Source of the DNA: Eubacterium plexicaudatum ASF492
Lineage (GTDB): Bacteria > Bacillota > Clostridia > Lachnospirales > Lachnospiraceae
Assembly (NCBI RefSeq): GCF_000364225.2
Contig: NZ_AQFT02000001.1
Span: 620,001 to 684,000 of the forward strand
Length of the DNA stretch: 64,000 nucleotides
Direction: 5' to 3'
Shown: in pieces, positions 1 to 64,000 of the stretch
How the letters are laid out: each line of letters starts with the position of its first letter
How positions within the stretch are numbered: the first letter of the stretch is position 1
Position numbers and translations under genes: made by a program
Notes under the pieces: generated by a model
What the model saw: only the letters and a program-made list of their open reading frames with translations
Databases searched by the model: none
Told to the model about the DNA's origin: nothing

Positions 1-2252
1 ATTGCTCAGAATTATTCTGGTGCAGATGATCACAGATTCATAGCGGATCTGAAAAAATATATAGAGGATAAACGTTATATCCGTATTTATGGAAAACCCT
101 TGATCCTTGTATATAATCCGGGGCAGATTCCCGACTGCCATAGGAGCTTTGGGGAGTGGCGCCAAACGGCAAAGGAGCTTGGAATCGGTGAAATACTGAT
201 CTGGACTTGCAGGACTGCAAATCATACGGCAAGGGAATTGCATATTGAGGACTGCATTGATGCAGAGGTTGAATTTCCGCCGCATAATATGTGGTGGGAG
301 TCTGCAGCAGTCAGAGGTGTTGATCTGGGTGGGAAGAGTGCGTTTTTATACAGTTATTCTAAAGTGGCGCAGGAGGCTGTCAGCAGGATGAAAACAGCAA
401 GGCAGAGAGTGCCGCTTCATCATGGCTGTATGCTGGCGTGGGATAATGCGGCCAGAAGAAAAGATGCCTGGTTTACCTACTGTGGATTTTCATTAAAAAG
501 CTTATATCGATGGGTGCTTGAGATTGCTGAGGATGCAAGGAAGACTTTTGAACCGGAAGAAAGATTTGTATTTATAAATGCATGGAATGAGTGGGGAGAA
601 GGAACCTATCTGGAGCCAGATGAGAAATATGGCTATTCCAGTATTAATACCGTATCGAAAGCTTTGCTGGGAATGCCGTTTTGTGAAGATTTAAAAATAC
701 TTCAGCTTGGCAATGATGCACTGGAGGAGTCTGCATTCCGGACAGGGGCGGCATCCGCAATAGCGGTACAGATTCATATGTTTTATCCGGATACGCTGGA
801 AGAGATCATTTATAGCCTGAATCAGATTCCATATGCCTTTGATTGCTATGTATCTACAGATACAAAAGAAAAGCAGGCAGACATTGAAAAAAGATGCGGA
901 AGGACTGTAGATGCAAAAGTCTTTGTGTGGAGGTCTATGACAACCGGGGCAGGGATGTAGCGCCGTTTTTCATGCAGATGAAGGAACGGATTGACAAATA
1001 TGACTATATCTGCCATATACATTCCAAGAAAACAAAAACAAATGACCATGGCGATGACTGGAGAAAATATAATTTTGAACATTTATTTGGCAGCAGCGAA
1101 TACCTGAAGCGTGTGTTCTATTTATTTGAATCGGATCCTGGAATAGGGCTTTTAATGCCGGAGACATATCCGATATTGGAATTACAGGCGGAATGGGGCG
1201 GCAATCAGGAGGGTACGGCAGCACTATTGCAAAAACTGGGTGTTCAGGCGGAACTTCCAAAGGAACCGGTATTTCCTGTCGGAAATATGTTCTGGGCCAG
1301 GACAGCCGCTGTCAGAAAAATGTTTACCTATGGCTTTACACAGAAAGATTTTCCGCCGGAAGCAGGGCAGGTTAATGCAACGCTTGCCCATCAGGTCGAA
1401 AGGGCATGGATCTATCTGATAGCCAGTGAGGGGTATTCATACCGCAAAATATTTAATCATTGTCAAAGCAGGAACACAAAGCTGCAAAAGAAAAGACGGC
1501 TGATGGCGTATGTCCATTATGATAAAGAAAACAGGATTTCGAAGGATGATTTAAAAACACTTGCGATTTTTTCCGGAATCTGTGAAAAAGTGCTGTTTGT
1601 TACGAACTCTGCCATATGCCAGGAAGATTTGGATCATGTGGACAGATATGCGGATCGTATTTTGGTAAGGGAAAATACCGGATATGATTTTGGCGCATGG
1701 AAGGATGCATTGTTTGATTTTGGGAGGGAACAAGCAGAGCAGTTCGATGAGTTGATTTTGCTGAATAACAGCTGCTTTCCGCCAGTATTTGACATACGTG
1801 AAATGTTTGCTGAAATGGAAGGACAGGACTTGGACTTCTGGGGCAATACCGTATCACCATTCAGTCCGGATGGATCTTATATTAAAGAAGCATGTATTTA
1901 TGAGCATTTGCAAAGCTATTTTATGGTGTTTCATGCGAAGGTTATCGAAAGTAATGTCTTCTGGGAATTTTGGGAAGAACTGCCGGAATGCACGGAACTG
2001 ATCGATGTTGTAGCGAAATGCGAAACAAAATTTACGAAGATTTTGAGTGACGCAGGCTTTACCTATGCACCGTACATCAGGGAAACTTATTATATAAGCA
2101 GATTTTTGAACAATTATGCAGTCCCGTATGAGAAGCCGTGTTCGCTGCTTTTGCTGAAAGATGCATTTGTAAAAAAGAAGTGCTATGAATATATGAATGC
2201 AGAAGAAAAGGTCAGGCTGGAATATTTGTTAAGATATTTAGAAATATTTTAA
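1..2252 (+). CDS. WbsX-RgpF two-domain glycosyltransferase (5' partial, frameshifted)
   Basis: The reading frame is open from base 1, so the start lies outside the window. The first part (to about base 890) ends in a WbsX-type domain, recognised by the run NAWNEWGEGTYLEP near bases 577-618. The second part is an RgpF-like (rhamnan synthesis F, PF05045 type) domain, with the paired signatures VYDNRGRDVAPFF (around 930-972) and NTGYDFGAWKDAL (around 1674-1713). The two parts are in different frames. One missing base near the TTT run at 922-924 would join them, and the overlap hits a stop at 958-960 in the first frame. Known family members build rhamnose-containing cell-wall or O-chain polysaccharides in the cytoplasm. 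The glycosyltransferase-rich neighbourhood fits, but the sugar and linkage cannot be read from the sequence. Confidence 0.8.
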
Positions 2253-2331
2253 GAAGTGGATTGTTATATAATTTGAACGTAGGGACATACTGGCGGATAA
2301 AAGAAATAGAAATCAGAAGGAGTTTTTTGGG

Positions 2332-3401
2332 ATGCTATCAAAGGTCAGAAAGTATTCAGCAAAGGAAAATATAGCAGCTTTTGATTTTGTAAGGGTTTTT
2401 TCGGCATTTGGAATCATAGCATTTCATTTTTCATGTCATACGAACAGTACATATAAGCCATTGTTTTATTTTGCGAATGGAGATTATGGTTTTGTATTTG
2501 TTACAGTGTTTTTGATGCTTTCAGGTGCAGTCTTGTATTATCAATATGCAGATAACATCTGTTTGAGGGTTTTTTATTATAAACGCTGGAAATCAATATT
2601 TCCAATGTTTTATATTGCATTTATTTATTATTACTACCAAAAAGTATTTGAGACATCCAGTTGGTCATATAACGGTAGCCTGAAAGCTTTATTATGGTCA
2701 TTTTTAGGAATGGATGGTTATTTGTCTTATCGTGTTTCTAATTATTTTTTAGTAGGTGAATGGTATGTAGGTGCAATTGTAATACTGTATATCCTATTTC
2801 CGTTGCTGAATCAGATGTGTGCAAAGTCCTATAAACTGACAGTCTTGTTGACAATAGTTTTGTATTTTGGAATGAAGGGATTGTATAGGCTGGATATGTG
2901 GAAAATTGCGTATCATCAGAATTTAGTCGTATGTCTTGTTAGTTTTGTGGCAGGTATGCTGGTTATGAAATTTAGAAAAATATTAAAAAACAGGTATGTT
3001 TTTTTACTGCTTTGTTTTTGAGCATCATAATAATCAGGATAAAAATACCATTTTGGAGGCAGGGCGCTTTTTGTGGGCAACTGCTGGGAATCCTTTTGTT
3101 TTTCATCCTTGTTTTTATAGGAAATATTGTTATGAAAATGCCCATTGTAAATGAAATAGTTTCATTTTTAAGTAAATTGGCATATCCCGCTTTTTTAATA
3201 CAGCATCAGGTGATTTTAAAAGTTTTTGTATTTCGAAATCCGGTTACTGCAATACATGCGGGAATCGTATTTGTATTTATTATTAGTTTGATATTGATAG
3301 AAGCAGCGGTCATTGATCTGATAGCAAAGGCTGTGATGAATAGTAAATGTTTTATGAAACTGGAGAGAAAAATATTGGCAGGGGGAGAAGTGAATGGTTA
3401 A
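2332..3401 (+). CDS. Acyltransferase 3 family membrane protein (frameshifted)
   Basis: This is a multi-pass integral membrane O-acyltransferase of the acyltransferase-3 type (PF01757), likely adding acetyl or similar groups to a surface glycan. The N-terminus shows the family pattern FDFVRVFSAFGIIAFHFSC, followed by FVFVTVFLMLSGAVLYY and GEWYVGAIVILYILFPLL. The frame stops at 3021 and continues in another frame from about 3012. One T restored to the T5 run at 3015-3019 joins CF to LSIIIIRIKI and gives a protein of about 356 residues, normal for the family. A ribosome site (AGAAGGAG, 2315-2322) precedes the ATG. It is a paralogue of the protein at 19052, sharing the HF, LSGA and GEW segments. 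Confidence 0.8.
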
Positions 3402-3466
3402 TGCGATTACAACTTTATATAAAGAGGATTGGTAACACATTATTTGGTATTATATGAGAAAGGAAT

Positions 3467-3718
3467 ATGATTCATATAGTTGATTATTTAGAAAATGTAA
3501 AGATCAGGCATTTTGGATGTACAGAGGATATTACAAAATATTGTTATGATTATCTTGCGGGATATTTGAGCATGGATATTCATTATCATACTTTTACAGA
3601 AGAAAGTATGACACATATTATTAATTGGTTTAATGAAAACATTTATCGATGGAGTTCGTCAGAGATTTTTTGCAGACTGGAAGGTGCAAATGAGTTTTTT
3701 GTGAAGCTTGTAAAATAA
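3467..3718 (+). CDS. Small protein of unknown function, possibly a remnant
   Basis: I do not recognise this 83-residue protein. It has no signal peptide or membrane segment. It is rich in His, Tyr and Phe, with a centre IHYHTFTEESMTHIINWF. A possible weak ribosome site (AAGGAA) sits very close to the ATG. In the same frame an upstream ATG at 3401, overlapping the stop of the acyltransferase, opens 18 codons that end in TGA at 3455-3457. The small gene may therefore be the 3' part of a longer gene cut by a stop. No partner or pathway can be inferred beyond its place in the polysaccharide locus. Confidence 0.4.
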   Translation: MIHIVDYLENVKIRHFGCTEDITKYCYDYLAGYLSMDIHYHTFTEESMTHIINWFNENIYRWSSSEIFCRLEGANEFFVKLVK

Positions 3719-3824
3719 TTCATTAATTCCGGTTTATGTATACGGGGCAGAAAAATTAGCAGCTTTGTTCACAGGTTATTTATCTGGCCGATTGTCGATA
3801 AGTGAAAAGGAAAGGAAATAAAAG

Positions 3825-5640
3825 ATGAGAAATACAAAAATCAATATTTTTGAAAAAAAGTATAATAAGCTGCTGATATTTCTTATAATGTTTTCCATAT
3901 TTTGTTCTTTTTGCTTCTCAATAGTAAAACACCTCCTATGGGGGAAGATTTGATATTGATTCCCTGGGGAGCAGGAGACAGACCGGGAAATGTATGTGAG
4001 GCTTTCTCACGCATATGCAGTCGGATACGGGAACAGTCTGCGGGATGGAATGTGCGATTTGGAGAGCAATTGTCCATTGTTTTTGCAGCATTACCGAAGC
4101 AGATCTTTCATGTGCTGAACAGCGGTATGGTTTTGCTGTATATCTGCCTGATCTATTGGTATGCATTCAAAAGAAAGATCATATACGGATACTATCATGC
4201 GTTGCAATTGCTGATCTGCTGGACAATGATCATCTGCGCACAGCCGGTATTAGGCGAAATATTTTTCTGGAGAACAGGGAGCGCCAATTATCTATGGGCA
4301 ATCTGTCTGCTGCTGGCCTTTGGAATACCGTTGAGGTACTACATAGGAAATGAATCTATAGATCTTATAGGAACGTCTGTAATCAGGTGTATTCTTCTAA
4401 CAATTGCAGGATTTTTTGCAGGTTTTACAAATGAAAATACAGTGATTGTATTTCTTGTATTATATATCGGAACGATTGTATTTGATAGGATACGCAGAAG
4501 AAGGACGCCGATTTGGATATTTTTATCTGGTACTTCATTTTTTGCGGCGCTATGTATATGTATGTTGCACCAAGTACAAAGGTACGCCGGCAGATCTATG
4601 ACCAGATGTATGGAATTACGGAGGTTAGCTTTCAGGATTATTATATGCGGGCCTTAAAGGTGATCCACCGATTTTTTTATGATAACAGGATACTGGTTCT
4701 TCTGACGGGCATTCTGGTCTTTTGGCATTATATGTATACATTGTCGGATAAGAATATTACATTGCCGGCTAGGAAAAAGAAGCTTATATATTCGGCAGAA
4801 AACCTTATGCTTCTACTATTGACTTCTATTTCCTGCGGAGTTCTGATCCTGAATCCGTATATAGAGACAAGGGCTTTTTTGTTGCCGGATTTTTTCATGA
4901 TGGTGTGTGTGCTTTATTACTTTGAGCAGTTATATTTATTCATCAAAAAGAAAGCAGTTCTTACCGGAACTCTCACTGCTATATTAGCAGGTAGTCTCGT
5001 AATAGAAGTAACTCATATTTATCATACATACAATAATTATTACAACTACGTTCAGCTGCGTTGTCAGGCGATAGCGGAACAGAATGATGAGGATACATTT
5101 ATATGGGGTGCATACCAAGGTGAGGATTACAGCAGAGTTCTCACAACAAGGGAAGATTATTTAATGAATGAGAATACCAGATTAAGTTATTATTTTGGAA
5201 AAAAGATTCAGCCTTTACGAAATTACATATGGGGGTTTTCGATAGATGAATCTTTCGAAAAGGTACATATTGAAGGGGGTTTAGATACATTTTGGTACAA
5301 TAGAGAGGATGATTCCGTAGAGTTGACCGGATGGGCGGCTAAAAAAGAAGATGATGCAGAGAATAACAGTTATTATGTATATTTGGATAGTGGTCAGCAG
5401 CGTTTTTATTTTAAAACGAATCGTATTTCCAGGAAAGATATTGCAGATGCATATGGCAATAATATTTATTTGAATAGTGGTTTTTGCTATACAATAGAGT
5501 CTGTATCAGAAGTAGTTGGAGACACTGAGTTGGAAAATGTTCGTGCTGGCTTTTGTGTAGTTGATGAGAAAAACGGATGGTTTGGAGAACAGGAAGAAGG
5601 GAAGATATATGAGGTTGTCGATCATAGTCCCCTGTTTTAA
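3825..5640 (+). CDS. Large multi-pass membrane protein, DUF6056/GT-C-like (two frameshifts)
   Basis: The reconstructed protein has about 605 residues: an N-terminal hydrophobic segment, a loop with KTPPMGEDLILIPWG, about ten hydrophobic segments, and a soluble C-terminal domain of about 190 residues. The topology and the loop with acidic residues after the first membrane span resemble GT-C type polyprenyl-phosphate-sugar transferases and DUF6056 proteins. That assignment is tentative. The frame breaks at the T4 run 3900-3903 and at the T6 run 4538-4543, and one T in each restores continuity. A ribosome site (AAGGAAAGG) precedes ATG 3825. The gene overlaps the following GtrB-type gene (ATG 5609), which suggests translational coupling. 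Inference: the protein moves a sugar from the lipid carrier made by its neighbour onto a surface glycan. Confidence 0.6.
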
Positions 5641-6533
5641 TGAGCAGGAAGTGCTACCGTTTTTTATGGAGGAGGTATATAAGACGTTACATTGTATACC
5701 AGATCATGAGTATGAAATTATTTTTGTAAATGACGGTTCAAAAGATGAGACGATTCGGGTTATAAAAATATTGCAAAGGCTGATTCATATGTGAGATATA
5801 TTTCTTTTTCCAGAAATTTTGGGAAAGAGGCAGCGCTTTATGCTGGGCTTTGCAAGGCGAAAGGAGATCTGATTGCAGTTATGGATGCAGATCTGCAGGA
5901 TCCGCCTAATCTTTTATTAGACATGTGTACGGCAGTGGAGCATGAACGCTATGATGCGGCGGCAGCGTGCAGGAGCAGCAGAACAGGAGAGCCTGTGATA
6001 AGATCTTTTTTGCGAGTTGTTTTTATCGTTTGATCAATAAAATGACAGATATAGAAATCAGGAATGGAGCACGTGATTTTCGTTTGATGAGCAGAAAATA
6101 TGTAGATGCCTTGTTGCAACTGCAAGAATATAATCGTTTTTCTAAAGGATTGTTTAGTTGGGTTGGATTTAGAGTAAAGTGGATTGAGTATGAAAATATA
6201 GAACGGGCAGCGGGAAGCACAAAATGGTCTTTTTGGTCTTTATTTAAGTACAGTATCGAAGGCATTGTAGCATTTACGACAATACCTTTGATTGTATCTT
6301 CTGTTGTCGGTTTGATGCTTTGTCTATGTGCGTTGTCTGCTGTTCTTTTCATCGCGATCCGTAAAATCCTGTTTGGGGATCCGGTAGATGGATGGGCGTC
6401 GTTGGCGTGCCTGATCACATTTATAGGAGGATGTCAGATGTTTTTTCTGGGCATAATGGGGCAATATGTAGCGAAGATATATTTGGAGAATAAAAAGAGG
6501 CCTATCTATATCGTGGATGAAGAAACGGAATAA
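5609..6533 (+). CDS. GtrB/DPM1-type polyprenyl-phosphate glycosyltransferase (two frameshifts)
   Basis: This is a GT2 enzyme of the kind that loads a sugar from a nucleotide donor onto polyprenyl phosphate at the membrane. The reconstructed order is MRLSIIVPCFNEQE, the nucleotide-binding FVNDGSKDET, the metal-binding VMDADLQDPP, RNGARDFRLMSRK, and two C-terminal transmembrane segments (about bases 6280-6470). This is the classical GtrB layout at about 307 residues. The frame breaks at A5 5764-5768 (restoring KNIAKADSYVRY) and at T6 6006-6011 (restoring RSFFASCFYRLINK). It starts inside the end of the upstream membrane protein, after AGGAAGAAGG. Together they look like a Gtr pair. Confidence 0.8.
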
Positions 6534-6587
6534 TAATAGCTGATTTTTAATAATTACTTTTTATCATTCGCATAAGAAGCAACCAGG

Positions 6588-7187
6588 ATGATCGCGCGGG
6601 CAGTATATAACCTGGGAAATTACCGAACCAGTTCGGGTCCTTATGATGAAATAGATTATTACATCGGACACAATGTAGAAACAGTTCGTGATTACCTGGC
6701 CTTGATGGCCGCAGGCATCTCTGTTTCCGTACAAATATGGGAGTATGCGGCGACTTCTGCAAAGCTGCAGACAAAAGAAGAGATTTTTCTGCCAAGGTTG
6801 TATATGGATTTCTGACTTACAAAGACGGGAAAGTTTTGATTCCAAACAAAGAGCTGATGGATAAGTTTACTGCCATGCTCAGAAAAGAATCTTCTCTTGG
6901 ATGCAGGAAAAGGATATGTGGATTTTATTTTTTATCCGGAGACAGATAAAAGTGCCGATTGTATTATTTTAGAACTGAAAGTGGGTCATACACCAGATGA
7001 GGCACTCAGACAGGTTAAAGAAAAAAGCTATGAACTCCGGTTTCAGGGAAAAACAGCAGAAGGTTCACGATATACAGGACGAATACCGGGGTGGGCATCA
7101 GCCTTGACAAAGAACAGAAAAAGCACTTTTGCAAAGCAGAGATTATATGAGCAAAGTCGCATCATAATACGAGGGAGTTATCAATGA
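6588..7187 (+). pseudogene. Decayed AAA-ATPase-like / PD-(D/E)XK (DUF1703-type) protein remnant
   Basis: Three short frames carry successive pieces of one family. The first is SGPYDEIDYYIGHNVETVRDYL, the second VVYGFLTYKDGKVLIPNKELM, and the third GYVDFIFYPE followed by CIILELKVGHTPDEALRQVKEK. The last is the nuclease-like core (D, then E-L-K) of the DUF1703 domain. In intact relatives an N-terminal AAA-ATPase-like domain comes first, and it is missing here. The pieces lie in different frames and no good start remains, so this is real decay rather than one indel. Such genes are common, highly copied and of unclear role in gut Firmicutes. The fragment follows the GtrB gene with no link to its function. 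Confidence 0.6.
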
Positions 7188-7216
7188 AAGAAATGATTGC
7201 AGGAGTCTTTGTCGTC

Positions 7217-7252
7217 AGAGCGTGTCTGAGAAGTATTTTCAGGCACGCTCTA
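7217..7252. terminator. Hairpin with AGAGCGTG...CACGCTCT arms between convergent genes
   Basis: AGAGCGTGTCTGA (7217-7229) pairs with TCAGGCACGCTCT (7239-7251) with one mismatch, around a loop of 9 bases. It lies between a + strand remnant and a - strand gene, so it can act as a bidirectional terminator. The arms match the AGAGCGTGTTTGA arms of the longer palindrome at 54087-54177, so it may be a short relative of that repeat. Confidence 0.5.
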
Positions 7253-7285
7253 TGTTACACGTTTCGTATTTGTTAGAAATTGCTG

Positions 7286-8284
7286 TTAAAGATAATACAT
7301 TTTCACATACTTTCTCGCATCCTGTAATGTAAGATCGCATTCTTTTTGAAGTTTTTCGACTGCGGTTTCCTGCGGTGCACCAAAGTCTTTGCAGATTTTT
7401 ACGATACCTTCAATTTTGCCCTCAATTTTGCCCTCAATTCTGCCTTCAATTTTGCCCTCAATTCTGCCTTTTTCTCTACTCGTATTTTCTAATTCCTGTA
7501 AAGCCGTACACATATTCATAACACCTCCTCTGCTTTTCAGTGCTTCGTTCATAAGTACGGTGGATTCGGATGCCGCACCAATGGCGAGTCCAAGCTCCGT
7601 GCTGATTTCACGGGTTTTATATACTTCTTCAATTTTACGATAATCTCTGCGGTAGATGTTTCGCATAATCTCAAAAAAATCCTGAACATCGGAATTTTGG
7701 AAACGGTATTCTTCGCTGCCATGAATTTGAATGAGATTGATCTTATAATCGTTGACAAAGCTTCTTAACTGCTTCGGAATATGCTGTAGATCCAGCATAT
7801 CCAATAAAGAATAAGGTCCATCCCAGTCCGTTTCTCCATAATAAACGCATATGGTGACAACCGCATGCAGGCGGTCTTCCCTGCGCAGGCCGGAGAGAAA
7901 TTCAGCGTCATTTTGCAGCGGTTCGGATTGTTTGTTGCGTTTGACTGTTTCGGAATATTCCTTCATATAAATAAGTGCGTCTGCTGTCATATTTCTAAGA
8001 GGCATGGCATAATGTACTTTCATTTGGTTTTCCAGCCCAAGAATTACAAAATCAATGCCATAAGAGCTTTTCTTTACAACATCCAAAATCCGTCCGAGAG
8101 TTTCCGCATGGCCGTTAAATTTCAAAACAGACGACACATCGGTATCAGATTCTGAGAGCATATCGGGTTGCAGAATTTTTTCGCCGTGAAACAAAGAACC
8201 GTTAAATAAATCAGCAAAACGGTCATTGTCGCGCCAGAAATTTTTCAGCACAATGTCCGGTTTCAGTTTGTTTTTTACAGCCAT
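7286..8284 (-). CDS. Rpn-family recombination-promoting nuclease / PD-(D/E)XK transposase-like protein
   Basis: This 332-residue protein has the N-terminal layout of the Rpn family: a start with LKPDIVLKNFWRDNDRFADLFNGSLF, then YGIDFVILGLENQMKVHYAMPLR, which holds the D ... E-x-Q nuclease motif, then VVTICVYYGETDWDGP. Known Rpn proteins are DNA endonucleases linked to RecA-independent recombination. The C-terminus carries a tandem run of five K/R-IEG units (residues about 272-291), followed by a short helical tail. A ribosome site (AGAAGG) sits just upstream of the ATG on the minus strand. It stands alone and is convergent with the decayed nuclease gene on its left. Confidence 0.75.
   Translation of the reverse strand: MAVKNKLKPDIVLKNFWRDNDRFADLFNGSLFHGEKILQPDMLSESDTDVSSVLKFNGHAETLGRILDVVKKSSYGIDFVILGLENQMKVHYAMPLRNMTADALIYMKEYSETVKRNKQSEPLQNDAEFLSGLRREDRLHAVVTICVYYGETDWDGPYSLLDMLDLQHIPKQLRSFVNDYKINLIQIHGSEEYRFQNSDVQDFFEIMRNIYRRDYRKIEEVYKTREISTELGLAIGAASESTVLMNEALKSRGGVMNMCTALQELENTSREKGRIEGKIEGRIEGKIEGKIEGIVKICKDFGAPQETAVEKLQKECDLTLQDARKYVKMYYL
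7411..7470 (-). repeat. Five 12-bp tandem repeats inside the Rpn-family gene
   Basis: The unit CAATTTTGCCCT and its variant CAATTCTGCCTT occur five times in a row with a period of 12 bases, coding K/R-I-E-G on the minus strand. The period is a multiple of three, so slippage would lengthen or shorten the protein without a frameshift. Confidence 0.85.
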
Positions 8285-8859
8285 GGCTTTGCCTTCTTTC
8301 TCTGTGGTTTCTTTATATAGAATAGTATAATTGACGGGTGAAAAGAAGTCAATTGCTTGTTAAAACCGGTTATGGAAGCAGGATAACAAACCAATTATAG
8401 GATATAAGACAATTGAGAATGAGTTAGACAGTTTGTTGCTTTGCTGATGATTCTAATACATAACATTTTATAACAAAATGTTGCCTTTAAGTATTCTATA
8501 CCAAATATCTTTATTTTGCAACAGGAAAGATAAAATTAGCAGTAATTGCTGGTTTTTCTTTCTTTTTTTGTGCTTTATTGTTGAAAAGTTACAATAAAAT
8601 AGGCTGTTTTTATAATTGTTGAAAAATTCATTTTTATCATGTTCGTACGTTTTGATACTTTAAATTTTATCATTTGTTGTTGGGGATATCCGGTGTTTTA
8701 TTGATTTTTTGCGGGGTTTGGGCATGGAACCTGCATTTATAAAACATAACATTTTGTTATAAAATGTTATGCTTTATATTTGTAATATTTGAATATAAGA
8801 ATATAAGAAAAATGTCTGTTATTGGGACACGATATGCAAATCGGTACAGGAGGAGCATC
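8285..8859. other. AT-rich gene-free stretch bounded in part by inverted repeats
   Basis: These roughly 575 bases lie between two divergent genes. The left part must hold the promoter of the Rpn-family gene and the right part that of the XRE regulator. I see no credible gene. The notable content is the pair of inverted 24-bp repeats listed separately. Confidence 0.6.
8459..8771. repeat. 24-bp inverted repeats, each itself palindromic, bracketing 313 bp
   Basis: Bases 8459-8482 and 8748-8771 are exact reverse complements of each other over 24 bases. Each copy is also an internal palindrome: AACATTTT, a 5-base centre (ATAAC or GTTAT), then AAAATGTT. The right copy extends to CATAACATTTT/AAAATGTTATG at 8745-8771. 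The right copy is about 90 bases upstream of the XRE regulator's ATG. The pair could be operators for that regulator or the ends of a small non-autonomous element. No flanking target duplication is obvious. Confidence 0.7.
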
Positions 8860-9215
8860 ATGAAGGAATTGGATTATGGCAAAATGGGCATGAGAATTCG
8901 TCAGGTGAGAAAAGCAAAAGGCTGGTCGCAGGAAGAGCTTGCAAAAAAATGCGGAATCAGCATGTCATTTTAGGGCATATCGAACGCGGAACGCGGATTA
9001 TGAGTTTGGAGACATTTGTAAGTATTTGTGAGGCACTGGATGCCGGAGCGGATGAACTGCTGTGGGGTGTGGTAAATGATACATCGGATGTAGTGCGTAA
9101 TATGTGGGAACCGATAGATGCAGGTAACAGGCAGGCTGAGGGAAAGAAATCAGACAGTTATTCTATGTATGTACGTATTATGAAATCTGTAGCAGAGATT
9201 ATGAATGGGGTATAA
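8860..9215 (+). CDS. XRE-family helix-turn-helix regulator (frameshifted)
   Basis: The reconstructed protein has about 118 residues with an N-terminal Cro/C1-type HTH: MGMRIRQVRKAKGWSQEELAKKCGIS, then SFLGHIERGTRIMSLETFVSICEALDAGADELL. The frame stops after SMSF. Restoring one T to the T4 run 8968-8971 gives SMSFLGHIERG and joins it to the second half. AGGAGG lies at 8849-8854, so the ATG at 8860 is well placed. The C-terminal 40 residues are not recognisable. It is the first gene before a run of glycosyltransferases and may control them. The palindromes upstream are candidate binding sites, by inference only. Confidence 0.75.
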
Positions 9216-9264
9216 GTCTGAGATCATGATTTGAAAGTTCCGGACAGTTCGGATGAGAAAATAG

Positions 9265-10464
9265 ATGGATAAAGTAAATGGAAAAAGAATGCTTATGTTG
9301 GCTTCGGTGGCATCTATGATTGATCAGTTCAATATGAGCAATATCAAGATTTTGTTGGAAATGGGTTATGAAATACATGTTGCATGCAACTTCATGGAAG
9401 GAAATACGAGTAATGCAACTCGAATGAAAAGATTTAAATTGGAGCTGCAGAAGATGCATGTAGTATGGCATCAATGGGATTGTCCAAGAAGCGTTTATGC
9501 GGTTGGGAAATGCCTGAAAGCATTTGTTCAGTTATGGAAGTTAACGGAAAGATATGATTTTGTGTGGTTTCATTGTCATTCACCGGTTGGAGCCGTATTA
9601 GCTCGGATGGTAGCTTATAAAAGGAAGATTAAGGTCATATATACGGCACATGGATTTCATTTTTATAAGGGTGCCTCTTTAAAAAATTGGTTGCTGTATT
9701 ATCCGGTGGAAAAGTTATTTTCATATTGGACGGATGTGCTGATTACAGTAAATATTGAAGATTATCAGTTTGCCAGACGGCATTTGTCAGCAAAAAGTAT
9801 TTATCATATTCCGGGTATAGGAATTGATATTTCCAAATTTAATAGATATAAAGACGCAGCATGGATAACAGAAAAAAGAACACGTAAGAAATTTTGTCAA
9901 AAGTTCAGGATTCCTGAAAATGCTTTGGTGTTGTTATCCGTTGGAGAATTGAGTCGGAGAAAAAATCATCGGGCGGTTATCACTGCTTTGTCACGGCTGC
10001 AAAGGCAAGATATCTATTATTTGCTCTGTGGACAGGGAGAGCAAGAAGGCAGGCTGAAAAAACAGGCACGGGAGCTTGGTATATGGCAGCGCGTTCGAAT
10101 GGTTGGGTTTCAGGCAGATATGGAAGATTTTTATCATTATACGGATATTTTTGTTTTGCCATCTTTGCAAGAAGGTCTTTCAGTTGCATTGATGGAGGCA
10201 ATGGCTGCAGGTAATGTGTGTGTGGTTTCCGACATACGTGGAAACAGAGAACTCATTGATGATAGAGGAGGCATGAAATTTCCACTAGGAAAGCCGCAGA
10301 TACTTGAGGCAGCGTTAGAAAGACTGGCGAGTGATGAGAATTTCAGGCAGGCATGCGGCAGGTATAATCAACAAAAGATCAAAGCATACAGCCAGGATAT
10401 TACTGTGCGCAGAATGAAGAAAATATATGACAAAATGGAGGAGAACAGGAGGAAGGGACGTTGA
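9265..10464 (+). CDS. GT4 glycosyltransferase
   Basis: This 399-residue GT-B fold enzyme of the capsular/EPS GT4 type transfers a sugar from a nucleotide donor to a lipid-linked acceptor on the cytoplasmic face. The N-terminal acceptor half has VIYTAHGFHFYKGAS. The C-terminal donor half has LLSVGELSRRKNHRAVI, YLLCGQGEQE, and the E-x7-E region LPSLQEGLSVALMEAMAAG typical of GT4. It overlaps no neighbour. Four bases separate its stop from the next ATG, so the two are one transcription unit. No strong ribosome site precedes ATG 9265. Donor sugar is unknown. Confidence 0.85.
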   Translation: MDKVNGKRMLMLASVASMIDQFNMSNIKILLEMGYEIHVACNFMEGNTSNATRMKRFKLELQKMHVVWHQWDCPRSVYAVGKCLKAFVQLWKLTERYDFVWFHCHSPVGAVLARMVAYKRKIKVIYTAHGFHFYKGASLKNWLLYYPVEKLFSYWTDVLITVNIEDYQFARRHLSAKSIYHIPGIGIDISKFNRYKDAAWITEKRTRKKFCQKFRIPENALVLLSVGELSRRKNHRAVITALSRLQRQDIYYLLCGQGEQEGRLKKQARELGIWQRVRMVGFQADMEDFYHYTDIFVLPSLQEGLSVALMEAMAAGNVCVVSDIRGNRELIDDRGGMKFPLGKPQILEAALERLASDENFRQACGRYNQQKIKAYSQDITVRRMKKIYDKMEENRRKGR

Positions 10465-10467
10465 AAA

Positions 10468-11409
10468 ATGAAAACCAGGACCGTTCGTGTATTGTTATCG
10501 ACCTACAATGGTGAAAAGTATTTAAAAGAGCAGCTTGACAGTATTTTGATGCAGGAAGATCGGGGAGTAAGTGTGTCGATACTTGTCAGAGATGATGGTT
10601 CTTCCGATCATACACAGGAAATACTTTCAGCATATACAAAGAAATTTAAAAATTTTTCTTGGTATACAGGAAAGCATAAGGGTGCGGCGGGGAGTTTTTA
10701 TGATTTGCTGTTACGAACGGACACGATAGCCGATTATTATGCTTTTGCCGATCAGGATGATGTCTGGAATAAGGAAAAACTGGTACGGGCGGTAAGAAAA
10801 TTGATACAGGAATCCAAACGTATGGATTACGCTGATCAGCCCATTTTGTACGCTGGAAAAGTCATTTGTGCTTCACAGAATTTGGAGAAACAGGAAAGGG
10901 TTTATTACCGTATCGGTAAGAACGCTTCTTTTGGAAATGCTCTGGTGGAAAATATTTGTATGGGATGTACGGAAGTATTTAATTTGGAATTATTATTGCT
11001 TGTCAGGAAACATTTGCCAGGGAGTAATATCATGCATGATTGGTGGATGTATTTAACAGCGGCTTATTTTGGAAAAGTGATTTTTGATCAAAAGGCATAT
11101 ATGCTATATCGACAGCATGAGAACAATGAAGTTGGGATGCAAAATTGCCGGAGGCTGCGTTGGAGAAACAGGATTGAACATGTCAGGAAAATAAAACATA
11201 AACTGTCCGGACAGGCATCGGAGTTTCAAGAGGTATATACAGGTGTGCCGGCAATGCGTAGGGAGGACGAGGGCATATTGGAACAGATGTGCAGATATAG
11301 AGACAGTGTATATAAACGGATTTGCATGGCAGTTACTAGTGGTATCTATAGACAAAACCGGATGGATGACTTAGTTTTTCGATTGCTGATTTTTATAGGA
11401 TATTTGTAG
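10468..11409 (+). CDS. GT2 glycosyltransferase (rhamnosyltransferase-like)
   Basis: This 313-residue GT-A enzyme starts with VRVLLSTYNGEKYLKEQLDSIL, has the nucleotide-binding VRDDGSSDHT and the strong signature AFADQDDVWNKEKL. That pattern is typical of rhamnosyltransferases and related O-chain GT2 enzymes. A basic C-terminal part ends in VFRLLIFIGYL, which looks like a natural family end. Ribosome binding probably uses AGGAGGAAGGG at 10448-10458. The sugar specificity is inferred only from the family resemblance and the RgpF-like gene nearby. Confidence 0.85.
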   Translation: MKTRTVRVLLSTYNGEKYLKEQLDSILMQEDRGVSVSILVRDDGSSDHTQEILSAYTKKFKNFSWYTGKHKGAAGSFYDLLLRTDTIADYYAFADQDDVWNKEKLVRAVRKLIQESKRMDYADQPILYAGKVICASQNLEKQERVYYRIGKNASFGNALVENICMGCTEVFNLELLLLVRKHLPGSNIMHDWWMYLTAAYFGKVIFDQKAYMLYRQHENNEVGMQNCRRLRWRNRIEHVRKIKHKLSGQASEFQEVYTGVPAMRREDEGILEQMCRYRDSVYKRICMAVTSGIYRQNRMDDLVFRLLIFIGYL

Positions 11410-11584
11410 AGGCGGTATATGGAAATATGATAACAAAGAATGTTGGAATAAGTTCAAAAACAGTCCGGACATTTTTATAGAAGACCGTTTTGAACTCGTT
11501 CCGTAGAAAGGAAAGTATGGAGAACCGTAATTGCAGGATACTATGCGAGTAAGGCTGTAATTGCAGGAAGCATATATAAAAATT

Positions 11585-12624
11585 ATGGATGTTAGTGTAA
11601 TCTTCGCTACTCATAACAGGGAAGATGTGTTGGAACAGGTTTTTGCTGCCTGGAAAAAAACCGACAGAGTTACAAAATATGAATATGAAATTATATGTTC
11701 GGATGATGATTCTACCGATCATACCATCCAAATAATTCAATCTGTTCGGGAATTGCCGGTAAAGCTTTTGCAAAATAAAAAGGAGGGGCCGGGAAAGCAC
11801 GAAATGCCGCATTAGAAATTGCAGCCGGAAAACTGATTATTTTTACGGGAGATGATATATTTCCGGGTGAGGATTATATCAACCGGCATTTTGAAAATTA
11901 CTTAAAGTATGGGGATAACGTAGCTACACTGGGTAGGATTGATTGGCATCCGGATATAAAGGTCAATCATCTGATGCGGCATATTACGGAAATCGGTTGT
12001 GAGCAGTTTGGATTTATTGCATTACCGCCCTATCAAATGGTTGATTTCAGACATTTTTATACATCAAATATCAGTGTCCCGGCTAAGCTATTGCATAAGC
12101 AAGAATATTATTTTCATACGGGATTTGATAAGTATGGGTTTGAAGATATCGAACTTGGATATCGCCTGCAAAAAGCAGGAATGAAAATTTATTATGATCC
12201 GGATATTCTGGCACATCATTATCATGTATATGATAGTGTGGAAAAATTTTGTGATCGGCAGATAAATGCCGGAGATCAGCTGGTAGCTTTTTGCAAGATA
12301 CATGATGATTTGGCAGATAAATGTATCAGTGATGTGGAAAACATAAGGGATATTTATTTTAAGTATAAAAAAGGACAAAAGTTAGATAGTTCTTTCAGGG
12401 GCAATTTTATCCAAAGCAGTATCCGGATAGGAAAAAGTCTTACATGCCTGCTGGAAAAAAAGCTTATGCAAAAGGATCATTCTTTTTACCGGATAATCTG
12501 TTCTTTTGTTTATGCAGCATTATTTCGATTTTATTATACTTATGGAACCGTCAATCGTATTAACAGAGAGTATGGTCTATGTAAAGGAAAAGTTATGTTA
12601 CTGATTTTACTTATCGGTATATGA
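11585..12624 (+). CDS. GT2 glycosyltransferase (frameshifted)
   Basis: The first part reads MDVSVIFATHNREDVLEQVF and ICSDDDSTDHTIQI. After the break the second part reads GKARNAALEIAAGKLIIFTGDDIFPGEDYI, then GFDKYGFEDIELGYRLQKAGMKIYY, which is the acceptor-side segment of GT2 (galactosyl/GalNAc-transferase C-terminal type). The break is at the G4 run 11785-11788. One extra G gives KKEGAGKARNAAL in frame. About 347 residues result. The 3' end overlaps the next start by four bases (ATGA at 12621), so translation is coupled. An in-frame TTG at 11561 is a possible alternative start. Confidence 0.8.
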
Positions 12625-14752
12625 GAATGCCATATCAGGAAATATATTGGAACAAAGGCCACGGATTTACAGAACAGCAGGCAAGGAAATGGGTTTACTG
12701 GGATGATTCCGAGACATCCTATAGGCTTGATTTGCAGACAGGAGTTAAAGAATTATGGGTTGCTCCGCTGAAAGGAAGATGCAAGGTACAGATCGTTAGC
12801 ATGGGATTTATTTTGCAGGATGGAAGTTTTGAGCCGGCAAAAATTTCTTGGCATAATGCGTGTCGGATGGATAATGGGAAATATGATTTTTCAAATACAA
12901 ATGATCCCTGTATTTTAGTGAAAGAATTGCCATCAGGCTGCAAAAGTTTCCAAATACAAATGAAAGTGAAAGCGTTAAAGGGTGATATGGGAATTTATAA
13001 GATGTTTCGCAGTGCGGCGGCACGTATGTTCCACCGAGTAGAATGTAAAGTGCAGAATGCAAAGCCATTGCGTATAACATATGCATATGGTCAAAGAAGG
13101 ACCATTCAAATTGGAATTGGAGGAAGTATTTCATCGGATCAAAAAGAAAAATTATTACGATCCTACCAGGAGCAGGTATCTATTTTGGGGGAAGATGTTA
13201 TCATTTCGGAAATCGGACATATGAAGACGGGATACACAGATTATTGTTATGAACCATCCAAAGAGCCTCTGGATATTACACAGATACTGCAAGTTGCCAT
13301 GGTTTTGCTGAATTATGATATTGATTATGTGCTGGTATCAAAATCATACATAGAATATCCGCAAATTGCATGTCAGAATTTAGCAGATGTGGTAATTTAT
13401 CGTTCGTTATTGGAAAGAAACGTTGATTATAAATGGATTGAGGCCGGATGTGGAAAATATATGCGTTTGCCTGCTTATAAAGTGGAAACGCAAAGTGTTC
13501 TTGCACATGAAATAGGCATTACCGTTCAGCCGACAGAAAAAGGCTTTTTAGGGTGTCACGATGTAGAATATCGTATTAGCAGAAGAAGTTTTGGACAGAG
13601 AAACAGACAGAAACCTCTGATTTTTGTCATTCCGATTTTTTTGGCGGTAGGTGGAATTGAAAGAAACACAATAGAAGTTATGAGGCAGATGAAGGATAAA
13701 TATGATTTTTGTATGATCACAATAGAATATCATACAAGTCGTCATGGTTCACTGCATTATCAGCTGAAAGGAATTTGTAATTATATTTTTGATCTGCGTG
13801 AGATTACAGAGGAAACACATTTTTTGGAACTTTTTTATGAACTGAATCAAATGTTCAACCCTGATCTTATATGGTTATGCAATAATTCACCATGGTTTGA
13901 ACAGCATACGGCTCAGATACAGGAAATTTTCTCCGGAGTACCAATTGTAGCACAGGATGTATACGATACCAAGGCAGGGTGGATTGAATATTACAAAAAT
14001 CCACAGGTGCGGAATTTTCAGCGATTTATTGCAATTACAAAGCTGATACGGGATACTTTCATCAGTAGTTATCAGATTCCGGAAGAAAAGATAGATATTA
14101 TTTATCCTACGGTAGATGACAAGCAGATTTGTACGGTTAAAAAATCTGAAATTTCTTATGAAGCGGTTTGCGAAAAGTATGGGCTTGATAAAACGAAAAA
14201 ACATGTTTCCTTTCTTGCACGTCTGGCAGAGCAGAAAAATCCACTTCGATATTGTAAGCTTGTGAAAGCATGTCTGGAACATGGAATGACAGGAATACAG
14301 TTTATTATGGTGGGAGATGGACCCTGTAAAGATAAAGTAGATTCTTTTTTGGAGAAAAATCAAATGCAGGATCGGATAGTAAGAATTCCATATGTAAAAA
14401 ATGTACCGGAATTTATGCGTATGCTTGATGCGCTGGTTATCACATCCGATTTTGAGGGGATGCCAATTGTTTGTATTGAGGCAATGAGTATGGGAGTTCC
14501 GATTTTTTCTACGGATTCCGGGGATACCAAAAGGTTTATTCAAAAAAACAGAAATGGAATGATTATAAAAGAGACAGAGTCGGATTATATAAATTTTAAA
14601 ACTTTTATGGACAACTGGGAAGAGTATAAAAAAATGCAACAGTTTGCGCAGATGACATGTTAGATTTTTTTTCAATCAGCCATATATGTGAGCAGTATGA
14701 CCAGACTTTCCAAATGGCAATGAACGGAGGACAAAATGAAAGTAAATGTTAA
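12621..14752 (+). CDS. GT4 glycosyltransferase with a large unrecognised N-terminal domain (frameshifted near end)
   Basis: The C-terminal half (from about residue 335) is a GT4 fold: FVIPIFLAVGGIERNTIEVM, VSFLARLAEQKNPLRYC, FIMVGDGPCKDKV and VITSDFEGMPIVCIEAMSMGVPI. The first about 330 residues are not recognised. They contain a beta-rich start with ELWVAPLKGRCKVQIVSM and a second part that could be another transferase-like domain. The frame ends at 14663. Restoring one T at 14643-14645 reads on through DDMLDFFSISHICEQYDQTF, a normal GT4 tail, to a TAA ending at 14752. The extended end overlaps the Wzm start by 17 bases, which supports the reconstruction. Confidence 0.75.
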
Positions 14753-15538
14753 TGGTCGTACATGTAAGAAACGGGAATTGGCAGATCAGATTATGTCACT
14801 TGCAGTAAGTGATTTTAAAAGCCGGTTTTCCGGATCTTATCTGGGAATTTTTTGGGGTGTGATCCAGCCTTTGTCGACGATTCTTTTGTTTTGGTTTGTT
14901 TTTCAGGTGGGATTTCGATCAAATCCAATAAATGATGTTCCGTTTATTTTATGGCTATCTGCAGGGATGATACCGTGGAATTTTTCTATGATGCATGGTT
15001 TGGAGGAACAACTGCTTTTACTTCTTATAGTTATATTGTGAAAAAAGTGGTATTTCGGATTGAAGTGCTGCCATTGGTGAAAATATTGTCATCATTTATC
15101 CTTAATGTTGTATTTAATGTTATATTACTCGCCATTTATGGGATTTACGGGCGCTTTGTGGGGATTCATATTTTGGATATGTTATACTTTAGCGTTTGCT
15201 TAGCCGTATTATCCTTGGGGTTATCTTACATAACGGCAACTTTAAATGTATTTATCAAAGATATAGGGCAGTTTATGGGAATTATTTTGCAGGTGCTAAT
15301 GTGGATGACACCCATGATGTGGCCATATACAATGGTTGCAGAAAAAGATGCATGGTTTTATAAATTAAATCCGCTCCATTATGTGATAAATGGGTATCGG
15401 GAGAGTTTGATACAGGGAGAGTGGTTTTTTCATCATTGGGTACAAATGCTTTGGTTTTGGACGATTACCGGTATGCTTTTTGGCGCTGGACGAATTTTGA
15501 TGTGCAGGATGAAAGGGCATTTTGCGGATGTATTATAA
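14736..15538 (+). CDS. Polysaccharide ABC exporter, permease subunit Wzm/TagG-type (frameshifted)
   Basis: The reconstructed permease has about 267 residues and six hydrophobic segments of the ABC-2 polysaccharide exporter family. Recognisable parts are KSRFSGSYLGIFWGVIQPL near the N-terminus and LMWMTPMMWPYTM followed by LNPLHYVINGYRESLI near the C-terminus. The frame breaks at the T5 run 14981-14985. One T gives PWNFFYDAWFGGTTAFTSYSYIVKK. It pairs with the ATPase encoded next. In known systems the pair moves a finished, polyprenyl-linked glycan (O-antigen, teichoic acid or rhamnan) across the cytoplasmic membrane. Confidence 0.9.
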
Positions 15539-15576
15539 GAGAAAGAGAGCAGTTTGTTATTGAATAAGGAGAAAAC

Positions 15577-16848
15577 ATGTATACGATAGAAGTCCGTGAT
15601 CTTGTAAAAACTTATAAGTTATATGAAAGGCCGGTTGACCGGATAAGAGAGGCGTTCGGTAAAAAGAAGTGTTATCACAAAGATTTTCTGGCAGTTGACC
15701 ATGTTTCGTTTTGTGTGGAAAAAGGAGAAACGGTGGGGATTATCGGAAGCAATGGCGCCGGTAAATCCACTTTACTGAAAATGATTACAGGCGTGCTTAA
15801 GGCGACGGCGGGAGATATCAGGCTGAGCGGGGCGGTATCGGCATTGTTGGAATTAGGCGCGGGTTTTGATGCCGAAAGAAACGGCATAGATAATATTTAC
15901 TTAAATGGCAGAATCAATGGGTTATCAAAAAAAGAGATCGATGAGAGCGTACCAAGGATTTTAGAATTTGCAGATATTGGTAACTTTATTCATCAGCCTA
16001 TAAAAACATATTCAAGCGGGATGCTGGTACGGCTTGCATTTGCGGTAGCAGTAAATGTAAAGCCGGAAATTCTGATCGTGGATGAGGCATTAAGTGTAGG
16101 AGATGTTCGTTTTCAGCAAAAATGCTATCGAAAAATTCGTGAATTTACGCAAAATGGAACGGTCTTGTTCGTAAGCCACGACACTGGTGCTATTTCCAGC
16201 TTTTGTGACCGCGTTATCTGGATGGATCATGGGAAAATATATAAAGAAGGAACACCGGGAGAGATTATCGAAGAATATTTGTCATTTATGAGATACGATA
16301 TAACAGATGCACAAAAGCAAAAGCTTGATGTTGATGATATGCTGGGACAGGAGACGGAGAACAATACTTGTATTTTATCATTTGGAAATCAGGCAGCATA
16401 TTTTTGCAAAATTGCTTTGACGGATGGAAAAGAAAAGCTGTTGTCGCAGGTCAGACCTGGGCAGAAGATAAACATCGTTATGGAAATAGAGGCAAAGCGT
16501 GTTATTGAATTTCCGATATTGGGGTTTAATATTAAGGATGTACTTGGCAATGAATTGGTAGTGACAAACACCGTATTTGAAAAAGTTAGAGTGGAGCCTA
16601 TAAAGCCAGGAAAAATTTATCGGTTTGCATGGCAGCTGATATTTCCGGATTTGCATACAGGAGATTATCCGGTAGATGTTGCTTTGGCGGAAGGTACTTA
16701 TGCAAACCATGAGCAAATTCAATTTGTTTCGGATGCTTTGGTTATTAAATGTGTGGATGATTGCCTTTATCAAGAAGGAAGGGGAAAGCTTGTACCCAGG
16801 AACATAAAACTGATTGAAAAAGAAGAACAGGCAGAAAGGATACTATGA
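15577..16848 (+). CDS. Polysaccharide ABC exporter ATPase Wzt with C-terminal glycan-binding-type domain
   Basis: This 423-residue ATPase has Walker A GSNGAGKST (residues 57-65), signature YSSGM (145-149), Walker B ILIVDE (165-170) and the switch His at 201. After about residue 245 it carries an extra domain of about 170 residues of the Wzt C-terminal (PF14524-like) type: FPILGFNIKDVLGNELVVTNT and RFAWQLIFPDLHTGDYPVDVALAEG. In E. coli O9a/O8 this beta-sandwich recognises the modified non-reducing end of the chain, so export requires a capped chain. Only exporters of that class carry the domain. AGGAG lies at 15568-15572 before ATG 15577. The stop overlaps the next ATG. Confidence 0.92.
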   Translation: MYTIEVRDLVKTYKLYERPVDRIREAFGKKKCYHKDFLAVDHVSFCVEKGETVGIIGSNGAGKSTLLKMITGVLKATAGDIRLSGAVSALLELGAGFDAERNGIDNIYLNGRINGLSKKEIDESVPRILEFADIGNFIHQPIKTYSSGMLVRLAFAVAVNVKPEILIVDEALSVGDVRFQQKCYRKIREFTQNGTVLFVSHDTGAISSFCDRVIWMDHGKIYKEGTPGEIIEEYLSFMRYDITDAQKQKLDVDDMLGQETENNTCILSFGNQAAYFCKIALTDGKEKLLSQVRPGQKINIVMEIEAKRVIEFPILGFNIKDVLGNELVVTNTVFEKVRVEPIKPGKIYRFAWQLIFPDLHTGDYPVDVALAEGTYANHEQIQFVSDALVIKCVDDCLYQEGRGKLVPRNIKLIEKEEQAERIL

Positions 16849-17843
16849 TGCATTTGTTAAAACAGAAAGTCGGGAAGTTTCACAAAAAAACAGAAGGCCC
16901 ATTATTGTCTGTTATCATTCCCTTATATAATCATGAAAAGTTTATCGATCAGGCAATACAAAGCGTATTGGATCAGATCTACCGGTCCTGGGAACTGATT
17001 ATTATAGATGATGGATCGACAGACAAGTCTTTTGAGAAAGCACGTGCGTATACTGACAGACGTATATCTGTTTATAGACAGGAAAATGCAGGGGCGCATC
17101 GGGCCATTAACCGGGGATTGTCTATGGCAAAAGGAGATTATCTGGCAATTTTAAATTCTGATGACCTGTATGAGCCGCAAAGGTTTGAGCGGATGATCCG
17201 TTATATGGAAGAACATAAGGAAATTGATTTTGCCTGCACCTATTTAAGTGTGATTAATGAAAAAGGAAAACTGTTGGGAACAAAAAAAGGATGGAAAAAT
17301 ATGGAACCCTGGCTGGTGCGGCATCCGGAACTTTCATTGAAATCGCAAGATGATTTCAGAGCAAATTTGATTATGGCAAATTTTATATCAACCACAAGTA
17401 ATTTTCTCATTCGTAGAAGATTGTATGAAAAAATTGGCGGAATGCGTAATTTGCGGTTTGCGCACGACTGGGACTATGCACTGCGTGCGGCTGAAGCAAC
17501 AGATTGTGTGATTTTGCAGGAGCCATTGCTGCAGTATCGTGTGCACGGTGCGAATACTATTTCTTCTGACAGAAAGGCAATGTTGTTTGAAATTGTTTGG
17601 GTATGGGCGGCAAACCTGAGGCGATTTTATCGAACCGTGTTAACGACAGACGATAGAGAGCAGACAGATGTTGTAAAATTGGCAGAATCGTTGAATTTGC
17701 AGGGTAATGATAAGGTGTTTTGGATGATGCTTATATATATGGATGCGTGTCGGGAAGCAGGAATGACAAATCCTGAAGAACAGTTGTTGGAAGACAGAAT
17801 GCTAAAGGAAAGGTTTTTAAAGTATGTAGAGGTTAACGGATAA
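16845..17843 (+). CDS. GT2 glycosyltransferase
   Basis: This 332-residue GT-A enzyme has SVIIPLYNHEKFIDQAIQSVL, the nucleotide-binding IIDDGSTDKSFE, and the metal-binding LNSDDLYEPQRFERM. It continues with RFAHDWDYALRAAEA and LLQYRVHGANTISS, typical of O-chain GT2 enzymes of the WcaA/RfbN kind. Its ATG overlaps the TGA of the Wzt gene, so the two are translationally coupled. That position, between exporter and methyltransferase, is usual for chain-building or terminal-sugar transferases. No frameshift is seen. Confidence 0.85.
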   Translation: MMHLLKQKVGKFHKKTEGPLLSVIIPLYNHEKFIDQAIQSVLDQIYRSWELIIIDDGSTDKSFEKARAYTDRRISVYRQENAGAHRAINRGLSMAKGDYLAILNSDDLYEPQRFERMIRYMEEHKEIDFACTYLSVINEKGKLLGTKKGWKNMEPWLVRHPELSLKSQDDFRANLIMANFISTTSNFLIRRRLYEKIGGMRNLRFAHDWDYALRAAEATDCVILQEPLLQYRVHGANTISSDRKAMLFEIVWVWAANLRRFYRTVLTTDDREQTDVVKLAESLNLQGNDKVFWMMLIYMDACREAGMTNPEEQLLEDRMLKERFLKYVEVNG

Positions 17844-17887
17844 GATTTTTTGAATAAAACAAAATGTAGTGATTGGAGATTATGAGT

Positions 17888-19024
17888 ATGTCTGAAATAG
17901 TTGTGACAGGTGAACGTTTTATTCCGGAAAGTCAGGATGATGAATTGGAACTGGAACATATGGAAAGATACTATACGGCCTGTAGATTTGTAAAAGGAAA
18001 AGTAGTCTTGGACGCTGCCTGCGGAGAAGGCTATGGAAGTTATCTGTTGGCGCGAACAGCGAAATCGGTGATTGGTGTTGATATAGATAACAGGACAATC
18101 ATAAATGCAAAAGAAAAATATTCCGATGCAGAGAACATTCAGTACATACAGGGAAGTGTAGAAAAATTAGATTTTATAGAAAGTCAAACAGTAGATGTAG
18201 TGATTTCTTTTGAAACAATTGAGCATGTTTCCGAATATATTCAGCTGAAATTTATGTCAGAGATAAAACGGATTTTAAAACGGGATGGATTATTGATTAT
18301 GTCCAGTCCGAATAAAAAGGAATATACGGACAGATATCATTTTCATAATCATTTCCACGTTCATGAACTTTATGTAGAAGAGTTTTTGGACTTATTAAAA
18401 ACCAAATTCAGAAATATCAGGTTATATCGTCAGTATCTGGAAGTTGTTTGTATGATTGACAAGGACGAAAACGAAGAAACGATTCTATATCATAAAAATA
18501 AAAAGCGTTATCAACCGGAAGGCAAATATGTGATAGCAATTGCCAGTAATGCAGATTTGCCGGAGCAATCACTTTCTATGGTCAGTCTTCATTTAAGGGA
18601 AGAATACATGCCAATGCTGGATGAATTAAATTATTGCCGTGCAGAAGCAATTAAATGCCGTAATATGGTGAAACAGCTGGAGACACGTCTTGAAGATTGC
18701 ATGTGCCAGATAGATATTCTGAAAAATGAACGGAAATTAGCACTTGAAGAATCGGAAAGACGTGAAAAAGAGTTGGAGCACCGTATGGACGTGATTAATC
18801 AAATCTGTGAGGAAAAAGCAGATAAGGAAAACAGACTGAAATTAGCAGAAGAAGAGTTGGAGAGACGTGCAGCGGAATTAGTCCATCGTATGGACGTAAT
18901 TAACAGTTTAAATGAAAAAGTCCGTATTTTAGAAAACGATTTAAAACTAAGTAATGAGGAGTTGGACAGGCGTGCAGCAGAACTGGAACATCGTATGGAT
19001 GTAATTAACAGGCTGCGCAAATGA
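17888..19024 (+). CDS. SAM-dependent methyltransferase with long C-terminal coiled coil (WbdD-like layout)
   Basis: Residues about 1-200 form a class I methyltransferase: motif I VLDAACGEGYGSYLL, then GVDIDNRTI and VVISFETIEHVSEYIQ. The remainder from about residue 235 is charged and heptad-rich. It ends in three near-repeats, E-L-E/V-HRMDVIN, spaced by about 40 and 38 residues. Downstream of Wzm/Wzt with a C-terminal domain, this recalls WbdD, whose coiled coil acts as a length ruler and whose catalytic head caps the O-chain. Unlike WbdD, no kinase domain is seen here. The start at 17888 is chosen for its spacing from GGAG (17875-17878). ATG 17882 is an alternative. Inference: chain-end methylation. 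Confidence 0.75.
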   Translation: MSEIVVTGERFIPESQDDELELEHMERYYTACRFVKGKVVLDAACGEGYGSYLLARTAKSVIGVDIDNRTIINAKEKYSDAENIQYIQGSVEKLDFIESQTVDVVISFETIEHVSEYIQLKFMSEIKRILKRDGLLIMSSPNKKEYTDRYHFHNHFHVHELYVEEFLDLLKTKFRNIRLYRQYLEVVCMIDKDENEETILYHKNKKRYQPEGKYVIAIASNADLPEQSLSMVSLHLREEYMPMLDELNYCRAEAIKCRNMVKQLETRLEDCMCQIDILKNERKLALEESERREKELEHRMDVINQICEEKADKENRLKLAEEELERRAAELVHRMDVINSLNEKVRILENDLKLSNEELDRRAAELEHRMDVINRLRK

Positions 19025-19051
19025 GAATGATTTGGTGAGTCGAGGTACATT

Positions 19052-20032
19052 ATGGAAAAAGAGATGAAAAATAAGCGGATATTTAAGTACGATTTTATAC
19101 GGGTAACAGGGATGCTGGTGATTCTAATTTTCCATTTTAATGTTTCGCTGGCTGCTCATAATATTCCCGGAAAGATACTGTTTGGTATATACAATGCAAA
19201 TGGCTCATATGCAGATATCGGAGTTCCGCTTTTTTTTATTTTATCAGGCGCAACTTTGATGCAATCTGCTCGGAGAGATTTCAAAAGCTTTTATAAAAAG
19301 AGGTTTTTGGCAATTTTTCCTTTGTTTTGGTTAGCGTATTTTATTGTACTTATCTATTATTTTCTGAAATATAAATCCATACATCCGTTTGTTGCACAAC
19401 CGGAACATTGGACGGCGTTATTAACAATAATAGGCATTGATGGGTATTTTGCAGGAGTGCTTCCAACGTTTTATCTTTTGGGAGAATGGTTTTTAGGGTG
19501 TTTATTATTTATGTATCTTTTGTTTCCGCTATTGCAGACAGGTGTAAAGAAATATCCGAAAATAACGGCGTTTCTGGTAATAATGATTTACTTTATTGTT
19601 ATTCATAAATATGTTTTTTTGGAAAGTAAATTTCAGAATATATGGGTTCGATTGCCGGAATTTGTATTTGGTATGTACCTGGCAGAATATTGTGGAAAGG
19701 TGAAAAAGGTGGTTTGCCTGTCTGTTTTAGTTATTACAGTAATGCTGTTGTTTGTTCCTCTTGCGGATCGCTTTTTGATTTATATTGTTACGGTCAGGGG
19801 AATGACCTGTTATCTAACGTGTGATTTTTTAGGAGAACAATTGGAAGGAAAATTATGCTGGTGGCAAAAAAATATATTTGAATGGCTTAGCAGATATTCT
19901 TTTGCCATATATCTTTTACATCATGTCATTTCCGAACAGATTATCAGTAGTTATGATGGTATTGCTTTGTCCAACATTGAATTGGTATTGCTTTTTATTA
20001 TAGTAACACGACTTTACAACTTTTATAGATGA
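19052..20032 (+). CDS. Acyltransferase 3 family membrane protein, 3' end cut off by an IS
   Basis: This is an O-acyltransferase of the membrane acyltransferase-3 family. It shows KYDFIRVTGMLVILIFHFNV, the IGVPLFFILSGATLM segment, GEWFLGCLLFMYLLFPLL and FEWLSRYSFAIYLLHHV, with about ten hydrophobic segments. The native frame runs to GTA at 20003-20005, where the insertion sequence begins. The last nine codons before the stop at 20032 belong to the IS end. If the IS and one 7-bp duplication are removed, the frame continues in frame to TAA at 21586-21588 for about 35 more residues (IMADFSAGWLLAKLE...). The present product may still fold, because only the tail is replaced. Confidence 0.8.
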   Translation: MEKEMKNKRIFKYDFIRVTGMLVILIFHFNVSLAAHNIPGKILFGIYNANGSYADIGVPLFFILSGATLMQSARRDFKSFYKKRFLAIFPLFWLAYFIVLIYYFLKYKSIHPFVAQPEHWTALLTIIGIDGYFAGVLPTFYLLGEWFLGCLLFMYLLFPLLQTGVKKYPKITAFLVIMIYFIVIHKYVFLESKFQNIWVRLPEFVFGMYLAEYCGKVKKVVCLSVLVITVMLLFVPLADRFLIYIVTVRGMTCYLTCDFLGEQLEGKLCWWQKNIFEWLSRYSFAIYLLHHVISEQIISSYDGIALSNIELVLLFIIVTRLYNFYR

Positions 20033-21476
20033 TACCCTTGCTGCCGAATTAACTGTTTTAAGGCATTCATTATTGTTTTGGATTTTATGCTGTTTTCGAT
20101 ATTTTTCACGAAAATGGCATAAAATACCTGCTGGCGAATTTGTCCGCTGAGGGCAAATCTGAATTCCTGCACACTTTCCGTCTGGTATTTTGAAAATGCT
20201 TCGTCCTGATATGGCAGAAGCTTCATTGCGCAATATGTAATGTTGATCAGATTGACCAGCATTTCTATACCTTTACGGCTGCGCACCATGTAGCTGCACA
20301 GTGACCAGAATGTTTTCTGTTCGTAATAACTAACTTCTATGTTCCATCGGAATACATATAGAAGCAATGGCAGAAACTGCATACGATCACTGCCTGTCTG
20401 GTTCAGCGGTGGCTTCTCCTGCCATGCACAGAATATCTCCAGCTGTTCTGGAAAAATGGTGCTAAAAAACAGACGTCTGCTGGTAGATTCTTTTTCCGGC
20501 GACGTCACATATGCCATAACCTTTCTGCTGCCAAAAATATTTGTAAGGACGCTGCGTGCAGCAATATAGTAATCTCCAATTTTTTCAGTGGACAATATAA
20601 AGTCATCATGAATGGAAAGTTTTTTTCCGTGCAGTGCAGGCCGTCCTCTTTTTCCGGTCCGCTGCGGCGGCAGGTCATAAATGGCAGAGTCAGACCTTGC
20701 ATTCCCTATAAGGTCAAGGTTTTCATATTCGTCCACAATAGAAACGAGGTTCTTTTTTACATACCAGCTGTCACACAGGATGATGACATTTTTTCTGTCT
20801 CTGAATTGCGGCATTACCTGGCGGATCATCGATGCAGCCAGTTCCAGTTTGGATTCCTTTTTCTGCCACATACGGTATCCAAGCGGTACGGAAAGATAGT
20901 GAATTTTGCTTTTGTTCCAAACTGGCACGCAGAGCATTACGCTTACAAAACAATGCCCGTTCAGATAGTTTGAGCCATTATGTGCGGCATGGTCAAAGAG
21001 TTTTGAGACATCCTCAAATTTTTTGCCGAATTTAGAGACCATCGTATCATCAATGCAAAGAAAAACAGGCTGCAGCCGGAGTTTTTCCGGTATAAGTTTC
21101 AGCGCTATGCCAGCAGTGGTATTCATAAATTTGGAATAATCAGCTTTTGCATAGGAACATACATAGTAGAATGCATTGAGGGATTTCTCCGTAATCCCTG
21201 CTAAAAAATGCCTGTATAAAGAACGGATAGAATCTGCTGACTCCATAGCCAGTATGGATAATACCAGCAGGAACAGGGTTTCAATCGTAGGCATGGAACA
21301 GGTTTTAAAATAAATATAAAAATAGTGATACAGTCTACCAATTAAATTGTTTTTGTTGTATAATAAGTCTAACGTACAAGGTCACTCTCTTTCGTATTTT
21401 TTAGTGTGCAAACTTATTATACATTAGAAAGTGCCCTGTGCGTTATTTTATTTGCCAAAAACTTGTAAAGTCGTGT
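20006..21476. mobile_element. Complete insertion sequence, DDE type, 7-bp target duplication
   Basis: The ends are inverted repeats: ACACGACTTTACAA at 20006-20019 and its complement TTGTAAAGTCGTGT at 21463-21476. The flanks repeat TATAGTA exactly at 19999-20005 and 21477-21483, which proves insertion. Length is 1471 bp. One transposase gene on the minus strand fills it. The element splits the 3' end of an acyltransferase gene. Confidence 0.9.
20023..21294 (-). CDS. DDE transposase (IS4/IS701-like)
   Basis: This 423-residue transposase has a catalytic region beginning FLCIDDTMVSKFGKKFEDVSKLFDH, then NGHCFVSVMLCVP, the second acidic block NVIILCDSWYVKKNLV, and a C-terminal FRWNIEVSYYEQKTFWSLCSYMV that would hold the catalytic Glu. 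The layout fits the IS4/IS701 group. I cannot settle the family, since IS701 elements usually make a 4-bp duplication and this one made 7. The stop codon lies 20 bases inside the left end. The frame is intact, so the element could be active. Confidence 0.8.
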   Translation of the reverse strand: MPTIETLFLLVLSILAMESADSIRSLYRHFLAGITEKSLNAFYYVCSYAKADYSKFMNTTAGIALKLIPEKLRLQPVFLCIDDTMVSKFGKKFEDVSKLFDHAAHNGSNYLNGHCFVSVMLCVPVWNKSKIHYLSVPLGYRMWQKKESKLELAASMIRQVMPQFRDRKNVIILCDSWYVKKNLVSIVDEYENLDLIGNARSDSAIYDLPPQRTGKRGRPALHGKKLSIHDDFILSTEKIGDYYIAARSVLTNIFGSRKVMAYVTSPEKESTSRRLFFSTIFPEQLEIFCAWQEKPPLNQTGSDRMQFLPLLLYVFRWNIEVSYYEQKTFWSLCSYMVRSRKGIEMLVNLINITYCAMKLLPYQDEAFSKYQTESVQEFRFALSGQIRQQVFYAIFVKNIENSIKSKTIMNALKQLIRQQGYHL

Positions 21477-21588
21477 TATAGTAATTATGGCTGACTTTTC
21501 AGCAGGCTGGCTGCTTGCGAAATTAGAATCTTGTGTAAGGAAGAAATTGTGTTTTGTAATCAGACATGAAAAAAATGCTATTTCATAA
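21477..21588 (+). pseudogene. Severed 3' end of the acyltransferase gene
   Basis: Directly after the right end of the IS the second copy of TATAGTA is followed by an open frame of 35 codons (21484-21588) coding IMADFSAGWLLAKLESCV and a basic tail. It is in phase with the acyltransferase frame once the IS and one duplication are removed. The hydrophobic-then-basic pattern fits the end of the last membrane segment of that family. It has no start of its own. Confidence 0.75.
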
Positions 21589-21615
21589 AAGATACAGAAC
21601 AATATGGAGGGAGCA

Positions 21616-22608
21616 ATGCAAGTAGAAAAAGCAATTTTATACATAATTATACCTTGTTATAATGAAGAAGCGGTTTTGCCTATCACGAGTAAGATGTTTT
21701 TAAAAAAGCTTCAATTTCTGATTCGGACGGGTCAGGTAAAGGAAGAAAGTCGGATTTTATTTGTAGATGACGGAAGCAAAGACCATACATGGGATATTAT
21801 ATATGAATTAGCGAAAGAAAATAAATATTATATTGGAATTGCACAAAGTCGCAATAGGGGACATCAAAATGCTGTATTAGCCGGATTAATGGAAGCTAAA
21901 GATTTTTGTGATATTACAATTAGTATTGATTGTGACGGGCAAGATGATTTGAATGCGATGGATGCCATGCTTGAAGAATATTATCATGGGTATGACATAG
22001 TATACGGTGTCAGGGCAGAACGGAAAACGGATACATTTTTTAAACGTTTTACAGCAGAATTTTTTTACAGACTTCTAAATAAGATGGGTGCTGAAGTCAT
22101 TTATAATCATGCTGATTACAGGTTAGTGTCATCCAAAGTTCTCCAAAATTTTTCGGATTTTAAAGAGGTAAATTTATTTTTACGAGGGATGTTTCCATTA
22201 GTTGGGTTTAGAAGTACCTGTGTATTTTATGAACGGCAGGAACGGATTGCAGGAGATTCACATTATACTATATCGAAAATGTTGACTCTGGCGTTTGATG
22301 GAATTACAAGTCTTAGTGTTAAACCGGTTCATATCATAACGGAAATGGGGATATTTTTAGCGATCATGAGTTTTTGTATTGTTATATGGTCTATCGTACA
22401 ATATGTGATGGGTGAGACAGTTGCCGGATGGACAAGTATGACAAGCGTTATTTGCTTTATAGGAGGCATTCAGCTGATATGTTTGGGTGTTTTGGGTGAG
22501 TATATAGGCAAAATATATTTAGAGGTCAAAGCCAGACCACGTTATATTATCAGTAATAGAACATATGAGGCAGAAAGACTAAACATAGAAGAGAATAAGG
22601 AACAATAA
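21616..22608 (+). CDS. GtrB/DPM1-type polyprenyl-phosphate glycosyltransferase
   Basis: This enzyme of about 330 residues loads a sugar onto polyprenyl phosphate. It shows YIIIPCYNEEAVLP, FVDDGSKDHTWDII, SIDCDGQDDLNAMDAML, NHADYRLVSSKVLQ, and two C-terminal transmembrane segments around MGIFLAIMSFCIVIW and SVICFIGGIQLICLGVLGEYIG. It is intact, and it parallels the broken gene at 5609. The start at 21616 is chosen because GGAGGG lies just ahead (21606-21611). An ATG at 21604 overlaps that ribosome site and is unlikely. It is followed by two large membrane proteins, forming a second Gtr-like module. Confidence 0.88.
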   Translation: MQVEKAILYIIIPCYNEEAVLPITSKMFLKKLQFLIRTGQVKEESRILFVDDGSKDHTWDIIYELAKENKYYIGIAQSRNRGHQNAVLAGLMEAKDFCDITISIDCDGQDDLNAMDAMLEEYYHGYDIVYGVRAERKTDTFFKRFTAEFFYRLLNKMGAEVIYNHADYRLVSSKVLQNFSDFKEVNLFLRGMFPLVGFRSTCVFYERQERIAGDSHYTISKMLTLAFDGITSLSVKPVHIITEMGIFLAIMSFCIVIWSIVQYVMGETVAGWTSMTSVICFIGGIQLICLGVLGEYIGKIYLEVKARPRYIISNRTYEAERLNIEENKEQ

Positions 22609-22619
22609 AGGGATTTGGA

Positions 22620-24497
22620 ATGTTTATGATGAAAAAGGTGAAAAAAGGCTGGTGTTTTTTTATAACAGGTTTTGGATTGGTAGTTGGAATCATAAGTTCC
22701 TTTTATGAACACAATAAAATTTTAGGTGTGCTGATTTGTGTTGGAATAATGTTTTTGTTTTATTTTTTGTTTATTTGGTTTTAAAAGAAACCAGACAAAC
22801 AGCTAGAATGAAATCATGGAAAAGAACGCAAAAGGTTATTATGGCGGTTCTTTACTTTCTTTCAAATATTTTAATACTTTCTGTATTATTAAAAGAAAGA
22901 TATATTCGGTTTTGGGATTTTGGAGGGTATTGGGGTGTTGCAATCGAAATTAGTGATCTTATCTTTCAACAGCCGATTCAGACACTGCAAAATCTATATT
23001 ATAGTATAAACGCAGACGAATATAATCAGCTTATACCATGTATTTTGGCGTTGCCATTAAGAGTTTTAGGCAAAGATTTCCCAATGTATGCTTTGATTAT
23101 ATACAATATGTTTATAAGTTTTACTTATATAGCAATTTTGGGATGTGTGGAAAGTCTCATTACATTGATTGACTGTAATGTAAAGCCATGCATAAGCGCA
23201 TTATTTGCAGCTATTATTATGATACCGGTTTTTTATTTGCCTGTTTTATTAGGATACTTGGATGCGTTTGCACTATTAAATTTATCACTTAGTTATCTTA
23301 TAGTATGTAATTTTCTTTTGCCAAAGTGGAGGTGAAAAAAGATGTTTTGCTGGCAGTTTCGCTATTGCTGAGTATGCTTGGAAGAAGGTACTTTTTATTT
23401 GCGGTTCTTGGTGTAGGCATAGGCGTTATTCTTATGTGTATCTGGCAGTTCCTGCTTGCATCATCAGAAAATAAAAAGAGTTTTTATTCAATGTAATGAA
23501 AAATGGAATTGTGATTATTGGTACGATGTTGATTCCATTATTAGTTTTTTTTCGGGGATTTTTGATCAATAGTTCAAAAGGCACAATTTTCGTTGCGTAT
23601 TCTGCTTATCAAAGTGGTGGAATGATTCACAATTATCAACGATTGGTAGTGTATTATGGAGCGATTATTTTATTCATAGCTGTTATAGGCGTCATGTACT
23701 GCCTGAGAAGAAAAAAAGGATTATCTATTGGCATATTTTTATTAAGTTCATTTTGTATATCTACATACCTATTTTACAAAGTGCAAAGTATGGGAAATCA
23801 TCACTATTATATAACGATTGTGCCGATTATGATCTTTGCATGCGCAGGGGGATATGCAATATATCGTGCCAGTTATGGAATACATATTTTCAAATGTGCA
23901 ATGTGTTTGATAGCATTTAATTTTATACAGTCGGTGATCTATGTGAATCCTGTGGTGAACCTGGGAAGTTTATTTACAAACCAGCGCATAGCGCCTCTAA
24001 TACGTGATGACATACCTCAAATACAACGAATGGTTAATGATATAGATGAATTGGCGGAAGAAGGAAAAACGGTGTATATTCTTTCGAGTTCCACGATTTT
24101 AAATGATGATTTAGTCAGAAAGGCATATATGCCAGATAAACTGTTAGCAGTCCAAAATGTGTATGTTTCCAGTCATGTGGATTTAAGGGACGGATTTTCC
24201 AGAGATTTTTTGAATGCAGATGTTATCTTAATTGCAGATCCTGTGCAATATCATTTGGGAGAAGAATCACAGCGAGTAATCGGTCTATTAGCTGAAGAAT
24301 TTATTGAGGGCAGAGAATTAAGCAGTCATTATAGTTATATCAAAGATTATGCCTTGGAAGGTAATGTAACTGTTTCTATGTATGAAAAAAACAGGGAATT
24401 TACGGAAACAGATTGCGAGTATTTGAGAAACATGTTTGATATGTTTTACAGTGATTATCCTGATCTGTTTCATAATAGAATTTATAGGGATCATTAA
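22620..24497 (+). CDS. Large multi-pass membrane protein, possible GT-C glycosyltransferase (three frameshifts)
   Basis: The reconstructed protein has about 626 residues and many hydrophobic segments. After two membrane spans comes a loop with RFWDFGGYWGVAIEISDL, an acidic aromatic loop of the kind seen in GT-C enzymes, and NQLIPCILALPLRVLGKDFPMY. A soluble C-terminal part of about 190 residues follows, with IDELAEEGKTVYILSSS. The frame breaks at T6 22763-22768, A3 23323-23325 and T5 23481-23485. One base added at each gives YFFVYLVLKET, LLPKVEVKKDV and KSFLFNVMKNG. It starts 11 bases after the GtrB-type gene. Role in transferring the lipid-linked sugar is inferred from position and topology. 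Confidence 0.6.
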
Positions 24498-24520
24498 GTA
24501 TGGAAAGAAAGGATTGTTAG

Positions 24521-25713
24521 ATGATACGTACATTGTCTTTAGATAAGGAAAAAGGATGATGCTGGCATTCTGGCTGGTTGTATTTATTATGATAGCTTCC
24601 AGACAGTTTGTTGTATTGGGAAATACCTATTTAATGGGAGAAGACGCAAGCTGCTTTTTGAACAGAGTGTTGGAAAAAGGGTTATTTTCTGTTTTTATAC
24701 CAAATACAGGATATATACAGATCATTCCACAGTTTGTGACCTGGGTTTCATTGATGATGAGCAGACTTTTAGGACAGGGTATACAGTTAGTGCCTTATTT
24801 CATGATGTTTACAGCGTTAGCAATAGAAACGGTTTTTGTGGCTAAAATTTGTTCTAAAGATTTTAGATGGTTTGTAGAAAGTGATCTATATAGATTTGGG
24901 ATCGCGCTTGCAGCGGTGCTGCTAACGAGCGATAAAGCATTTGAAGTATGGCATAATATTACGTGTTGGCAATGGTGGAGCGGATTTTATATTATGCTGA
25001 TAGGTATGAAATTATTGCATGATAGGAATTTATCAGTAAAAAACACGGAATTGGCAGCTTTAATATTAATCGGATTGTCAACGCCACTTGCTGTAATAAC
25101 TGTGTGCATCTTTTCGTATATTATTTCCATTAAAGCTATAAAAAAACAGTATCGTAGGGACAATATCAGAAATGACGTGACAAAATACATGTGTGTATTG
25201 ATTCCGTGTGGAATACAAGGAGTTTTTACTTTTTTAGATAAACGGACAGATACAGGGGTTTCTATACTCAGTAATTTTTTTCAGCAGCAAAGTCAACTGT
25301 GGCATCAATTCCGGCGTCTGTACTGTATCCCGATTATTTGAATCAACTATATCAAAGAAGTGATACAGATGGTCATGCGGTTTATGTTGTGCTTGCACTT
25401 GGATTTTTAGTATGGATGCTGTTATTTGTGGTGTATTTGAAGAATAAAAAGGTTCATATGTGTACCGGCTGACAGAAAAAATGCCGAGGTTAATTTTGTT
25501 TTTTCTGATGACTGGCAAAATACGTTATCGAAACAGGTTTTAGGTGAACATGAATATATTAATATAAAAGGGTGGTGTGTGGACGGTACAAATGAGTCGA
25601 ATCCGTCCGATGTTGTAATCGGGTTAAATGATCATTATAGAGATTACAGAGCCTTAAAAACCGTATTAATAAAAGAGATAGGAGACTATCTCTTTTTCTG
25701 CAGTATTAAATAG
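24521..25713 (+). CDS. Multi-pass membrane protein with small C-terminal domain, possible GT-C (four frameshifts)
   Basis: ATG 24521 follows GAAAGAAAGGA. The reconstructed protein begins MIRTLSLDKEKRMMLAFWLVV, then has a loop GNTYLMGEDASCFLNRVLEKG and about eight hydrophobic segments. A short soluble C-terminal domain contains EYINIKGWCVDGTNESNPSDVV. That last domain resembles the tail of the protein at 3825 (VELTGWAAKKEDDAENNSYYV), so the two are likely related. Breaks fit one-base losses at A5 24549-24553, T7 25275-25281, A5 25446-25450 and A6 25476-25481. The true end is uncertain: TAG at 25711-25713, or TGA at 25743-25745 after one more shift. It completes the second Gtr-like module. Confidence 0.5.
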
Positions 25714-26205
25714 GGGAAAATCATGGAATGGCTTGTTATAGATGAAAATATTTGAATTATCTAAGAAATAGAGAGTAGAATATCTAAATCAGATTATGGA
25801 AATAATAAGCATAAGCCTTTTTTTGCGTACTGTTTGAAACAGATTATTTTATTATGTTACACAAATATCGCATCCTAAACAGTAGCATTTGTCTATGAAG
25901 GAAATATAGATTTTAAGGATATGGAGAAACTGGCGTTGCAATATGGTGCAGAAAATACATAGTGTATTACATATGAAAAGTGAGCAGATAGGGCAGTGCA
26001 TCCATTGAGGAAATATCTTTGCCATATCATTGATCCACTTTGAAAATTCCGTTTATTCGTGGCTTTGGGGTAGTGTTTTATTGAGCGCAAAAGTATATCC
26101 GGCAGTAATTGTAATCAATGGCATATGGAAGATTATACGCTCTTGTAACGGCCAGATCACTTTTCTCATATAACATTTTCGTTTTTGTTGTATTTCTGTT
26201 ATACG
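25714..26205. other. Gene-free stretch with protein-like fragments
   Basis: No intact gene is visible. Short stretches read like worn coding sequence, for example AFVYEGNIDFKDMEKLALQYGAEN near 25886-25957 and FENSVYSWLWGSVLLSAKVYPAV near 26040-26110. They end in stops and share no frame. The region separates the polysaccharide locus from the next operon. Confidence 0.5.
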
Positions 26206-26234
26206 TTGCACGTAGTTCATACGTATGTTATAAT
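26206..26234 (+). promoter_or_regulatory. Probable sigma-A promoter
   Basis: TTGCAC (26206-26211), a 17-base spacer and a perfect TATAAT (26229-26234) lie 45 bases before the ATG of the following membrane-protein gene. The -35 box is weak (3 of 6). Confidence 0.55.
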
Positions 26235-26278
26235 TAGATCAAAAATTAGAACTATTATACCGAAAGGAAAACATACAT

Positions 26279-27670
26279 ATGGATAGCATACAAATTATAA
26301 TAAAAAATATAGGGTTGTTATTTTTGGCATTATTATTGTGTTATGTCTGAAAAACGCGAATAAAAGTAATTTATCAACGGTACTGGAATTGTTTTCCTTT
26401 ATTCTAGCTTTCGGGTGCAATGCAATTATTGTCAAACCGGAGGAAAAATATAAGAAAATTGTAAATGGCGTAACTGCTCTTCCGGTGATGTATTCTTTGT
26501 TTTGCTTATTTAACGTTGATTTTGTGTATGCAGCGTTGGAAATTTTGTATAACTATCCTGCAGGAGTTGTTGCTTATATTGAATTGGTAGCAGTATTACC
26601 GCCGCTTTTGGCTTATATAGAAAAAAGAAATGTGAATTTGACGCCGATGACAGTTATATGAAATGGAACTTGATTTTTAATTTGGCTGGAACAATAGGTC
26701 CTTTGGTAATGTTTTATATTGCACGATCGGTTATTCCTGATTTTCAGGTGCTTAGAGATATGGAACTGGAAGCGCTTGTATGTTTGTTCGTGCCGGTATG
26801 TGCGGCATTTGTATTCTTATATCAACGGGAAGAACAGCAGCAGAGTGAGGATGTAAGGGATCATGATCCGTCCATACGCTGGATAAATCAGATTATAAAT
26901 ATGCTGCATTTGTTTAATACGTACTTATTGGCAATTATTTCTTCTATTTATGTTATTATGTATACGATGTATTGCAGGATACATAATATACAATTGGAGA
27001 TCCACTTTTATTATTTTGTGTTTCTTCAGCTGACACTCCTGTTTTTTTACTTATTGGCATTGAAGCCAAATGAGTATTTATTTTTATAATGCTTGTTGAT
27101 GTCCCTGCCATATTGCTGTCAAGTATTTATTGGCTGTCGTGGTTTAAATTAACGGATTCACTGATTCTGGGCGAACTTGTTTTCATTATAATGAATGTGA
27201 CTCTTTTTACGGTGTTAATCATGTTCAGGGATAAAATACTGATAAAATCGGATACGGGACCGGATGAGGGGTACAAAAAATATTCAAATGCGGGAGAACA
27301 TCTATATGGGTCAGAAATAAAAGCGGTATTTATTTTATATCTGCTGTTTTTGTGGTATTAGCATATGGCTTTCTCTGGTTATTTCCTATGACGACACAAC
27401 GGGTTGCAGCTCTTGAAGCGGAAAAATATGTCCGAGAAATATGTGTGGATACGGAATTTAATACGGAAAAATTAATTGAAAATATGCGAAAAAAGAAATG
27501 TATGACAGCAGTAACGACGATTATAATAAAAATGATTATATGGATTATATAAATGACAGATTTCACGATGAACTGATCGAAAAGAATATTCTTGAAGGGC
27601 ATAAAAAATTCTGAAATTTGAAGAACTTACGGAATGGTATGATCGGCAGGTGAAAGAGCAGGAAAAATGA
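26279..27670 (+). CDS. Unrecognised multi-pass membrane protein (six frameshifts)
   Basis: I do not recognise this family. The start is ATG 26279, after CGAAAGGAAAAC. Joining the frames at T5 26321-26325, A6 26621-26626, T5 27081-27085, T5 27347-27351, A6 27489-27494 and A6 27603-27608 yields one protein of about 465 residues. It would have roughly ten hydrophobic segments (EKYKKIVNGVTALPVMYSLF, FNLAGTIGPLVMFYIARSV, FFIMLVDVPAILLSSIYWL) and a charged C-terminal tail of about 90 residues ending in RQVKEQEK. Each join keeps a membrane segment or a charged helix uninterrupted, which supports the reconstruction. A terminator directly follows its TGA. Role unknown. Confidence 0.55.
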
Positions 27671-27703
27671 AAAACATCTGCGCAGTTTGTGCAGATGTTT
27701 TTT
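27671..27703. terminator. Intrinsic terminator between convergent genes
   Basis: AAAACATCTGC (27671-27681), a 9-base loop and GCAGATGTTTTTT (27691-27703) form an 11-bp stem with A and T tails on both sides. It can stop transcription from either direction and sits between two genes that end towards each other. Confidence 0.85.
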
Positions 27704-27713
27704 CCGGGTTCTG

Positions 27714-28720
27714 TCAGGGCGTACGTTTGTTTTTTGTGTATAGCAGTAAAAATAATGCAAATACCAGAATGCAGCAGCCGGATAAAAGCTGCATTTTTAA
27801 ATCTGCTTCAAAACTGTCTGACCATAAGTTGTATACCAGATTGACAATCGAAAAAAACTGAACATAAGAGGAGCGGCATACTGACTTAGCCAGGATGATT
27901 TCGTTGTCTTATTTCGGATCAAATAACTGAAAAACCAGACTATGCATAAAGCTGTGATGGTATTAAACAAAAGTAATACGACCTCATGTTTTGCGTTTTT
28001 CAGAACAATTGGAGAAAAACCGCATGAAATGAGAAACAGCAGTGCATATAACAAGGTCCAGGTCGGATAAACTTCCAGGGCGGTATTTTTAAAAGGTGTT
28101 TTGTCCGTGAATCGAAGTACAAGTACACTCAACAGAACGGAGGCGGAGAATACTACGACAAACAGATGCACTTTGTTCAAACTGTTTACAACAAACATAG
28201 GAGTCTCTACATTATAATTAATGCAATTTAAAAATGCTCCCATAAAACTAAAACGTAAATAAATTTCAAAAAATGCCCGGTGTGATTTTAATATGGATAA
28301 AATAATTTCTTCATTATTAAATTTTGATAAATGAGAGATAAGCGAACATACGATTAAAGCCCCGAAGAAATTGGGCAGGGCATTTTTGCATAGTTCTTTT
28401 ACGAGACCTCTTGCGTCCAAAAAAGTGATTTCATTTGCAATCACACCGAAAACAAACGGACTGAGGGCAATTGCAATAAAAACAGAATATACAAGGAGTT
28501 TGTTTATGTTCATAAATTTTTTTACAAATGTTTCCGGTTGCTTTTCGGTACATGAGATGGCGCATATGCTGAAAATGGAAGTAAAGGTGATAGACAGGAA
28601 AGTCAGCAGGACGCTGTTTGTTATAAAAGCACAAAGAGCAGCGAATACTTCACATCCGAGCAAAAATATGATATTCCATAAGACCTGGTGGCTGTTGGTA
28701 TCTGATATATTTTTTTTCAT
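27714..28720 (-). CDS. Unrecognised multi-pass membrane protein (frameshifted near end)
   Basis: No family is recognised. The minus-strand start at 28720 gives about nine hydrophobic segments, for example VLWNIIFLLGCEVFAALCAF and VHLFVVVFSASVLLSVLVL. The frame as it stands ends at 27797 in a short polar run. Adding one A to the A7 run at 27851-27857 (T on the coding strand) instead reads FSFFSIVNLVYNLWSDSF, then a last membrane segment CCILVFALFLLLYTKNK, ending at 27714, just beyond the terminator arm. About 335 residues result. It is convergent with the other unknown membrane gene. No partner is evident. Confidence 0.6.
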
Positions 28721-28868
28721 ATTGCATCATTCACTTTCATAATAGAATTAACTATTTACAGTATAATAGCCAGACCCACAAAAGTCAATGATCAACAGCC
28801 AGCCCCCACACATTATCCGCAAATAATATTTTTCCGAAAAAGTGCTGGTAATTTAAAAAGCACTGTGT

Positions 28869-28874
28869 TATAAT
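28869..28874 (+). promoter_or_regulatory. Probable -10 box upstream of tig
   Basis: A perfect TATAAT lies about 90 bases before the trigger factor ATG. The hexamer 17 bases upstream (TGGTAA, 28846-28851) is a poor -35 box, so the promoter call rests mainly on the -10 box and position. An untranslated leader with short inverted repeats follows. Confidence 0.4.
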
Positions 28875-28962
28875 CTATAAATGACTGTAAATAGCTGGAA
28901 TAACAGCTGGAGAAACTGCACACGGTGCGTTTCTTACAAGCTTTAAGGAGGAAATAAAAAGA

Positions 28963-30285
28963 ATGAGTGTACAGGTGGAAAATTTAGAGAAGAACATGGC
29001 AAAGCTTACCATTACAGTTTCCGCTGATAAGTTTGAAAAGGCAATGCAGGAAGCTTATAAGAAGCAGAGAAGCAGAATTAATATCCCGGGATTTCGTAAG
29101 GGTAAAGTTCCGAGAGCAATGATTGAAAAGGTTTATGGTCCGGAAGTATTTTATGACGATGCGGCAAATATTGTAATCAATGAGGAATATCCGCAGGCGA
29201 TGGACGAATCCGGGCTGGAAATCGTGTCTCGTCCTGAAATTGAAGTGACACAGATTGAAAAAGGCAAAGAATTTGTGTTTACGGCTGAGGTGGCAGTAAA
29301 GCCGGAAGTTACATTAGGAGAATACAAAGGCGTAACCGTAACGAAGGCTGAGGCGGCGATTACGGATGAAGAAGTAGATGCCGAGATTGAAAATACAAGA
29401 AATATGCAGGCGCGTACGATAGATGTAACGGATCGTGCGGTTGAAGACGGTGATACCGTTGTGATTGATTTTGAAGGCTTCGTAGATGGGGTGCCGTTTG
29501 ACGGCGGCAAGGGTGAGAACCATTCTCTGGAGATCGGTTCGCATTCGTTTATTGACAATTTTGAAGAACAGCTGATCGGGAAAAATGTCGGAGATGATGT
29601 CGAAGTGCATGTAACATTCCCGGAACAGTATCATGCGCAGGAACTGGCTGGCAAGCTGGCGGTATTCCAGGTAAAGATTCATACCATTAAGGCGAAGGAA
29701 GTACCGGAATTAAATGATGAATTTGTTTCCGACATTTCCGAATTTGAAACGGTAGAAGAATATAAAGAAGACGTACGTAAGAAATTGCTGAAACGCAAAG
29801 AAGATACGATCAAAGGCGCAAAAGAGGATGAGGCAATTCAAAAGGTTATTGACGCATCCGAAATGGACATTCCGGAACCGATGGTTGAGATGCAGTGCGA
29901 GAGCATGATTCAGGAATTTGAAGGCCGTATTTCTCAGCAGGGTCTGACACTGGATCAGTATATGCAGTTTTCCGGTTCCAGTATTGACCGGATGAAAGAA
30001 CAGGTACGTCCTGAAGCGCTCCAGCGGATTCAGAGCAGTCTTGTATTGGAAAAGATTGCAAAAGAAGAAAACATTCAGGTTACCGAAGAAGAAATGGATG
30101 CGCAGATTGAAAAGATGGCAGCGGTTTATGGCATGACCGGCGAAAAAATGAAAGAGTTTTTAAGCGACGAAGATAAAGAAAGCATTGAAAGAAATCTGTC
30201 AATTGAAAAGGCTGTCGGAATTATTATGGAGCATGCCGTAGAACAGGAGCCGGAAGAAAAAGAAGAAGGCAGTGAGGAAGCATAA
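28963..30285 (+). CDS. tig: Trigger factor (ribosome-associated chaperone, peptidyl-prolyl isomerase)
   Basis: Trigger factor binds ribosomes at the exit tunnel and folds nascent chains. The 440-residue length is normal. The ribosome-binding domain holds the signature [17 protein letters not shown] near residue 45. The FKBP-type isomerase domain follows from about residue 155, with [35 protein letters not shown]. The rest is the helical substrate-cradling C-terminal domain, with an acidic tail [17 protein letters not shown] at 28945-28951 precedes the ATG. It heads the tig-clpP-clpX-lon block, a common order in Firmicutes, linking folding of new proteins with their degradation. No frameshift. 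Confidence 0.98.
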
Positions 30286-30305
30286 TTAAAAATGGAGGAA
30301 TTAAT

Positions 30306-30890
30306 ATGAGTCTGGTACCTTATGTCATTGAGCAGACAAGCCGTGGCGAACGCAGTTACGATATCTATTCTCGCCTGTTGAAAGACAGGATTATTTTCCT
30401 TGGAGAAGAGGTAACGGACGTATCTGCAAGCCTTACGGTTGCACAGCTTCTGTTTTTGGAATCGGAAGATCCGGGTAAAGATATTCACCTGTATATCAAT
30501 TCTCCGGGCGGAAGTGTTACTGCGGGACTGGCGATCTATGATACGATGCAGTATATTAAATGCGACGTTTCTACGATCTGTATTGGACTGGCAGCAAGTA
30601 TGGGAGCATTTCTGCTGGCTGGCGGAGCAAAAGGAAAGCGTTTGGCGCTTCCAAATGCTGAAATTATGATTCATCAGCCGTCCGGAGGAGCAAGAGGACA
30701 GGCGACGGAGATTCAGATTGTAGCAGAGAATATATTAAAGACAAAGAAAAAGCTGAATGAGATGCTGGCGGCAAATACCGGTAAACCGGTAGATATCATT
30801 GCGCAGGATACGGAACGGGATCATTTCATGGATGCGCAGGAAGCGTTGGAATATGGTCTCATTGACAGCATAGTGATGAATCGTGAGTAA
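30306..30890 (+). CDS. clpP: ATP-dependent Clp protease proteolytic subunit
   Basis: ClpP is a cytoplasmic serine peptidase that forms a tetradecameric barrel and degrades substrates fed by ClpX or ClpC. The 194-residue protein has the catalytic triad Ser98 ([11 protein letters not shown]), His123 (MIHQPSGG) and Asp172 (ERDHFMDA), and the [15 protein letters not shown] segment. There is no long propeptide. It follows tig by 20 bases with GGAGG in the gap and precedes clpX, so the three are probably co-transcribed. Length and motifs are textbook. Confidence 0.98.
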
Positions 30891-30911
30891 GTATAGATCA
30901 AAAGGGGTGAA

Positions 30912-32186
30912 ATGATGCCAGGCAAAATCAGCGACAGCAAAGTAAGGTGTTCCTTCTGCGGAAAGCCGCAGGAGCAGGTACGGAAGCTGATTGCCGGACC
31001 AAATGGAGCGTATATCTGTGATGAATGTGTGGATATCTGCTCCGAGATTATAGAAGAGGAATTTGCAAGAGAAGAAGCGGAGATGGATATGGACATTGAT
31101 GCGGAAATTGAAACTCCGTTTGAAATTAATCTTCAGAAGCCGGAAAAGCTCAAAGCTTTTCTGGATGATTATGTAATCGGTCAGGATGAGGCGAAAAAGG
31201 TGTTATCTGTTGCAGTTTATAATCATTATAAACGGATACTTGCGGATGCACAGCTGGATGATGTGGAATTGCAAAAGAGCAACATTTTGATGCTGGGACC
31301 TACCGGTTCGGGCAAAACGCTGCTGGCACAGACGTTGGCGCGGGTGCTGAACGTTCCGTTTGCTATTGCGGATGCAACGACACTGACAGAGGCAGGCTAC
31401 GTTGGAGAAGATGTGGAAAATATTTTGCTGAAACTGATCCAGTCGGCAGAGTATGACATTGAACGTGCACAGTATGGCATTATTTATATTGACGAAATAG
31501 ATAAAATTACAAAAAAATCGGAAAATGTGTCTATTACAAGAGATGTTTCCGGCGAAGGAGTTCAGCAGGCGCTGCTGAAAATTCTGGAAGGTACAAATGC
31601 GTCGGTGCCTCCGCAGGGAGGCAGAAAACATCCGCAGCAGGAATTGATTCAGATTGATACGACGAATATCCTGTTCTTATGCGGAGGCGCTTTTGACGGA
31701 TTGGAAAAGATTATTGAGACGCGGATGGACCAGAAGTCGATTGGTTTTAATGCGGAAATTTCCGAAATATCCAAAAGAAATGTTGGAGAGGCGTTAAAGC
31801 AGACATTGCCGCAGGATCTGGTAAAATTTGGACTGATTCCGGAGTTTGTCGGGCGTGTGCCGGTTATGGTTTCTCTTGATTCGCTGGATAAGACAGCGTT
31901 GAAGCAGATTTTAACCGAGCCGAAAAACTCTCTGATCAAACAGTACTGCAAGCTGTTTGAACTGGACGGTATAGAACTGGAATTTGCAGAAGATGCAATT
32001 GAAGCGATTGCAGACAAATCGCTGGAACGTAAGACCGGTGCCAGAGGTCTGCGTGCGATTATGGAAAGTACATTGATGGACCTGATGTACCGGATTCCAT
32101 CGGACGATACGATCCGTAAGTGCACAATCACAAGGGATGCGGTGGATAAAACCGGAGAACCTTTGATTGAGTATAAGAGCGCTTAA
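30912..32186 (+). CDS. clpX: ATP-dependent Clp protease ATP-binding subunit ClpX
   Basis: ClpX is a hexameric AAA+ unfoldase that recognises tagged proteins and passes them to ClpP. The 424-residue protein starts with the zinc-binding domain (CSFC and CDECVDIC, Cys4 type), followed by Walker A GPTGSGKT, Walker [10 protein letters not shown] and the sensor-2 region [14 protein letters not shown]. The ClpP-contacting IGF-like loop is seen as KSIGFNAE. Two tandem ATG codons (30912 and 30915) follow AAAGGGGTGA. Either could be used, with 30915 slightly better spaced. A terminator lies shortly after the stop. Confidence 0.98.
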
Positions 32187-32205
32187 TCGTATTTGTCTGC
32201 AGCGG

Positions 32206-32237
32206 AAGGGAGAACCATAACGGGTCTCCTTTTTTTG
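32206..32237 (+). terminator. Intrinsic terminator after clpX
   Basis: GGAGAACC (32209-32216), loop ATAAC, then GGGTCTCC (32222-32229) with one mismatch, followed by eight T. It probably separates tig-clpP-clpX from lon, at least partly. Confidence 0.75.
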
Positions 32238-32282
32238 CTTTCCGAATGAACGCACAAAATGGAAAAAAGGAGGTCGGACAAT

Positions 32283-34604
32283 ATGTGTGAAATAATGAAA
32301 GTTATGCCTTCGGTATCCCTACGCGGGATGGTAATCCTTCCGGGGATGATTATTCATTTTGATATCAGTAAGCCGCATTCCATTCATGCGGTCGAAGAAG
32401 CCATGCAGAAAGACGAAAAAATATTTCTGGTGACATTAAAAAACAACGATGTGGAGGAACCTGTTCAGGAAGACTTTTATGAGGTGGGTTGCATTGCAAA
32501 GATCAAACAGCTGATCCGAATGCCGAACAATATTGTGCGTGTGCTTGTGGAAGGCCTGGAGCGTGCGGGGCTGCAGGAAATTGTAGATCATACCGGGTTT
32601 TATATGGTACAGGTGCAGCGCTTTGACGAAGAAGCTCTGGGTGAAATCATGCCGCAGGCGTTAGAAGCAATGCTGATGAGTATGAAGGAGACGATTTATA
32701 AATACTGCCAGCTGAATCCGCGCACCGGCCGTGATTTTTTAAAACAGATAGACGAAATCAGGCAGGTAGAGGCCATGATTGATTTGGCGGCAAACAGTCT
32801 GCCGCTGCATTATGAGCACAAACAGCAGATATTATCGGCTGTTAATCTGATGCAGCGCTATGAAGTTTTTATGGGCATTTTGTTAAATGAGCTGGAAGTG
32901 ATTGCCATCCGCAACGATTTTCAGAAAAAACTGAAAAGTGCGGTGGATAAAAATCAGAGAGAATATATTTTGCGGGAACAGCTGCATTTGATTCGTCAGG
33001 AACTGGGAGAGACGAATACGGATACCGATGTGGAAAAATTTCGGGCAAAAGCAGAAAAATTAAGGGCTGATAAAGAAATTAAAGAGAAATTATACGAAGA
33101 GATCAATCGGTTTCAAAACCTTCCGGCGAGTTCTTCCGAAAGCGCCGTCATTCGCGGGTATATCGAAGCGTTACTCGAACTTCCATGGAAAAAAGGCTCA
33201 AAAGACAATAAAGATATTAAAAATGCGGAGCGTATTTTAAACGAAGACCATTATGGTATGAAAAAAGTAAAAGAACGTGTACTGGAATTTCTTGCGGTAC
33301 GAAATCTGACCGGAAAAGGCGACAGTCCGATTATCTGTCTGGTAGGACCTCCGGGAACCGGTAAGACAAGTATTGCAAGATCGGTAGCGGCTGCTTTGGA
33401 TAAAAAATATGTCCGCATCTGCCTGGGCGGCGTCCGGGATGAAGCGGAAATACGCGGTCACAGAAAGACTTATGTAGGCGCGATGCCGGGGAGAATTATT
33501 ACCGGGTTAAAAAGCGCGGGTGTAAACAATCCGCTGATGCTGCTGGATGAGATTGACAAGCTGGGCAGTGATTTTAAAGGAGATCCGGCTTCCGCATTGC
33601 TGGAAGTGTTAGACAGCGAGCAAAACAGCCGTTTTTGCGATCATTATATCGAAGTTCCGGTGGATTTGTCCGAGGTGCTCTTTATTGCGACGGCCAATGA
33701 TGCAGGCAGCATTCCAAGACCGCTTTTGGACCGTATGGAATTGATCGAGGTGTCCGGCTATACGGAAAATGAAAAGCTGCATATAGCCCAGGAGCATTTG
33801 CTGGCAAAGCAGATGAAAAAGAATGGTTTGAAAAAAGATCAGCTGACGATCAGCGATAAGGCGCTTGTGAAAATCATAAGCGGCTATACGAAAGAAGCCG
33901 GTGTGCGGAATCTGGAGCGTAAAATCGGAGCGGTCTGCCGCAAAGCAGCAAGAATGATTTACGAAAAAGAGCGCGAAAATGTTCGCGTGACAGGCAGCAA
34001 TCTGGAAAAATATCTGGGTATTATCCGTTATACGCCGGAATCTGTGAATGAGAAAGACGATGTGGGCATCGTCAGAGGACTGGCATGGACAAGCGTTGGT
34101 GGAGTTACGCTGGAAGTAGAAGTAAACTGTATGCCGGGAAAAGGAGAGATGAAACTGACCGGCAAACTGGGCGACGTTATGAAAGAATCCGCAATGGCAG
34201 CGTTAAGCTGCGTTCGCGCGTTAAGTGAGGAGTATCATATCAAGGACGATTATTTTACAAAACACGACTTTCATATTCATATTCCGGAAGGCGCAACGCC
34301 AAAAGACGGGCCGTCGGCCGGAATTACGATGTCGGTAGCGCTGTTATCGGCGGTAACGGGTATTCCGGTACGTGCGGATGTGGCTATGACAGGAGAAATT
34401 ACACTGCGGGGCAGAGTGCTTCCGATCGGTGGCTTAAAAGAAAAGCTGCTTGCAGCCAAAAATGCCGGTATCCGGGTGGTCTGCATACCAAAGAAAAATG
34501 AAAAAGATTTGTCCGAGATAGACGATGAAATTAAAAGAGGAATTAATATTGTTTTAACAGAGCGGATGAAAGAAGTACTGGATGTGGCATTTGTAAGAAA
34601 ATAA
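32283..34604 (+). CDS. lon: ATP-dependent protease Lon
   Basis: Lon is a cytoplasmic homohexameric AAA+ serine protease that degrades misfolded and short-lived proteins. The order is an N-terminal LAN domain (VSLRGMVILPGMIIHFD onward), a coiled region, AAA+ with Walker A GPPGTGKTS and Walker B LLDEIDK, and the protease domain with the catalytic Ser in PKDGPSAGITM and the Lys about 43 residues on in GGLKEKLLAAKNAG. The start at 32283 is chosen because AGGAGG (32268-32273) sits in front of it. An ATG at 32259 would place that ribosome site inside the gene. The resulting 773 residues is a normal length. Confidence 0.97.
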   Translation: MCEIMKVMPSVSLRGMVILPGMIIHFDISKPHSIHAVEEAMQKDEKIFLVTLKNNDVEEPVQEDFYEVGCIAKIKQLIRMPNNIVRVLVEGLERAGLQEIVDHTGFYMVQVQRFDEEALGEIMPQALEAMLMSMKETIYKYCQLNPRTGRDFLKQIDEIRQVEAMIDLAANSLPLHYEHKQQILSAVNLMQRYEVFMGILLNELEVIAIRNDFQKKLKSAVDKNQREYILREQLHLIRQELGETNTDTDVEKFRAKAEKLRADKEIKEKLYEEINRFQNLPASSSESAVIRGYIEALLELPWKKGSKDNKDIKNAERILNEDHYGMKKVKERVLEFLAVRNLTGKGDSPIICLVGPPGTGKTSIARSVAAALDKKYVRICLGGVRDEAEIRGHRKTYVGAMPGRIITGLKSAGVNNPLMLLDEIDKLGSDFKGDPASALLEVLDSEQNSRFCDHYIEVPVDLSEVLFIATANDAGSIPRPLLDRMELIEVSGYTENEKLHIAQEHLLAKQMKKNGLKKDQLTISDKALVKIISGYTKEAGVRNLERKIGAVCRKAARMIYEKERENVRVTGSNLEKYLGIIRYTPESVNEKDDVGIVRGLAWTSVGGVTLEVEVNCMPGKGEMKLTGKLGDVMKESAMAALSCVRALSEEYHIKDDYFTKHDFHIHIPEGATPKDGPSAGITMSVALLSAVTGIPVRADVAMTGEITLRGRVLPIGGLKEKLLAAKNAGIRVVCIPKKNEKDLSEIDDEIKRGINIVLTERMKEVLDVAFVRK

Positions 34605-34670
34605 AAGGCAGAATTGACAACCGACAATGCGCATGTGCGTAATACGGTAATCATGTTTAAGGAGAACGGA

Positions 34671-35285
34671 ATGATTATAAGAAATGTGGAACTGGAAACC
34701 GTATGTGGGATTACGAGTAAACTCCCGGATCATATATTGCCGGAAATTGCGTTTGCCGGGAAGTCCAATGTAGGAAAATCATCATTGATCAATGCGCTGA
34801 TGAACCGCAAGTCTCTGGCGCGCACTTCATCACAGCCCGGAAAGACGCAGACCATTAACTTTTATAATATTAACGGTGCGATGTATCTCGTAGATCTTCC
34901 GGGATATGGTTTTGCAAAAGTACCGGAATCGGAACGGGTAAAATGGGGAAGAATGATAGAACGATATCTGCAGGGCTCCAAACAGCTGCAGGCGGTATTT
35001 CTGCTTGTCGATATCCGGCATAAGCCGTCCGGAAACGATAAAACGATGTATGAATGGATCGTATATCAGGGGTATCGTCCGATTATTATCGCGACCAAAC
35101 TGGATAAGCTCAAACGCAGTCAGGTTCAAAAAGCGGTAAAAGAAGTGCGGGAAGGGCTGGGACTCGGGCCGGATGACCGTCTGATTCCGTTTTCTGCCGA
35201 GACAAAACAAGGCAGAGATGAAATATGGCAGGTTATGGACGAGCTGATCGGATGGACGGAACCGGAGCAGAAAGGAAAGGCATGA
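34671..35285 (+). CDS. engB: Ribosome biogenesis GTP-binding protein EngB/YsxC
   Basis: EngB is an essential GTPase for late assembly of the large ribosomal subunit. It has G1 GKSNVGKSS, G3 DLPGYGFA, G4 TKLDK and the family stretch LARTSSQPGKTQTINFY. The start at 34671 follows AAGGAGAAC, giving 204 residues, the usual size. An upstream in-frame start at 34614 is not preceded by a ribosome site. The stop overlaps the next start as ATGA (35282-35285), coupling it to the metal-binding protein. lon-engB adjacency is widespread in Firmicutes. Confidence 0.95.
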   Translation: MIIRNVELETVCGITSKLPDHILPEIAFAGKSNVGKSSLINALMNRKSLARTSSQPGKTQTINFYNINGAMYLVDLPGYGFAKVPESERVKWGRMIERYLQGSKQLQAVFLLVDIRHKPSGNDKTMYEWIVYQGYRPIIIATKLDKLKRSQVQKAVKEVREGLGLGPDDRLIPFSAETKQGRDEIWQVMDELIGWTEPEQKGKA

Positions 35286-36205
35286 AACAAAAATATACGT
35301 TTGTGGCGGGGATGCTGTTTGTGCTGATGGCTGCAAGTATGATTCTGACAAATTTTTATGTCACAGGAGAACGTAGCGCAGCACAGGCCGATGCTTGTGA
35401 ATCGGATTTTTATATTCTGACGTCTTTTTATCCGATGTATATTGCGGCAAAAAACATTGTGGGTGACTGTGACGGCGTACGGCTGCAGAATTTAAGCGAA
35501 CCGCAGACCGGATGCATGCACGATTATCAGCTGACGACAGAGGATATGCGCAAGCTTTCATTTGCGGATGCGTTTATTGTGAACGGAGGAGGAATTGAAA
35601 ACTTTCTGGCGGACACAGCAAAGCAGTATCCAAAGCTGGAGGTAATCGACGCCAGTGCGCAGGTGCGGTTATTAGATGATAACGCGCATGCCTGGATGAG
35701 CATTGCGGACCACTGCATACAGGTACGCACGATTACGGAGCAGCTGGCAGCGCTGGATGCCGTGCATGCCGATCTGTACAGAAAAAACAGCAGGCAGTAT
35801 ATCGCAAAACTGGAAGAGCTGCAAAGCAGCCAGCAGACGATTGCCGCACGCTGCAAAGCAGCAAATATACTGATATTTCATGAAGCTTTTGCATATATAG
35901 CGAGAGATTATGGTCTTACGGTTGCCGGCGGCATGGATCTGGATGAGGAACGACAGATCGGCGCCGGAGAGGTGGCACAGCTGCTTGAGCAGATACGGGA
36001 ACAAAAAGCCGGCGTGATTCTGGCGGAAGAGCTGTATGGCAGAAAGATGTGCGAGGCTGTCCAACGGGAAGCGGACGTTCAGGTCATTTATCTGGATACC
36101 TGTGTGCGGGGAGATTATGATGCGGACAGTTATCTGCATGCAATGAGAGGGAATCTGGAGCAGATGAAACGGATATACGAATCAACCGAACAGAAATCAA
36201 AATAA
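35282..36205 (+). CDS. Metal (zinc-type) ABC transporter substrate-binding protein
   Basis: This 307-residue extracytoplasmic solute-binding protein of the ZnuA/AdcA cluster (PF01297) starts with a membrane-spanning signal region VAGMLFVLMAASMILTNFYV. Likely metal ligands are His in GCMHDYQLT, His in DNAHAWMS, His in LIFHEAFAYI, and an acidic residue in LAEELYGRKM. The family's long His-rich loop is absent. A clean lipobox is not visible (the nearest Cys is in ADACESD), so anchoring is unclear. It is coupled to engB by ATGA and followed by matching ATPase and permease genes. Zinc is the best guess for the metal, with manganese possible. Confidence 0.85.
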   Translation: MKQKYTFVAGMLFVLMAASMILTNFYVTGERSAAQADACESDFYILTSFYPMYIAAKNIVGDCDGVRLQNLSEPQTGCMHDYQLTTEDMRKLSFADAFIVNGGGIENFLADTAKQYPKLEVIDASAQVRLLDDNAHAWMSIADHCIQVRTITEQLAALDAVHADLYRKNSRQYIAKLEELQSSQQTIAARCKAANILIFHEAFAYIARDYGLTVAGGMDLDEERQIGAGEVAQLLEQIREQKAGVILAEELYGRKMCEAVQREADVQVIYLDTCVRGDYDADSYLHAMRGNLEQMKRIYESTEQKSK

Positions 36206-36220
36206 ATTCAGGAGTTAATT

Positions 36221-36966
36221 ATGCGCAAAATCATACAACCATGCGGGCTGCACTGCATCAAAATCAAACAGCTAGGTGTTGCGATCGGCACACAGGAGAT
36301 ATTAACGGATGTAAATCTGCACATTCACTGTGGGACTTTAAATGCCGTAATCGGAAAAAACGGCGCCGGAAAGTCTACATTGGTAAAAGCCATACTCGGC
36401 GACGTTCCCTATACGGGCAGTATTGAGTGCAAAGATCGGGAGGATGGCAGACTGCAGCGGCTGAAAATAGGATATGTGCCGCAAAGTATCAATATAGAAA
36501 AACATACGCCTGTCAGTGTTTACGATCTGATCGCCTGTTACCAGTCCCGGTTTCCGGTGTTTTTACGCAAAAAAGAAAGCTTTATGAAGAAATAAAAGAA
36601 AGCCTTAAGATTTTTGAAGCAGATGCGTTAATAGACAAGCAGGTGTGCAACCTTTCCGGTGGTGAACTGCAGCGGGTACTCTTGTCTCTGGCAGTTTTGG
36701 ACGAACCGAATCTGCTGCTGCTGGATGAACCGGTATCCGGCATTGATCAAAACGGCATGGAACGGTTTTACAGGCTGATGGATTATTTAAAGTGCAATTT
36801 TGATCTGGCAGTGATCCTTATTTCGCACGATTTGGACTATGTGGCAAAATATGCGGATTGGGTTGTATTATTGGACAAGACGGTACGTAAACAGGGGACT
36901 GTAAAAGAAGTGTACCGCAGCGAAGAATTCCGGCAGGTTTTCGGAGAAACGGAGGGATGTGCATGA
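36221..36966 (+). CDS. Metal (zinc-type) ABC transporter ATPase (frameshifted)
   Basis: The reconstructed ATPase has about 248 residues with Walker A GKNGAGKST, signature CNLSGGELQRVL, Walker B LLLLDEPVSGID and switch His in LISHDLDYVAKYA. The two halves lie in different frames. Restoring one A to the A6 run 36569-36574 gives VFLRKKRKLYEEIKESL. AGGAG precedes ATG 36221. The stop overlaps the permease start as ATGA. It energises metal uptake with its neighbours. In other Firmicutes such operons are often Zur-controlled, but I cannot point to a Zur box. Confidence 0.88.
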
Positions 36967-37778
36967 CCGGATTTTTTACGGAATGGCTGCAGTATGGATT
37001 TATGAAACATGCATTAGCTGCAATCTTAATCATTACGCCGCTGTTTGGCCTGCTGGGAACCATGATTGTAGAGCGGAAAATGGCTTTTTTTTCGGATGCT
37101 CTCGGACATTCCGCATTGACAGGTATCGCCGTCGGGGTAGTGCTTGGCAGTTCCGATACAAATATATCCATGATGCTGTTTGCAGTTGCCTTTGCGTTGC
37201 TGTTAAACAAACTGGGAAGCAGGGGAATGGCAGCCAATGATACGGTCATTTCCGTGTTTTCCAGTTTCAGCATTGCGGTCGGACTTGCCGTTTTATCTAA
37301 AGGAGGCAATTTCAGTCAGTATTCCGGTCTGCTTGTAGGAGATGTGTTGAGCATTTCTTATACGGAGATTTTATATTTGGCCGTTATTTTTGCCGTGACG
37401 CTTGTCTTTTGGATTTTTTGCTTTAACAGGCTTCATGCGGCAAGCATTCATCGAACGCTGGCAAAAAGCAGAAACATTCCGGTTCGGCTGATGGAAAATC
37501 TGTTTGCGGTGCTGACAGCTTTGATTGTTATGGCGTCCATCAAGTGGACAGGCATTTTGATTATTAACGCGTTGCTGATCTTGCCGGCGGCCGCGAGCAG
37601 AAATATTTCGGAAAATCTGCGGGAGTATCATTTCTTCTCCATTTTGTTTTCCATGTTTTCCGGAATTTTTGGTTTGTTGATTTCTTATTATACAAATGTG
37701 GCTACCGGGCCGGTCATTGTAATTCTGGCTTCGATCATTTATTTTTGCACATATTGCTATGGCAGCAGAATCCAATAG
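36963..37778 (+). CDS. Metal (zinc-type) ABC transporter permease
   Basis: This ZnuB/ABC-3 family permease of about 271 residues has eight or so hydrophobic segments. It shows the family's ALGHSALTGIAVGV motif, SISYTEILYLAVIF, and ILIINALLILPAAASRNIS near the end. The start at 36963 is preferred because GGAGGG (36951-36956) is six bases upstream and it overlaps the ATPase stop. ATG 36957 abuts that ribosome site. Its stop at 37776-37778 lies inside the -35 box of the mecA promoter. Confidence 0.9.
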   Translation: MTGFFTEWLQYGFMKHALAAILIITPLFGLLGTMIVERKMAFFSDALGHSALTGIAVGVVLGSSDTNISMMLFAVAFALLLNKLGSRGMAANDTVISVFSSFSIAVGLAVLSKGGNFSQYSGLLVGDVLSISYTEILYLAVIFAVTLVFWIFCFNRLHAASIHRTLAKSRNIPVRLMENLFAVLTALIVMASIKWTGILIINALLILPAAASRNISENLREYHFFSILFSMFSGIFGLLISYYTNVATGPVIVILASIIYFCTYCYGSRIQ

Positions 37779-37804
37779 ACATTTTGTTATAAGTAGTGTA
37801 TACT
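37776..37804 (+). promoter_or_regulatory. Strong sigma-A promoter for mecA
   Basis: TAGACA (37776-37781), 17-base spacer, TATACT (37799-37804): five of six matches in each box. The -35 box begins at the stop codon of the permease gene. The spacer holds ACATTTTGTTATAA (37779-37792), identical to 14 bases of the palindrome at 8745-8771. Confidence 0.7.
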
Positions 37805-37888
37805 ATACAAGAGAACATATGCAGCGAGGGCCTGGGAGTGATGTCTTTGCTGTACAATCAGAATATGCGTTAAGTAGGGTGAGGGAGA

Positions 37889-38566
37889 ATGAGATTTAAG
37901 AGGATTAACGTAGACACGGTGCGTTGTATCGTGTCGGAGACAGAATTAATTGAAAATGGCCTGCAGATGGATGATTTTTTGCAGAATGACGGCAAGACAG
38001 AAGAATTTTTACGCAAAATCGTTTCGATGGCAGAAGAGGAAGTGGGCTTTAAAGTACAGGGAGGTCCTTTATCCGTGCAGGTCGCAGTATTGCCGGAACA
38101 TCTTTTGGCACTGACATTTTCCGAACGTCCGGACAGCAATATCCTGAATCTTTTACAGAATTTGAAATCGGCAGTAGACAGTCTTTCGGTCATGGGCAAT
38201 AAAATAAGCGAAGATGAAAAAGAGCAGGATACACAAGACAGCGATACATTGGTAGAAGGCTGTGATAAGCGGCTGTACATACTGGAATTTCCGAATATGG
38301 ACCAGATTATTACTTATGCAAAATCAATCGTGCTGGAGGAGCCTGTAGTCAGCAGCGTATTTCGGATGCAGGAACGGGGAGCGTCCAGTTACTACTTGCT
38401 GATTGAACGAAATGGCCTGGGCGATAAGGAAATCTGCAGGGTGATCAGCGCTTCCGTTGAATTTATGAAAGACGCTTCCGCAGACATGCATAAGGCAGCT
38501 TATCTGGCGGAGCATGGAACATGTGTACTGCGCAAAGACGCGCTGGAAGTTTTGCAGAAACTATAG
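37889..38566 (+). CDS. mecA: MecA-family adaptor protein
   Basis: MecA proteins bind unfolded or specific regulators and hand them to the ClpC-ClpP protease. The 225-residue protein has the N-terminal pattern MRFKRINVDTVRCIVSETELIENGLQMDDFL, an acidic linker (EDEKEQDTQDSDTL) and a C-terminal domain starting LYILEFPNMDQIITYAKSIV with YYLLIERN. This is the two-domain layout of MecA. GGGAG precedes the ATG. It is monocistronic, between its own promoter and a strong terminator. The clpP and clpX genes are 7 kb upstream, but no clpC is in view. Confidence 0.85.
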   Translation: MRFKRINVDTVRCIVSETELIENGLQMDDFLQNDGKTEEFLRKIVSMAEEEVGFKVQGGPLSVQVAVLPEHLLALTFSERPDSNILNLLQNLKSAVDSLSVMGNKISEDEKEQDTQDSDTLVEGCDKRLYILEFPNMDQIITYAKSIVLEEPVVSSVFRMQERGASSYYLLIERNGLGDKEICRVISASVEFMKDASADMHKAAYLAEHGTCVLRKDALEVLQKL

Positions 38567-38600
38567 CGCTGGGGCGTGTTTGAAAAGAATCCGGATATAA

Positions 38601-38629
38601 AAAGAAGGGGTGAAAACCCCTTCTTTTTT
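38601..38629. terminator. Strong bidirectional terminator
   Basis: AAAGAAGGGG (38601-38610), loop TGAAAA, CCCCTTCTTTTTT (38617-38629). It stops mecA on the + strand and serves the crotonase gene on the - strand. A GGCGTGTTTGAAAA half-copy of the repeat at 54087 lies just upstream near 38573-38586. Confidence 0.92.
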
Positions 38630-38693
38630 CAGCATAGCATATAAATAAAATCATTACTGCAATGATCATATATGCCGGACATATTACATACAA

Positions 38694-39488
38694 TTAGAAG
38701 TCAGTCAGATCTGCTTTGCGTTTTTCCAGGAATGCGGTCATGCCTTCCTGTTTGTCATGTGTAGAACATGTTACACCAAACAGGTTTGCTTCCATTTCAA
38801 CAGCGTTTTTGATATCCATGTCATAACCATTGTTGATCGCCGCTTTTGCGATAGATACCGCATAGCTTGCCTTGGATGCGATCTTTTCAGCCATAGCTTT
38901 TGCAGTCGGCATTAATTCTTCGGTAGAAACGACTTTATTTACAAGTCCGATGCGGTATGCTTCTTCAGCGTTGATGTTATCGCATGTGAAGATCATTTCT
39001 TTTGCACGGCCCATGCCAACAAGACGGGCAAGACGCTGTGTGCCGCCGAAACCAGGGATAATGCCAAGGCCGCATTCCGGCTGTGCAAATGTTGCGTTGT
39101 CGGAAGCGATACGGATATCACATGCCATACAAATCTCGCACCCGCCGCCAAGTGCGAATCCGTTTACCGCAGCGATTGTTACCTGACGCATGTTCATTAA
39201 TTTGAAGAACGGAGCGGAAGCTCTCATACCGAAAGCGCGTGCCTGTGCTGCAGTAAAGTTAACCATTTCAGCGATGTCCGCACCTGCTACGAAAGATTTA
39301 AAAGCATTGCCCTTTTTGTCAGGACCGCCGGTTAAGATTACGACTTTTACATCATCTCTGGCTTCGATTTCCGTTAAAACGGTGTTTAATTCGTCCAATG
39401 TTTCGCTGTTTAAGGCATTTAATGCTGCAGGTCTTGTGATCGTAAGAACTGCGATTTGATTTTCAACTTCGAGTTTTAAGTTGTTCAT
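38694..39488 (-). CDS. Enoyl-CoA hydratase / crotonase family protein (3-hydroxybutyryl-CoA dehydratase-like)
   Basis: This 264-residue crotonase-fold enzyme would add water across, or dehydrate, short acyl-CoA in the cytoplasm. The oxyanion-hole residues are in FVAGADIAEM and NGFALGGGCEICMACDIRIA. The catalytic Glu pair is expected in that region and in FAQPECGLGIIPGFGGTQRL, both present. In butyrate-forming Clostridia the closest relative is Crt, but Crt is usually beside bcd-etf-hbd-thl and here it stands alone, so I give no symbol. AGGAGG sits upstream of the ATG on the minus strand. Confidence 0.88.
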   Translation of the reverse strand: MNNLKLEVENQIAVLTITRPAALNALNSETLDELNTVLTEIEARDDVKVVILTGGPDKKGNAFKSFVAGADIAEMVNFTAAQARAFGMRASAPFFKLMNMRQVTIAAVNGFALGGGCEICMACDIRIASDNATFAQPECGLGIIPGFGGTQRLARLVGMGRAKEMIFTCDNINAEEAYRIGLVNKVVSTEELMPTAKAMAEKIASKASYAVSIAKAAINNGYDMDIKNAVEMEANLFGVTCSTHDKQEGMTAFLEKRKADLTDF

Positions 39489-39538
39489 TGTTTGTTTCCT
39501 CCTAGAAATATGTAATTAAGATGCTTCATACTTTATAA

Positions 39539-39565
39539 TTTATAACTTTGTGAAAGATATGTCAA
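39539..39565 (-). promoter_or_regulatory. Probable promoter of the crotonase gene
   Basis: On the minus strand a perfect TTGACA (39560-39565) is followed after 15 bases by TATAAA (39539-39544), about 50 bases before the start codon. The spacer is shorter than ideal, and other A/T-rich -10 candidates overlap. Confidence 0.5.
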
Positions 39566-39666
39566 TAAAAATGCATCAAGATACCGGTATTTTTTGGGAT
39601 ACTTTCGTATTAATATTGCGTGGGACTTTTTGACAGTAAAATTTGGTAAATCAGGAAGGAATGGCT

Positions 39667-41670
39667 ATGCTGGTAGATGGAAGGTCAGATAAAAAAGCAG
39701 ATAACAATTACGAAAGATCGGATAATATAAGCTCAGATATAAGCTCAGATAGAAGAGTTTCTGACGAAGACGGAAAAAAACGGTTTCGTACCGCCGCAAT
39801 ATTCGGAATGCTGTTAACGGTGCTGCTGTTTCCGTCACATCCGGTACAGGCAGCGCAGGTGCAGATGGATGCGGTCGTATCTGCGGCGGCGCAGATTTTA
39901 TATCATAACGAGGGCAGTTATAACTCCGTTAATCCGAATGACAACGGGGCGGTATCCATCGGAAAGCTGCAGTGGCATGGATGGAGGGCGCTGTCTCTTT
40001 TGCAGAAAATTGCAGCCGCCAATGAAACGCAGGCACAGAAGCTGCTTGGAGATACCCTGTACAAAGAAGTCGTGTCCGTAGCGGATACGACCAGATGGAG
40101 TACGAGAAAGCTTACGTCGAGTGAAGCTGCGGCAGTGAAAAAGCTGCTGGCAACGAATGAAAGTAAAGAAGCGCAGGATGTACTTGCGGTAAAAGACATT
40201 ACGGAATATGTGCAGCAGGGACTGCGGCTGGGCATTACAAATGAACCGGCACTCGTTTATTTTGCAGATCTGGCCAATCAGGGCGGATCCGGTGCGGCAG
40301 GGCGGGTAGCATTATCGGCATCCAAATTTACAGGCAGTTATGAGACGGTTATGCTTAACGAACTGCATGAGGCGGCAATCTGTGATTCGGTTATGGGCTA
40401 CAGCGCCTATCAGAAAAGACGATTTGAAACGTATCAGTATGCGACCGGGCTTGGCTGGACGTATTGTGCTTCGAATGATTCTTATATTCCAGATGATTAT
40501 GAATCGGCAAAACAGTCCGGAGCGGCATGGGTGCAGCGAACGCTGAATACATGCGCGCAGGCAGGTCTGGCGGTTACCAATACATATGACGAAGCGACGA
40601 AGATGGCAGTGGCGAATTTCCAGGCCGCCCAAAAGCTTACGGTAGACGGGTATGCCGGAAAAGATACGATTGTGAAACTGATCAAAGTGCTGTTTCAAAA
40701 CGGCTCTGCAGCACCGCAGCCGGATACACCGCAGACTCCGGACACATCGACGCCGCAGCCGGATACACCGCAAAATCCGGATACATCGACGCCGCAGCCG
40801 GATACGCCGCAGAACCCGGACATATTGGAGCCGCAGCCGGATACGCCGCAGACTCCTGATGTCGAGATTCCGGCGGAAAAACCTTTGGAAAAGACGGTAT
40901 TGAAAGCATCGAAGACAAGTTATGGGGTCAATGATACGAGTGAGCCGTTTCAGGTAGAAGTGACAAGCAGCCGCGGACAGGATGCGATTACCTATCGTTC
41001 GTCGGATAACGCGGTACTGACAGTAGATACGAACGGCCTTGTTAAAGTGATCGGTGCGGGCAAAGCGGAGATTATTGTAAAACAGAGAGAAACACAGACG
41101 CATGAGGCGGCACAGCTGTCCATACCGGTAACGGTCTATGGGACAAATCCGGCCGATTATCCGAAACCGACCGGGGCTTTATATGCGGAAAAAAATATGA
41201 AAAAGCAGCATGTTCAGTGGCTGCAGGCCGCATTGATTACGCTGGACGGAGCAAAGATTACGGTTAACGGCAGCTGGACAAATACGATGACCAAGCTCGT
41301 TACCTCCTTTCAGAAAAAATGCGGCATTACGGCAGACGGTATCGTAGGAGACCAGACGCAGAACATGTTAAAACAGATGCTTGCCGTACAGGCAAAAGTA
41401 CCGGAAGCAACGATAAAATGCACCGCAAAAGCGAATACGATCAGCTGGAAAAAATATACGAAAGCAAACCGTGTTTACATTTACCGAAAAGAAAAAGGCG
41501 GCGCCTATAAGCGAATCAAAACAATCACCAATATGAAAAAAACCTCTTTTGAGGATAAGACAGCAAAAAGCGGAAAGACTTATTATTATGTGATCAAATA
41601 TGGTATGCAGCAGAATAAGGTGATTATTAAAAGCCCGTCTTCGAAAGGAGTAACGGGCGTACGCAAATAA
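39667..41670 (+). CDS. Secreted modular cell-wall protein: lysozyme-like domain, two peptidoglycan-binding domains, Big2-like and FnIII-like domains
   Basis: The protein has about 667 residues. A charged N-terminal cytoplasmic stretch precedes a signal/anchor FGMLLTVLLFPSHPVQAAQ. Next comes a domain of about 190 residues beginning AAQILYHNEGSYNSVNPNDNG, which looks like a lysozyme-type muramidase or related hydrolase with a likely catalytic Glu in HNEGSY. A PG_binding_1 domain follows (NFQAAQKLTVDGYAGKDT). Then come a Pro-rich linker with four PQPDTPQ-type repeats, a Big2-like beta domain (ITYRSSDNAVLTVDTNGLVKV), a second PG_binding domain (SFQKKCGITADGIVGDQT) and an FnIII-like end. The start at 39667 fits AGGAAGG spacing; ATG 39661 abuts it. 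Enzyme activity is inferred, not proven. Confidence 0.7.
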   Translation: MLVDGRSDKKADNNYERSDNISSDISSDRRVSDEDGKKRFRTAAIFGMLLTVLLFPSHPVQAAQVQMDAVVSAAAQILYHNEGSYNSVNPNDNGAVSIGKLQWHGWRALSLLQKIAAANETQAQKLLGDTLYKEVVSVADTTRWSTRKLTSSEAAAVKKLLATNESKEAQDVLAVKDITEYVQQGLRLGITNEPALVYFADLANQGGSGAAGRVALSASKFTGSYETVMLNELHEAAICDSVMGYSAYQKRRFETYQYATGLGWTYCASNDSYIPDDYESAKQSGAAWVQRTLNTCAQAGLAVTNTYDEATKMAVANFQAAQKLTVDGYAGKDTIVKLIKVLFQNGSAAPQPDTPQTPDTSTPQPDTPQNPDTSTPQPDTPQNPDILEPQPDTPQTPDVEIPAEKPLEKTVLKASKTSYGVNDTSEPFQVEVTSSRGQDAITYRSSDNAVLTVDTNGLVKVIGAGKAEIIVKQRETQTHEAAQLSIPVTVYGTNPADYPKPTGALYAEKNMKKQHVQWLQAALITLDGAKITVNGSWTNTMTKLVTSFQKKCGITADGIVGDQTQNMLKQMLAVQAKVPEATIKCTAKANTISWKKYTKANRVYIYRKEKGGAYKRIKTITNMKKTSFEDKTAKSGKTYYYVIKYGMQQNKVIIKSPSSKGVTGVRK

Positions 41671-41683
41671 CAGGAGACGAGAC

Positions 41684-42774
41684 ATGCTGAAAGATTATCC
41701 TTTGGAACAGCTGGTAAGGCCCTTGCTGGAATGGTATCCCCATCACGCAAGGGTTTTGCCATGGAGAGAAGAACCTGCGCCATACCGTGTATGGGTGTCG
41801 GAGATTATGCTGCAGCAGACACGGGTGGAAGCAGTCAAACCTTATTTTGAACGATTTATGAAAGAACTGCCGGATATCGCTTCTCTGGCACGATGTCCGC
41901 AAGACCGGCTGCTCAAATTATGGGAAGGGCTTGGCTATTACAACCGGGTTCGAAATATGCAAAAGGCAGCCCGCACCGTAATGGAACAATATGGCGGCGT
42001 GCTGCCGGCGGATTATGAAGCGCTGTTAAAGCTCAGCGGAATCGGAAATTATACGGCAGGAGCGATTGCTTCGATTGCATATGGCATTCCGGTTCCGGCC
42101 GTGGATGGAAATGTGCTGCGGATACTGATGCGCGTATCCGAGGACGATTCCGACATATTAAAACAGTCTGTAAAGAAAGAAGCGGAAAGAGCGCTGCAGC
42201 CGGTCATACCAAAGGAACAGGCCGGTTTGTTTACGCAGGCGATGATGGAGCTGGGAGCAACCGTCTGTGTGCCGAATGGAGAACCCAAATGTACGGAATG
42301 TCCGTGGCAGCCGTATTGTCTGGCTGGCAGGAATCACAGCTATGCGCATCTGCCAAAAAAGGCAGGGCAAAGCCAAGAAAGATAGAAGAAAAAACGGTTC
42401 TTGTCATTCGGGACGGAGAGAAAGTAATGCTGCACCGCAGACCCAAAAAGGGGCTGCTGGCCGGGATGTATGAGTTTCCGAATCTGGAAGGCCATCTTTC
42501 AAGAGACGAAGTTACACATTATGTGGAAAGTATGGAACTGGTTCCGTTAAAAATCGAACCGCTGGAAGAGGCCAGACATATTTTTTCGCATATTGAATGG
42601 CAGATGATCGGATATATGATTCGTGTCGCGCAGCTGGAGGAACCGGACGGACAGAAAGAAGGTTATGTATTTGCAAAAGCGGAAGTATCGGAACAAAAAT
42701 ACGCAATTCCATCCGCATTTGCACGTTATACCAGATATATGAACATTCATCTTGGAATTCAAAAAGAGAAATAA
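41684..42774 (+). CDS. mutY: Adenine DNA glycosylase MutY (frameshifted)
   Basis: MutY removes adenine mispaired with 8-oxoguanine. The HhH-GPD domain shows MLQQTRVEAVKPYFERF, LSGIGNYTAGAIASIAYG and the catalytic Asp in PAVDGNVLRIL. The iron-sulfur cluster Cys are in VCVPNGEPKCTECPWQPYC. After the break comes the NUDIX-like 8-oxoG recognition domain (LVIRDGEKVMLHRRPKKGLLAGMYEFPN). The break is in the A6 run 42355-42360. One A gives HLPKKGRAKPRKIEEKTVLV in frame, about 363 residues, normal length. AGGAGA precedes ATG 41684. A terminator follows. Confidence 0.93.
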
Positions 42775-42784
42775 GGATAAGGGG

Positions 42785-42813
42785 AAGCCGGTGTTAGGGG
42801 ACACCGGCTTTAT
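42785..42813 (+). terminator. Intrinsic terminator after mutY
   Basis: AAGCCGGTGT (42785-42794), loop TAGGGG, ACACCGGCTT (42801-42810), a perfect 10-bp stem followed by a short T/A tail. Confidence 0.8.
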
Positions 42814-42848
42814 ATGAAAAAGAAAATAAGTAATTAGCTTTGGGAGGA

Positions 42849-42904
42849 ACCCTGCCACTTGCGGCAGGGTAACGCGGCCTTTGCCAGTTCGCTCAGCTGC
42901 GTTT
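42849..42904. ncRNA. Two tandem GC-rich hairpins, possible structured RNA or repeat
   Basis: ACCCTGCC (42849-42856), loop ACTTGC, GGCAGGGT (42863-42870) is a perfect 8-bp stem. It is followed at once by AACGCGGC ... GCTGCGTT (42871-42904), 7 of 8 paired. The GC content stands out from the AT-rich surroundings. The rest of the stretch to 43067 shows no gene. No riboswitch or sRNA class is recognised, and it could be a dispersed repeat. Confidence 0.3.
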
Positions 42905-43077
42905 AAAATATGAAAATGATTATTAATTAGTAATTGATGTTTTGTATCAACTGTACTTATCATAAAGGTAATTTGTGAAATCCGTATGTGAAAGAAATGA
43001 GGATATTGTAAATAAAATGTGAACTTTTTTATCAAAAAAGTAAAAGCGTTTTTCGGACACAAAAAAATATAAGTTGT

Positions 43078-44522
43078 CACGGTAAACGCAAGCTTTTATG
43101 TATTCCCAAGTTTCAAATTTTCTGTTATATTGAATTTAGTCAAAGACAATCTTTACACATTCGTGTATAATTATTTCCAAACTCTGAAAGGAAATAATTA
43201 TTATGGAAAAAGAGAAAAAAGATATTTTACTGATCGATTGTATGCGTGAAATCCCAGATCCAAGGGCTCCATACAACCAAAGACACAAATTTCTTGATAT
43301 TATCATTATCGCTGTCACAGCTGTCCTTGCAGGGATGGATACCTGGAATGAGATTGCAGACTGGGCGGTTTCTAAAAAACAATGGCTGGGAACGTTCCTT
43401 GAACTGCCAGGCGGCATTCCTTCCCATGATACGATAAACAGGGTTTTCCAGATGATCGAGCCGGAAAAATTCCATGATGCATTTTTCCGGTGGGCCAGCG
43501 CCGTGTCAGGCAAAGTAAAAGGCGTAGTGGCGATTGATGGTAAAACAGCAAGGCGCAGCAGGGAAGAAGCAGGGGATATCAAACCGATCCACACGGTCAG
43601 CGCATGGGCAGTAGAATCATCCCTTGTACTGGGCCAGTTGTGTGTGGATGAAAAAACAAACGAGATAAAGACAATACCAGAGCTTTTGGACATTCTGTGC
43701 CTGGAAGGGTGTATTGTCACAATTGATGCGATGGGAACGCAGAAAGAGATCGCCCGCAAGATCATTCACAAAAACGCAGATTATATCCTGCAGGTGAAAG
43801 GGAATCAGCAGACACTTATGGACGATATCCGGGAGTATTTTGAAAAAGATGTATTTACGGAAAAGAAAGATGCTCTGGAAAAGGCGGAGCGTTACTATAA
43901 AGATCTGTGTAAGGAGCACGGGAGGATAGAAAAGAGGGAGTATTCCGTTGAAAATGATATTGAATGGCTCAGGCAGAGGCATCCGGAGTGGGAGGGCCTT
44001 GCAGGTATTGGGGCATGTGTATCTACAGTAACGGAAAAAGGGAATACCGTAACAGCTGTAAATTACGCCATATACAGCAGGAAAGGAATGACAGCCGCAG
44101 AATATGGGAAAAGTGAAAGGGCACACTGGGGGATTGAAAACAGCCTGCACTGGGTGCTTGATATCGCGTTCAGGGAGGATGAAAGCCGGATCAGGGCTGG
44201 AAATGCAGCAGAAAACATGAATATGGCACGCCATATAGGAGTAAATCTGCTAAAACAGGAAAAAAGCTGTAAGATGGGGATTGCCAGCAAAAGAAAGAAA
44301 TGCGGGTATGACATGGCTTACCTTTATAAAGTATTGGGCGGATTAAATACTGGAATAAAATAGAGGGTACGAATTAAATACATCGTTTAACACATGGCAG
44401 AACCCCATGTCTAGTTATTATACGCAAAATAATTTAACCATCGCATCTTTACGTATAGTTTTAATCGTGAAAACTGATATCTCCAAATTTATAAAAAGTT
44501 TATAAAACCTGCGTTTACCGTG
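43078..44522. mobile_element. Complete ISAs1-family insertion sequence, 10-bp target duplication
   Basis: The left end reads CACGGTAAACGCA at 43078-43090. Its complement closes the right end at 44522 (imperfect inverted repeats of about 20 bases). TATAAGTTGT is duplicated exactly at 43068-43077 and 44523-44532. Length is 1445 bp with one intact transposase. It sits between mutY and glf, just upstream of the glf promoter. Confidence 0.92.
43203..44363 (+). CDS. ISAs1-family transposase
   Basis: This 386-residue DDE transposase has the ISAs1/H-repeat signatures: IPDPRAPYNQRHKFLDIIII near the N-terminus, GIPSHDTINRVFQMIEP, the catalytic VVAIDGKTARRSREE, VTIDAMGTQKEIARKI, ADYILQVKGNQ, and the C-terminal RAHWGIENSLHWVLDIAFREDESRIR with the catalytic Glu. 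A ribosome site (GAAAGGAAAT) precedes the ATG. The frame is intact, so the element may be mobile. Two copies of the 10-bp target sequence flank it. Confidence 0.93.
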   Translation: MEKEKKDILLIDCMREIPDPRAPYNQRHKFLDIIIIAVTAVLAGMDTWNEIADWAVSKKQWLGTFLELPGGIPSHDTINRVFQMIEPEKFHDAFFRWASAVSGKVKGVVAIDGKTARRSREEAGDIKPIHTVSAWAVESSLVLGQLCVDEKTNEIKTIPELLDILCLEGCIVTIDAMGTQKEIARKIIHKNADYILQVKGNQQTLMDDIREYFEKDVFTEKKDALEKAERYYKDLCKEHGRIEKREYSVENDIEWLRQRHPEWEGLAGIGACVSTVTEKGNTVTAVNYAIYSRKGMTAAEYGKSERAHWGIENSLHWVLDIAFREDESRIRAGNAAENMNMARHIGVNLLKQEKSCKMGIASKRKKCGYDMAYLYKVLGGLNTGIK

Positions 44523-44541
44523 TATAAGTTGTGCAAAAGCA

Positions 44542-44570
44542 TTGGATTTTTGCGAAAAATTGTGTATAAT
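44542..44570 (+). promoter_or_regulatory. Probable promoter of glf
   Basis: TTGGAT (44542-44547), 17-base spacer, perfect TATAAT (44565-44570), starting 20 bases from the right IS end and 88 bases before the glf ATG. The IS displaced whatever lay further upstream but left both boxes intact. Confidence 0.6.
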
Positions 44571-44657
44571 CATTTTTGAACGGCAAAATAGAGGAAGGAG
44601 TAGCTGTATATTCAGGAGATTGTAACAGGAAACAACAATTTCCGGCAGCAGAAAATT

Positions 44658-45818
44658 ATGTACGACAGTATTGTAATTGGAGCCGGCATTGCGGGAAGTA
44701 CGGTGGCCAGACAGCTGGCAGAGAAAAAGGGTCACAAAGTGCTGGTTGTGGAAAAACGTGATCATATCGGCGGAAACTGCTATGACAGGCCGGATGCTTA
44801 TGGTATTTTAGTCCATGAGTACGGGCCGCATATTTTTCATACAAATATGGAAGATGTATTTGCGTATCTTTCCGGATTTACAGAATGGATCTTGTATGAA
44901 AACGGTCATCAGGTAGTTGCGAATGTAGACGGAAGACTGATTCCGGTTCCGTTTAATTTAAACACGCTGCATATGATTTATGACAAAGAGACCGCAGATG
45001 TGCTGGAAAAGAAACTGAAAGACACATATGGTGAAGGCAGCAGAGTACCAATTATGAAATTGCGGGAAGACCCGGATGAGCAGATTCAGGCGATCGCGCA
45101 GTACGTTTATGAAAACGTATTTTTGAAATATACGATGAAGCAGTGGGGACAGACGCCGGAGGAAATCAGTCCGGAAGTGACAGGCAGAGTACCGGTGCTG
45201 ATTTCTTATGATAACCGCTATTTTCAGGATAAATACCAGGGTGTGCCGAAACATGGATTTCTGGCAATGTTTCATCGTATGCTGGATCATGAAAATATTA
45301 CGGTGCGTACGGGTACCGATGCAAAAGAACTTCTGGAGTTCCGGGAACAGGAAATCTGTTTTGAAGGACAGCCATTTAAAGGAAACGTAATCTTTACCGG
45401 AGCGCTGGATGAGCTGTATGACTGTAAATACGGCAGACTGCCATACCGGTCTTTGGAGTTTGCGTTCGAACATCTGGAACAGGAGGATTTTCAGGACGGG
45501 CATAGTGTGGTTAATTATACGGTCAGTGAAGATTTTACACGTATTACGGAGTTTAAATATCTGACAAGGCAGGAAGATGCAAACGGCACGACGATTGTCA
45601 GAGAATATCCGTTTGCGTATACGGGAGCAGAAGGTGAAATTCCGTATTATGCGATTATGAATCCGGAAAATGAGGCATTATATCGGAAGTACGAAAAACT
45701 GGCACAGCAGCATGCTAATCTGTATCTGCTTGGCAGACTGGCGGAGTATAAATATTATAATATTGATGCTATGACGAAAAAAGCGCTGGAACTTGCAGAT
45801 TCGTTGCCTGGCTGTTAG
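44658..45818 (+). CDS. glf: UDP-galactopyranose mutase
   Basis: Glf is a flavoenzyme that converts UDP-galactopyranose to UDP-galactofuranose in the cytoplasm, the donor for galactofuranose-containing surface glycans. The 386-residue protein starts with the FAD-binding YDSIVIGAGIAGSTVARQL, then VVEKRDHIGGNCYD and HEYGPHIFHTN. Further family segments are YTMKQWGQTPEEI, ALDELYDCKYGRLPYRSLEF and LLGRLAEYKYYNIDAM. No strong ribosome site is seen right before the ATG. A GT2 gene follows after 11 bases. It probably serves the polysaccharide locus 20 kb away or the adjacent GT2, by inference. Confidence 0.96.
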   Translation: MYDSIVIGAGIAGSTVARQLAEKKGHKVLVVEKRDHIGGNCYDRPDAYGILVHEYGPHIFHTNMEDVFAYLSGFTEWILYENGHQVVANVDGRLIPVPFNLNTLHMIYDKETADVLEKKLKDTYGEGSRVPIMKLREDPDEQIQAIAQYVYENVFLKYTMKQWGQTPEEISPEVTGRVPVLISYDNRYFQDKYQGVPKHGFLAMFHRMLDHENITVRTGTDAKELLEFREQEICFEGQPFKGNVIFTGALDELYDCKYGRLPYRSLEFAFEHLEQEDFQDGHSVVNYTVSEDFTRITEFKYLTRQEDANGTTIVREYPFAYTGAEGEIPYYAIMNPENEALYRKYEKLAQQHANLYLLGRLAEYKYYNIDAMTKKALELADSLPGC

Positions 45819-45829
45819 AGGAGAACAAA

Positions 45830-46846
45830 ATGAAGTTATTATCAATTGCAATACCATGTTATAATTCACAGGACTATATGGAACGTTGTATCAATTCTCT
45901 GCTTCCTGGCGGAGATGACGTTGAAATACTGATTGTGGATGATGGTTCCCATGATCTGACATCTGAGATTGCAGATGCGTATGAACGCAGACATCCGCAC
46001 ATTGTAAAAGCGATTCATCAGGAAAACGGCGGACATGGAGCGGCAGTGAATGCAGGACTTGCACATGCAAGCGGACTTTATTTTAAAGTCGTTGACAGTG
46101 ATGACTGGGTAGACGCACAGGCGTATGAAAAAATACTGGCGACATTGCGCGAGATTGCCGGTTCCGATCAGACACTGGATATGCTGATTTCTAATTTTGT
46201 CTATGAAAAAGAAGGCGCAAAGCGTAAAAAAGTAATGAAATATACTTCTGCACTTGTGCAGGATAAAATTTTTACCTGGAGTGATGTGCGGCATCTGCGT
46301 AAAGGTCAGTATCTTTTGATGCATTCTGTTATTTACCGGACAAAGCTGCTGCGTGACTGCGGTCTTGTGCTGCCGCACCATACATTTTATGTAGACAATC
46401 TGTATGTGTATACGCCGCTTCCGTATGTAAAGACGATGTATTATCTGAATGTGGATTTTTATCGCTATTATATCGGACGTGAAGATCAGTCAGTCAATGA
46501 AGAAATTATGATCCGGCGGATTGATCAGCAGATTAAGGTGAATAAGATGATGATTGATGCTTATGACCTGTGGAAAATACCGAATAAAAAACAGCGGAAA
46601 TACATGTTCAATTATCTGGAAATTATAACGGTCATATCTACCGTATTGCTGATTCGTTCAGGGACAAAAGAAAATCTGGAAAAAAAGAGGGAATTGTGGG
46701 GTTATATCAAACAGGCGGATTTGCGTCTGTTCCATCATCTGCGTAATGGGATAATGGGTAACACCATGAATCTTCCGGGAAGAGGCGGAAGGAGGATTTC
46801 AATCGCGGCATATAAGATCGCACAGAAAGTCGTAGGATTTAATTAG
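45830..46846 (+). CDS. GT2 glycosyltransferase
   Basis: This 338-residue GT-A enzyme has LLSIAIPCYNSQDYMERCINSLL, the nucleotide-binding LIVDDGSHDLTSEI, HQENGGHGAAVNAGLAHASG and the metal-binding KVVDSDDWVD. The second half is basic and lacks membrane segments. GAGGAG precedes the ATG. It follows glf at once, so it may use UDP-galactofuranose, but the sequence alone does not show this. The frame is intact. Confidence 0.88.
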   Translation: MKLLSIAIPCYNSQDYMERCINSLLPGGDDVEILIVDDGSHDLTSEIADAYERRHPHIVKAIHQENGGHGAAVNAGLAHASGLYFKVVDSDDWVDAQAYEKILATLREIAGSDQTLDMLISNFVYEKEGAKRKKVMKYTSALVQDKIFTWSDVRHLRKGQYLLMHSVIYRTKLLRDCGLVLPHHTFYVDNLYVYTPLPYVKTMYYLNVDFYRYYIGREDQSVNEEIMIRRIDQQIKVNKMMIDAYDLWKIPNKKQRKYMFNYLEIITVISTVLLIRSGTKENLEKKRELWGYIKQADLRLFHHLRNGIMGNTMNLPGRGGRRISIAAYKIAQKVVGFN

Positions 46847-46862
46847 GGGGCATCTATCAAAT

Positions 46863-47132
46863 ATGAGAGCAGAACGTGATATTGCATTATGCGCTGTCGC
46901 AGATGCAACAATCAAATCAAAGGTTATGAACGCTATGATACAAAAGAGGATTCCGTATGCAGAAGAATGGCACAAAGTACCGCTGCTGCGCAGGAAAAAG
47001 TACGAAGGGGCGAAGGAAGTGTGTATCATTGTTACACACCATGACCAGGCAGATCAGGCGAAGTCACAGATTCAGGCGATGGATGAAGTAGTCAGCAGCC
47101 GGGTGTATTTTGATTTGAAAGGACTCACATAA
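46863..47132 (+). CDS. Small protein of unknown function
   Basis: This 89-residue soluble protein is not recognised. It contains HKVPLLRRKKYEGAKEVCIIVTHHDQADQAKSQIQ and has no membrane segment or Cys cluster. The ATG follows GGGGG at 46846-46850 with longer than usual spacing. It lies 17 bases after the GT2 stop and before a terminator, so it is probably the last gene of the glf unit. Codon use resembles its neighbours, so it is likely real. Confidence 0.5.
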   Translation: MRAERDIALCAVADATIKSKVMNAMIQKRIPYAEEWHKVPLLRRKKYEGAKEVCIIVTHHDQADQAKSQIQAMDEVVSSRVYFDLKGLT

Positions 47133-47199
47133 AGCTGTCATGAAACAGGAAATGAAATAAGAATCGAAACAGGTAATGAAGCCGGAAAAAGACACAGAT

Positions 47200-47238
47200 G
47201 GCAGCTTACTCCATAATGGCAGGGTAAGCTGTCTTTTT
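47200..47238 (+). terminator. Intrinsic terminator of the glf unit
   Basis: AGCTTAC (47203-47209) pairs with GTAAGCT (47224-47230), extended by G-C and G-T pairs at the base and followed by a run of T at 47233-47237. Confidence 0.75.
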
Positions 47239-47332
47239 GTGAATCGTCATACCTTTTGCTTGCTATCTGTGGAAGAACACGATATGATAGTGGCATAAGG
47301 ACACACTCTAAGAAAGGACAAAAAGAAAAAAT

Positions 47333-47800
47333 ATGAATGGCATATCAAAAGGAGAACAGGCGGAAGCGTTTTTTAAGGAAGGATATAACTGTTCTCAGTC
47401 GATCGCACTGGCTTTTTATGATGAAATCAGAGATGAAACCGGACTCGAAAAAGAAAAACTGCTGCGGATGGTTTCCTCGTTTGGCGGCGGAATGGGACGG
47501 CTGCGTGAAGTGTGCGGAGCTGTCAGCGGAATATTTCTGGTAGCAGGCGTATTATACGGCTATGACGATCCGAAAGATCCGCAGGCCAAAAAAGACCATT
47601 ATGCCCGCATACAAAAGCTGGCGGAACGGTTTCGGGAGGAGACAGGTTCCATCGTCTGCCGGGAACTGCTCGGTGCGCAAGGCGGCGATAAAAGTCCCGT
47701 GCCAAGTGCGCGTACGCAGGAGTATTATAAAAAGCGGCCGTGTCCGCAGATGATCAGACTGGCGGCGGATATTTTGGAAGCATATATTAAGGAGCAATAA
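47333..47800 (+). CDS. C_GCAxxG_C_C family putative redox protein
   Basis: This 155-residue protein shows the family's Cys pattern: YNCSQSIALAF, then FGGGMGRLREVCGAVSGIFLVAG, then SIVCRELLG and RPCPQMI. Members occur in anaerobes and are thought to bind a cofactor through the conserved Cys, with redox function suggested but unproven. It stands alone, between a terminator and the strong promoter of the next gene. A weak ribosome site (AGAAAGGA) lies upstream. Confidence 0.88.
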   Translation: MNGISKGEQAEAFFKEGYNCSQSIALAFYDEIRDETGLEKEKLLRMVSSFGGGMGRLREVCGAVSGIFLVAGVLYGYDDPKDPQAKKDHYARIQKLAERFREETGSIVCRELLGAQGGDKSPVPSARTQEYYKKRPCPQMIRLAADILEAYIKEQ

Positions 47801-47801
47801 T

Positions 47802-47830
47802 TTGACGTTTCCGGTTGGAAACGCTATAAT
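47802..47830 (+). promoter_or_regulatory. Strong sigma-A promoter for the DUF1015 gene
   Basis: TTGACG (47802-47807), 17-base spacer, TATAAT (47825-47830): five of six and six of six matches, 50 bases before ATG 47880. It begins right after the stop of the preceding gene. Confidence 0.85.
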
Positions 47831-47879
47831 AGTACGACGTGGCAACATTTGGAATATGGCAGATGGAAAGGAGAAACGA

Positions 47880-49120
47880 ATGGCTAATATCAGACCATTT
47901 TCGTGCATTCGTCCATGCAGGGAAAAGGCAGGCAGGATTGCGGCGCTTCCGTATGATGTATACAATGCGCAGGAAGCCAGGCAGCTGACGAGTGGCAATC
48001 CGGATTCTTTTTGAATATTGACCGCCCGGAGACACAGTTTCCGGAAGGAACCGATATGTATGAGGATAAAGTATACAAAAGAGCACACGACCTGCTCTGG
48101 GAAAAGGTGTCGGACGGTTCTTTTGTCAGAGACGAACGGCGCTGTTATTATATTTATGAACTGACAATGGAAGGCAGGACGCAGACAGGTATTGTGGCGT
48201 GTGCATCCATTGATGATTATGAGAACCGGATTATTAAAAAGCATGAAAATACCCGTGCGGATAAAGAGGCGGACCGCATTCGACACGTTGATGCATGCAA
48301 TGCGCAGACAGGGCCGATTTTTCTGGCATATCGTTCCGATTGGACGATCAATCACGTTGTAGAACGGGTAAAACAGGAAGAGCCGCTTTATGATTTTATC
48401 TCGGAGGACGGCATTCGCCACCGGGTATTTGTGATGGAGCACGATACGGATATACAGGCGGTACGGCAGGCGTTTGCCGGTATGCAGGCTATTTACATTG
48501 CAGACGGACATCACCGTGCGGCGTCCGCGGTAAAAGTCGGACAGAAGCGAAGAGCGGCTCATGCAGGTTATACGGGTGAAGAGGAGTTTCATTACTTTCT
48601 GTCGGTATTGTTTCCGGATGACCAGCTGATGATTATGGATTACAACCGTGTTGTAAAAGACCTGGCAGGCATGACGCCCGCACGGTTTTTAGAAAAAGTC
48701 GCTACGATTCTGGATGTGGAACAGATACCGCGGGAAGCGCGCAGGCCGCGCAGAAAAGGAGAATGTTCCCTGTATTTGGATGGAAACTGGTACAGGTGTA
48801 CGTTCCGTGCGCAGGATATCGGTGATGATCCGGTTAAAAGTCTGGATGTTTCGCTGCTTCAGGACCTGCTGCTTGGGCCGGTGCTCGGCATTTTGGATCC
48901 GAAGACCGATAAGAGAATTGACTTTGTGGGCGGCATCCGCGGACTGGACGAACTGGAACAAAGAGTGCGGACAGACTGTGCGGCGGCATTTGCGCTGTAC
49001 CCGACAGCGATTGACGAGTTGTTTGCTGTGGCAGATGCAGGGCTTTTGATGCCTCCAAAATCTACGTGGTTTGAACCAAAACTGCGCAGCGGACTGTTTA
49101 TTCATGAACTGGACGGCTGA
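47880..49120 (+). CDS. DUF1015 family protein (frameshifted near start)
   Basis: The reconstructed protein has about 413 residues: MANIRPFSCIRPCREKAGRIAALPYDVYNAQEAR, then after the break FLNIDRPETQFPEG, YYIYELTMEGRTQTGIV, and IADGHHRAASAVKV, the family hallmark. The break is in the T5 run 48008-48012. One T gives GNPDSFLNIDRPE. The family is widespread in Clostridia, often annotated near serine or phosphate metabolism genes, but its activity is not established. AAGGAG (47868-47873) precedes ATG 47880. An MscS gene follows after 37 bases. Confidence 0.88.
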
Positions 49121-49157
49121 GAACAGGATGTCAGATTAAAATGGGAGTTGATGCGTG

Positions 49158-50033
49158 ATGGCGGCGCAGGAACCGTCGATTATTACAGAAAGTCTGGAGA
49201 ATCTGCAGAAGGTAGATAAAAATGTGATACAGCAGTTTTTGGAGGATCTTGTTCCGGATGTTTTGAATTTTTCCGTACAGATTGTGCTGGCGGTACTGCT
49301 TTATCTTGTGGGAAAACGTGTTATTTTGTTTTTGTGCGGATTTTTGCGCAGGTCGCTGGAACGCAGGAGCGTAGACATTGAAGTGCGGCAGTTTTTGGAT
49401 TCCGTAATCAGGTACAGCCTGTATTTTGTGCTGTGGCTTATGATTCTGACCTTGTTTGGCATTACAACGGCTTCGGTGATCGCCGTGCTGGGTTCTGCGG
49501 GACTGACGCTTGGTCTGGCGCTGCAGGGCAGTCTGGCCAATTTTGCCGGCGGTGTGCTGATCCTGCTGCTGCGGCCGTTTCATGTGGATGACTATATTAT
49601 ATCAGGTGAAACGGGACATGAAGGAATTGTCAAAGAAATATCTACGTTTTATACGCGCATTCAGACAGCGGATAACCAGACCGTGCTGATTCCAAACGGA
49701 AAACTGGCCGATGGGGCGATTGTCAACGTGACAGCCCAGCAGACAAGGCGCATAGACATTCTGGTAGGAATCGCCTACGGTGCGGATTTAAAAAAAGCAA
49801 AGCAGCTGCTGTGGCAGCTGACGGAAGCGGAAACAAGAAAAATAGACAGCCAGCCGGTCAATATTTTTGTATCGGACCTGGCCGACAGCTGTGTGGAGCT
49901 GGGATGCCGGTTCTGGGTAAAATCCGAAGATTACTGGCAGACGAGATGGGATATGCTGGAGGCTGTCAAACTGGCTTTTGATGAAAACGATATTGAGATC
50001 CCATTCCCACAGGTGGATGTGCATATGAAATAA
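49158..50033 (+). CDS. MscS-family mechanosensitive ion channel
   Basis: This small-conductance mechanosensitive channel of about 291 residues relieves osmotic pressure. Three hydrophobic segments lead to the pore helix TASVIAVLGSAGLTLGLALQGSLANFAGGVLILLLRPF, the MscS signature with G/A packing. Next come the beta domain GHEGIVKEISTFYTRIQTADNQTVLIPNG and a C-terminal alpha/beta domain ending EIPFPQVDVHMK. ATG 49158 follows GGGAG. A GTG at 49155 is a possible alternative. Likely a heptamer in the cytoplasmic membrane. Confidence 0.93.
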   Translation: MAAQEPSIITESLENLQKVDKNVIQQFLEDLVPDVLNFSVQIVLAVLLYLVGKRVILFLCGFLRRSLERRSVDIEVRQFLDSVIRYSLYFVLWLMILTLFGITTASVIAVLGSAGLTLGLALQGSLANFAGGVLILLLRPFHVDDYIISGETGHEGIVKEISTFYTRIQTADNQTVLIPNGKLADGAIVNVTAQQTRRIDILVGIAYGADLKKAKQLLWQLTEAETRKIDSQPVNIFVSDLADSCVELGCRFWVKSEDYWQTRWDMLEAVKLAFDENDIEIPFPQVDVHMK

Positions 50034-50124
50034 AAGAAAGATGGATGGGATAAAATTCCATCATTATGTTATACTATGTATCATCGCAGCCATTATATTT
50101 TTATAAATACAGGAGGAGACGAAG

Positions 50125-53043
50125 TTGAATTTAGCAGAGCTGACCGCATATGAGCTGGTCGAACAAAAGGAACTGGCAGATATCCATTCCGGCGGATATC
50201 TTTTGCGGCATAAAAAAAGCGGTGCCAGAATTGCCGTTATTTCCAATGATGATGAGAATAAAGTGTTTTATATCGGATTCCGCACACCGGCAGAAGACAG
50301 TACGGGTGTACCGCATATTATTGAACATTCCGTATTATGCGGTTCCGATGAATTTCCGGTCAAGGATCCGTTTGTGGAGCTGGTCAAAGGTTCTTTAAAT
50401 ACATTTTTAAATGCAATGACCTACCCTGACAAAACCGTATATCCTGTCGCAAGCTGTAATGACAAGGATTTCCAAAATCTGATGCATGTTTATCTGGATG
50501 CGGTGTTCCATCCGAATATTTATAAACACGAAGAAATCTTCTGGCAGGAAGGATGGCATTATGAGCTGGAGTCTGAGGACGACGCGCTGACGTTAAATGG
50601 CGTTGTGTACAATGAAATGAAAGGTGCTTTTTCTTCACCGGAAGATGTGCTGGAGCGGGTAATGTTAAACGCTTTGTTTCCGGATACAACGTATGCGAAC
50701 GAATCCGGCGGGGACCCGGCCTGCATTCCGCAGCTGACCTACGAAGATTTTCTGGAATTTCACCGCAGATATTATCATCCGAGTAATGCTTATATTTACC
50801 TTTATGGAGATATGGATGCTGCCGAAAAACTGGACTGGCTGGACCGGACGTATTTATCTCATTATGACCGGATCGAACCGAACTCCGCCGTTTGCATGCA
50901 GCAGCCGTTTGATAAGCAGGGAGAAGTGGCAAGAAAATATTCCATTGCAAGCTCCGAGAGCGAGCAGGATCATGCGTATTTGTCTTATGGTGCGGTCGTT
51001 GGCACGACACTGGAGCCGCAGCTGGCACTGGCGTTTGATATATTGGATTATGCACTGCTCAGTGCGCCGGGAGCGCCGTTAAAGCAGGCCCTTTTGGATG
51101 CAAAGATCGGAAAAGATATTATCGGTGGATTTGACAGTTCCACGTATCAGCCGGTATTTACGGTAACTGCAAAACATACGAATGCTTCACAGAAGCAGCA
51201 GTTTTTGCAGGTGATAGAAACAACGCTGCAAAAGCTTGTAAAAGAAGGGCTGAATAAAAAAGCGCTGCTGGCAGGCATTAACAGCAATGAATTTAAATTC
51301 CGGGAAGCAGATTTCGGCAACTATCCGAAAGGTCTGATTTACGGCCTGCAGTGTCTTGACAGCTGGCTGTATGACGACGGCCAGCCGTTTACCTATCTGG
51401 AAGCGCTGCCTGTGTTTGGGACGTTGAAAGAGCAGGTGGAGCAGGGCTATTTTGAAGCGCTGATTCAAAAATATTTATTGGATAATACGCACAAGGTCGT
51501 TGTAGTTGTAGAGCCGGAAAAGGGATTGAATGAAAAGAACGAAAAAGCGCTGGAGGAAAAACTTGCTGCTTATAAAAACAGTTTAAGCAAAGAAGAAATT
51601 GCACGTATGATTGCGGATACGGCGCATTTAAAAGAATACCAGCAGGAGCCGTCGTCCGTCGAAGATCTGGAAAAAATACCGATGCTGCTGCGCAGTGATA
51701 TGAAAAAAGAAGCGGCTCCGCTTTACAATCAGGAAAAAACCGTGTCGGGCATACCGGTGATTCATCATGAATTTTATTCGAATGGCATAAATTATATCAG
51801 CCTGTTTTTTGACCTGTCGGATATGAAACAGGAGTGGATTCCGTATCTGGGACTGCTAAAAGCGGTACTGGGAGATATGGATACACAGGATTATACGTAC
51901 GAAGACCTTTCAAATGAGATTCATCTGCATACGGGTGGTTATTATGTGAATGCCATAGCATCCAACGATGTTGCGGACCGGCAGAAAATTGTCAAAAAAT
52001 ACGAAGTAGGCATTAAGGCGCTGCACGAGGAGACCGGGACGGCAATGCGTCTGCTGGAAAGTATGCTTTGCCGGACGAAGACGGACGATGACAAACGGCT
52101 TTATGAAGTGCTCGCACAGGCAAAATCCCGAATGGAGATGCAGTTTATGCAGGCCGGCCATTCCGTATCGGCGCTGCGCGCACTATCGTATTTTTCACAG
52201 ACAGGACGTTTCGCGGATCTTTCCGGCGGAATTGAACTGTATCAGGTTATTGCGCAAGCGGAACATGATTTTGAAAATCGGAAAGAACAGGTAAAAGATA
52301 TTTTAAAACAGATGTTTCATCACATCTTCCGTCCGGAAAATCTGATTGTCAGCTTTACGGGCGATGCGGAAGGCTATGCGGTGTTCGAACCGGCGCTTGC
52401 GGCGTTTCGGTCGGCGCTGTTTACGGAAAGCTGCGAGAAACAGAGCGGAGAAATAAGCTGTGTTAAGAAAAACGAAGGTTTTAAAAATGCGGCACAGGTA
52501 CAGTATGTATCCAGAGCCGGAAACTTCCGCAATCATGGATTTGCCTATACCGGTGTGTTGCGAATTTTAAAAGTGATTTTAAACTATGACTATCTGTGGC
52601 TGAATATTCGTGTGAAAGGCGGCGCTTACGGCTGTATGAGCGGATTTGGCAGAAACGGTGATACGTATTTTTCCACGTACCGAGATCCGAACCTGCGCAA
52701 ATCGAATGAAGTATTTGAAGGAATTCCTGCATATCTGAAACAGTTTGAAGCCGGCGAGAGAGATATGACAAAATATATTATCGGAACGATCAGCAATATG
52801 GATACCCCTTTAAATCCATTTGCGAAAGGCAACCGTTCCATGCTGGCATATCTGACGCACTTAACGGAAGCGGATTTACAAAAAGAACGGGATGAAGTGC
52901 TTGGTGCAACACCGGAAGATATCCGTGCGCTGGAGTCTCTGATTGCATCCGTGCTGGCAGAGGAGCATATTTGTGTCATCGGCAATGAGACGATGCTGGA
53001 AAAAGAAGCGGACCTGTTTTTAACACTGGAAGATCTGTTCTGA
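50125..53043 (+). CDS. M16C family zinc metallopeptidase (presequence-protease-like)
   Basis: This 972-residue cytoplasmic peptidase of the insulinase superfamily, subfamily M16C, has the inverted zinc motif HIIEH at residues 64-68 (GVPHIIEHSVLCGS). A downstream Glu lies in NGVVYNEMKGAFSSPEDV. Two further domains complete the two-half clamshell: a central M16C-associated region, and a C-terminal half containing RVKGGAYGCMSGFGRNGDTYFSTYRDP. Length fits the PreP-like group of about 970 residues. The start codon is TTG at 50125, set by AGGAGGAGAC at 50111-50120. Relatives degrade small unstructured peptides. Confidence 0.92.
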   Translation: MNLAELTAYELVEQKELADIHSGGYLLRHKKSGARIAVISNDDENKVFYIGFRTPAEDSTGVPHIIEHSVLCGSDEFPVKDPFVELVKGSLNTFLNAMTYPDKTVYPVASCNDKDFQNLMHVYLDAVFHPNIYKHEEIFWQEGWHYELESEDDALTLNGVVYNEMKGAFSSPEDVLERVMLNALFPDTTYANESGGDPACIPQLTYEDFLEFHRRYYHPSNAYIYLYGDMDAAEKLDWLDRTYLSHYDRIEPNSAVCMQQPFDKQGEVARKYSIASSESEQDHAYLSYGAVVGTTLEPQLALAFDILDYALLSAPGAPLKQALLDAKIGKDIIGGFDSSTYQPVFTVTAKHTNASQKQQFLQVIETTLQKLVKEGLNKKALLAGINSNEFKFREADFGNYPKGLIYGLQCLDSWLYDDGQPFTYLEALPVFGTLKEQVEQGYFEALIQKYLLDNTHKVVVVVEPEKGLNEKNEKALEEKLAAYKNSLSKEEIARMIADTAHLKEYQQEPSSVEDLEKIPMLLRSDMKKEAAPLYNQEKTVSGIPVIHHEFYSNGINYISLFFDLSDMKQEWIPYLGLLKAVLGDMDTQDYTYEDLSNEIHLHTGGYYVNAIASNDVADRQKIVKKYEVGIKALHEETGTAMRLLESMLCRTKTDDDKRLYEVLAQAKSRMEMQFMQAGHSVSALRALSYFSQTGRFADLSGGIELYQVIAQAEHDFENRKEQVKDILKQMFHHIFRPENLIVSFTGDAEGYAVFEPALAAFRSALFTESCEKQSGEISCVKKNEGFKNAAQVQYVSRAGNFRNHGFAYTGVLRILKVILNYDYLWLNIRVKGGAYGCMSGFGRNGDTYFSTYRDPNLRKSNEVFEGIPAYLKQFEAGERDMTKYIIGTISNMDTPLNPFAKGNRSMLAYLTHLTEADLQKERDEVLGATPEDIRALESLIASVLAEEHICVIGNETMLEKEADLFLTLEDLF

Positions 53044-53132
53044 TTGACCGGAATGTTCGGATTGTAATGTCCGGATTGGATGATTTGGACAGAATGGAAT
53101 CACAGAATGAAAGATAAATGGAAAGGAATACC

Positions 53133-54083
53133 ATGGACAACACCAGAAACTTTGCATCGGAATCCGGCTCCCGGAGCGAACCGGCATTGAAATCGGGATT
53201 TGTAACGATTATCGGCAGACCGAATGTTGGAAAATCCACACTGATGAATCGGATCATCGGTCAGAAAATTGCAATTACTTCCAATAAACCGCAGACGACA
53301 CGCAACCGGATTCAGACCGTATATACGGAAACGGACCGGGGTCAGATTGTATTTTTAGATACACCGGGCATTCACAAAGCGAAAAATAAACTGGGCGAAT
53401 ATATGGTAAATACGGCGGAGCATACGCTGCAGGATGTGGACGTAATTTTGTGGCTGGTAGAACCGTCTGATTTTGTCGGCGCGGGTGAACGGCATATTGC
53501 GGAAATTCTGCAAAAAGCACGGACGCCGGTTATACTTGTAATCAATAAGATTGATACGCTTGCCCAAAAAGAAGATCTGCTGCACTTTATCGACACGTAC
53601 CGAAAGATTTACGCGTTTGACGAAATCATTCCTGCCTCGGCCCTGCGGGGAGAAAACGTATCGGATGTTATAGATATGATTTTCAAATATCTGCCTTACG
53701 GACCGATGTTTTATGATGAGGATACGGTTACGGATCAGCCGCAACGGCAGATCGTGGCTGAAATTGTGCGGGAGAAGGCTTTGCATGCACTGGACGAGGA
53801 AGTGCCACATGGGATTGCCGTTACGATTGAACGCATGAAACCACGCAGGGGAAAACCACTGATGGACATTGAAGCGGTTATTATCTGCGAGCGGGAATCG
53901 CACAAAGGCATTATTATCGGGAAAAACGGCGCCATGCTGAAAAAAATCGGGTCGAACGCCCGATTTGAAATCGAAAAGCTTCTGGAGGAAAAAGTAAATT
54001 TGCGGCTCTGGGTAAAAGTCAGAAAAAACTGGCGGGACAGCGATACGATGCTGAAAAATTTCGGATATAAAGAGACGGATTGA
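53133..54083 (+). CDS. era: GTPase Era
   Basis: Era binds 16S rRNA near its 3' end and acts in small-subunit assembly. It shows G1 GRPNVGKST, switch SNKPQTTRNRIQ, G3 DTPGIHKAKNKLGEYM, G4 NKID and a C-terminal KH domain with IIIGKNGAMLKKIGSNARFEIE. ATG 53133 is chosen because GGAAAGG (53120-53126) is its ribosome site, and an ATG at 53118 would include that site in the gene. That gives 316 residues, slightly longer than usual because of about 20 extra N-terminal residues. The order era-yqzL-recO is standard in Firmicutes. Confidence 0.96.
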   Translation: MDNTRNFASESGSRSEPALKSGFVTIIGRPNVGKSTLMNRIIGQKIAITSNKPQTTRNRIQTVYTETDRGQIVFLDTPGIHKAKNKLGEYMVNTAEHTLQDVDVILWLVEPSDFVGAGERHIAEILQKARTPVILVINKIDTLAQKEDLLHFIDTYRKIYAFDEIIPASALRGENVSDVIDMIFKYLPYGPMFYDEDTVTDQPQRQIVAEIVREKALHALDEEVPHGIAVTIERMKPRRGKPLMDIEAVIICERESHKGIIIGKNGAMLKKIGSNARFEIEKLLEEKVNLRLWVKVRKNWRDSDTMLKNFGYKETD

Positions 54084-54086
54084 ACC

Positions 54087-54177
54087 TAGAGCGTGTTTGA
54101 AAAATCATTCCCGTGATCTGCACTACCCACAAACTGTGAAGCACATCTCACAGAAAGCATTTTTCAAACACGCTCTA
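54087..54177. repeat. MITE-like palindrome with 19-bp perfect arms
   Basis: TAGAGCGTGTTTGAAAAAT (54087-54105) is the exact reverse complement of 54159-54177, enclosing 53 bases. The element begins and ends in TA, as mariner-type MITEs do. Arms related to these occur at 7217-7252 and as a half-copy near 38573. It lies four bases after the era stop and could also end era transcripts. The rest of the gap to 54306 shows nothing clear. Confidence 0.75.
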
Positions 54178-54306
54178 ACAAAAATGGAAAACTGGCAGAT
54201 TTTATCTGGTATCGGAACCTAAAAATATGCGGAACCTATAATACGGAACCTGAACAGACGATATCTAACGAATTTTTTGATATTTTTCAGAAAAGAGGGG
54301 ATGCAT

Positions 54307-54489
54307 ATGACAAGAGATTGCTGGAATGAGTTTGCCACAAGCGGCAGGGTCAGTGATTATTTGAAATACCGGGAACAGGAATGCCGCAGCGGGCAGCAGT
54401 CTGGCGCTGCGGTGTGGATAGATGAGGTTGCAAATGGGACAGACGATCGAACTGACAGGTATGGTGCTGTCGGCAATGCCTGTCGGTGA
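54307..54489 (+). CDS. YqzL-like small protein
   Basis: The product starts MTRDCWNEFATSGRVSDYLKYREQE, the short W-x2-F-x-x-(T/S)-G-x-(V/I)-x2-YL-x-(Y/F) pattern of the YqzL family. That family sits between era and recO in many Firmicutes and has no known function. AGAGGGG precedes the ATG. As read, the frame runs to 54489 and overlaps recO by dozens of bases. One more G in TGGAT at 54416-54420 would instead end it at a TGA overlapping ATG 54422, so another single-base loss is likely. The tail after about residue 35 is therefore suspect. Confidence 0.6.
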   Translation: MTRDCWNEFATSGRVSDYLKYREQECRSGQQSGAAVWIDEVANGTDDRTDRYGAVGNACR

Positions 54490-55161
54490 ATATGACAAAA
54501 GAATTCAGATTCTGACGAAAGAAAGAGGAAAGATCGCAGCGTTTATGCGCGGTGCAAGGCGGCCGAACAGCGCGTTTCTGGCGGCGTCCAATCCTTTTTC
54601 TTTCGGACGGTTTGAAATGTTTGAAGGAAAAAGCTCTTATAACGTGGCGAAAGTAACAATTTCTCATTATTTCAGAGAACTTGTCCAAGATCCGGATGCG
54701 ATATATTATGGCTTTTATTTTCTGGAAATGGCGTCTTATTATACACAGGAAAATATGGACGGTACGGATTTTTTAAATCTGCTGTTTGTCACGTTAAAGG
54801 CTTTGCTGAAACCGGCATTGGACAACCGCCTTGTGCGCAGAATTTATGAGCTGCGTGTGCTTGTTTTGTTCGGGAATACCCGGATGTATTTTCATGTGCA
54901 AAATGCGGTCGAAAACAGGAGCTGTACTACTTTTCCCTGCAGCGTCACGGCACGCTTTGTCCGGAATGCTTAAAGGGCGAATATGCGGTACCCCTGGATG
55001 AGTCGACTTTGTATGCGCTGCAGTATATTGTAACGGCATCTTATTCAAAGCTGTATACGTTTACGCTGTCGGGACCGGTTTTCGGGCAGCTGGAGGAAAT
55101 TGTTTCGGAATACATACATCGGTATCAGTATCATAACTTTAAGTCCGAAGAAATGCTCTGA
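54434..55161 (+). CDS. recO: DNA repair protein RecO (frameshifted)
   Basis: RecO loads RecA onto SSB-covered single-stranded DNA with RecR. The N-terminal OB fold shows IELTGMVLSAMPVGEYDKRIQILTKERGKIAAFMRGARRP. After the break the zinc-binding Cys pairs appear (FSCAKCGRKQE and GTLCPECLKGEY), ending NFKSEEML. One G restored to the G3 run 54872-54874 gives VLFGEYPDVFSCAKC, and the whole is about 243 residues. ATG 54434 has GAGG six bases upstream; ATG 54422 is an alternative. The stop codon lies within the 8-bp duplication of a MITE-like insertion. Confidence 0.9.
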
Positions 55162-55162
55162 C

Positions 55163-55306
55163 GTTACTGTTCACTCCCCAGCTGAACACTTGCTGTTTTG
55201 CTGGGGCCAATACAGAATCGCTGTCAGGAATTCGGCATTTTGCCGCAGGCAAACTTCCAATATGCCGGATTCTGTTACTGTGAGCACCGCAGGTGTGAAC
55301 AGTAAC
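55163..55306. mobile_element. MITE-like element with 12-bp inverted repeats and 8-bp target duplication
   Basis: GTTACTGTTCAC (55163-55174) and GTGAACAGTAAC (55295-55306) are perfect inverted ends. GCTCTGAC is repeated directly at 55155-55162 and 55307-55314. The 144-bp body has no gene but several hairpins: CCCCAGC...GCTGGGG near 55176-55200, and a strong one at 55274-55306. It inserted at the stop codon of recO, keeping the stop. Confidence 0.8.
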
Positions 55307-55344
55307 GCTCTGACAGGTTTTGGGCGGCTTTCGGAAACTAATGG

Positions 55345-55372
55345 TTGTCATAATGTATTTTTCTGATAGAAT
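55345..55372 (+). promoter_or_regulatory. Probable promoter of the lipoprotein gene
   Basis: TTGTCA (55345-55350), 16-base spacer, TAGAAT (55367-55372): five of six matches in each box, about 77 bases before ATG 55449 and just beyond the MITE-like element. Confidence 0.55.
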
Positions 55373-55448
55373 TATCCATGCGCGTATAAGCATATGTGCA
55401 GGCAGATGATAAAACGAACTGTATAGAACAACAGAGGAGGCAATGGCT

Positions 55449-56078
55449 ATGAGACGGAAGCTGTATGCAACGCTGCTCATTTTTGCGGCAGCCGGCATGA
55501 CCACGTCCTGTGGGACTTCATTTGAAGCTGATGAGAGTACGGTTTACATTACAAAAGACGGAAACGTGATCGGCGCCGATATTGAGGATTTTAACAAAGA
55601 GTACTATGATGAAGAAGAATTAAAAGCGTATATTACGGAATCCATTGAAAATTATGTGGAATCGAATGGTGACGGAAGCCTGGAGCTTCGGAAATTTCAG
55701 ACAGAATCCTCAGAGGAAGACGGCGTTACGGCACAGCTGTATTTAGATTATGCCACTTATATTGACTATGCATTGTTTAATGATGTTACATTTTTTGCCG
55801 GAACCGTGTCCGAAGCGCAGCAGGAGGAATATGCATTTGATCGGAACTTCCTGAAAGTGGAAGAGGGTGCTGCGGCCGGCAGTATGGATATCGAAGAGCT
55901 GCTGAAAGATGAAAAAATCAAAGTTGTGATTATTGCAGATGAGACAGTTGTGCAGGTAGACGGAGACATTCGGTGTGTATCCGAAGGAAATACGGAAGTA
56001 TCCGGCAAAAATACGGTGCGGGTGCATTACGATGTGGAAGACACCGAGGCACAGCCTGCTTATATTTTTTATAAATAA
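55449..56078 (+). CDS. Putative lipoprotein of unknown function
   Basis: The protein has about 209 residues. The N-terminus [21 protein letters not shown] is a lipoprotein signal, with the lipobox Cys at about residue 19, so the mature protein is anchored outside the membrane. The mature part is acidic ([30 protein letters not shown]) and may be two small alpha/beta repeats. I do not recognise a family. ATG 55449 is eight bases from GAGGAGG and is preferred to ATG 55443. It precedes glycyl-tRNA synthetase by 31 bases, but no functional link is evident. Confidence 0.75.
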
Positions 56079-56109
56079 TTTTGGAATGGAAAACAGGGAG
56101 GAAACAGGA

Positions 56110-57507
56110 ATGGAGAAATCAATGGAAAAGATTGTCGCACTGGCAAAAGCCAGAGGTTTTGTATATCCGGGTTCGGAGATTTACGGTGGTCTGGCAAATA
56201 CATGGGATTACGGCAATCTTGGTGTGGAGCTGAAAAACAACGTAAAAAAGGCGTGGTGGCAGAAATTTGTACAGGAAAATCCTTATAATGTCGGTGTAGA
56301 CTGTGCGATTTTAATGAATCCACAGACGTGGGTAGCTTCCGGCCATCTCGGAGGTTTTTCCGATCCGTTAATGGACTGTAAAGAATGTCATGAAAGGTTC
56401 CGTGCGGATAAAATTATTGAAGATTATGCGGCGGAACATGATATTACACTGGAAGAAAGTGTAGACGGCTGGTCGAACGAAGCCATGGTCAGTTTTATCG
56501 AAGAACATCAGGTAAACTGTCCCAGCTGCGGCAAACACAATTTTACGGATATCCGTCAGTTTAATCTGATGTTTAAAACATTCCAGGGTGTTACCGAAGA
56601 TGCAAAAAATACGGTATACTTAAGACCGGAAACCGCTCAGGGAATTTTTGTAAACTTTAAAAACGTACAGCGGACCTCCCGCAAGAAAATTCCATTCGGT
56701 ATCGCGCAGATCGGGAAATCATTTCGTAACGAAATTACACCGGGTAATTTTACGTTCCGTACGAGAGAGTTTGAACAGATGGAACTGGAATTTTTCTGTG
56801 AACCGGGCACCGATCTGGAGTGGTTTTCGTATTGGAGAAGCTTTTGCCGCGACTGGCTGCTAAGCCTTGGCATGAAAGAAGAAGAGCTGCGCTTAAGAGA
56901 CCATGATCCGGCTGAGCTGGCATTTTACAGCAAGGCCACGACGGACTTTGAATTTTTATTCCCGTTTGGATGGGGAGAACTGTGGGGCATTGCAGACCGG
57001 ACAGATTATGACCTGACACAGCATCAGAATACTTCGGGACAGGATCTTTCTTATTTTGACGATACGAAAAATGAAAAATATGTTCCATATGTAATCGAGC
57101 CGTCGCTTGGTGCGGACCGTGTCGTACTTGCGTTTTTATGTGCGGCCTATGATGAAGAAAATATCGGAACGGAAGAAAAACCGGATATGCGTACCGTGCT
57201 TCATTTTCATCCGGCTCTGGCTCCGGTAAAAATCGGTGTGCTGCCGCTGTCTAAAAAGCTGAATGAAGGTGCGGAGCAGGTATTTGCTCAGCTGTCGAAA
57301 AAATATAACTGTGAATTTGACGATCGCGGCAATATCGGAAAAAGATATCGCCGTCAGGACGAGATCGGAACACCGTTTTGTGTCACTTATGATTTTGATT
57401 CCGAACAGGATCATGCCGTTACGGTACGATTCCGTGACTCGATGGAGCAGGAGCGCGTAGCAATTGCACAGCTGGACGCATATTTTGCAGATAAATTTGA
57501 TTTCTGA
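56110..57507 (+). CDS. glyQS: Glycyl-tRNA synthetase, homodimeric alpha2 type
   Basis: This class II synthetase charges tRNA-Gly in the cytoplasm. The 465-residue protein is of the single-chain (eukaryote/archaeal-like) kind used by many Firmicutes rather than the alpha-beta GlyQ/GlyS type. It shows [26 protein letters not shown], the zinc-like CKEC and CPSC pairs, motif 2 [30 protein letters not shown] and motif 3 [18 protein letters not shown]. The anticodon-binding domain follows. ATG 56110 is preceded by GGGAGGAAA. The frame is intact. Confidence 0.95.
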
Positions 57508-57582
57508 TACGATTTGGAATAGAAAAGGATATGTTTTTTGGAACAGCCGTATATTTTTTTCCGATTAATTTGGAAAAAGAGG

Positions 57583-57610
57583 TTGCGAATGTGGAAAAAT
57601 ATGTTAAAAT
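57583..57610 (+). promoter_or_regulatory. Possible promoter of ppdK
   Basis: TTGCGA (57583-57588), 16-base spacer, TAAAAT (57605-57610), about 120 bases before the ppdK ATG. A perfect TTGACA at 57643-57648 lacks a matching -10 box. Confidence 0.45.
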
Positions 57611-57733
57611 AGATATGTGCGTATGGAATCGCGCAAACAAAGTTGACAATGTGAATGAAATTCGGACAGGCCAGTCTGTAGAAAATTCACAAAAAATAAT
57701 CAAACCAAAGTATTATTTAGGAGGAATTAGCAA

Positions 57734-60357
57734 ATGGCAAACAAATGGGTATATTTGTTCAGCGAAGGTAAGGCAGACATGCGTGAGCTGCTTGGCGGTA
57801 AAGGTGCAAACCTGGCAGAGATGACAAATCTCGGACTTCCGGTTCCGCAGGGATTTACAATCACAACGGAAGCTTGTACACAGTACTATGAAGATGGTCG
57901 TGAGATCAACGAAGAAATCCAGGGCCAGATCAATGAGTACATTGTTAAAATGGAAGAGATCACAGGCAAGAAATTCGGTGATAAAGAAAATCCGTTGCTT
58001 GTATCCGTTCGTTCCGGTGCAAGAGCATCCATGCCTGGTATGATGGATACGATCTTAAACCTGGGTCTGAATGAGACGGTTGTGGACGTTATCGCTGAAA
58101 AATCCGGCAACGCACGTTGGGCATGGGACTGCTACCGCAGATTTATCCAGATGTACTCTGACGTTGTTATGGAAGTTGGCAAAAATACTTCGAACAGCTC
58201 ATTGATGAAATGAAAGAGAAAAAAGGCGTTACTTATGACGTAGATCTGACAGCAGACGACTTAAAAGAGCTGGCGGGCCAGTTCAAAGCCGAATACAAAG
58301 GCAAGATCGGTTCCGATTTCCCGGATGATCCGAAGGAGCAGTTAATGGGCGCGATCAAGGCCGTATTCCGTTCCTGGGACAACCCTCGTGCAAATGTATA
58401 CCGTCGTGACAACGATATCCCTTATTCCTGGGGAACTGCCGTAAACGTACAGTCTATGGCATTCGGTAACATGGGTGATGACTGTGGTACGGGTGTTGCA
58501 TTTACACGTGATCCTGCTACGGGCGAAAGAAAACTGATGGGTGAGTTCCTTGTAAATGCACAGGGTGAAGACGTAGTTGCAGGCGTGCGTACTCCAATGC
58601 CGATTGCAAAGATGGAACAGGAATTCCCTGAAGCATTCAAAGAATTTACCGATGTATGCAAAAAGCTCGAAGATCACTACAGAGATATGCAGGATATGGA
58701 ATTTACAGTTGAAAACAAAAAACTGTATATGCTGCAGACAAGAAACGGCAAGAGAACCGCACAGGCTGCTTTAAAGATCGCTTGTGACCTTGTAGATGAA
58801 GGCATGAGAACGGAAGAAGAAGCAGTAGCAATGATTGAGCCTCGTAACCTGGATACATTACTGCATCCGCAGTTTGACGCTACTGCATTAAAAGCTGCAA
58901 CTCCGGTTGGCAAAGGCCTTGGCGCTTCTCCTGGCGCTGCATGCGGTAAAATCGTATTCTCAGCAGAAGATGCGGTAGAATGGCATGACAGAGGAGAAAA
59001 AGTCGTACTCGTTCGTCTGGAGACATCTCCTGAAGATATTACCGGTATGAAAGCATCCCAGGGTATCTTAACGGTTCGTGGCGGTATGACCTCTCATGCA
59101 GCTGTTGTTGCCCGTGGTATGGGTACCTGCTGTGTATCCGGATGCGGCGACATTGCAATGGATGAAGAAAACAAGAAATTTACACTGGCCGGAAAAGAAT
59201 ATCATGAAGGAGATTTCATCTCTATTGACGGTTCTACCGGTAACATTTATGATGGCGAAATCGCTACCGTAGACGCTACAATTGCCGGCGAATTCGGAAG
59301 AATTATGGCTTGGGCGGATAAATTCAGAGTATTAAAAGTTCGTACAAACGCAGATACACCTGCAGACGCTAAAAAAGCACGCGAACTGGGCGCAGAAGGA
59401 ATCGGCCTTTGCCGTACGGAGCATATGTTCTTCGAAGAAGACAGAATTGCAGCATTCCGTGAAATGATCTGTGCGGATACCGTAGAAGAAAGAGAAGCAG
59501 CTCTTGACAAGATTCTTCCATATCAGCAGGGCGATTTTGAAAAATTATACGAAGCATTGGAAGGATGCCCGGTAACCATTCGTTTCCTGGATCCGCCTCT
59601 GCATGAGTTCGTTCCTACGGATGAAGAAGATATCGAAAAACTTGCTAACGCACAGAATAAATCCGTAGACGAAATCAAGACTCTGATTGATTCTCTGCAT
59701 GAGTTTAACCCAATGATGGGTCATCGTGGATGCCGTCTTGCGGTAACTTATCCGGAAATCGCAAAGATGCAGACAAAAGCTGTTATCCGCGCTGCAATCA
59801 ACGTTCAGAAAGCACACGCTGACTGGACTGTAAAACCGGAAATTATGATTCCGTTAATTTGTGATATCAAAGAGTTAAAGAACGTGAAGAAAGTTGTTGT
59901 AGAAACAGCAGATGCTGAAATTGCAGCAGCAGGCGTTAAATTAGATTATGAAGTAGGTACCATGATCGAAATCCCAAGAGCAGCCCTTACTGCCGATGAG
60001 ATTGCATCTGAAGCTGATTTCTTCTGCTTCGGTACCAACGACCTGACACAGATGACATTCGGCTTCTCCCGTGACGATTCCGGTAAGTTCCTGGATGCAT
60101 ACTACGATGCTAAGATCTTCGAAAACGATCCGTTTGCAAAACTGGATCAGACAGGTGTTGGCAAGCTGATGGAAACAGCAATCAAGCTTGGCAAGCCGGT
60201 AAATGACAAGCTGCATGTTGGTATTTGCGGCGAGCACGGTGGAGATCCTTCTTCGGTTGAGTTCTGCCATAAGATTGGGTTGGATTATGTGTCTTGTTCA
60301 CCGTTCCGTGTGCCGATTGCAAGATTGGCAGCAGCGCAGGCGGCTATTAACAACTAG
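57734..60357 (+). CDS. ppdK: Pyruvate, phosphate dikinase (frameshifted)
   Basis: PPDK interconverts pyruvate, ATP and phosphate with phosphoenolpyruvate, AMP and pyrophosphate, a central glycolytic or gluconeogenic step in anaerobes. The reconstructed 874 residues show the ATP-grasp start [21 protein letters not shown], the phosphohistidine domain [21 protein letters not shown] with its catalytic His, and the PEP/pyruvate barrel with [15 protein letters not shown] and [12 protein letters not shown]. The frame stops at 58211-58213. One A restored to the A5 run 58181-58185 gives [21 protein letters not shown], a perfectly normal stretch. AGGAGGAATT precedes the ATG. Codon use is that of a highly expressed gene. 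Confidence 0.95.
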
Positions 60358-60361
60358 AGGA

Positions 60362-60493
60362 ATTAGACAACCCTATATTTACTTCTGTACCTTAACGGTG
60401 TCGAGAGAGGATGTAAGGGCATTTATGGCTGAACGTCCAGAGTACACAAAGGCTAACAGATTTAAAGATATTGTGGTAAAAGTCTATATATAA
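60362..60493 (+). pseudogene. 3' fragment of an unrecognised island gene
   Basis: An open frame reads IRQPYIYFCTLTVSREDVRA, then FMAERPEYTKANRFKDIVVKVYI and a stop. It has no start of its own outside the end of ppdK and looks like the C-terminus of a longer protein cut at the island boundary. No family is recognised. Two terminators follow. Confidence 0.35.
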
Positions 60494-60500
60494 GTTCTGC

Positions 60501-60525
60501 AAGGGAAAGCAAAGTGCTTTCCCTT
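60501..60525 (+). terminator. Intrinsic terminator at island boundary
   Basis: AAGGGAAAGC (60501-60510), loop AAAGT, GCTTTCCCTT (60516-60525): a perfect 10-bp stem with a weak T tail. Confidence 0.7.
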
Positions 60526-60536
60526 GTTTGATGTTT

Positions 60537-60574
60537 GGGAATAGACCCTATTTCTGGGTTTGTTCCCTTTTTTT
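60537..60574 (+). terminator. Second intrinsic terminator
   Basis: GGGAA and ACCC arms (60537-60548) pair with GGGT and TTCCC (60556-60567), followed by seven or more T. It ends transcription just before the ribosome site that once served the DUF6075-like gene. Confidence 0.75.
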
Positions 60575-60780
60575 ATTCAATATCTTTAATGAAGGAGGTT
60601 CAGGGTAAGCGATGAATAACCCACCGTTCCACAGGAACTTGATTTTGCTCTATAATGGTATCAGCTTGGAGCGGATGTCCACATCAGTTCTTGATAAAGT
60701 AGCCCGGCAGCCGTTTATTGCTTTTCCTGCGGCTCCACTACTGCCATCCATTCCAAAAATAATAATCAGGAGATGATGCT

Positions 60781-61176
60781 ATGTCAGAGAAAAAGAAAAC
60801 CCGCAGTGACCAGGAATGGCTGGAGCTGATCCAGGAATGCCGCACGAGCGGCCTGCCTGACAGAGAATGGTGCCGGCTGCATTCCATATCCATAAAAACA
60901 TTTCATAACAAAGTTTCAGACCTAAAGAAAAAATCCTGTATCATACCAGATCCGCAGGCGGCCCCATCCAGACAGATGCACGAAGTGGTTCCACTGGAGC
61001 TGGGCAGCAGCCCTGTCCCTGATCCAGGCTGCGCTGCAAGTGATACGCTGCCGGTTCCAGCAGCCCATGCTGCCATCACGGTCAGGATGCCGGGGTACAG
61101 CATTGAAATTGCAGACGGTGCTTCAGAAGATACCATACGGAATACGCTTCTGGCGCTGGGGAGGCTGTGCTGTTAG
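60781..61176 (+). CDS. tnpA: IS66 family accessory protein TnpA
   Basis: This 131-residue protein starts with a helix-turn-helix-like region: SDQEWLELIQECRTSGLPDREWCRLHSISIKTFHNKVSDLKKK, typical of IS66 TnpA. The second part is Pro- and Ala-rich. Its role in transposition is needed but not enzymatic. CAGGAG precedes the ATG. It overlaps tnpB by ten bases. Confidence 0.88.
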   Translation: MSEKKKTRSDQEWLELIQECRTSGLPDREWCRLHSISIKTFHNKVSDLKKKSCIIPDPQAAPSRQMHEVVPLELGSSPVPDPGCAASDTLPVPAAHAAITVRMPGYSIEIADGASEDTIRNTLLALGRLCC

Positions 61177-61523
61177 GTGCATTGTCCAGTGACACGAAAG
61201 TTTATATCGTCACTGGATGCACCGATATGCGGCGCAGCTTTGACGGCCTTATGTCCCTGATCCGGGACACTTACCAGATGGACCCTTATTCGGACGCCCT
61301 TTATCTGTTCTGCGGCCGGAAAAGAAATACGCTAAAGGCCCTGTACTTTGACCAGACGGGGTTCGTGCTCTGCACAAAACGCCTGGACAATGGAAAATTC
61401 CAGTGGCCGCGGGACGCTTCGCAAGTAAGGCCGCTTACCCGCCAGCAGCTGCGATGGCTTCTGGAGGGACTCTCCATCTGCCAGCCAAAGGCGGTGCAGC
61501 CTTCCGGCAGGAAGGACTTCTGA
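61167..61523 (+). CDS. tnpB: IS66 family accessory protein TnpB
   Basis: This 118-residue IS66 Orf2-type protein contains the hallmark KVYIVTGCTDMRRSFDGLMSLIRD and LYLFCGRKRNTLKALYFDQTGFVLCTKRLDNGKFQWP. The start is GTG 61167, inside the end of tnpA, following GGGGAGG. Despite the name it is unrelated to the RNA-guided TnpB nucleases of IS605. Confidence 0.92.
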   Translation: MLLGALSSDTKVYIVTGCTDMRRSFDGLMSLIRDTYQMDPYSDALYLFCGRKRNTLKALYFDQTGFVLCTKRLDNGKFQWPRDASQVRPLTRQQLRWLLEGLSICQPKAVQPSGRKDF

Positions 61524-61811
61524 ACTTTTGTGCATTATGTAGAAATTTAAAAATTTATTTTCCAGCGCCGCAAGCCGCCAGGGAATGTTATCCACGACGC
61601 TGTTTTTTTCCGGGATGCTGTCCACGCATAACGCAGCGCCAGGCCGCAAAACTGTGGATAACCTGCATGAAAAATGCTGTTTTTAAGCCTTTTTCCTGTA
61701 TCTGGCGGCAGTTTCCAGTCCGTCATTGTGCCTATCGCGCAGGTATGGTCGGTTTGATTTCATCCCCGCGTTTCCTTATAATGTAAGTAAATGGAAACAC
61801 GGAGGGTACAC
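61524..61811 (+). other. Non-coding gap within the IS66 element containing two DnaA-box-like sites
   Basis: About 290 bases between tnpB and tnpC show no convincing gene. TTATCCACG (61588-61596) and TGTGGATAA (61653-61661, a perfect DnaA box on the other strand) lie 65 bases apart in opposite orientation. GGAGGG at 61801-61806 is the ribosome site of tnpC. Confidence 0.5.
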
Positions 61812-63524
61812 ATGCCAGTTAATATGGAAGACTATATCCGGCTGCTGGAAACAATGGTGGAACAGCAGAAAATACATATACAGTCCCAGGACGCACGCAT
61901 CCTGGAGCAGGAACAGACCATAGCACAACTGCGCGCCCTTGTGGATGAACTGCGCCTTTTAAAGTCCGGCCTGGAGGAAACGCTTGAAGAATTTAAGCGC
62001 CAGCTGTTCGGCACAAAAAGCGAGAAGACAAAAACTCCGCCAGCCAGTGCCGGGGATGAACCGGAAAACCCGCCTGAAAAAACAACGGTGAAGGAACACA
62101 CCCGGACGAAAAAGAAGAAAGCCACGAGGGATGAGCGTTATGCGGACATCCCTGTCCGCGATGTCATAATCCCTGTCCCGGATAAAGACCGGCTCTGCCC
62201 GTACTGCAATGCGGAAATGATCCTGCTTGGATATAAACAAGTCCGCACAGAGCTGCGTATAACCCCGGCAAAAGTGGAGCGTGTCCGCTATATGCAGGAA
62301 GAACTGATCTGCCCGGAATGCCGTAAAGACGGCGACGGCACAATCGTGCAGGCGCAGACGCCTGTACCGCTTATGGCGCACAGCCCGGCGTCGCCGTCTG
62401 TTGTTGCGTACGTCATGTTTGAAAAAAGTTTTGTAAGCGTCCCATACTACCGCCAGGAGGCCTGCATGGCCCAGCTTGGATTGGAGCTGCCGCGTGAAAC
62501 CATGGCAAACTGGTATATAAAATGTGCCATGGAATATTTCCAGCCGGTATATGACCAAATGCACCGGCTCCTCCTGCAGAGGGATATTATCCATGCGGAT
62601 GAAACAACCTGCCAGGTGCTGCACGAAAAGGGGAAAGCCGCGGAATCTATATCATACATGTGGATGTATTTAAGCGGGAGCGACGGCCTGGCGCCGATCG
62701 TACTCTATGAATACCAGGCGGGGCGCAGCGGCGTTTTCCCAAAAGCTTTCCTGGAGGGTTTTTCCGGCATCGTGCAGTGCGATGGGTACAGCGGCTATAA
62801 CCAGGTGGAGGATGTGGTCCTTGCCGTATGCTCTGCGCACTGCCGCAGAAAATTTTACGAAGCCCTCCCGGCAGAACGGCGGAAAAAGCTGAAGCTGCTG
62901 GACATAAATTCAGAAACGGATGTAAAAGACATCCCGCTTCCGGATCCGGAACAGATGGAAAACATGATCCCGGCTGAGATCGGCCTCGTGTTTTTCAACA
63001 AGCTCTTTTTCATTGAAAAAGGGCTGAAAGGCATGGGCCCAGAAAAGCGCCAGGAAAAACGGCTGGAAAAGGAGGCACCTGTCTGGGAAAAGTTCTGGTC
63101 ATGGATTGAAGCCCTAAAACCGCTTGGCGGCAGCAAGCTGGAAAAAGCCGTCAATTATTCAATAAACCACAGAGAGACACTACAGAGCTATATGCTGGAC
63201 GGCAGATGCGAACTTTCTAATAATAGAGCCGAACGCTGCGCAAAATCGTATGCTATTGGCAGGAAGAACTCGCTGTTCCACACATCTGCGGCTGGGGCAG
63301 AAGCAAGTGCGCTTGTTTACAGTATAATAGAAACCGCAAAAGCCAATAAGCTGAATGTATTCCAATACCTTTATGTCCTGCTGCTGTACATGCCTGAGCA
63401 TAAAGATGATCCTAATGCAGTTAAAACGCTTCTTCCGTGGAGTGATTTTATCAAAGAACGCTGCACAGGACTGATCGATGTTGAAGCGATAACACCTGAA
63501 AACAAACCTCAATTGCCAATATAG
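61812..63524 (+). CDS. tnpC: IS66 family transposase TnpC
   Basis: The transposase has about 570 residues. An N-terminal coiled coil (YIRLLETMVEQQKIHIQ, then LKSGLEETLEEFKRQLFGTKSEK) is followed by a zinc-binding domain (CPYCNAEMILLGYK ... CPEC). The DDE domain holds HADETTCQVLHE, VQCDGYSGYNQV with AVCSAHCRRKFYEAL, and the final SNNRAERCAKSYAIGRKNSLFH with the catalytic Glu. ATG 61812 is chosen for the GGAGGG five bases upstream; an ATG at 61791 precedes that site. Frame intact. Confidence 0.95.
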   Translation: MPVNMEDYIRLLETMVEQQKIHIQSQDARILEQEQTIAQLRALVDELRLLKSGLEETLEEFKRQLFGTKSEKTKTPPASAGDEPENPPEKTTVKEHTRTKKKKATRDERYADIPVRDVIIPVPDKDRLCPYCNAEMILLGYKQVRTELRITPAKVERVRYMQEELICPECRKDGDGTIVQAQTPVPLMAHSPASPSVVAYVMFEKSFVSVPYYRQEACMAQLGLELPRETMANWYIKCAMEYFQPVYDQMHRLLLQRDIIHADETTCQVLHEKGKAAESISYMWMYLSGSDGLAPIVLYEYQAGRSGVFPKAFLEGFSGIVQCDGYSGYNQVEDVVLAVCSAHCRRKFYEALPAERRKKLKLLDINSETDVKDIPLPDPEQMENMIPAEIGLVFFNKLFFIEKGLKGMGPEKRQEKRLEKEAPVWEKFWSWIEALKPLGGSKLEKAVNYSINHRETLQSYMLDGRCELSNNRAERCAKSYAIGRKNSLFHTSAAGAEASALVYSIIETAKANKLNVFQYLYVLLLYMPEHKDDPNAVKTLLPWSDFIKERCTGLIDVEAITPENKPQLPI

Positions 63525-63588
63525 ACTATTTTACACCTAAACGGAACATATGTGGAACGGTAGGTTATTCATCGCTTACGGTTCAGGT

Positions 63589-64000
63589 ATGAACAACACA
63601 GCGTTAAGAGCAGGGGCGCAGAGCGCCAACAACACACACATGGTTTTTGCAAACGAGGAACATGAGAGATTCTATTATGAAAAACTGGAACAGGCGAGGT
63701 ATCAGGACTGCTATCACAAGGCTTTGATTTACATTCTCGGTATTTCTGAGGACACGAGGAACCATTTCAGCCAGATTTACGATATGAAGTCCGGGTGTGT
63801 CAAAACAGAGTGTCTGCATCAGGGCTGGCAGACCAGCGGCAGCGTAAAGGTGGTAAGGCTTGCCTTTAACCTTTACACGGACGGAACGCCGAGCGTTGAT
63901 GACTATAAGCGCAAGGACGAGCAGATTGGCGAGTGCAGGGAGTATTCCGTAAGCGATATTTTCTGCTGCGGCTACGCACTGTACTTCTGGCAGGGCATTA
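63589..64000 (+). CDS. DUF6075-like protein of a mobile island (3' partial)
   Basis: The product starts MNNTALRAGAQSANNTHMVF, then ANEEHERFYYEKLEQARYQDCYHKALIYILGIS, SGCVKTECLHQGWQTSGSVKVVRLAFNLY and FCCGYALYFWQGI, and runs off the window. It matches the pattern of DUF6075 proteins found in integrative elements of Clostridia; function unknown. Without the IS66 element, GGAGG would stand 13 bases before this ATG. With it, the native ribosome site is separated by 3 kb, so translation is probably poor unless the IS end supplies a new site. Confidence 0.75.
   Translation, partial: MNNTALRAGAQSANNTHMVFANEEHERFYYEKLEQARYQDCYHKALIYILGISEDTRNHFSQIYDMKSGCVKTECLHQGWQTSGSVKVVRLAFNLYTDGTPSVDDYKRKDEQIGECREYSVSDIFCCGYALYFWQGI

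Follow-up and report, generated by a model that had tools for sequence, protein, structure and literature searches.

Inverted site pairs upstream of XRE regulator genes in Eubacterium plexicaudatum ASF492 as probable recombination sites of an invertible promoter

Upstream of a gene encoding an XRE-type regulator in Eubacterium plexicaudatum ASF492, two copies of a 24 bp sequence face each other, which raises the question of what such a pair is for. The initial annotation had considered autoregulatory operators able to loop the DNA, or the ends of a tiny element. Here the pair was analyzed in a stretch of 64 kb (the window), in the 6.74 Mb genome containing it (the own genome) and in related genomes. 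Judged from sequence alone, the repeats are very probably the two inverted recombination sites of an invertible promoter (inverton).

The site pair and its homologues

The exact 24 bp inverted copies described initially were recovered at 8459-8482 (CATAACATTTTATAACAAAATGTT) and, as the exact reverse complement, at 8748-8771, with 265 bp between them; the inverted repeat grows to 29 nt at 93% identity (8454-8482 / 8748-8776). Each copy is indeed a palindrome, albeit an imperfect one, in which 8 bp arms (AACATTTT and AAAATGTT) surround an asymmetric centre of 5 nt. This centre reads ATAAC in the left copy and GTTAT, its reverse complement, in the right copy, where the palindromic arms are longer than 8 bp. 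A search of the window for AACATTTTNNNNNAAAATGTT with up to 2 mismatches yielded two matches, both exact and corresponding to the two repeat copies only; in 100 shuffled windows the mean was 0.19 matches, and two matches were reached in 1 of the 100. The following features were assigned.

7286..8284, minus strand: divergent Transposase_31-type gene (Pfam), a neighbour and not a conserved part of the proposed switch
8460..8484, no strand: proposed distal recombination site; 21-mer at 8462-8482, centre ATAAC, proposed 7 bp crossover region TATAACA
8462..8768, no strand: proposed invertible segment, 307 bp including both 21 bp sites
8493..8521, minus strand: promoter-like sequence TTGCAA-17-TAGAAT, exact, pointing left over the distal site and away from XRE (OFF orientation)
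8746..8770, no strand: proposed XRE-proximal recombination site, inverted copy; 21-mer at 8748-8768, centre GTTAT
8860..9215, plus strand: XRE (HTH_3) regulator gene, first of the proposed operon; HTH_3 from Pfam of the intact own-genome paralogue P0001
9265..10464, plus strand: glycosyltransferase, Glycos_transf_1 / family 4, second gene of the proposed operon
10468..11409, plus strand: family 2 glycosyltransferase

The repeats thus lie where they had been placed, between a divergent Rpn-family gene and the XRE gene; the Transposase_31 match of the former, a family that we take to be 'Rpn', is modest (25.1 bits, over a cut-off of 21).

In the proposed mechanism, a tyrosine-type recombinase would bind each site at its conserved arms, and strand exchange within the central ~7 bp would flip the AT-rich segment of ~300 bp. 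A sigma-A-type promoter (TTGCAA-17-TAGAAT) at one segment end would be aimed outward past the adjacent site. With this end on the XRE side, transcription would run into the XRE gene and on through the polysaccharide genes that follow (ON); the assembled window would represent the OFF state.

A genome search for like sites, the check suggested with the initial annotation, was carried out in the own genome with up to 3 mismatches. It gave 23 places, compared with 11 for the pattern read backwards, and the weakest of the 23 are therefore probably chance matches. At eight places good matches pair up ~280-325 bp apart, and one further pair is spaced 938 bp with an extra piece inside its segment; XRE homologues adjoin all nine of these pairs. 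Together with variant-arm pairs found upstream of additional XRE genes, the own genome holds 13 pairs, and nine of its nine distinct strict sites (23-base pattern) adjoin XRE genes. The XRE gene at C1:63754 is accompanied by one site only, and no site pair was found upstream of that at C1:1498438.

Several of these own copies show peculiarities. The pairless XRE homologue (L110, C1:1498438-1498674) lies behind a promoter-like TTGCAG-16-TATAAT, read by eye, and partial matches similar to it are present in four related genomes (G001, G003, G004 and G008). At C1:81 kb (L044:4242-4547) a decayed segment copy with a degenerate second site closely resembles the copy at C1:108 kb; no XRE match was detected in the 9 kb examined near it. 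The DNA behind the XRE genes at C1:108998 and C1:423975 (L035 and L036) is 99.4% identical over 3.95 kb, a likeness that suggests that a switched polysaccharide operon may have been duplicated recently. The segment at C1:1626898-1627856 (L037:4899-5857) is a 959 bp ON segment whose extra piece resembles, by eye, an IS200-type transposase gene.

In the genus, the 23-base site pattern was detected in 11 of 13 genomes (0 of 13 for the pattern read backwards), and XRE homologues at E <= 1e-25 were found in the same 11. Among 150 family genomes, the 25-base site form occurred only in the window's genome; it was absent from the 148 other genera, each represented by one genome, and from G010, one of the two siteless genus members. 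In viral contigs, 16 stretches matched the site pattern once each; these single matches were taken as chance, and phage carriage of the sites was set aside.

For comparison between loci, the best 80 of 84 relatives of the XRE protein in named genomes were used as loci and combined with 16 own loci (n=96). The 80 come from ten assemblies with the titles uncultured Eubacterium sp., Eubacteriaceae bacterium and uncultured Lachnospiraceae bacterium, which from their labels we take to be gut genomes, probably of mouse gut; they partly share assemblies with G001-G012, and site counts there overlap the 96-locus counts. An inverted pair with matching centre was found upstream of the homologous XRE gene in 82 of the 96 loci, these pairs having been picked with a centre mismatch <=1, so that any count of centre identity among them is biased. 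The initial annotation was right to connect the pair with the XRE gene, and this connection is conserved. In nine of the 14 loci with no pair, XRE lies within 300 bp of the upstream contig edge; two of these nine (L223 and L266) start within a -10-like stretch directed toward XRE. L286 and L287 have no pair, yet show a promoter-like match toward XRE. At L116:4055-5027 (G001:C2:110554-111526) two tandem invertible segments precede one XRE gene, and all four sites share the centre CGTAT or its complement; larger inversions or excisions are therefore possible at this locus.

Relative to its paralogues, the XRE frame of the window is broken near 8970, by a real lesion or a sequencing error. Interrupted XRE frames occur in 3 of the 96 loci, all in the own genome (the window and two others). 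At 3902-5640 and 5561-6533 of the window, a glycosyltransferase-like gene and adjoining genes look split over frames, which suggests assembly indel errors or decay. Because XRE frames are broken and nearby glycosyltransferase-like genes are frame-split, indel errors in the own assembly are possible.

The centres of the paired sites

The centres were compared after the two best sites in front of XRE had been chosen by their arms alone, which gave 85 pairs from the 96 loci. In the inverted sense, the 5 nt centres matched exactly in 80 pairs, with 1 mismatch in 2 and with 4-5 mismatches in 3; in the direct sense an exact match was found in 0 of 85. In two of the three non-matching pairs the arms are poor, with 9 and 10 mismatches; the third, at own 6049 kb, was missed by the scan because its left arm is, by eye, one base short. 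Between loci the centres diverge: the 80 exact pairs carry 43 distinct oriented centres, and of 3160 comparisons between two loci, 93 showed a common centre. That selection keeps centres distinct within a genome was not supported, as centres were shared in 16 of 354 comparisons within genomes and 112 of 2967 between genomes, and the fraction of shuffles with so few or fewer was 0.80.

A per-position table was made from 82 pairs, the three with non-matching centres being left out. At site positions 8-14, mismatches within pairs numbered 0, 1, 0, 0, 1, 0 and 0 of 82, as compared with up to 22 of 82 at arm positions. Between loci, five of positions 8-14 are the most variable in the 21 bp site. 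The 7 bp central region was identical in 80 of the 82 pairs, which had been preselected for a centre mismatch <=1.

Strand exchange by tyrosine recombinases is homology-dependent and needs the same centre within a pair, whereas the overlap of serine invertases is 2 bp. A central region that is identical within the pair and flanked by inverted arms fits a site at which a tyrosine recombinase would carry out inversion, and the odd length of the centre argues against a serine invertase. As the centres are exact in 80 of 85 pairs though the arms drift, continuing selection or homogenisation would be needed. Centre identity within pairs together with divergence between pairs also offers a read-free, sequence-only test for recombination sites in any genome set.

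Promoter orientation, contig ends and candidate recombinases

At 80 loci, one end of the segment carries TTGCAA-17-TAGAAT or a variant with up to 2 substitutions, aimed outward over the adjacent site. The distance from the -10 end to the segment edge is 31 or 32 bp in 73 loci and 74-75 bp in 7. A general promoter scan of the window region gave 4 matches versus 3.4 expected, one of which (8588-8616) lies within the segment and is directed toward XRE. By the direction of the outward sequence, 75 of the 96 loci, including the window, were scored as OFF (promoter away from XRE) and 5 as ON (L225, L290, L292, own 1626 and own 610); 2 were unresolved and 14 pairless.

All five ON interiors find their best match in an OFF interior that is flipped; the interior of L225, for example, scores 65 against that of L265 when flipped and 14 when unflipped. 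The OFF interiors, among which the two unresolved loci (L242 and L265) were counted, matched best in the same sense in 77 of 77 cases when compared with a random sample of 25 others. Opposite states were also seen in front of related genes: downstream DNA is 69.5% identical over ~4 kb between L225 (ON) and own 2575 (OFF), and 68.5% identical over 3.9 kb between L291 (OFF) and own 1626 (ON). Both promoter orientations therefore appear to exist, between loci and not within one strain, and the segment would hold an outward promoter, flanked on one side by a gene that it could drive. The nearest upstream frame of the OFF loci lies on the plus strand in 42 and on the minus strand in 27, the flank being too short in 5 and a frame absent in 1; for the ON loci the strands number 3 and 2. 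With strands mixed in this way, it is not supported that the OFF-state promoter drives a conserved upstream gene. The excess of OFF loci suits a cell in which one or few coats are ON, and is not proof of it.

An assembler meeting both orientations would break at the site edges. The 68 strict sites of the draft relatives are found near contig ends more often than expected: 6 stand no more than 50 bp from one (0.47 expected) and 9 no more than 100 bp (0.94 expected), the expectations being computed from rounded contig counts. In G005, contig C107 ends exactly with a site (centre CTAGT) and contig C71 begins exactly with one (centre ACTAG), followed by XRE, a pattern that would be expected for the two flanks of one locus. 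Four further contigs (G006:C30, G006:C240, G008:C127 and G008:C214) end at a site or a few bases from one. G008:C214 and C96 could be the two flanks of another locus; their centres match, but a frequent centre is involved, and C96 opens within a longer palindrome. The end of the site-bearing contig G006:C153 (L149:4180-4213) carries what seems to be Illumina adapter sequence, which we take it to be, and some draft contig ends may therefore be artefacts. The breaks at site edges suggest that orientation may be mixed in the sampled populations; repeats or artefacts could also break contigs there.

Surveys for PF00589, among the matches listed, and for PF00239 in six genomes revealed no candidate recombinase that follows the distribution of the sites. 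P0003 (191 aa) did not fit: 7 of 13 genomes gave strong matches, but the site-bearing G002, G006, G011 and G012 gave none. Nor did P0004, present in 8 of 13 genomes including both siteless ones, or P0005, present in 13 of 13. Serine resolvases (PF00239) were present in all 6 genomes checked.

This bears on a first alternative, namely a relic inversion system that no longer works and has left its promoters fixed mostly OFF. The 75 OFF loci among 80 scored and the lack of a candidate recombinase fitting all site-bearing genomes would be accounted for in this way, but a relic would not be expected to show the selection or homogenisation that exact centres beside drifting arms call for, nor the mixed orientation that the contig breaks suggest, and we regard it as improbable.

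The XRE protein, the downstream genes and known systems

Conservation of the XRE protein is highest in the recognition-helix region (majority fraction 0.91 versus 0.66 for the C-terminal part), and one helix-region sequence, found at 12 loci, occurs with nine different centres. Since the region is conserved and a single helix sequence goes with nine centres, the protein probably does not read the centres; binding to the arms, which the loci share, would be possible. Its C-terminus (P0001 residues 109-128) holds a conserved motif, roughly DSYxMYVRIMKSVAEIM, after a variable linker, which is perhaps an interaction motif.

These observations weigh on the paired operators proposed initially, in which an XRE dimer would bind both palindromes, loop the DNA and control its own gene. 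Operators would agree with palindromic sites conserved near an HTH_3 gene in 82 of 96 loci and with the occurrence of sites and XRE genes in the same 11 genomes. They are nevertheless not the best fit and very unlikely: binding by a symmetric dimer would not account for a non-palindromic centre that is matched in inverted sense within a pair and differs between loci, least of all when the helix region is so well conserved, and both promoter orientations as well as the contig ends at site edges would be left unexplained. The tiny element of the initial annotation, a miniature mobile element (MITE) with 24 bp terminal repeats, is extremely improbable: several similar segments of ~300 bp bounded by inverted repeats in the own genome, the near-identical interiors of those at 6247 and 6285 kb and the decayed copy without an XRE gene would suit it, but all nine strict own sites stand beside XRE genes, the promoter-like sequence keeps a set distance from the segment end, and locus-specific paired centres are unexpected for transposon ends.

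The genes behind the XRE gene often encode glycosyltransferases, a linkage that also speaks for an invertible promoter of polysaccharide genes. A Pfam survey of the first downstream proteins covered 68 of the 80 database loci and assigned 34 to Glycos_transf_1 and 13 to Glycos_transf_2, counts that may overlap; the rest include a few sugar transferases, aminotransferases, epimerases and ABC-2 exporters. For L240, one member of another frequent downstream type, no Pfam or NCBIfam family match was obtained. Further downstream, a permease (L216) and an ATPase (L224) resemble polysaccharide exporters, with scores above the Pfam and below the NCBIfam cut-offs.

A wider reading, which we put forward tentatively and consider rather doubtful as a whole, joins these elements. 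One recombinase common to the genus would flip as many as a dozen or more polysaccharide promoters in each genome, and recombination itself would keep the centres of a pair identical, making them a record of continuing inversion. Centres differing from those of most other loci would block most exchanges between loci. The XRE protein, nearly invariant in its helix region, would act alike on all loci and help to hold one or few coats ON.

In Bacteroides, several capsule loci per genome are switched and most are OFF at any time; promoter inversion there is presumably due to an Mpi-type invertase. The loci described here resemble the UpxY-headed capsule loci of Bacteroides in that inverted repeats flank an outward promoter before a regulator-headed polysaccharide operon. 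They differ in their hosts, which bear Eubacterium or Lachnospiraceae titles, in the sigma-A-type promoter, in XRE as the first gene and in a strict site confined to its genus among the 150 family genomes searched. An enrichment of UpxY genes next to Bacteroidota invertons is described in the available passages of PMC11892184. The same passages report two Clostridia inverton groups, 139 and 125, in the hCom2 community; group 139 is tied to a tyrosine-type recombinase family, with the recombinase mostly nearby, and its invertons altered orientation over culture passages (PMC11892184). Our loci share Clostridia-type hosts with these groups, compared by the description in those passages and not by repeat motif; unlike for group 139 as described there, no Phage_integrase match was found inside the window. 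In Clostridioides difficile, RecV-dependent switches control the flagellar flgB operon and c-di-GMP phosphodiesterase genes, according to the parts of the reports available (PMC8890394, PMC9286219). Like the inversions proposed here, these are reversible inversions upstream of operons at several places per genome, whereas our targets form a glycosyltransferase operon family with one common site type, in contrast to the RecV targets described in those parts. No description of this site family was found in the titles and abstract starts of the literature or in the passages of PMC11892184.

The type of switch is thus already known, and the site family appears to be undescribed. Given many such proposed switches in the own genome and its closest relatives, single cells could differ in their surface coat. 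Since the common site and promoter make likely ON and OFF states readable from assemblies, coat switching in the genus could be traced in public metagenome data. Were a Eubacterium/Lachnospiraceae-type genus to possess a large set of coat-polysaccharide switches, this would be a parallel to capsule switching in Bacteroides, with a regulator (XRE), a promoter and a recombination site that are all different.
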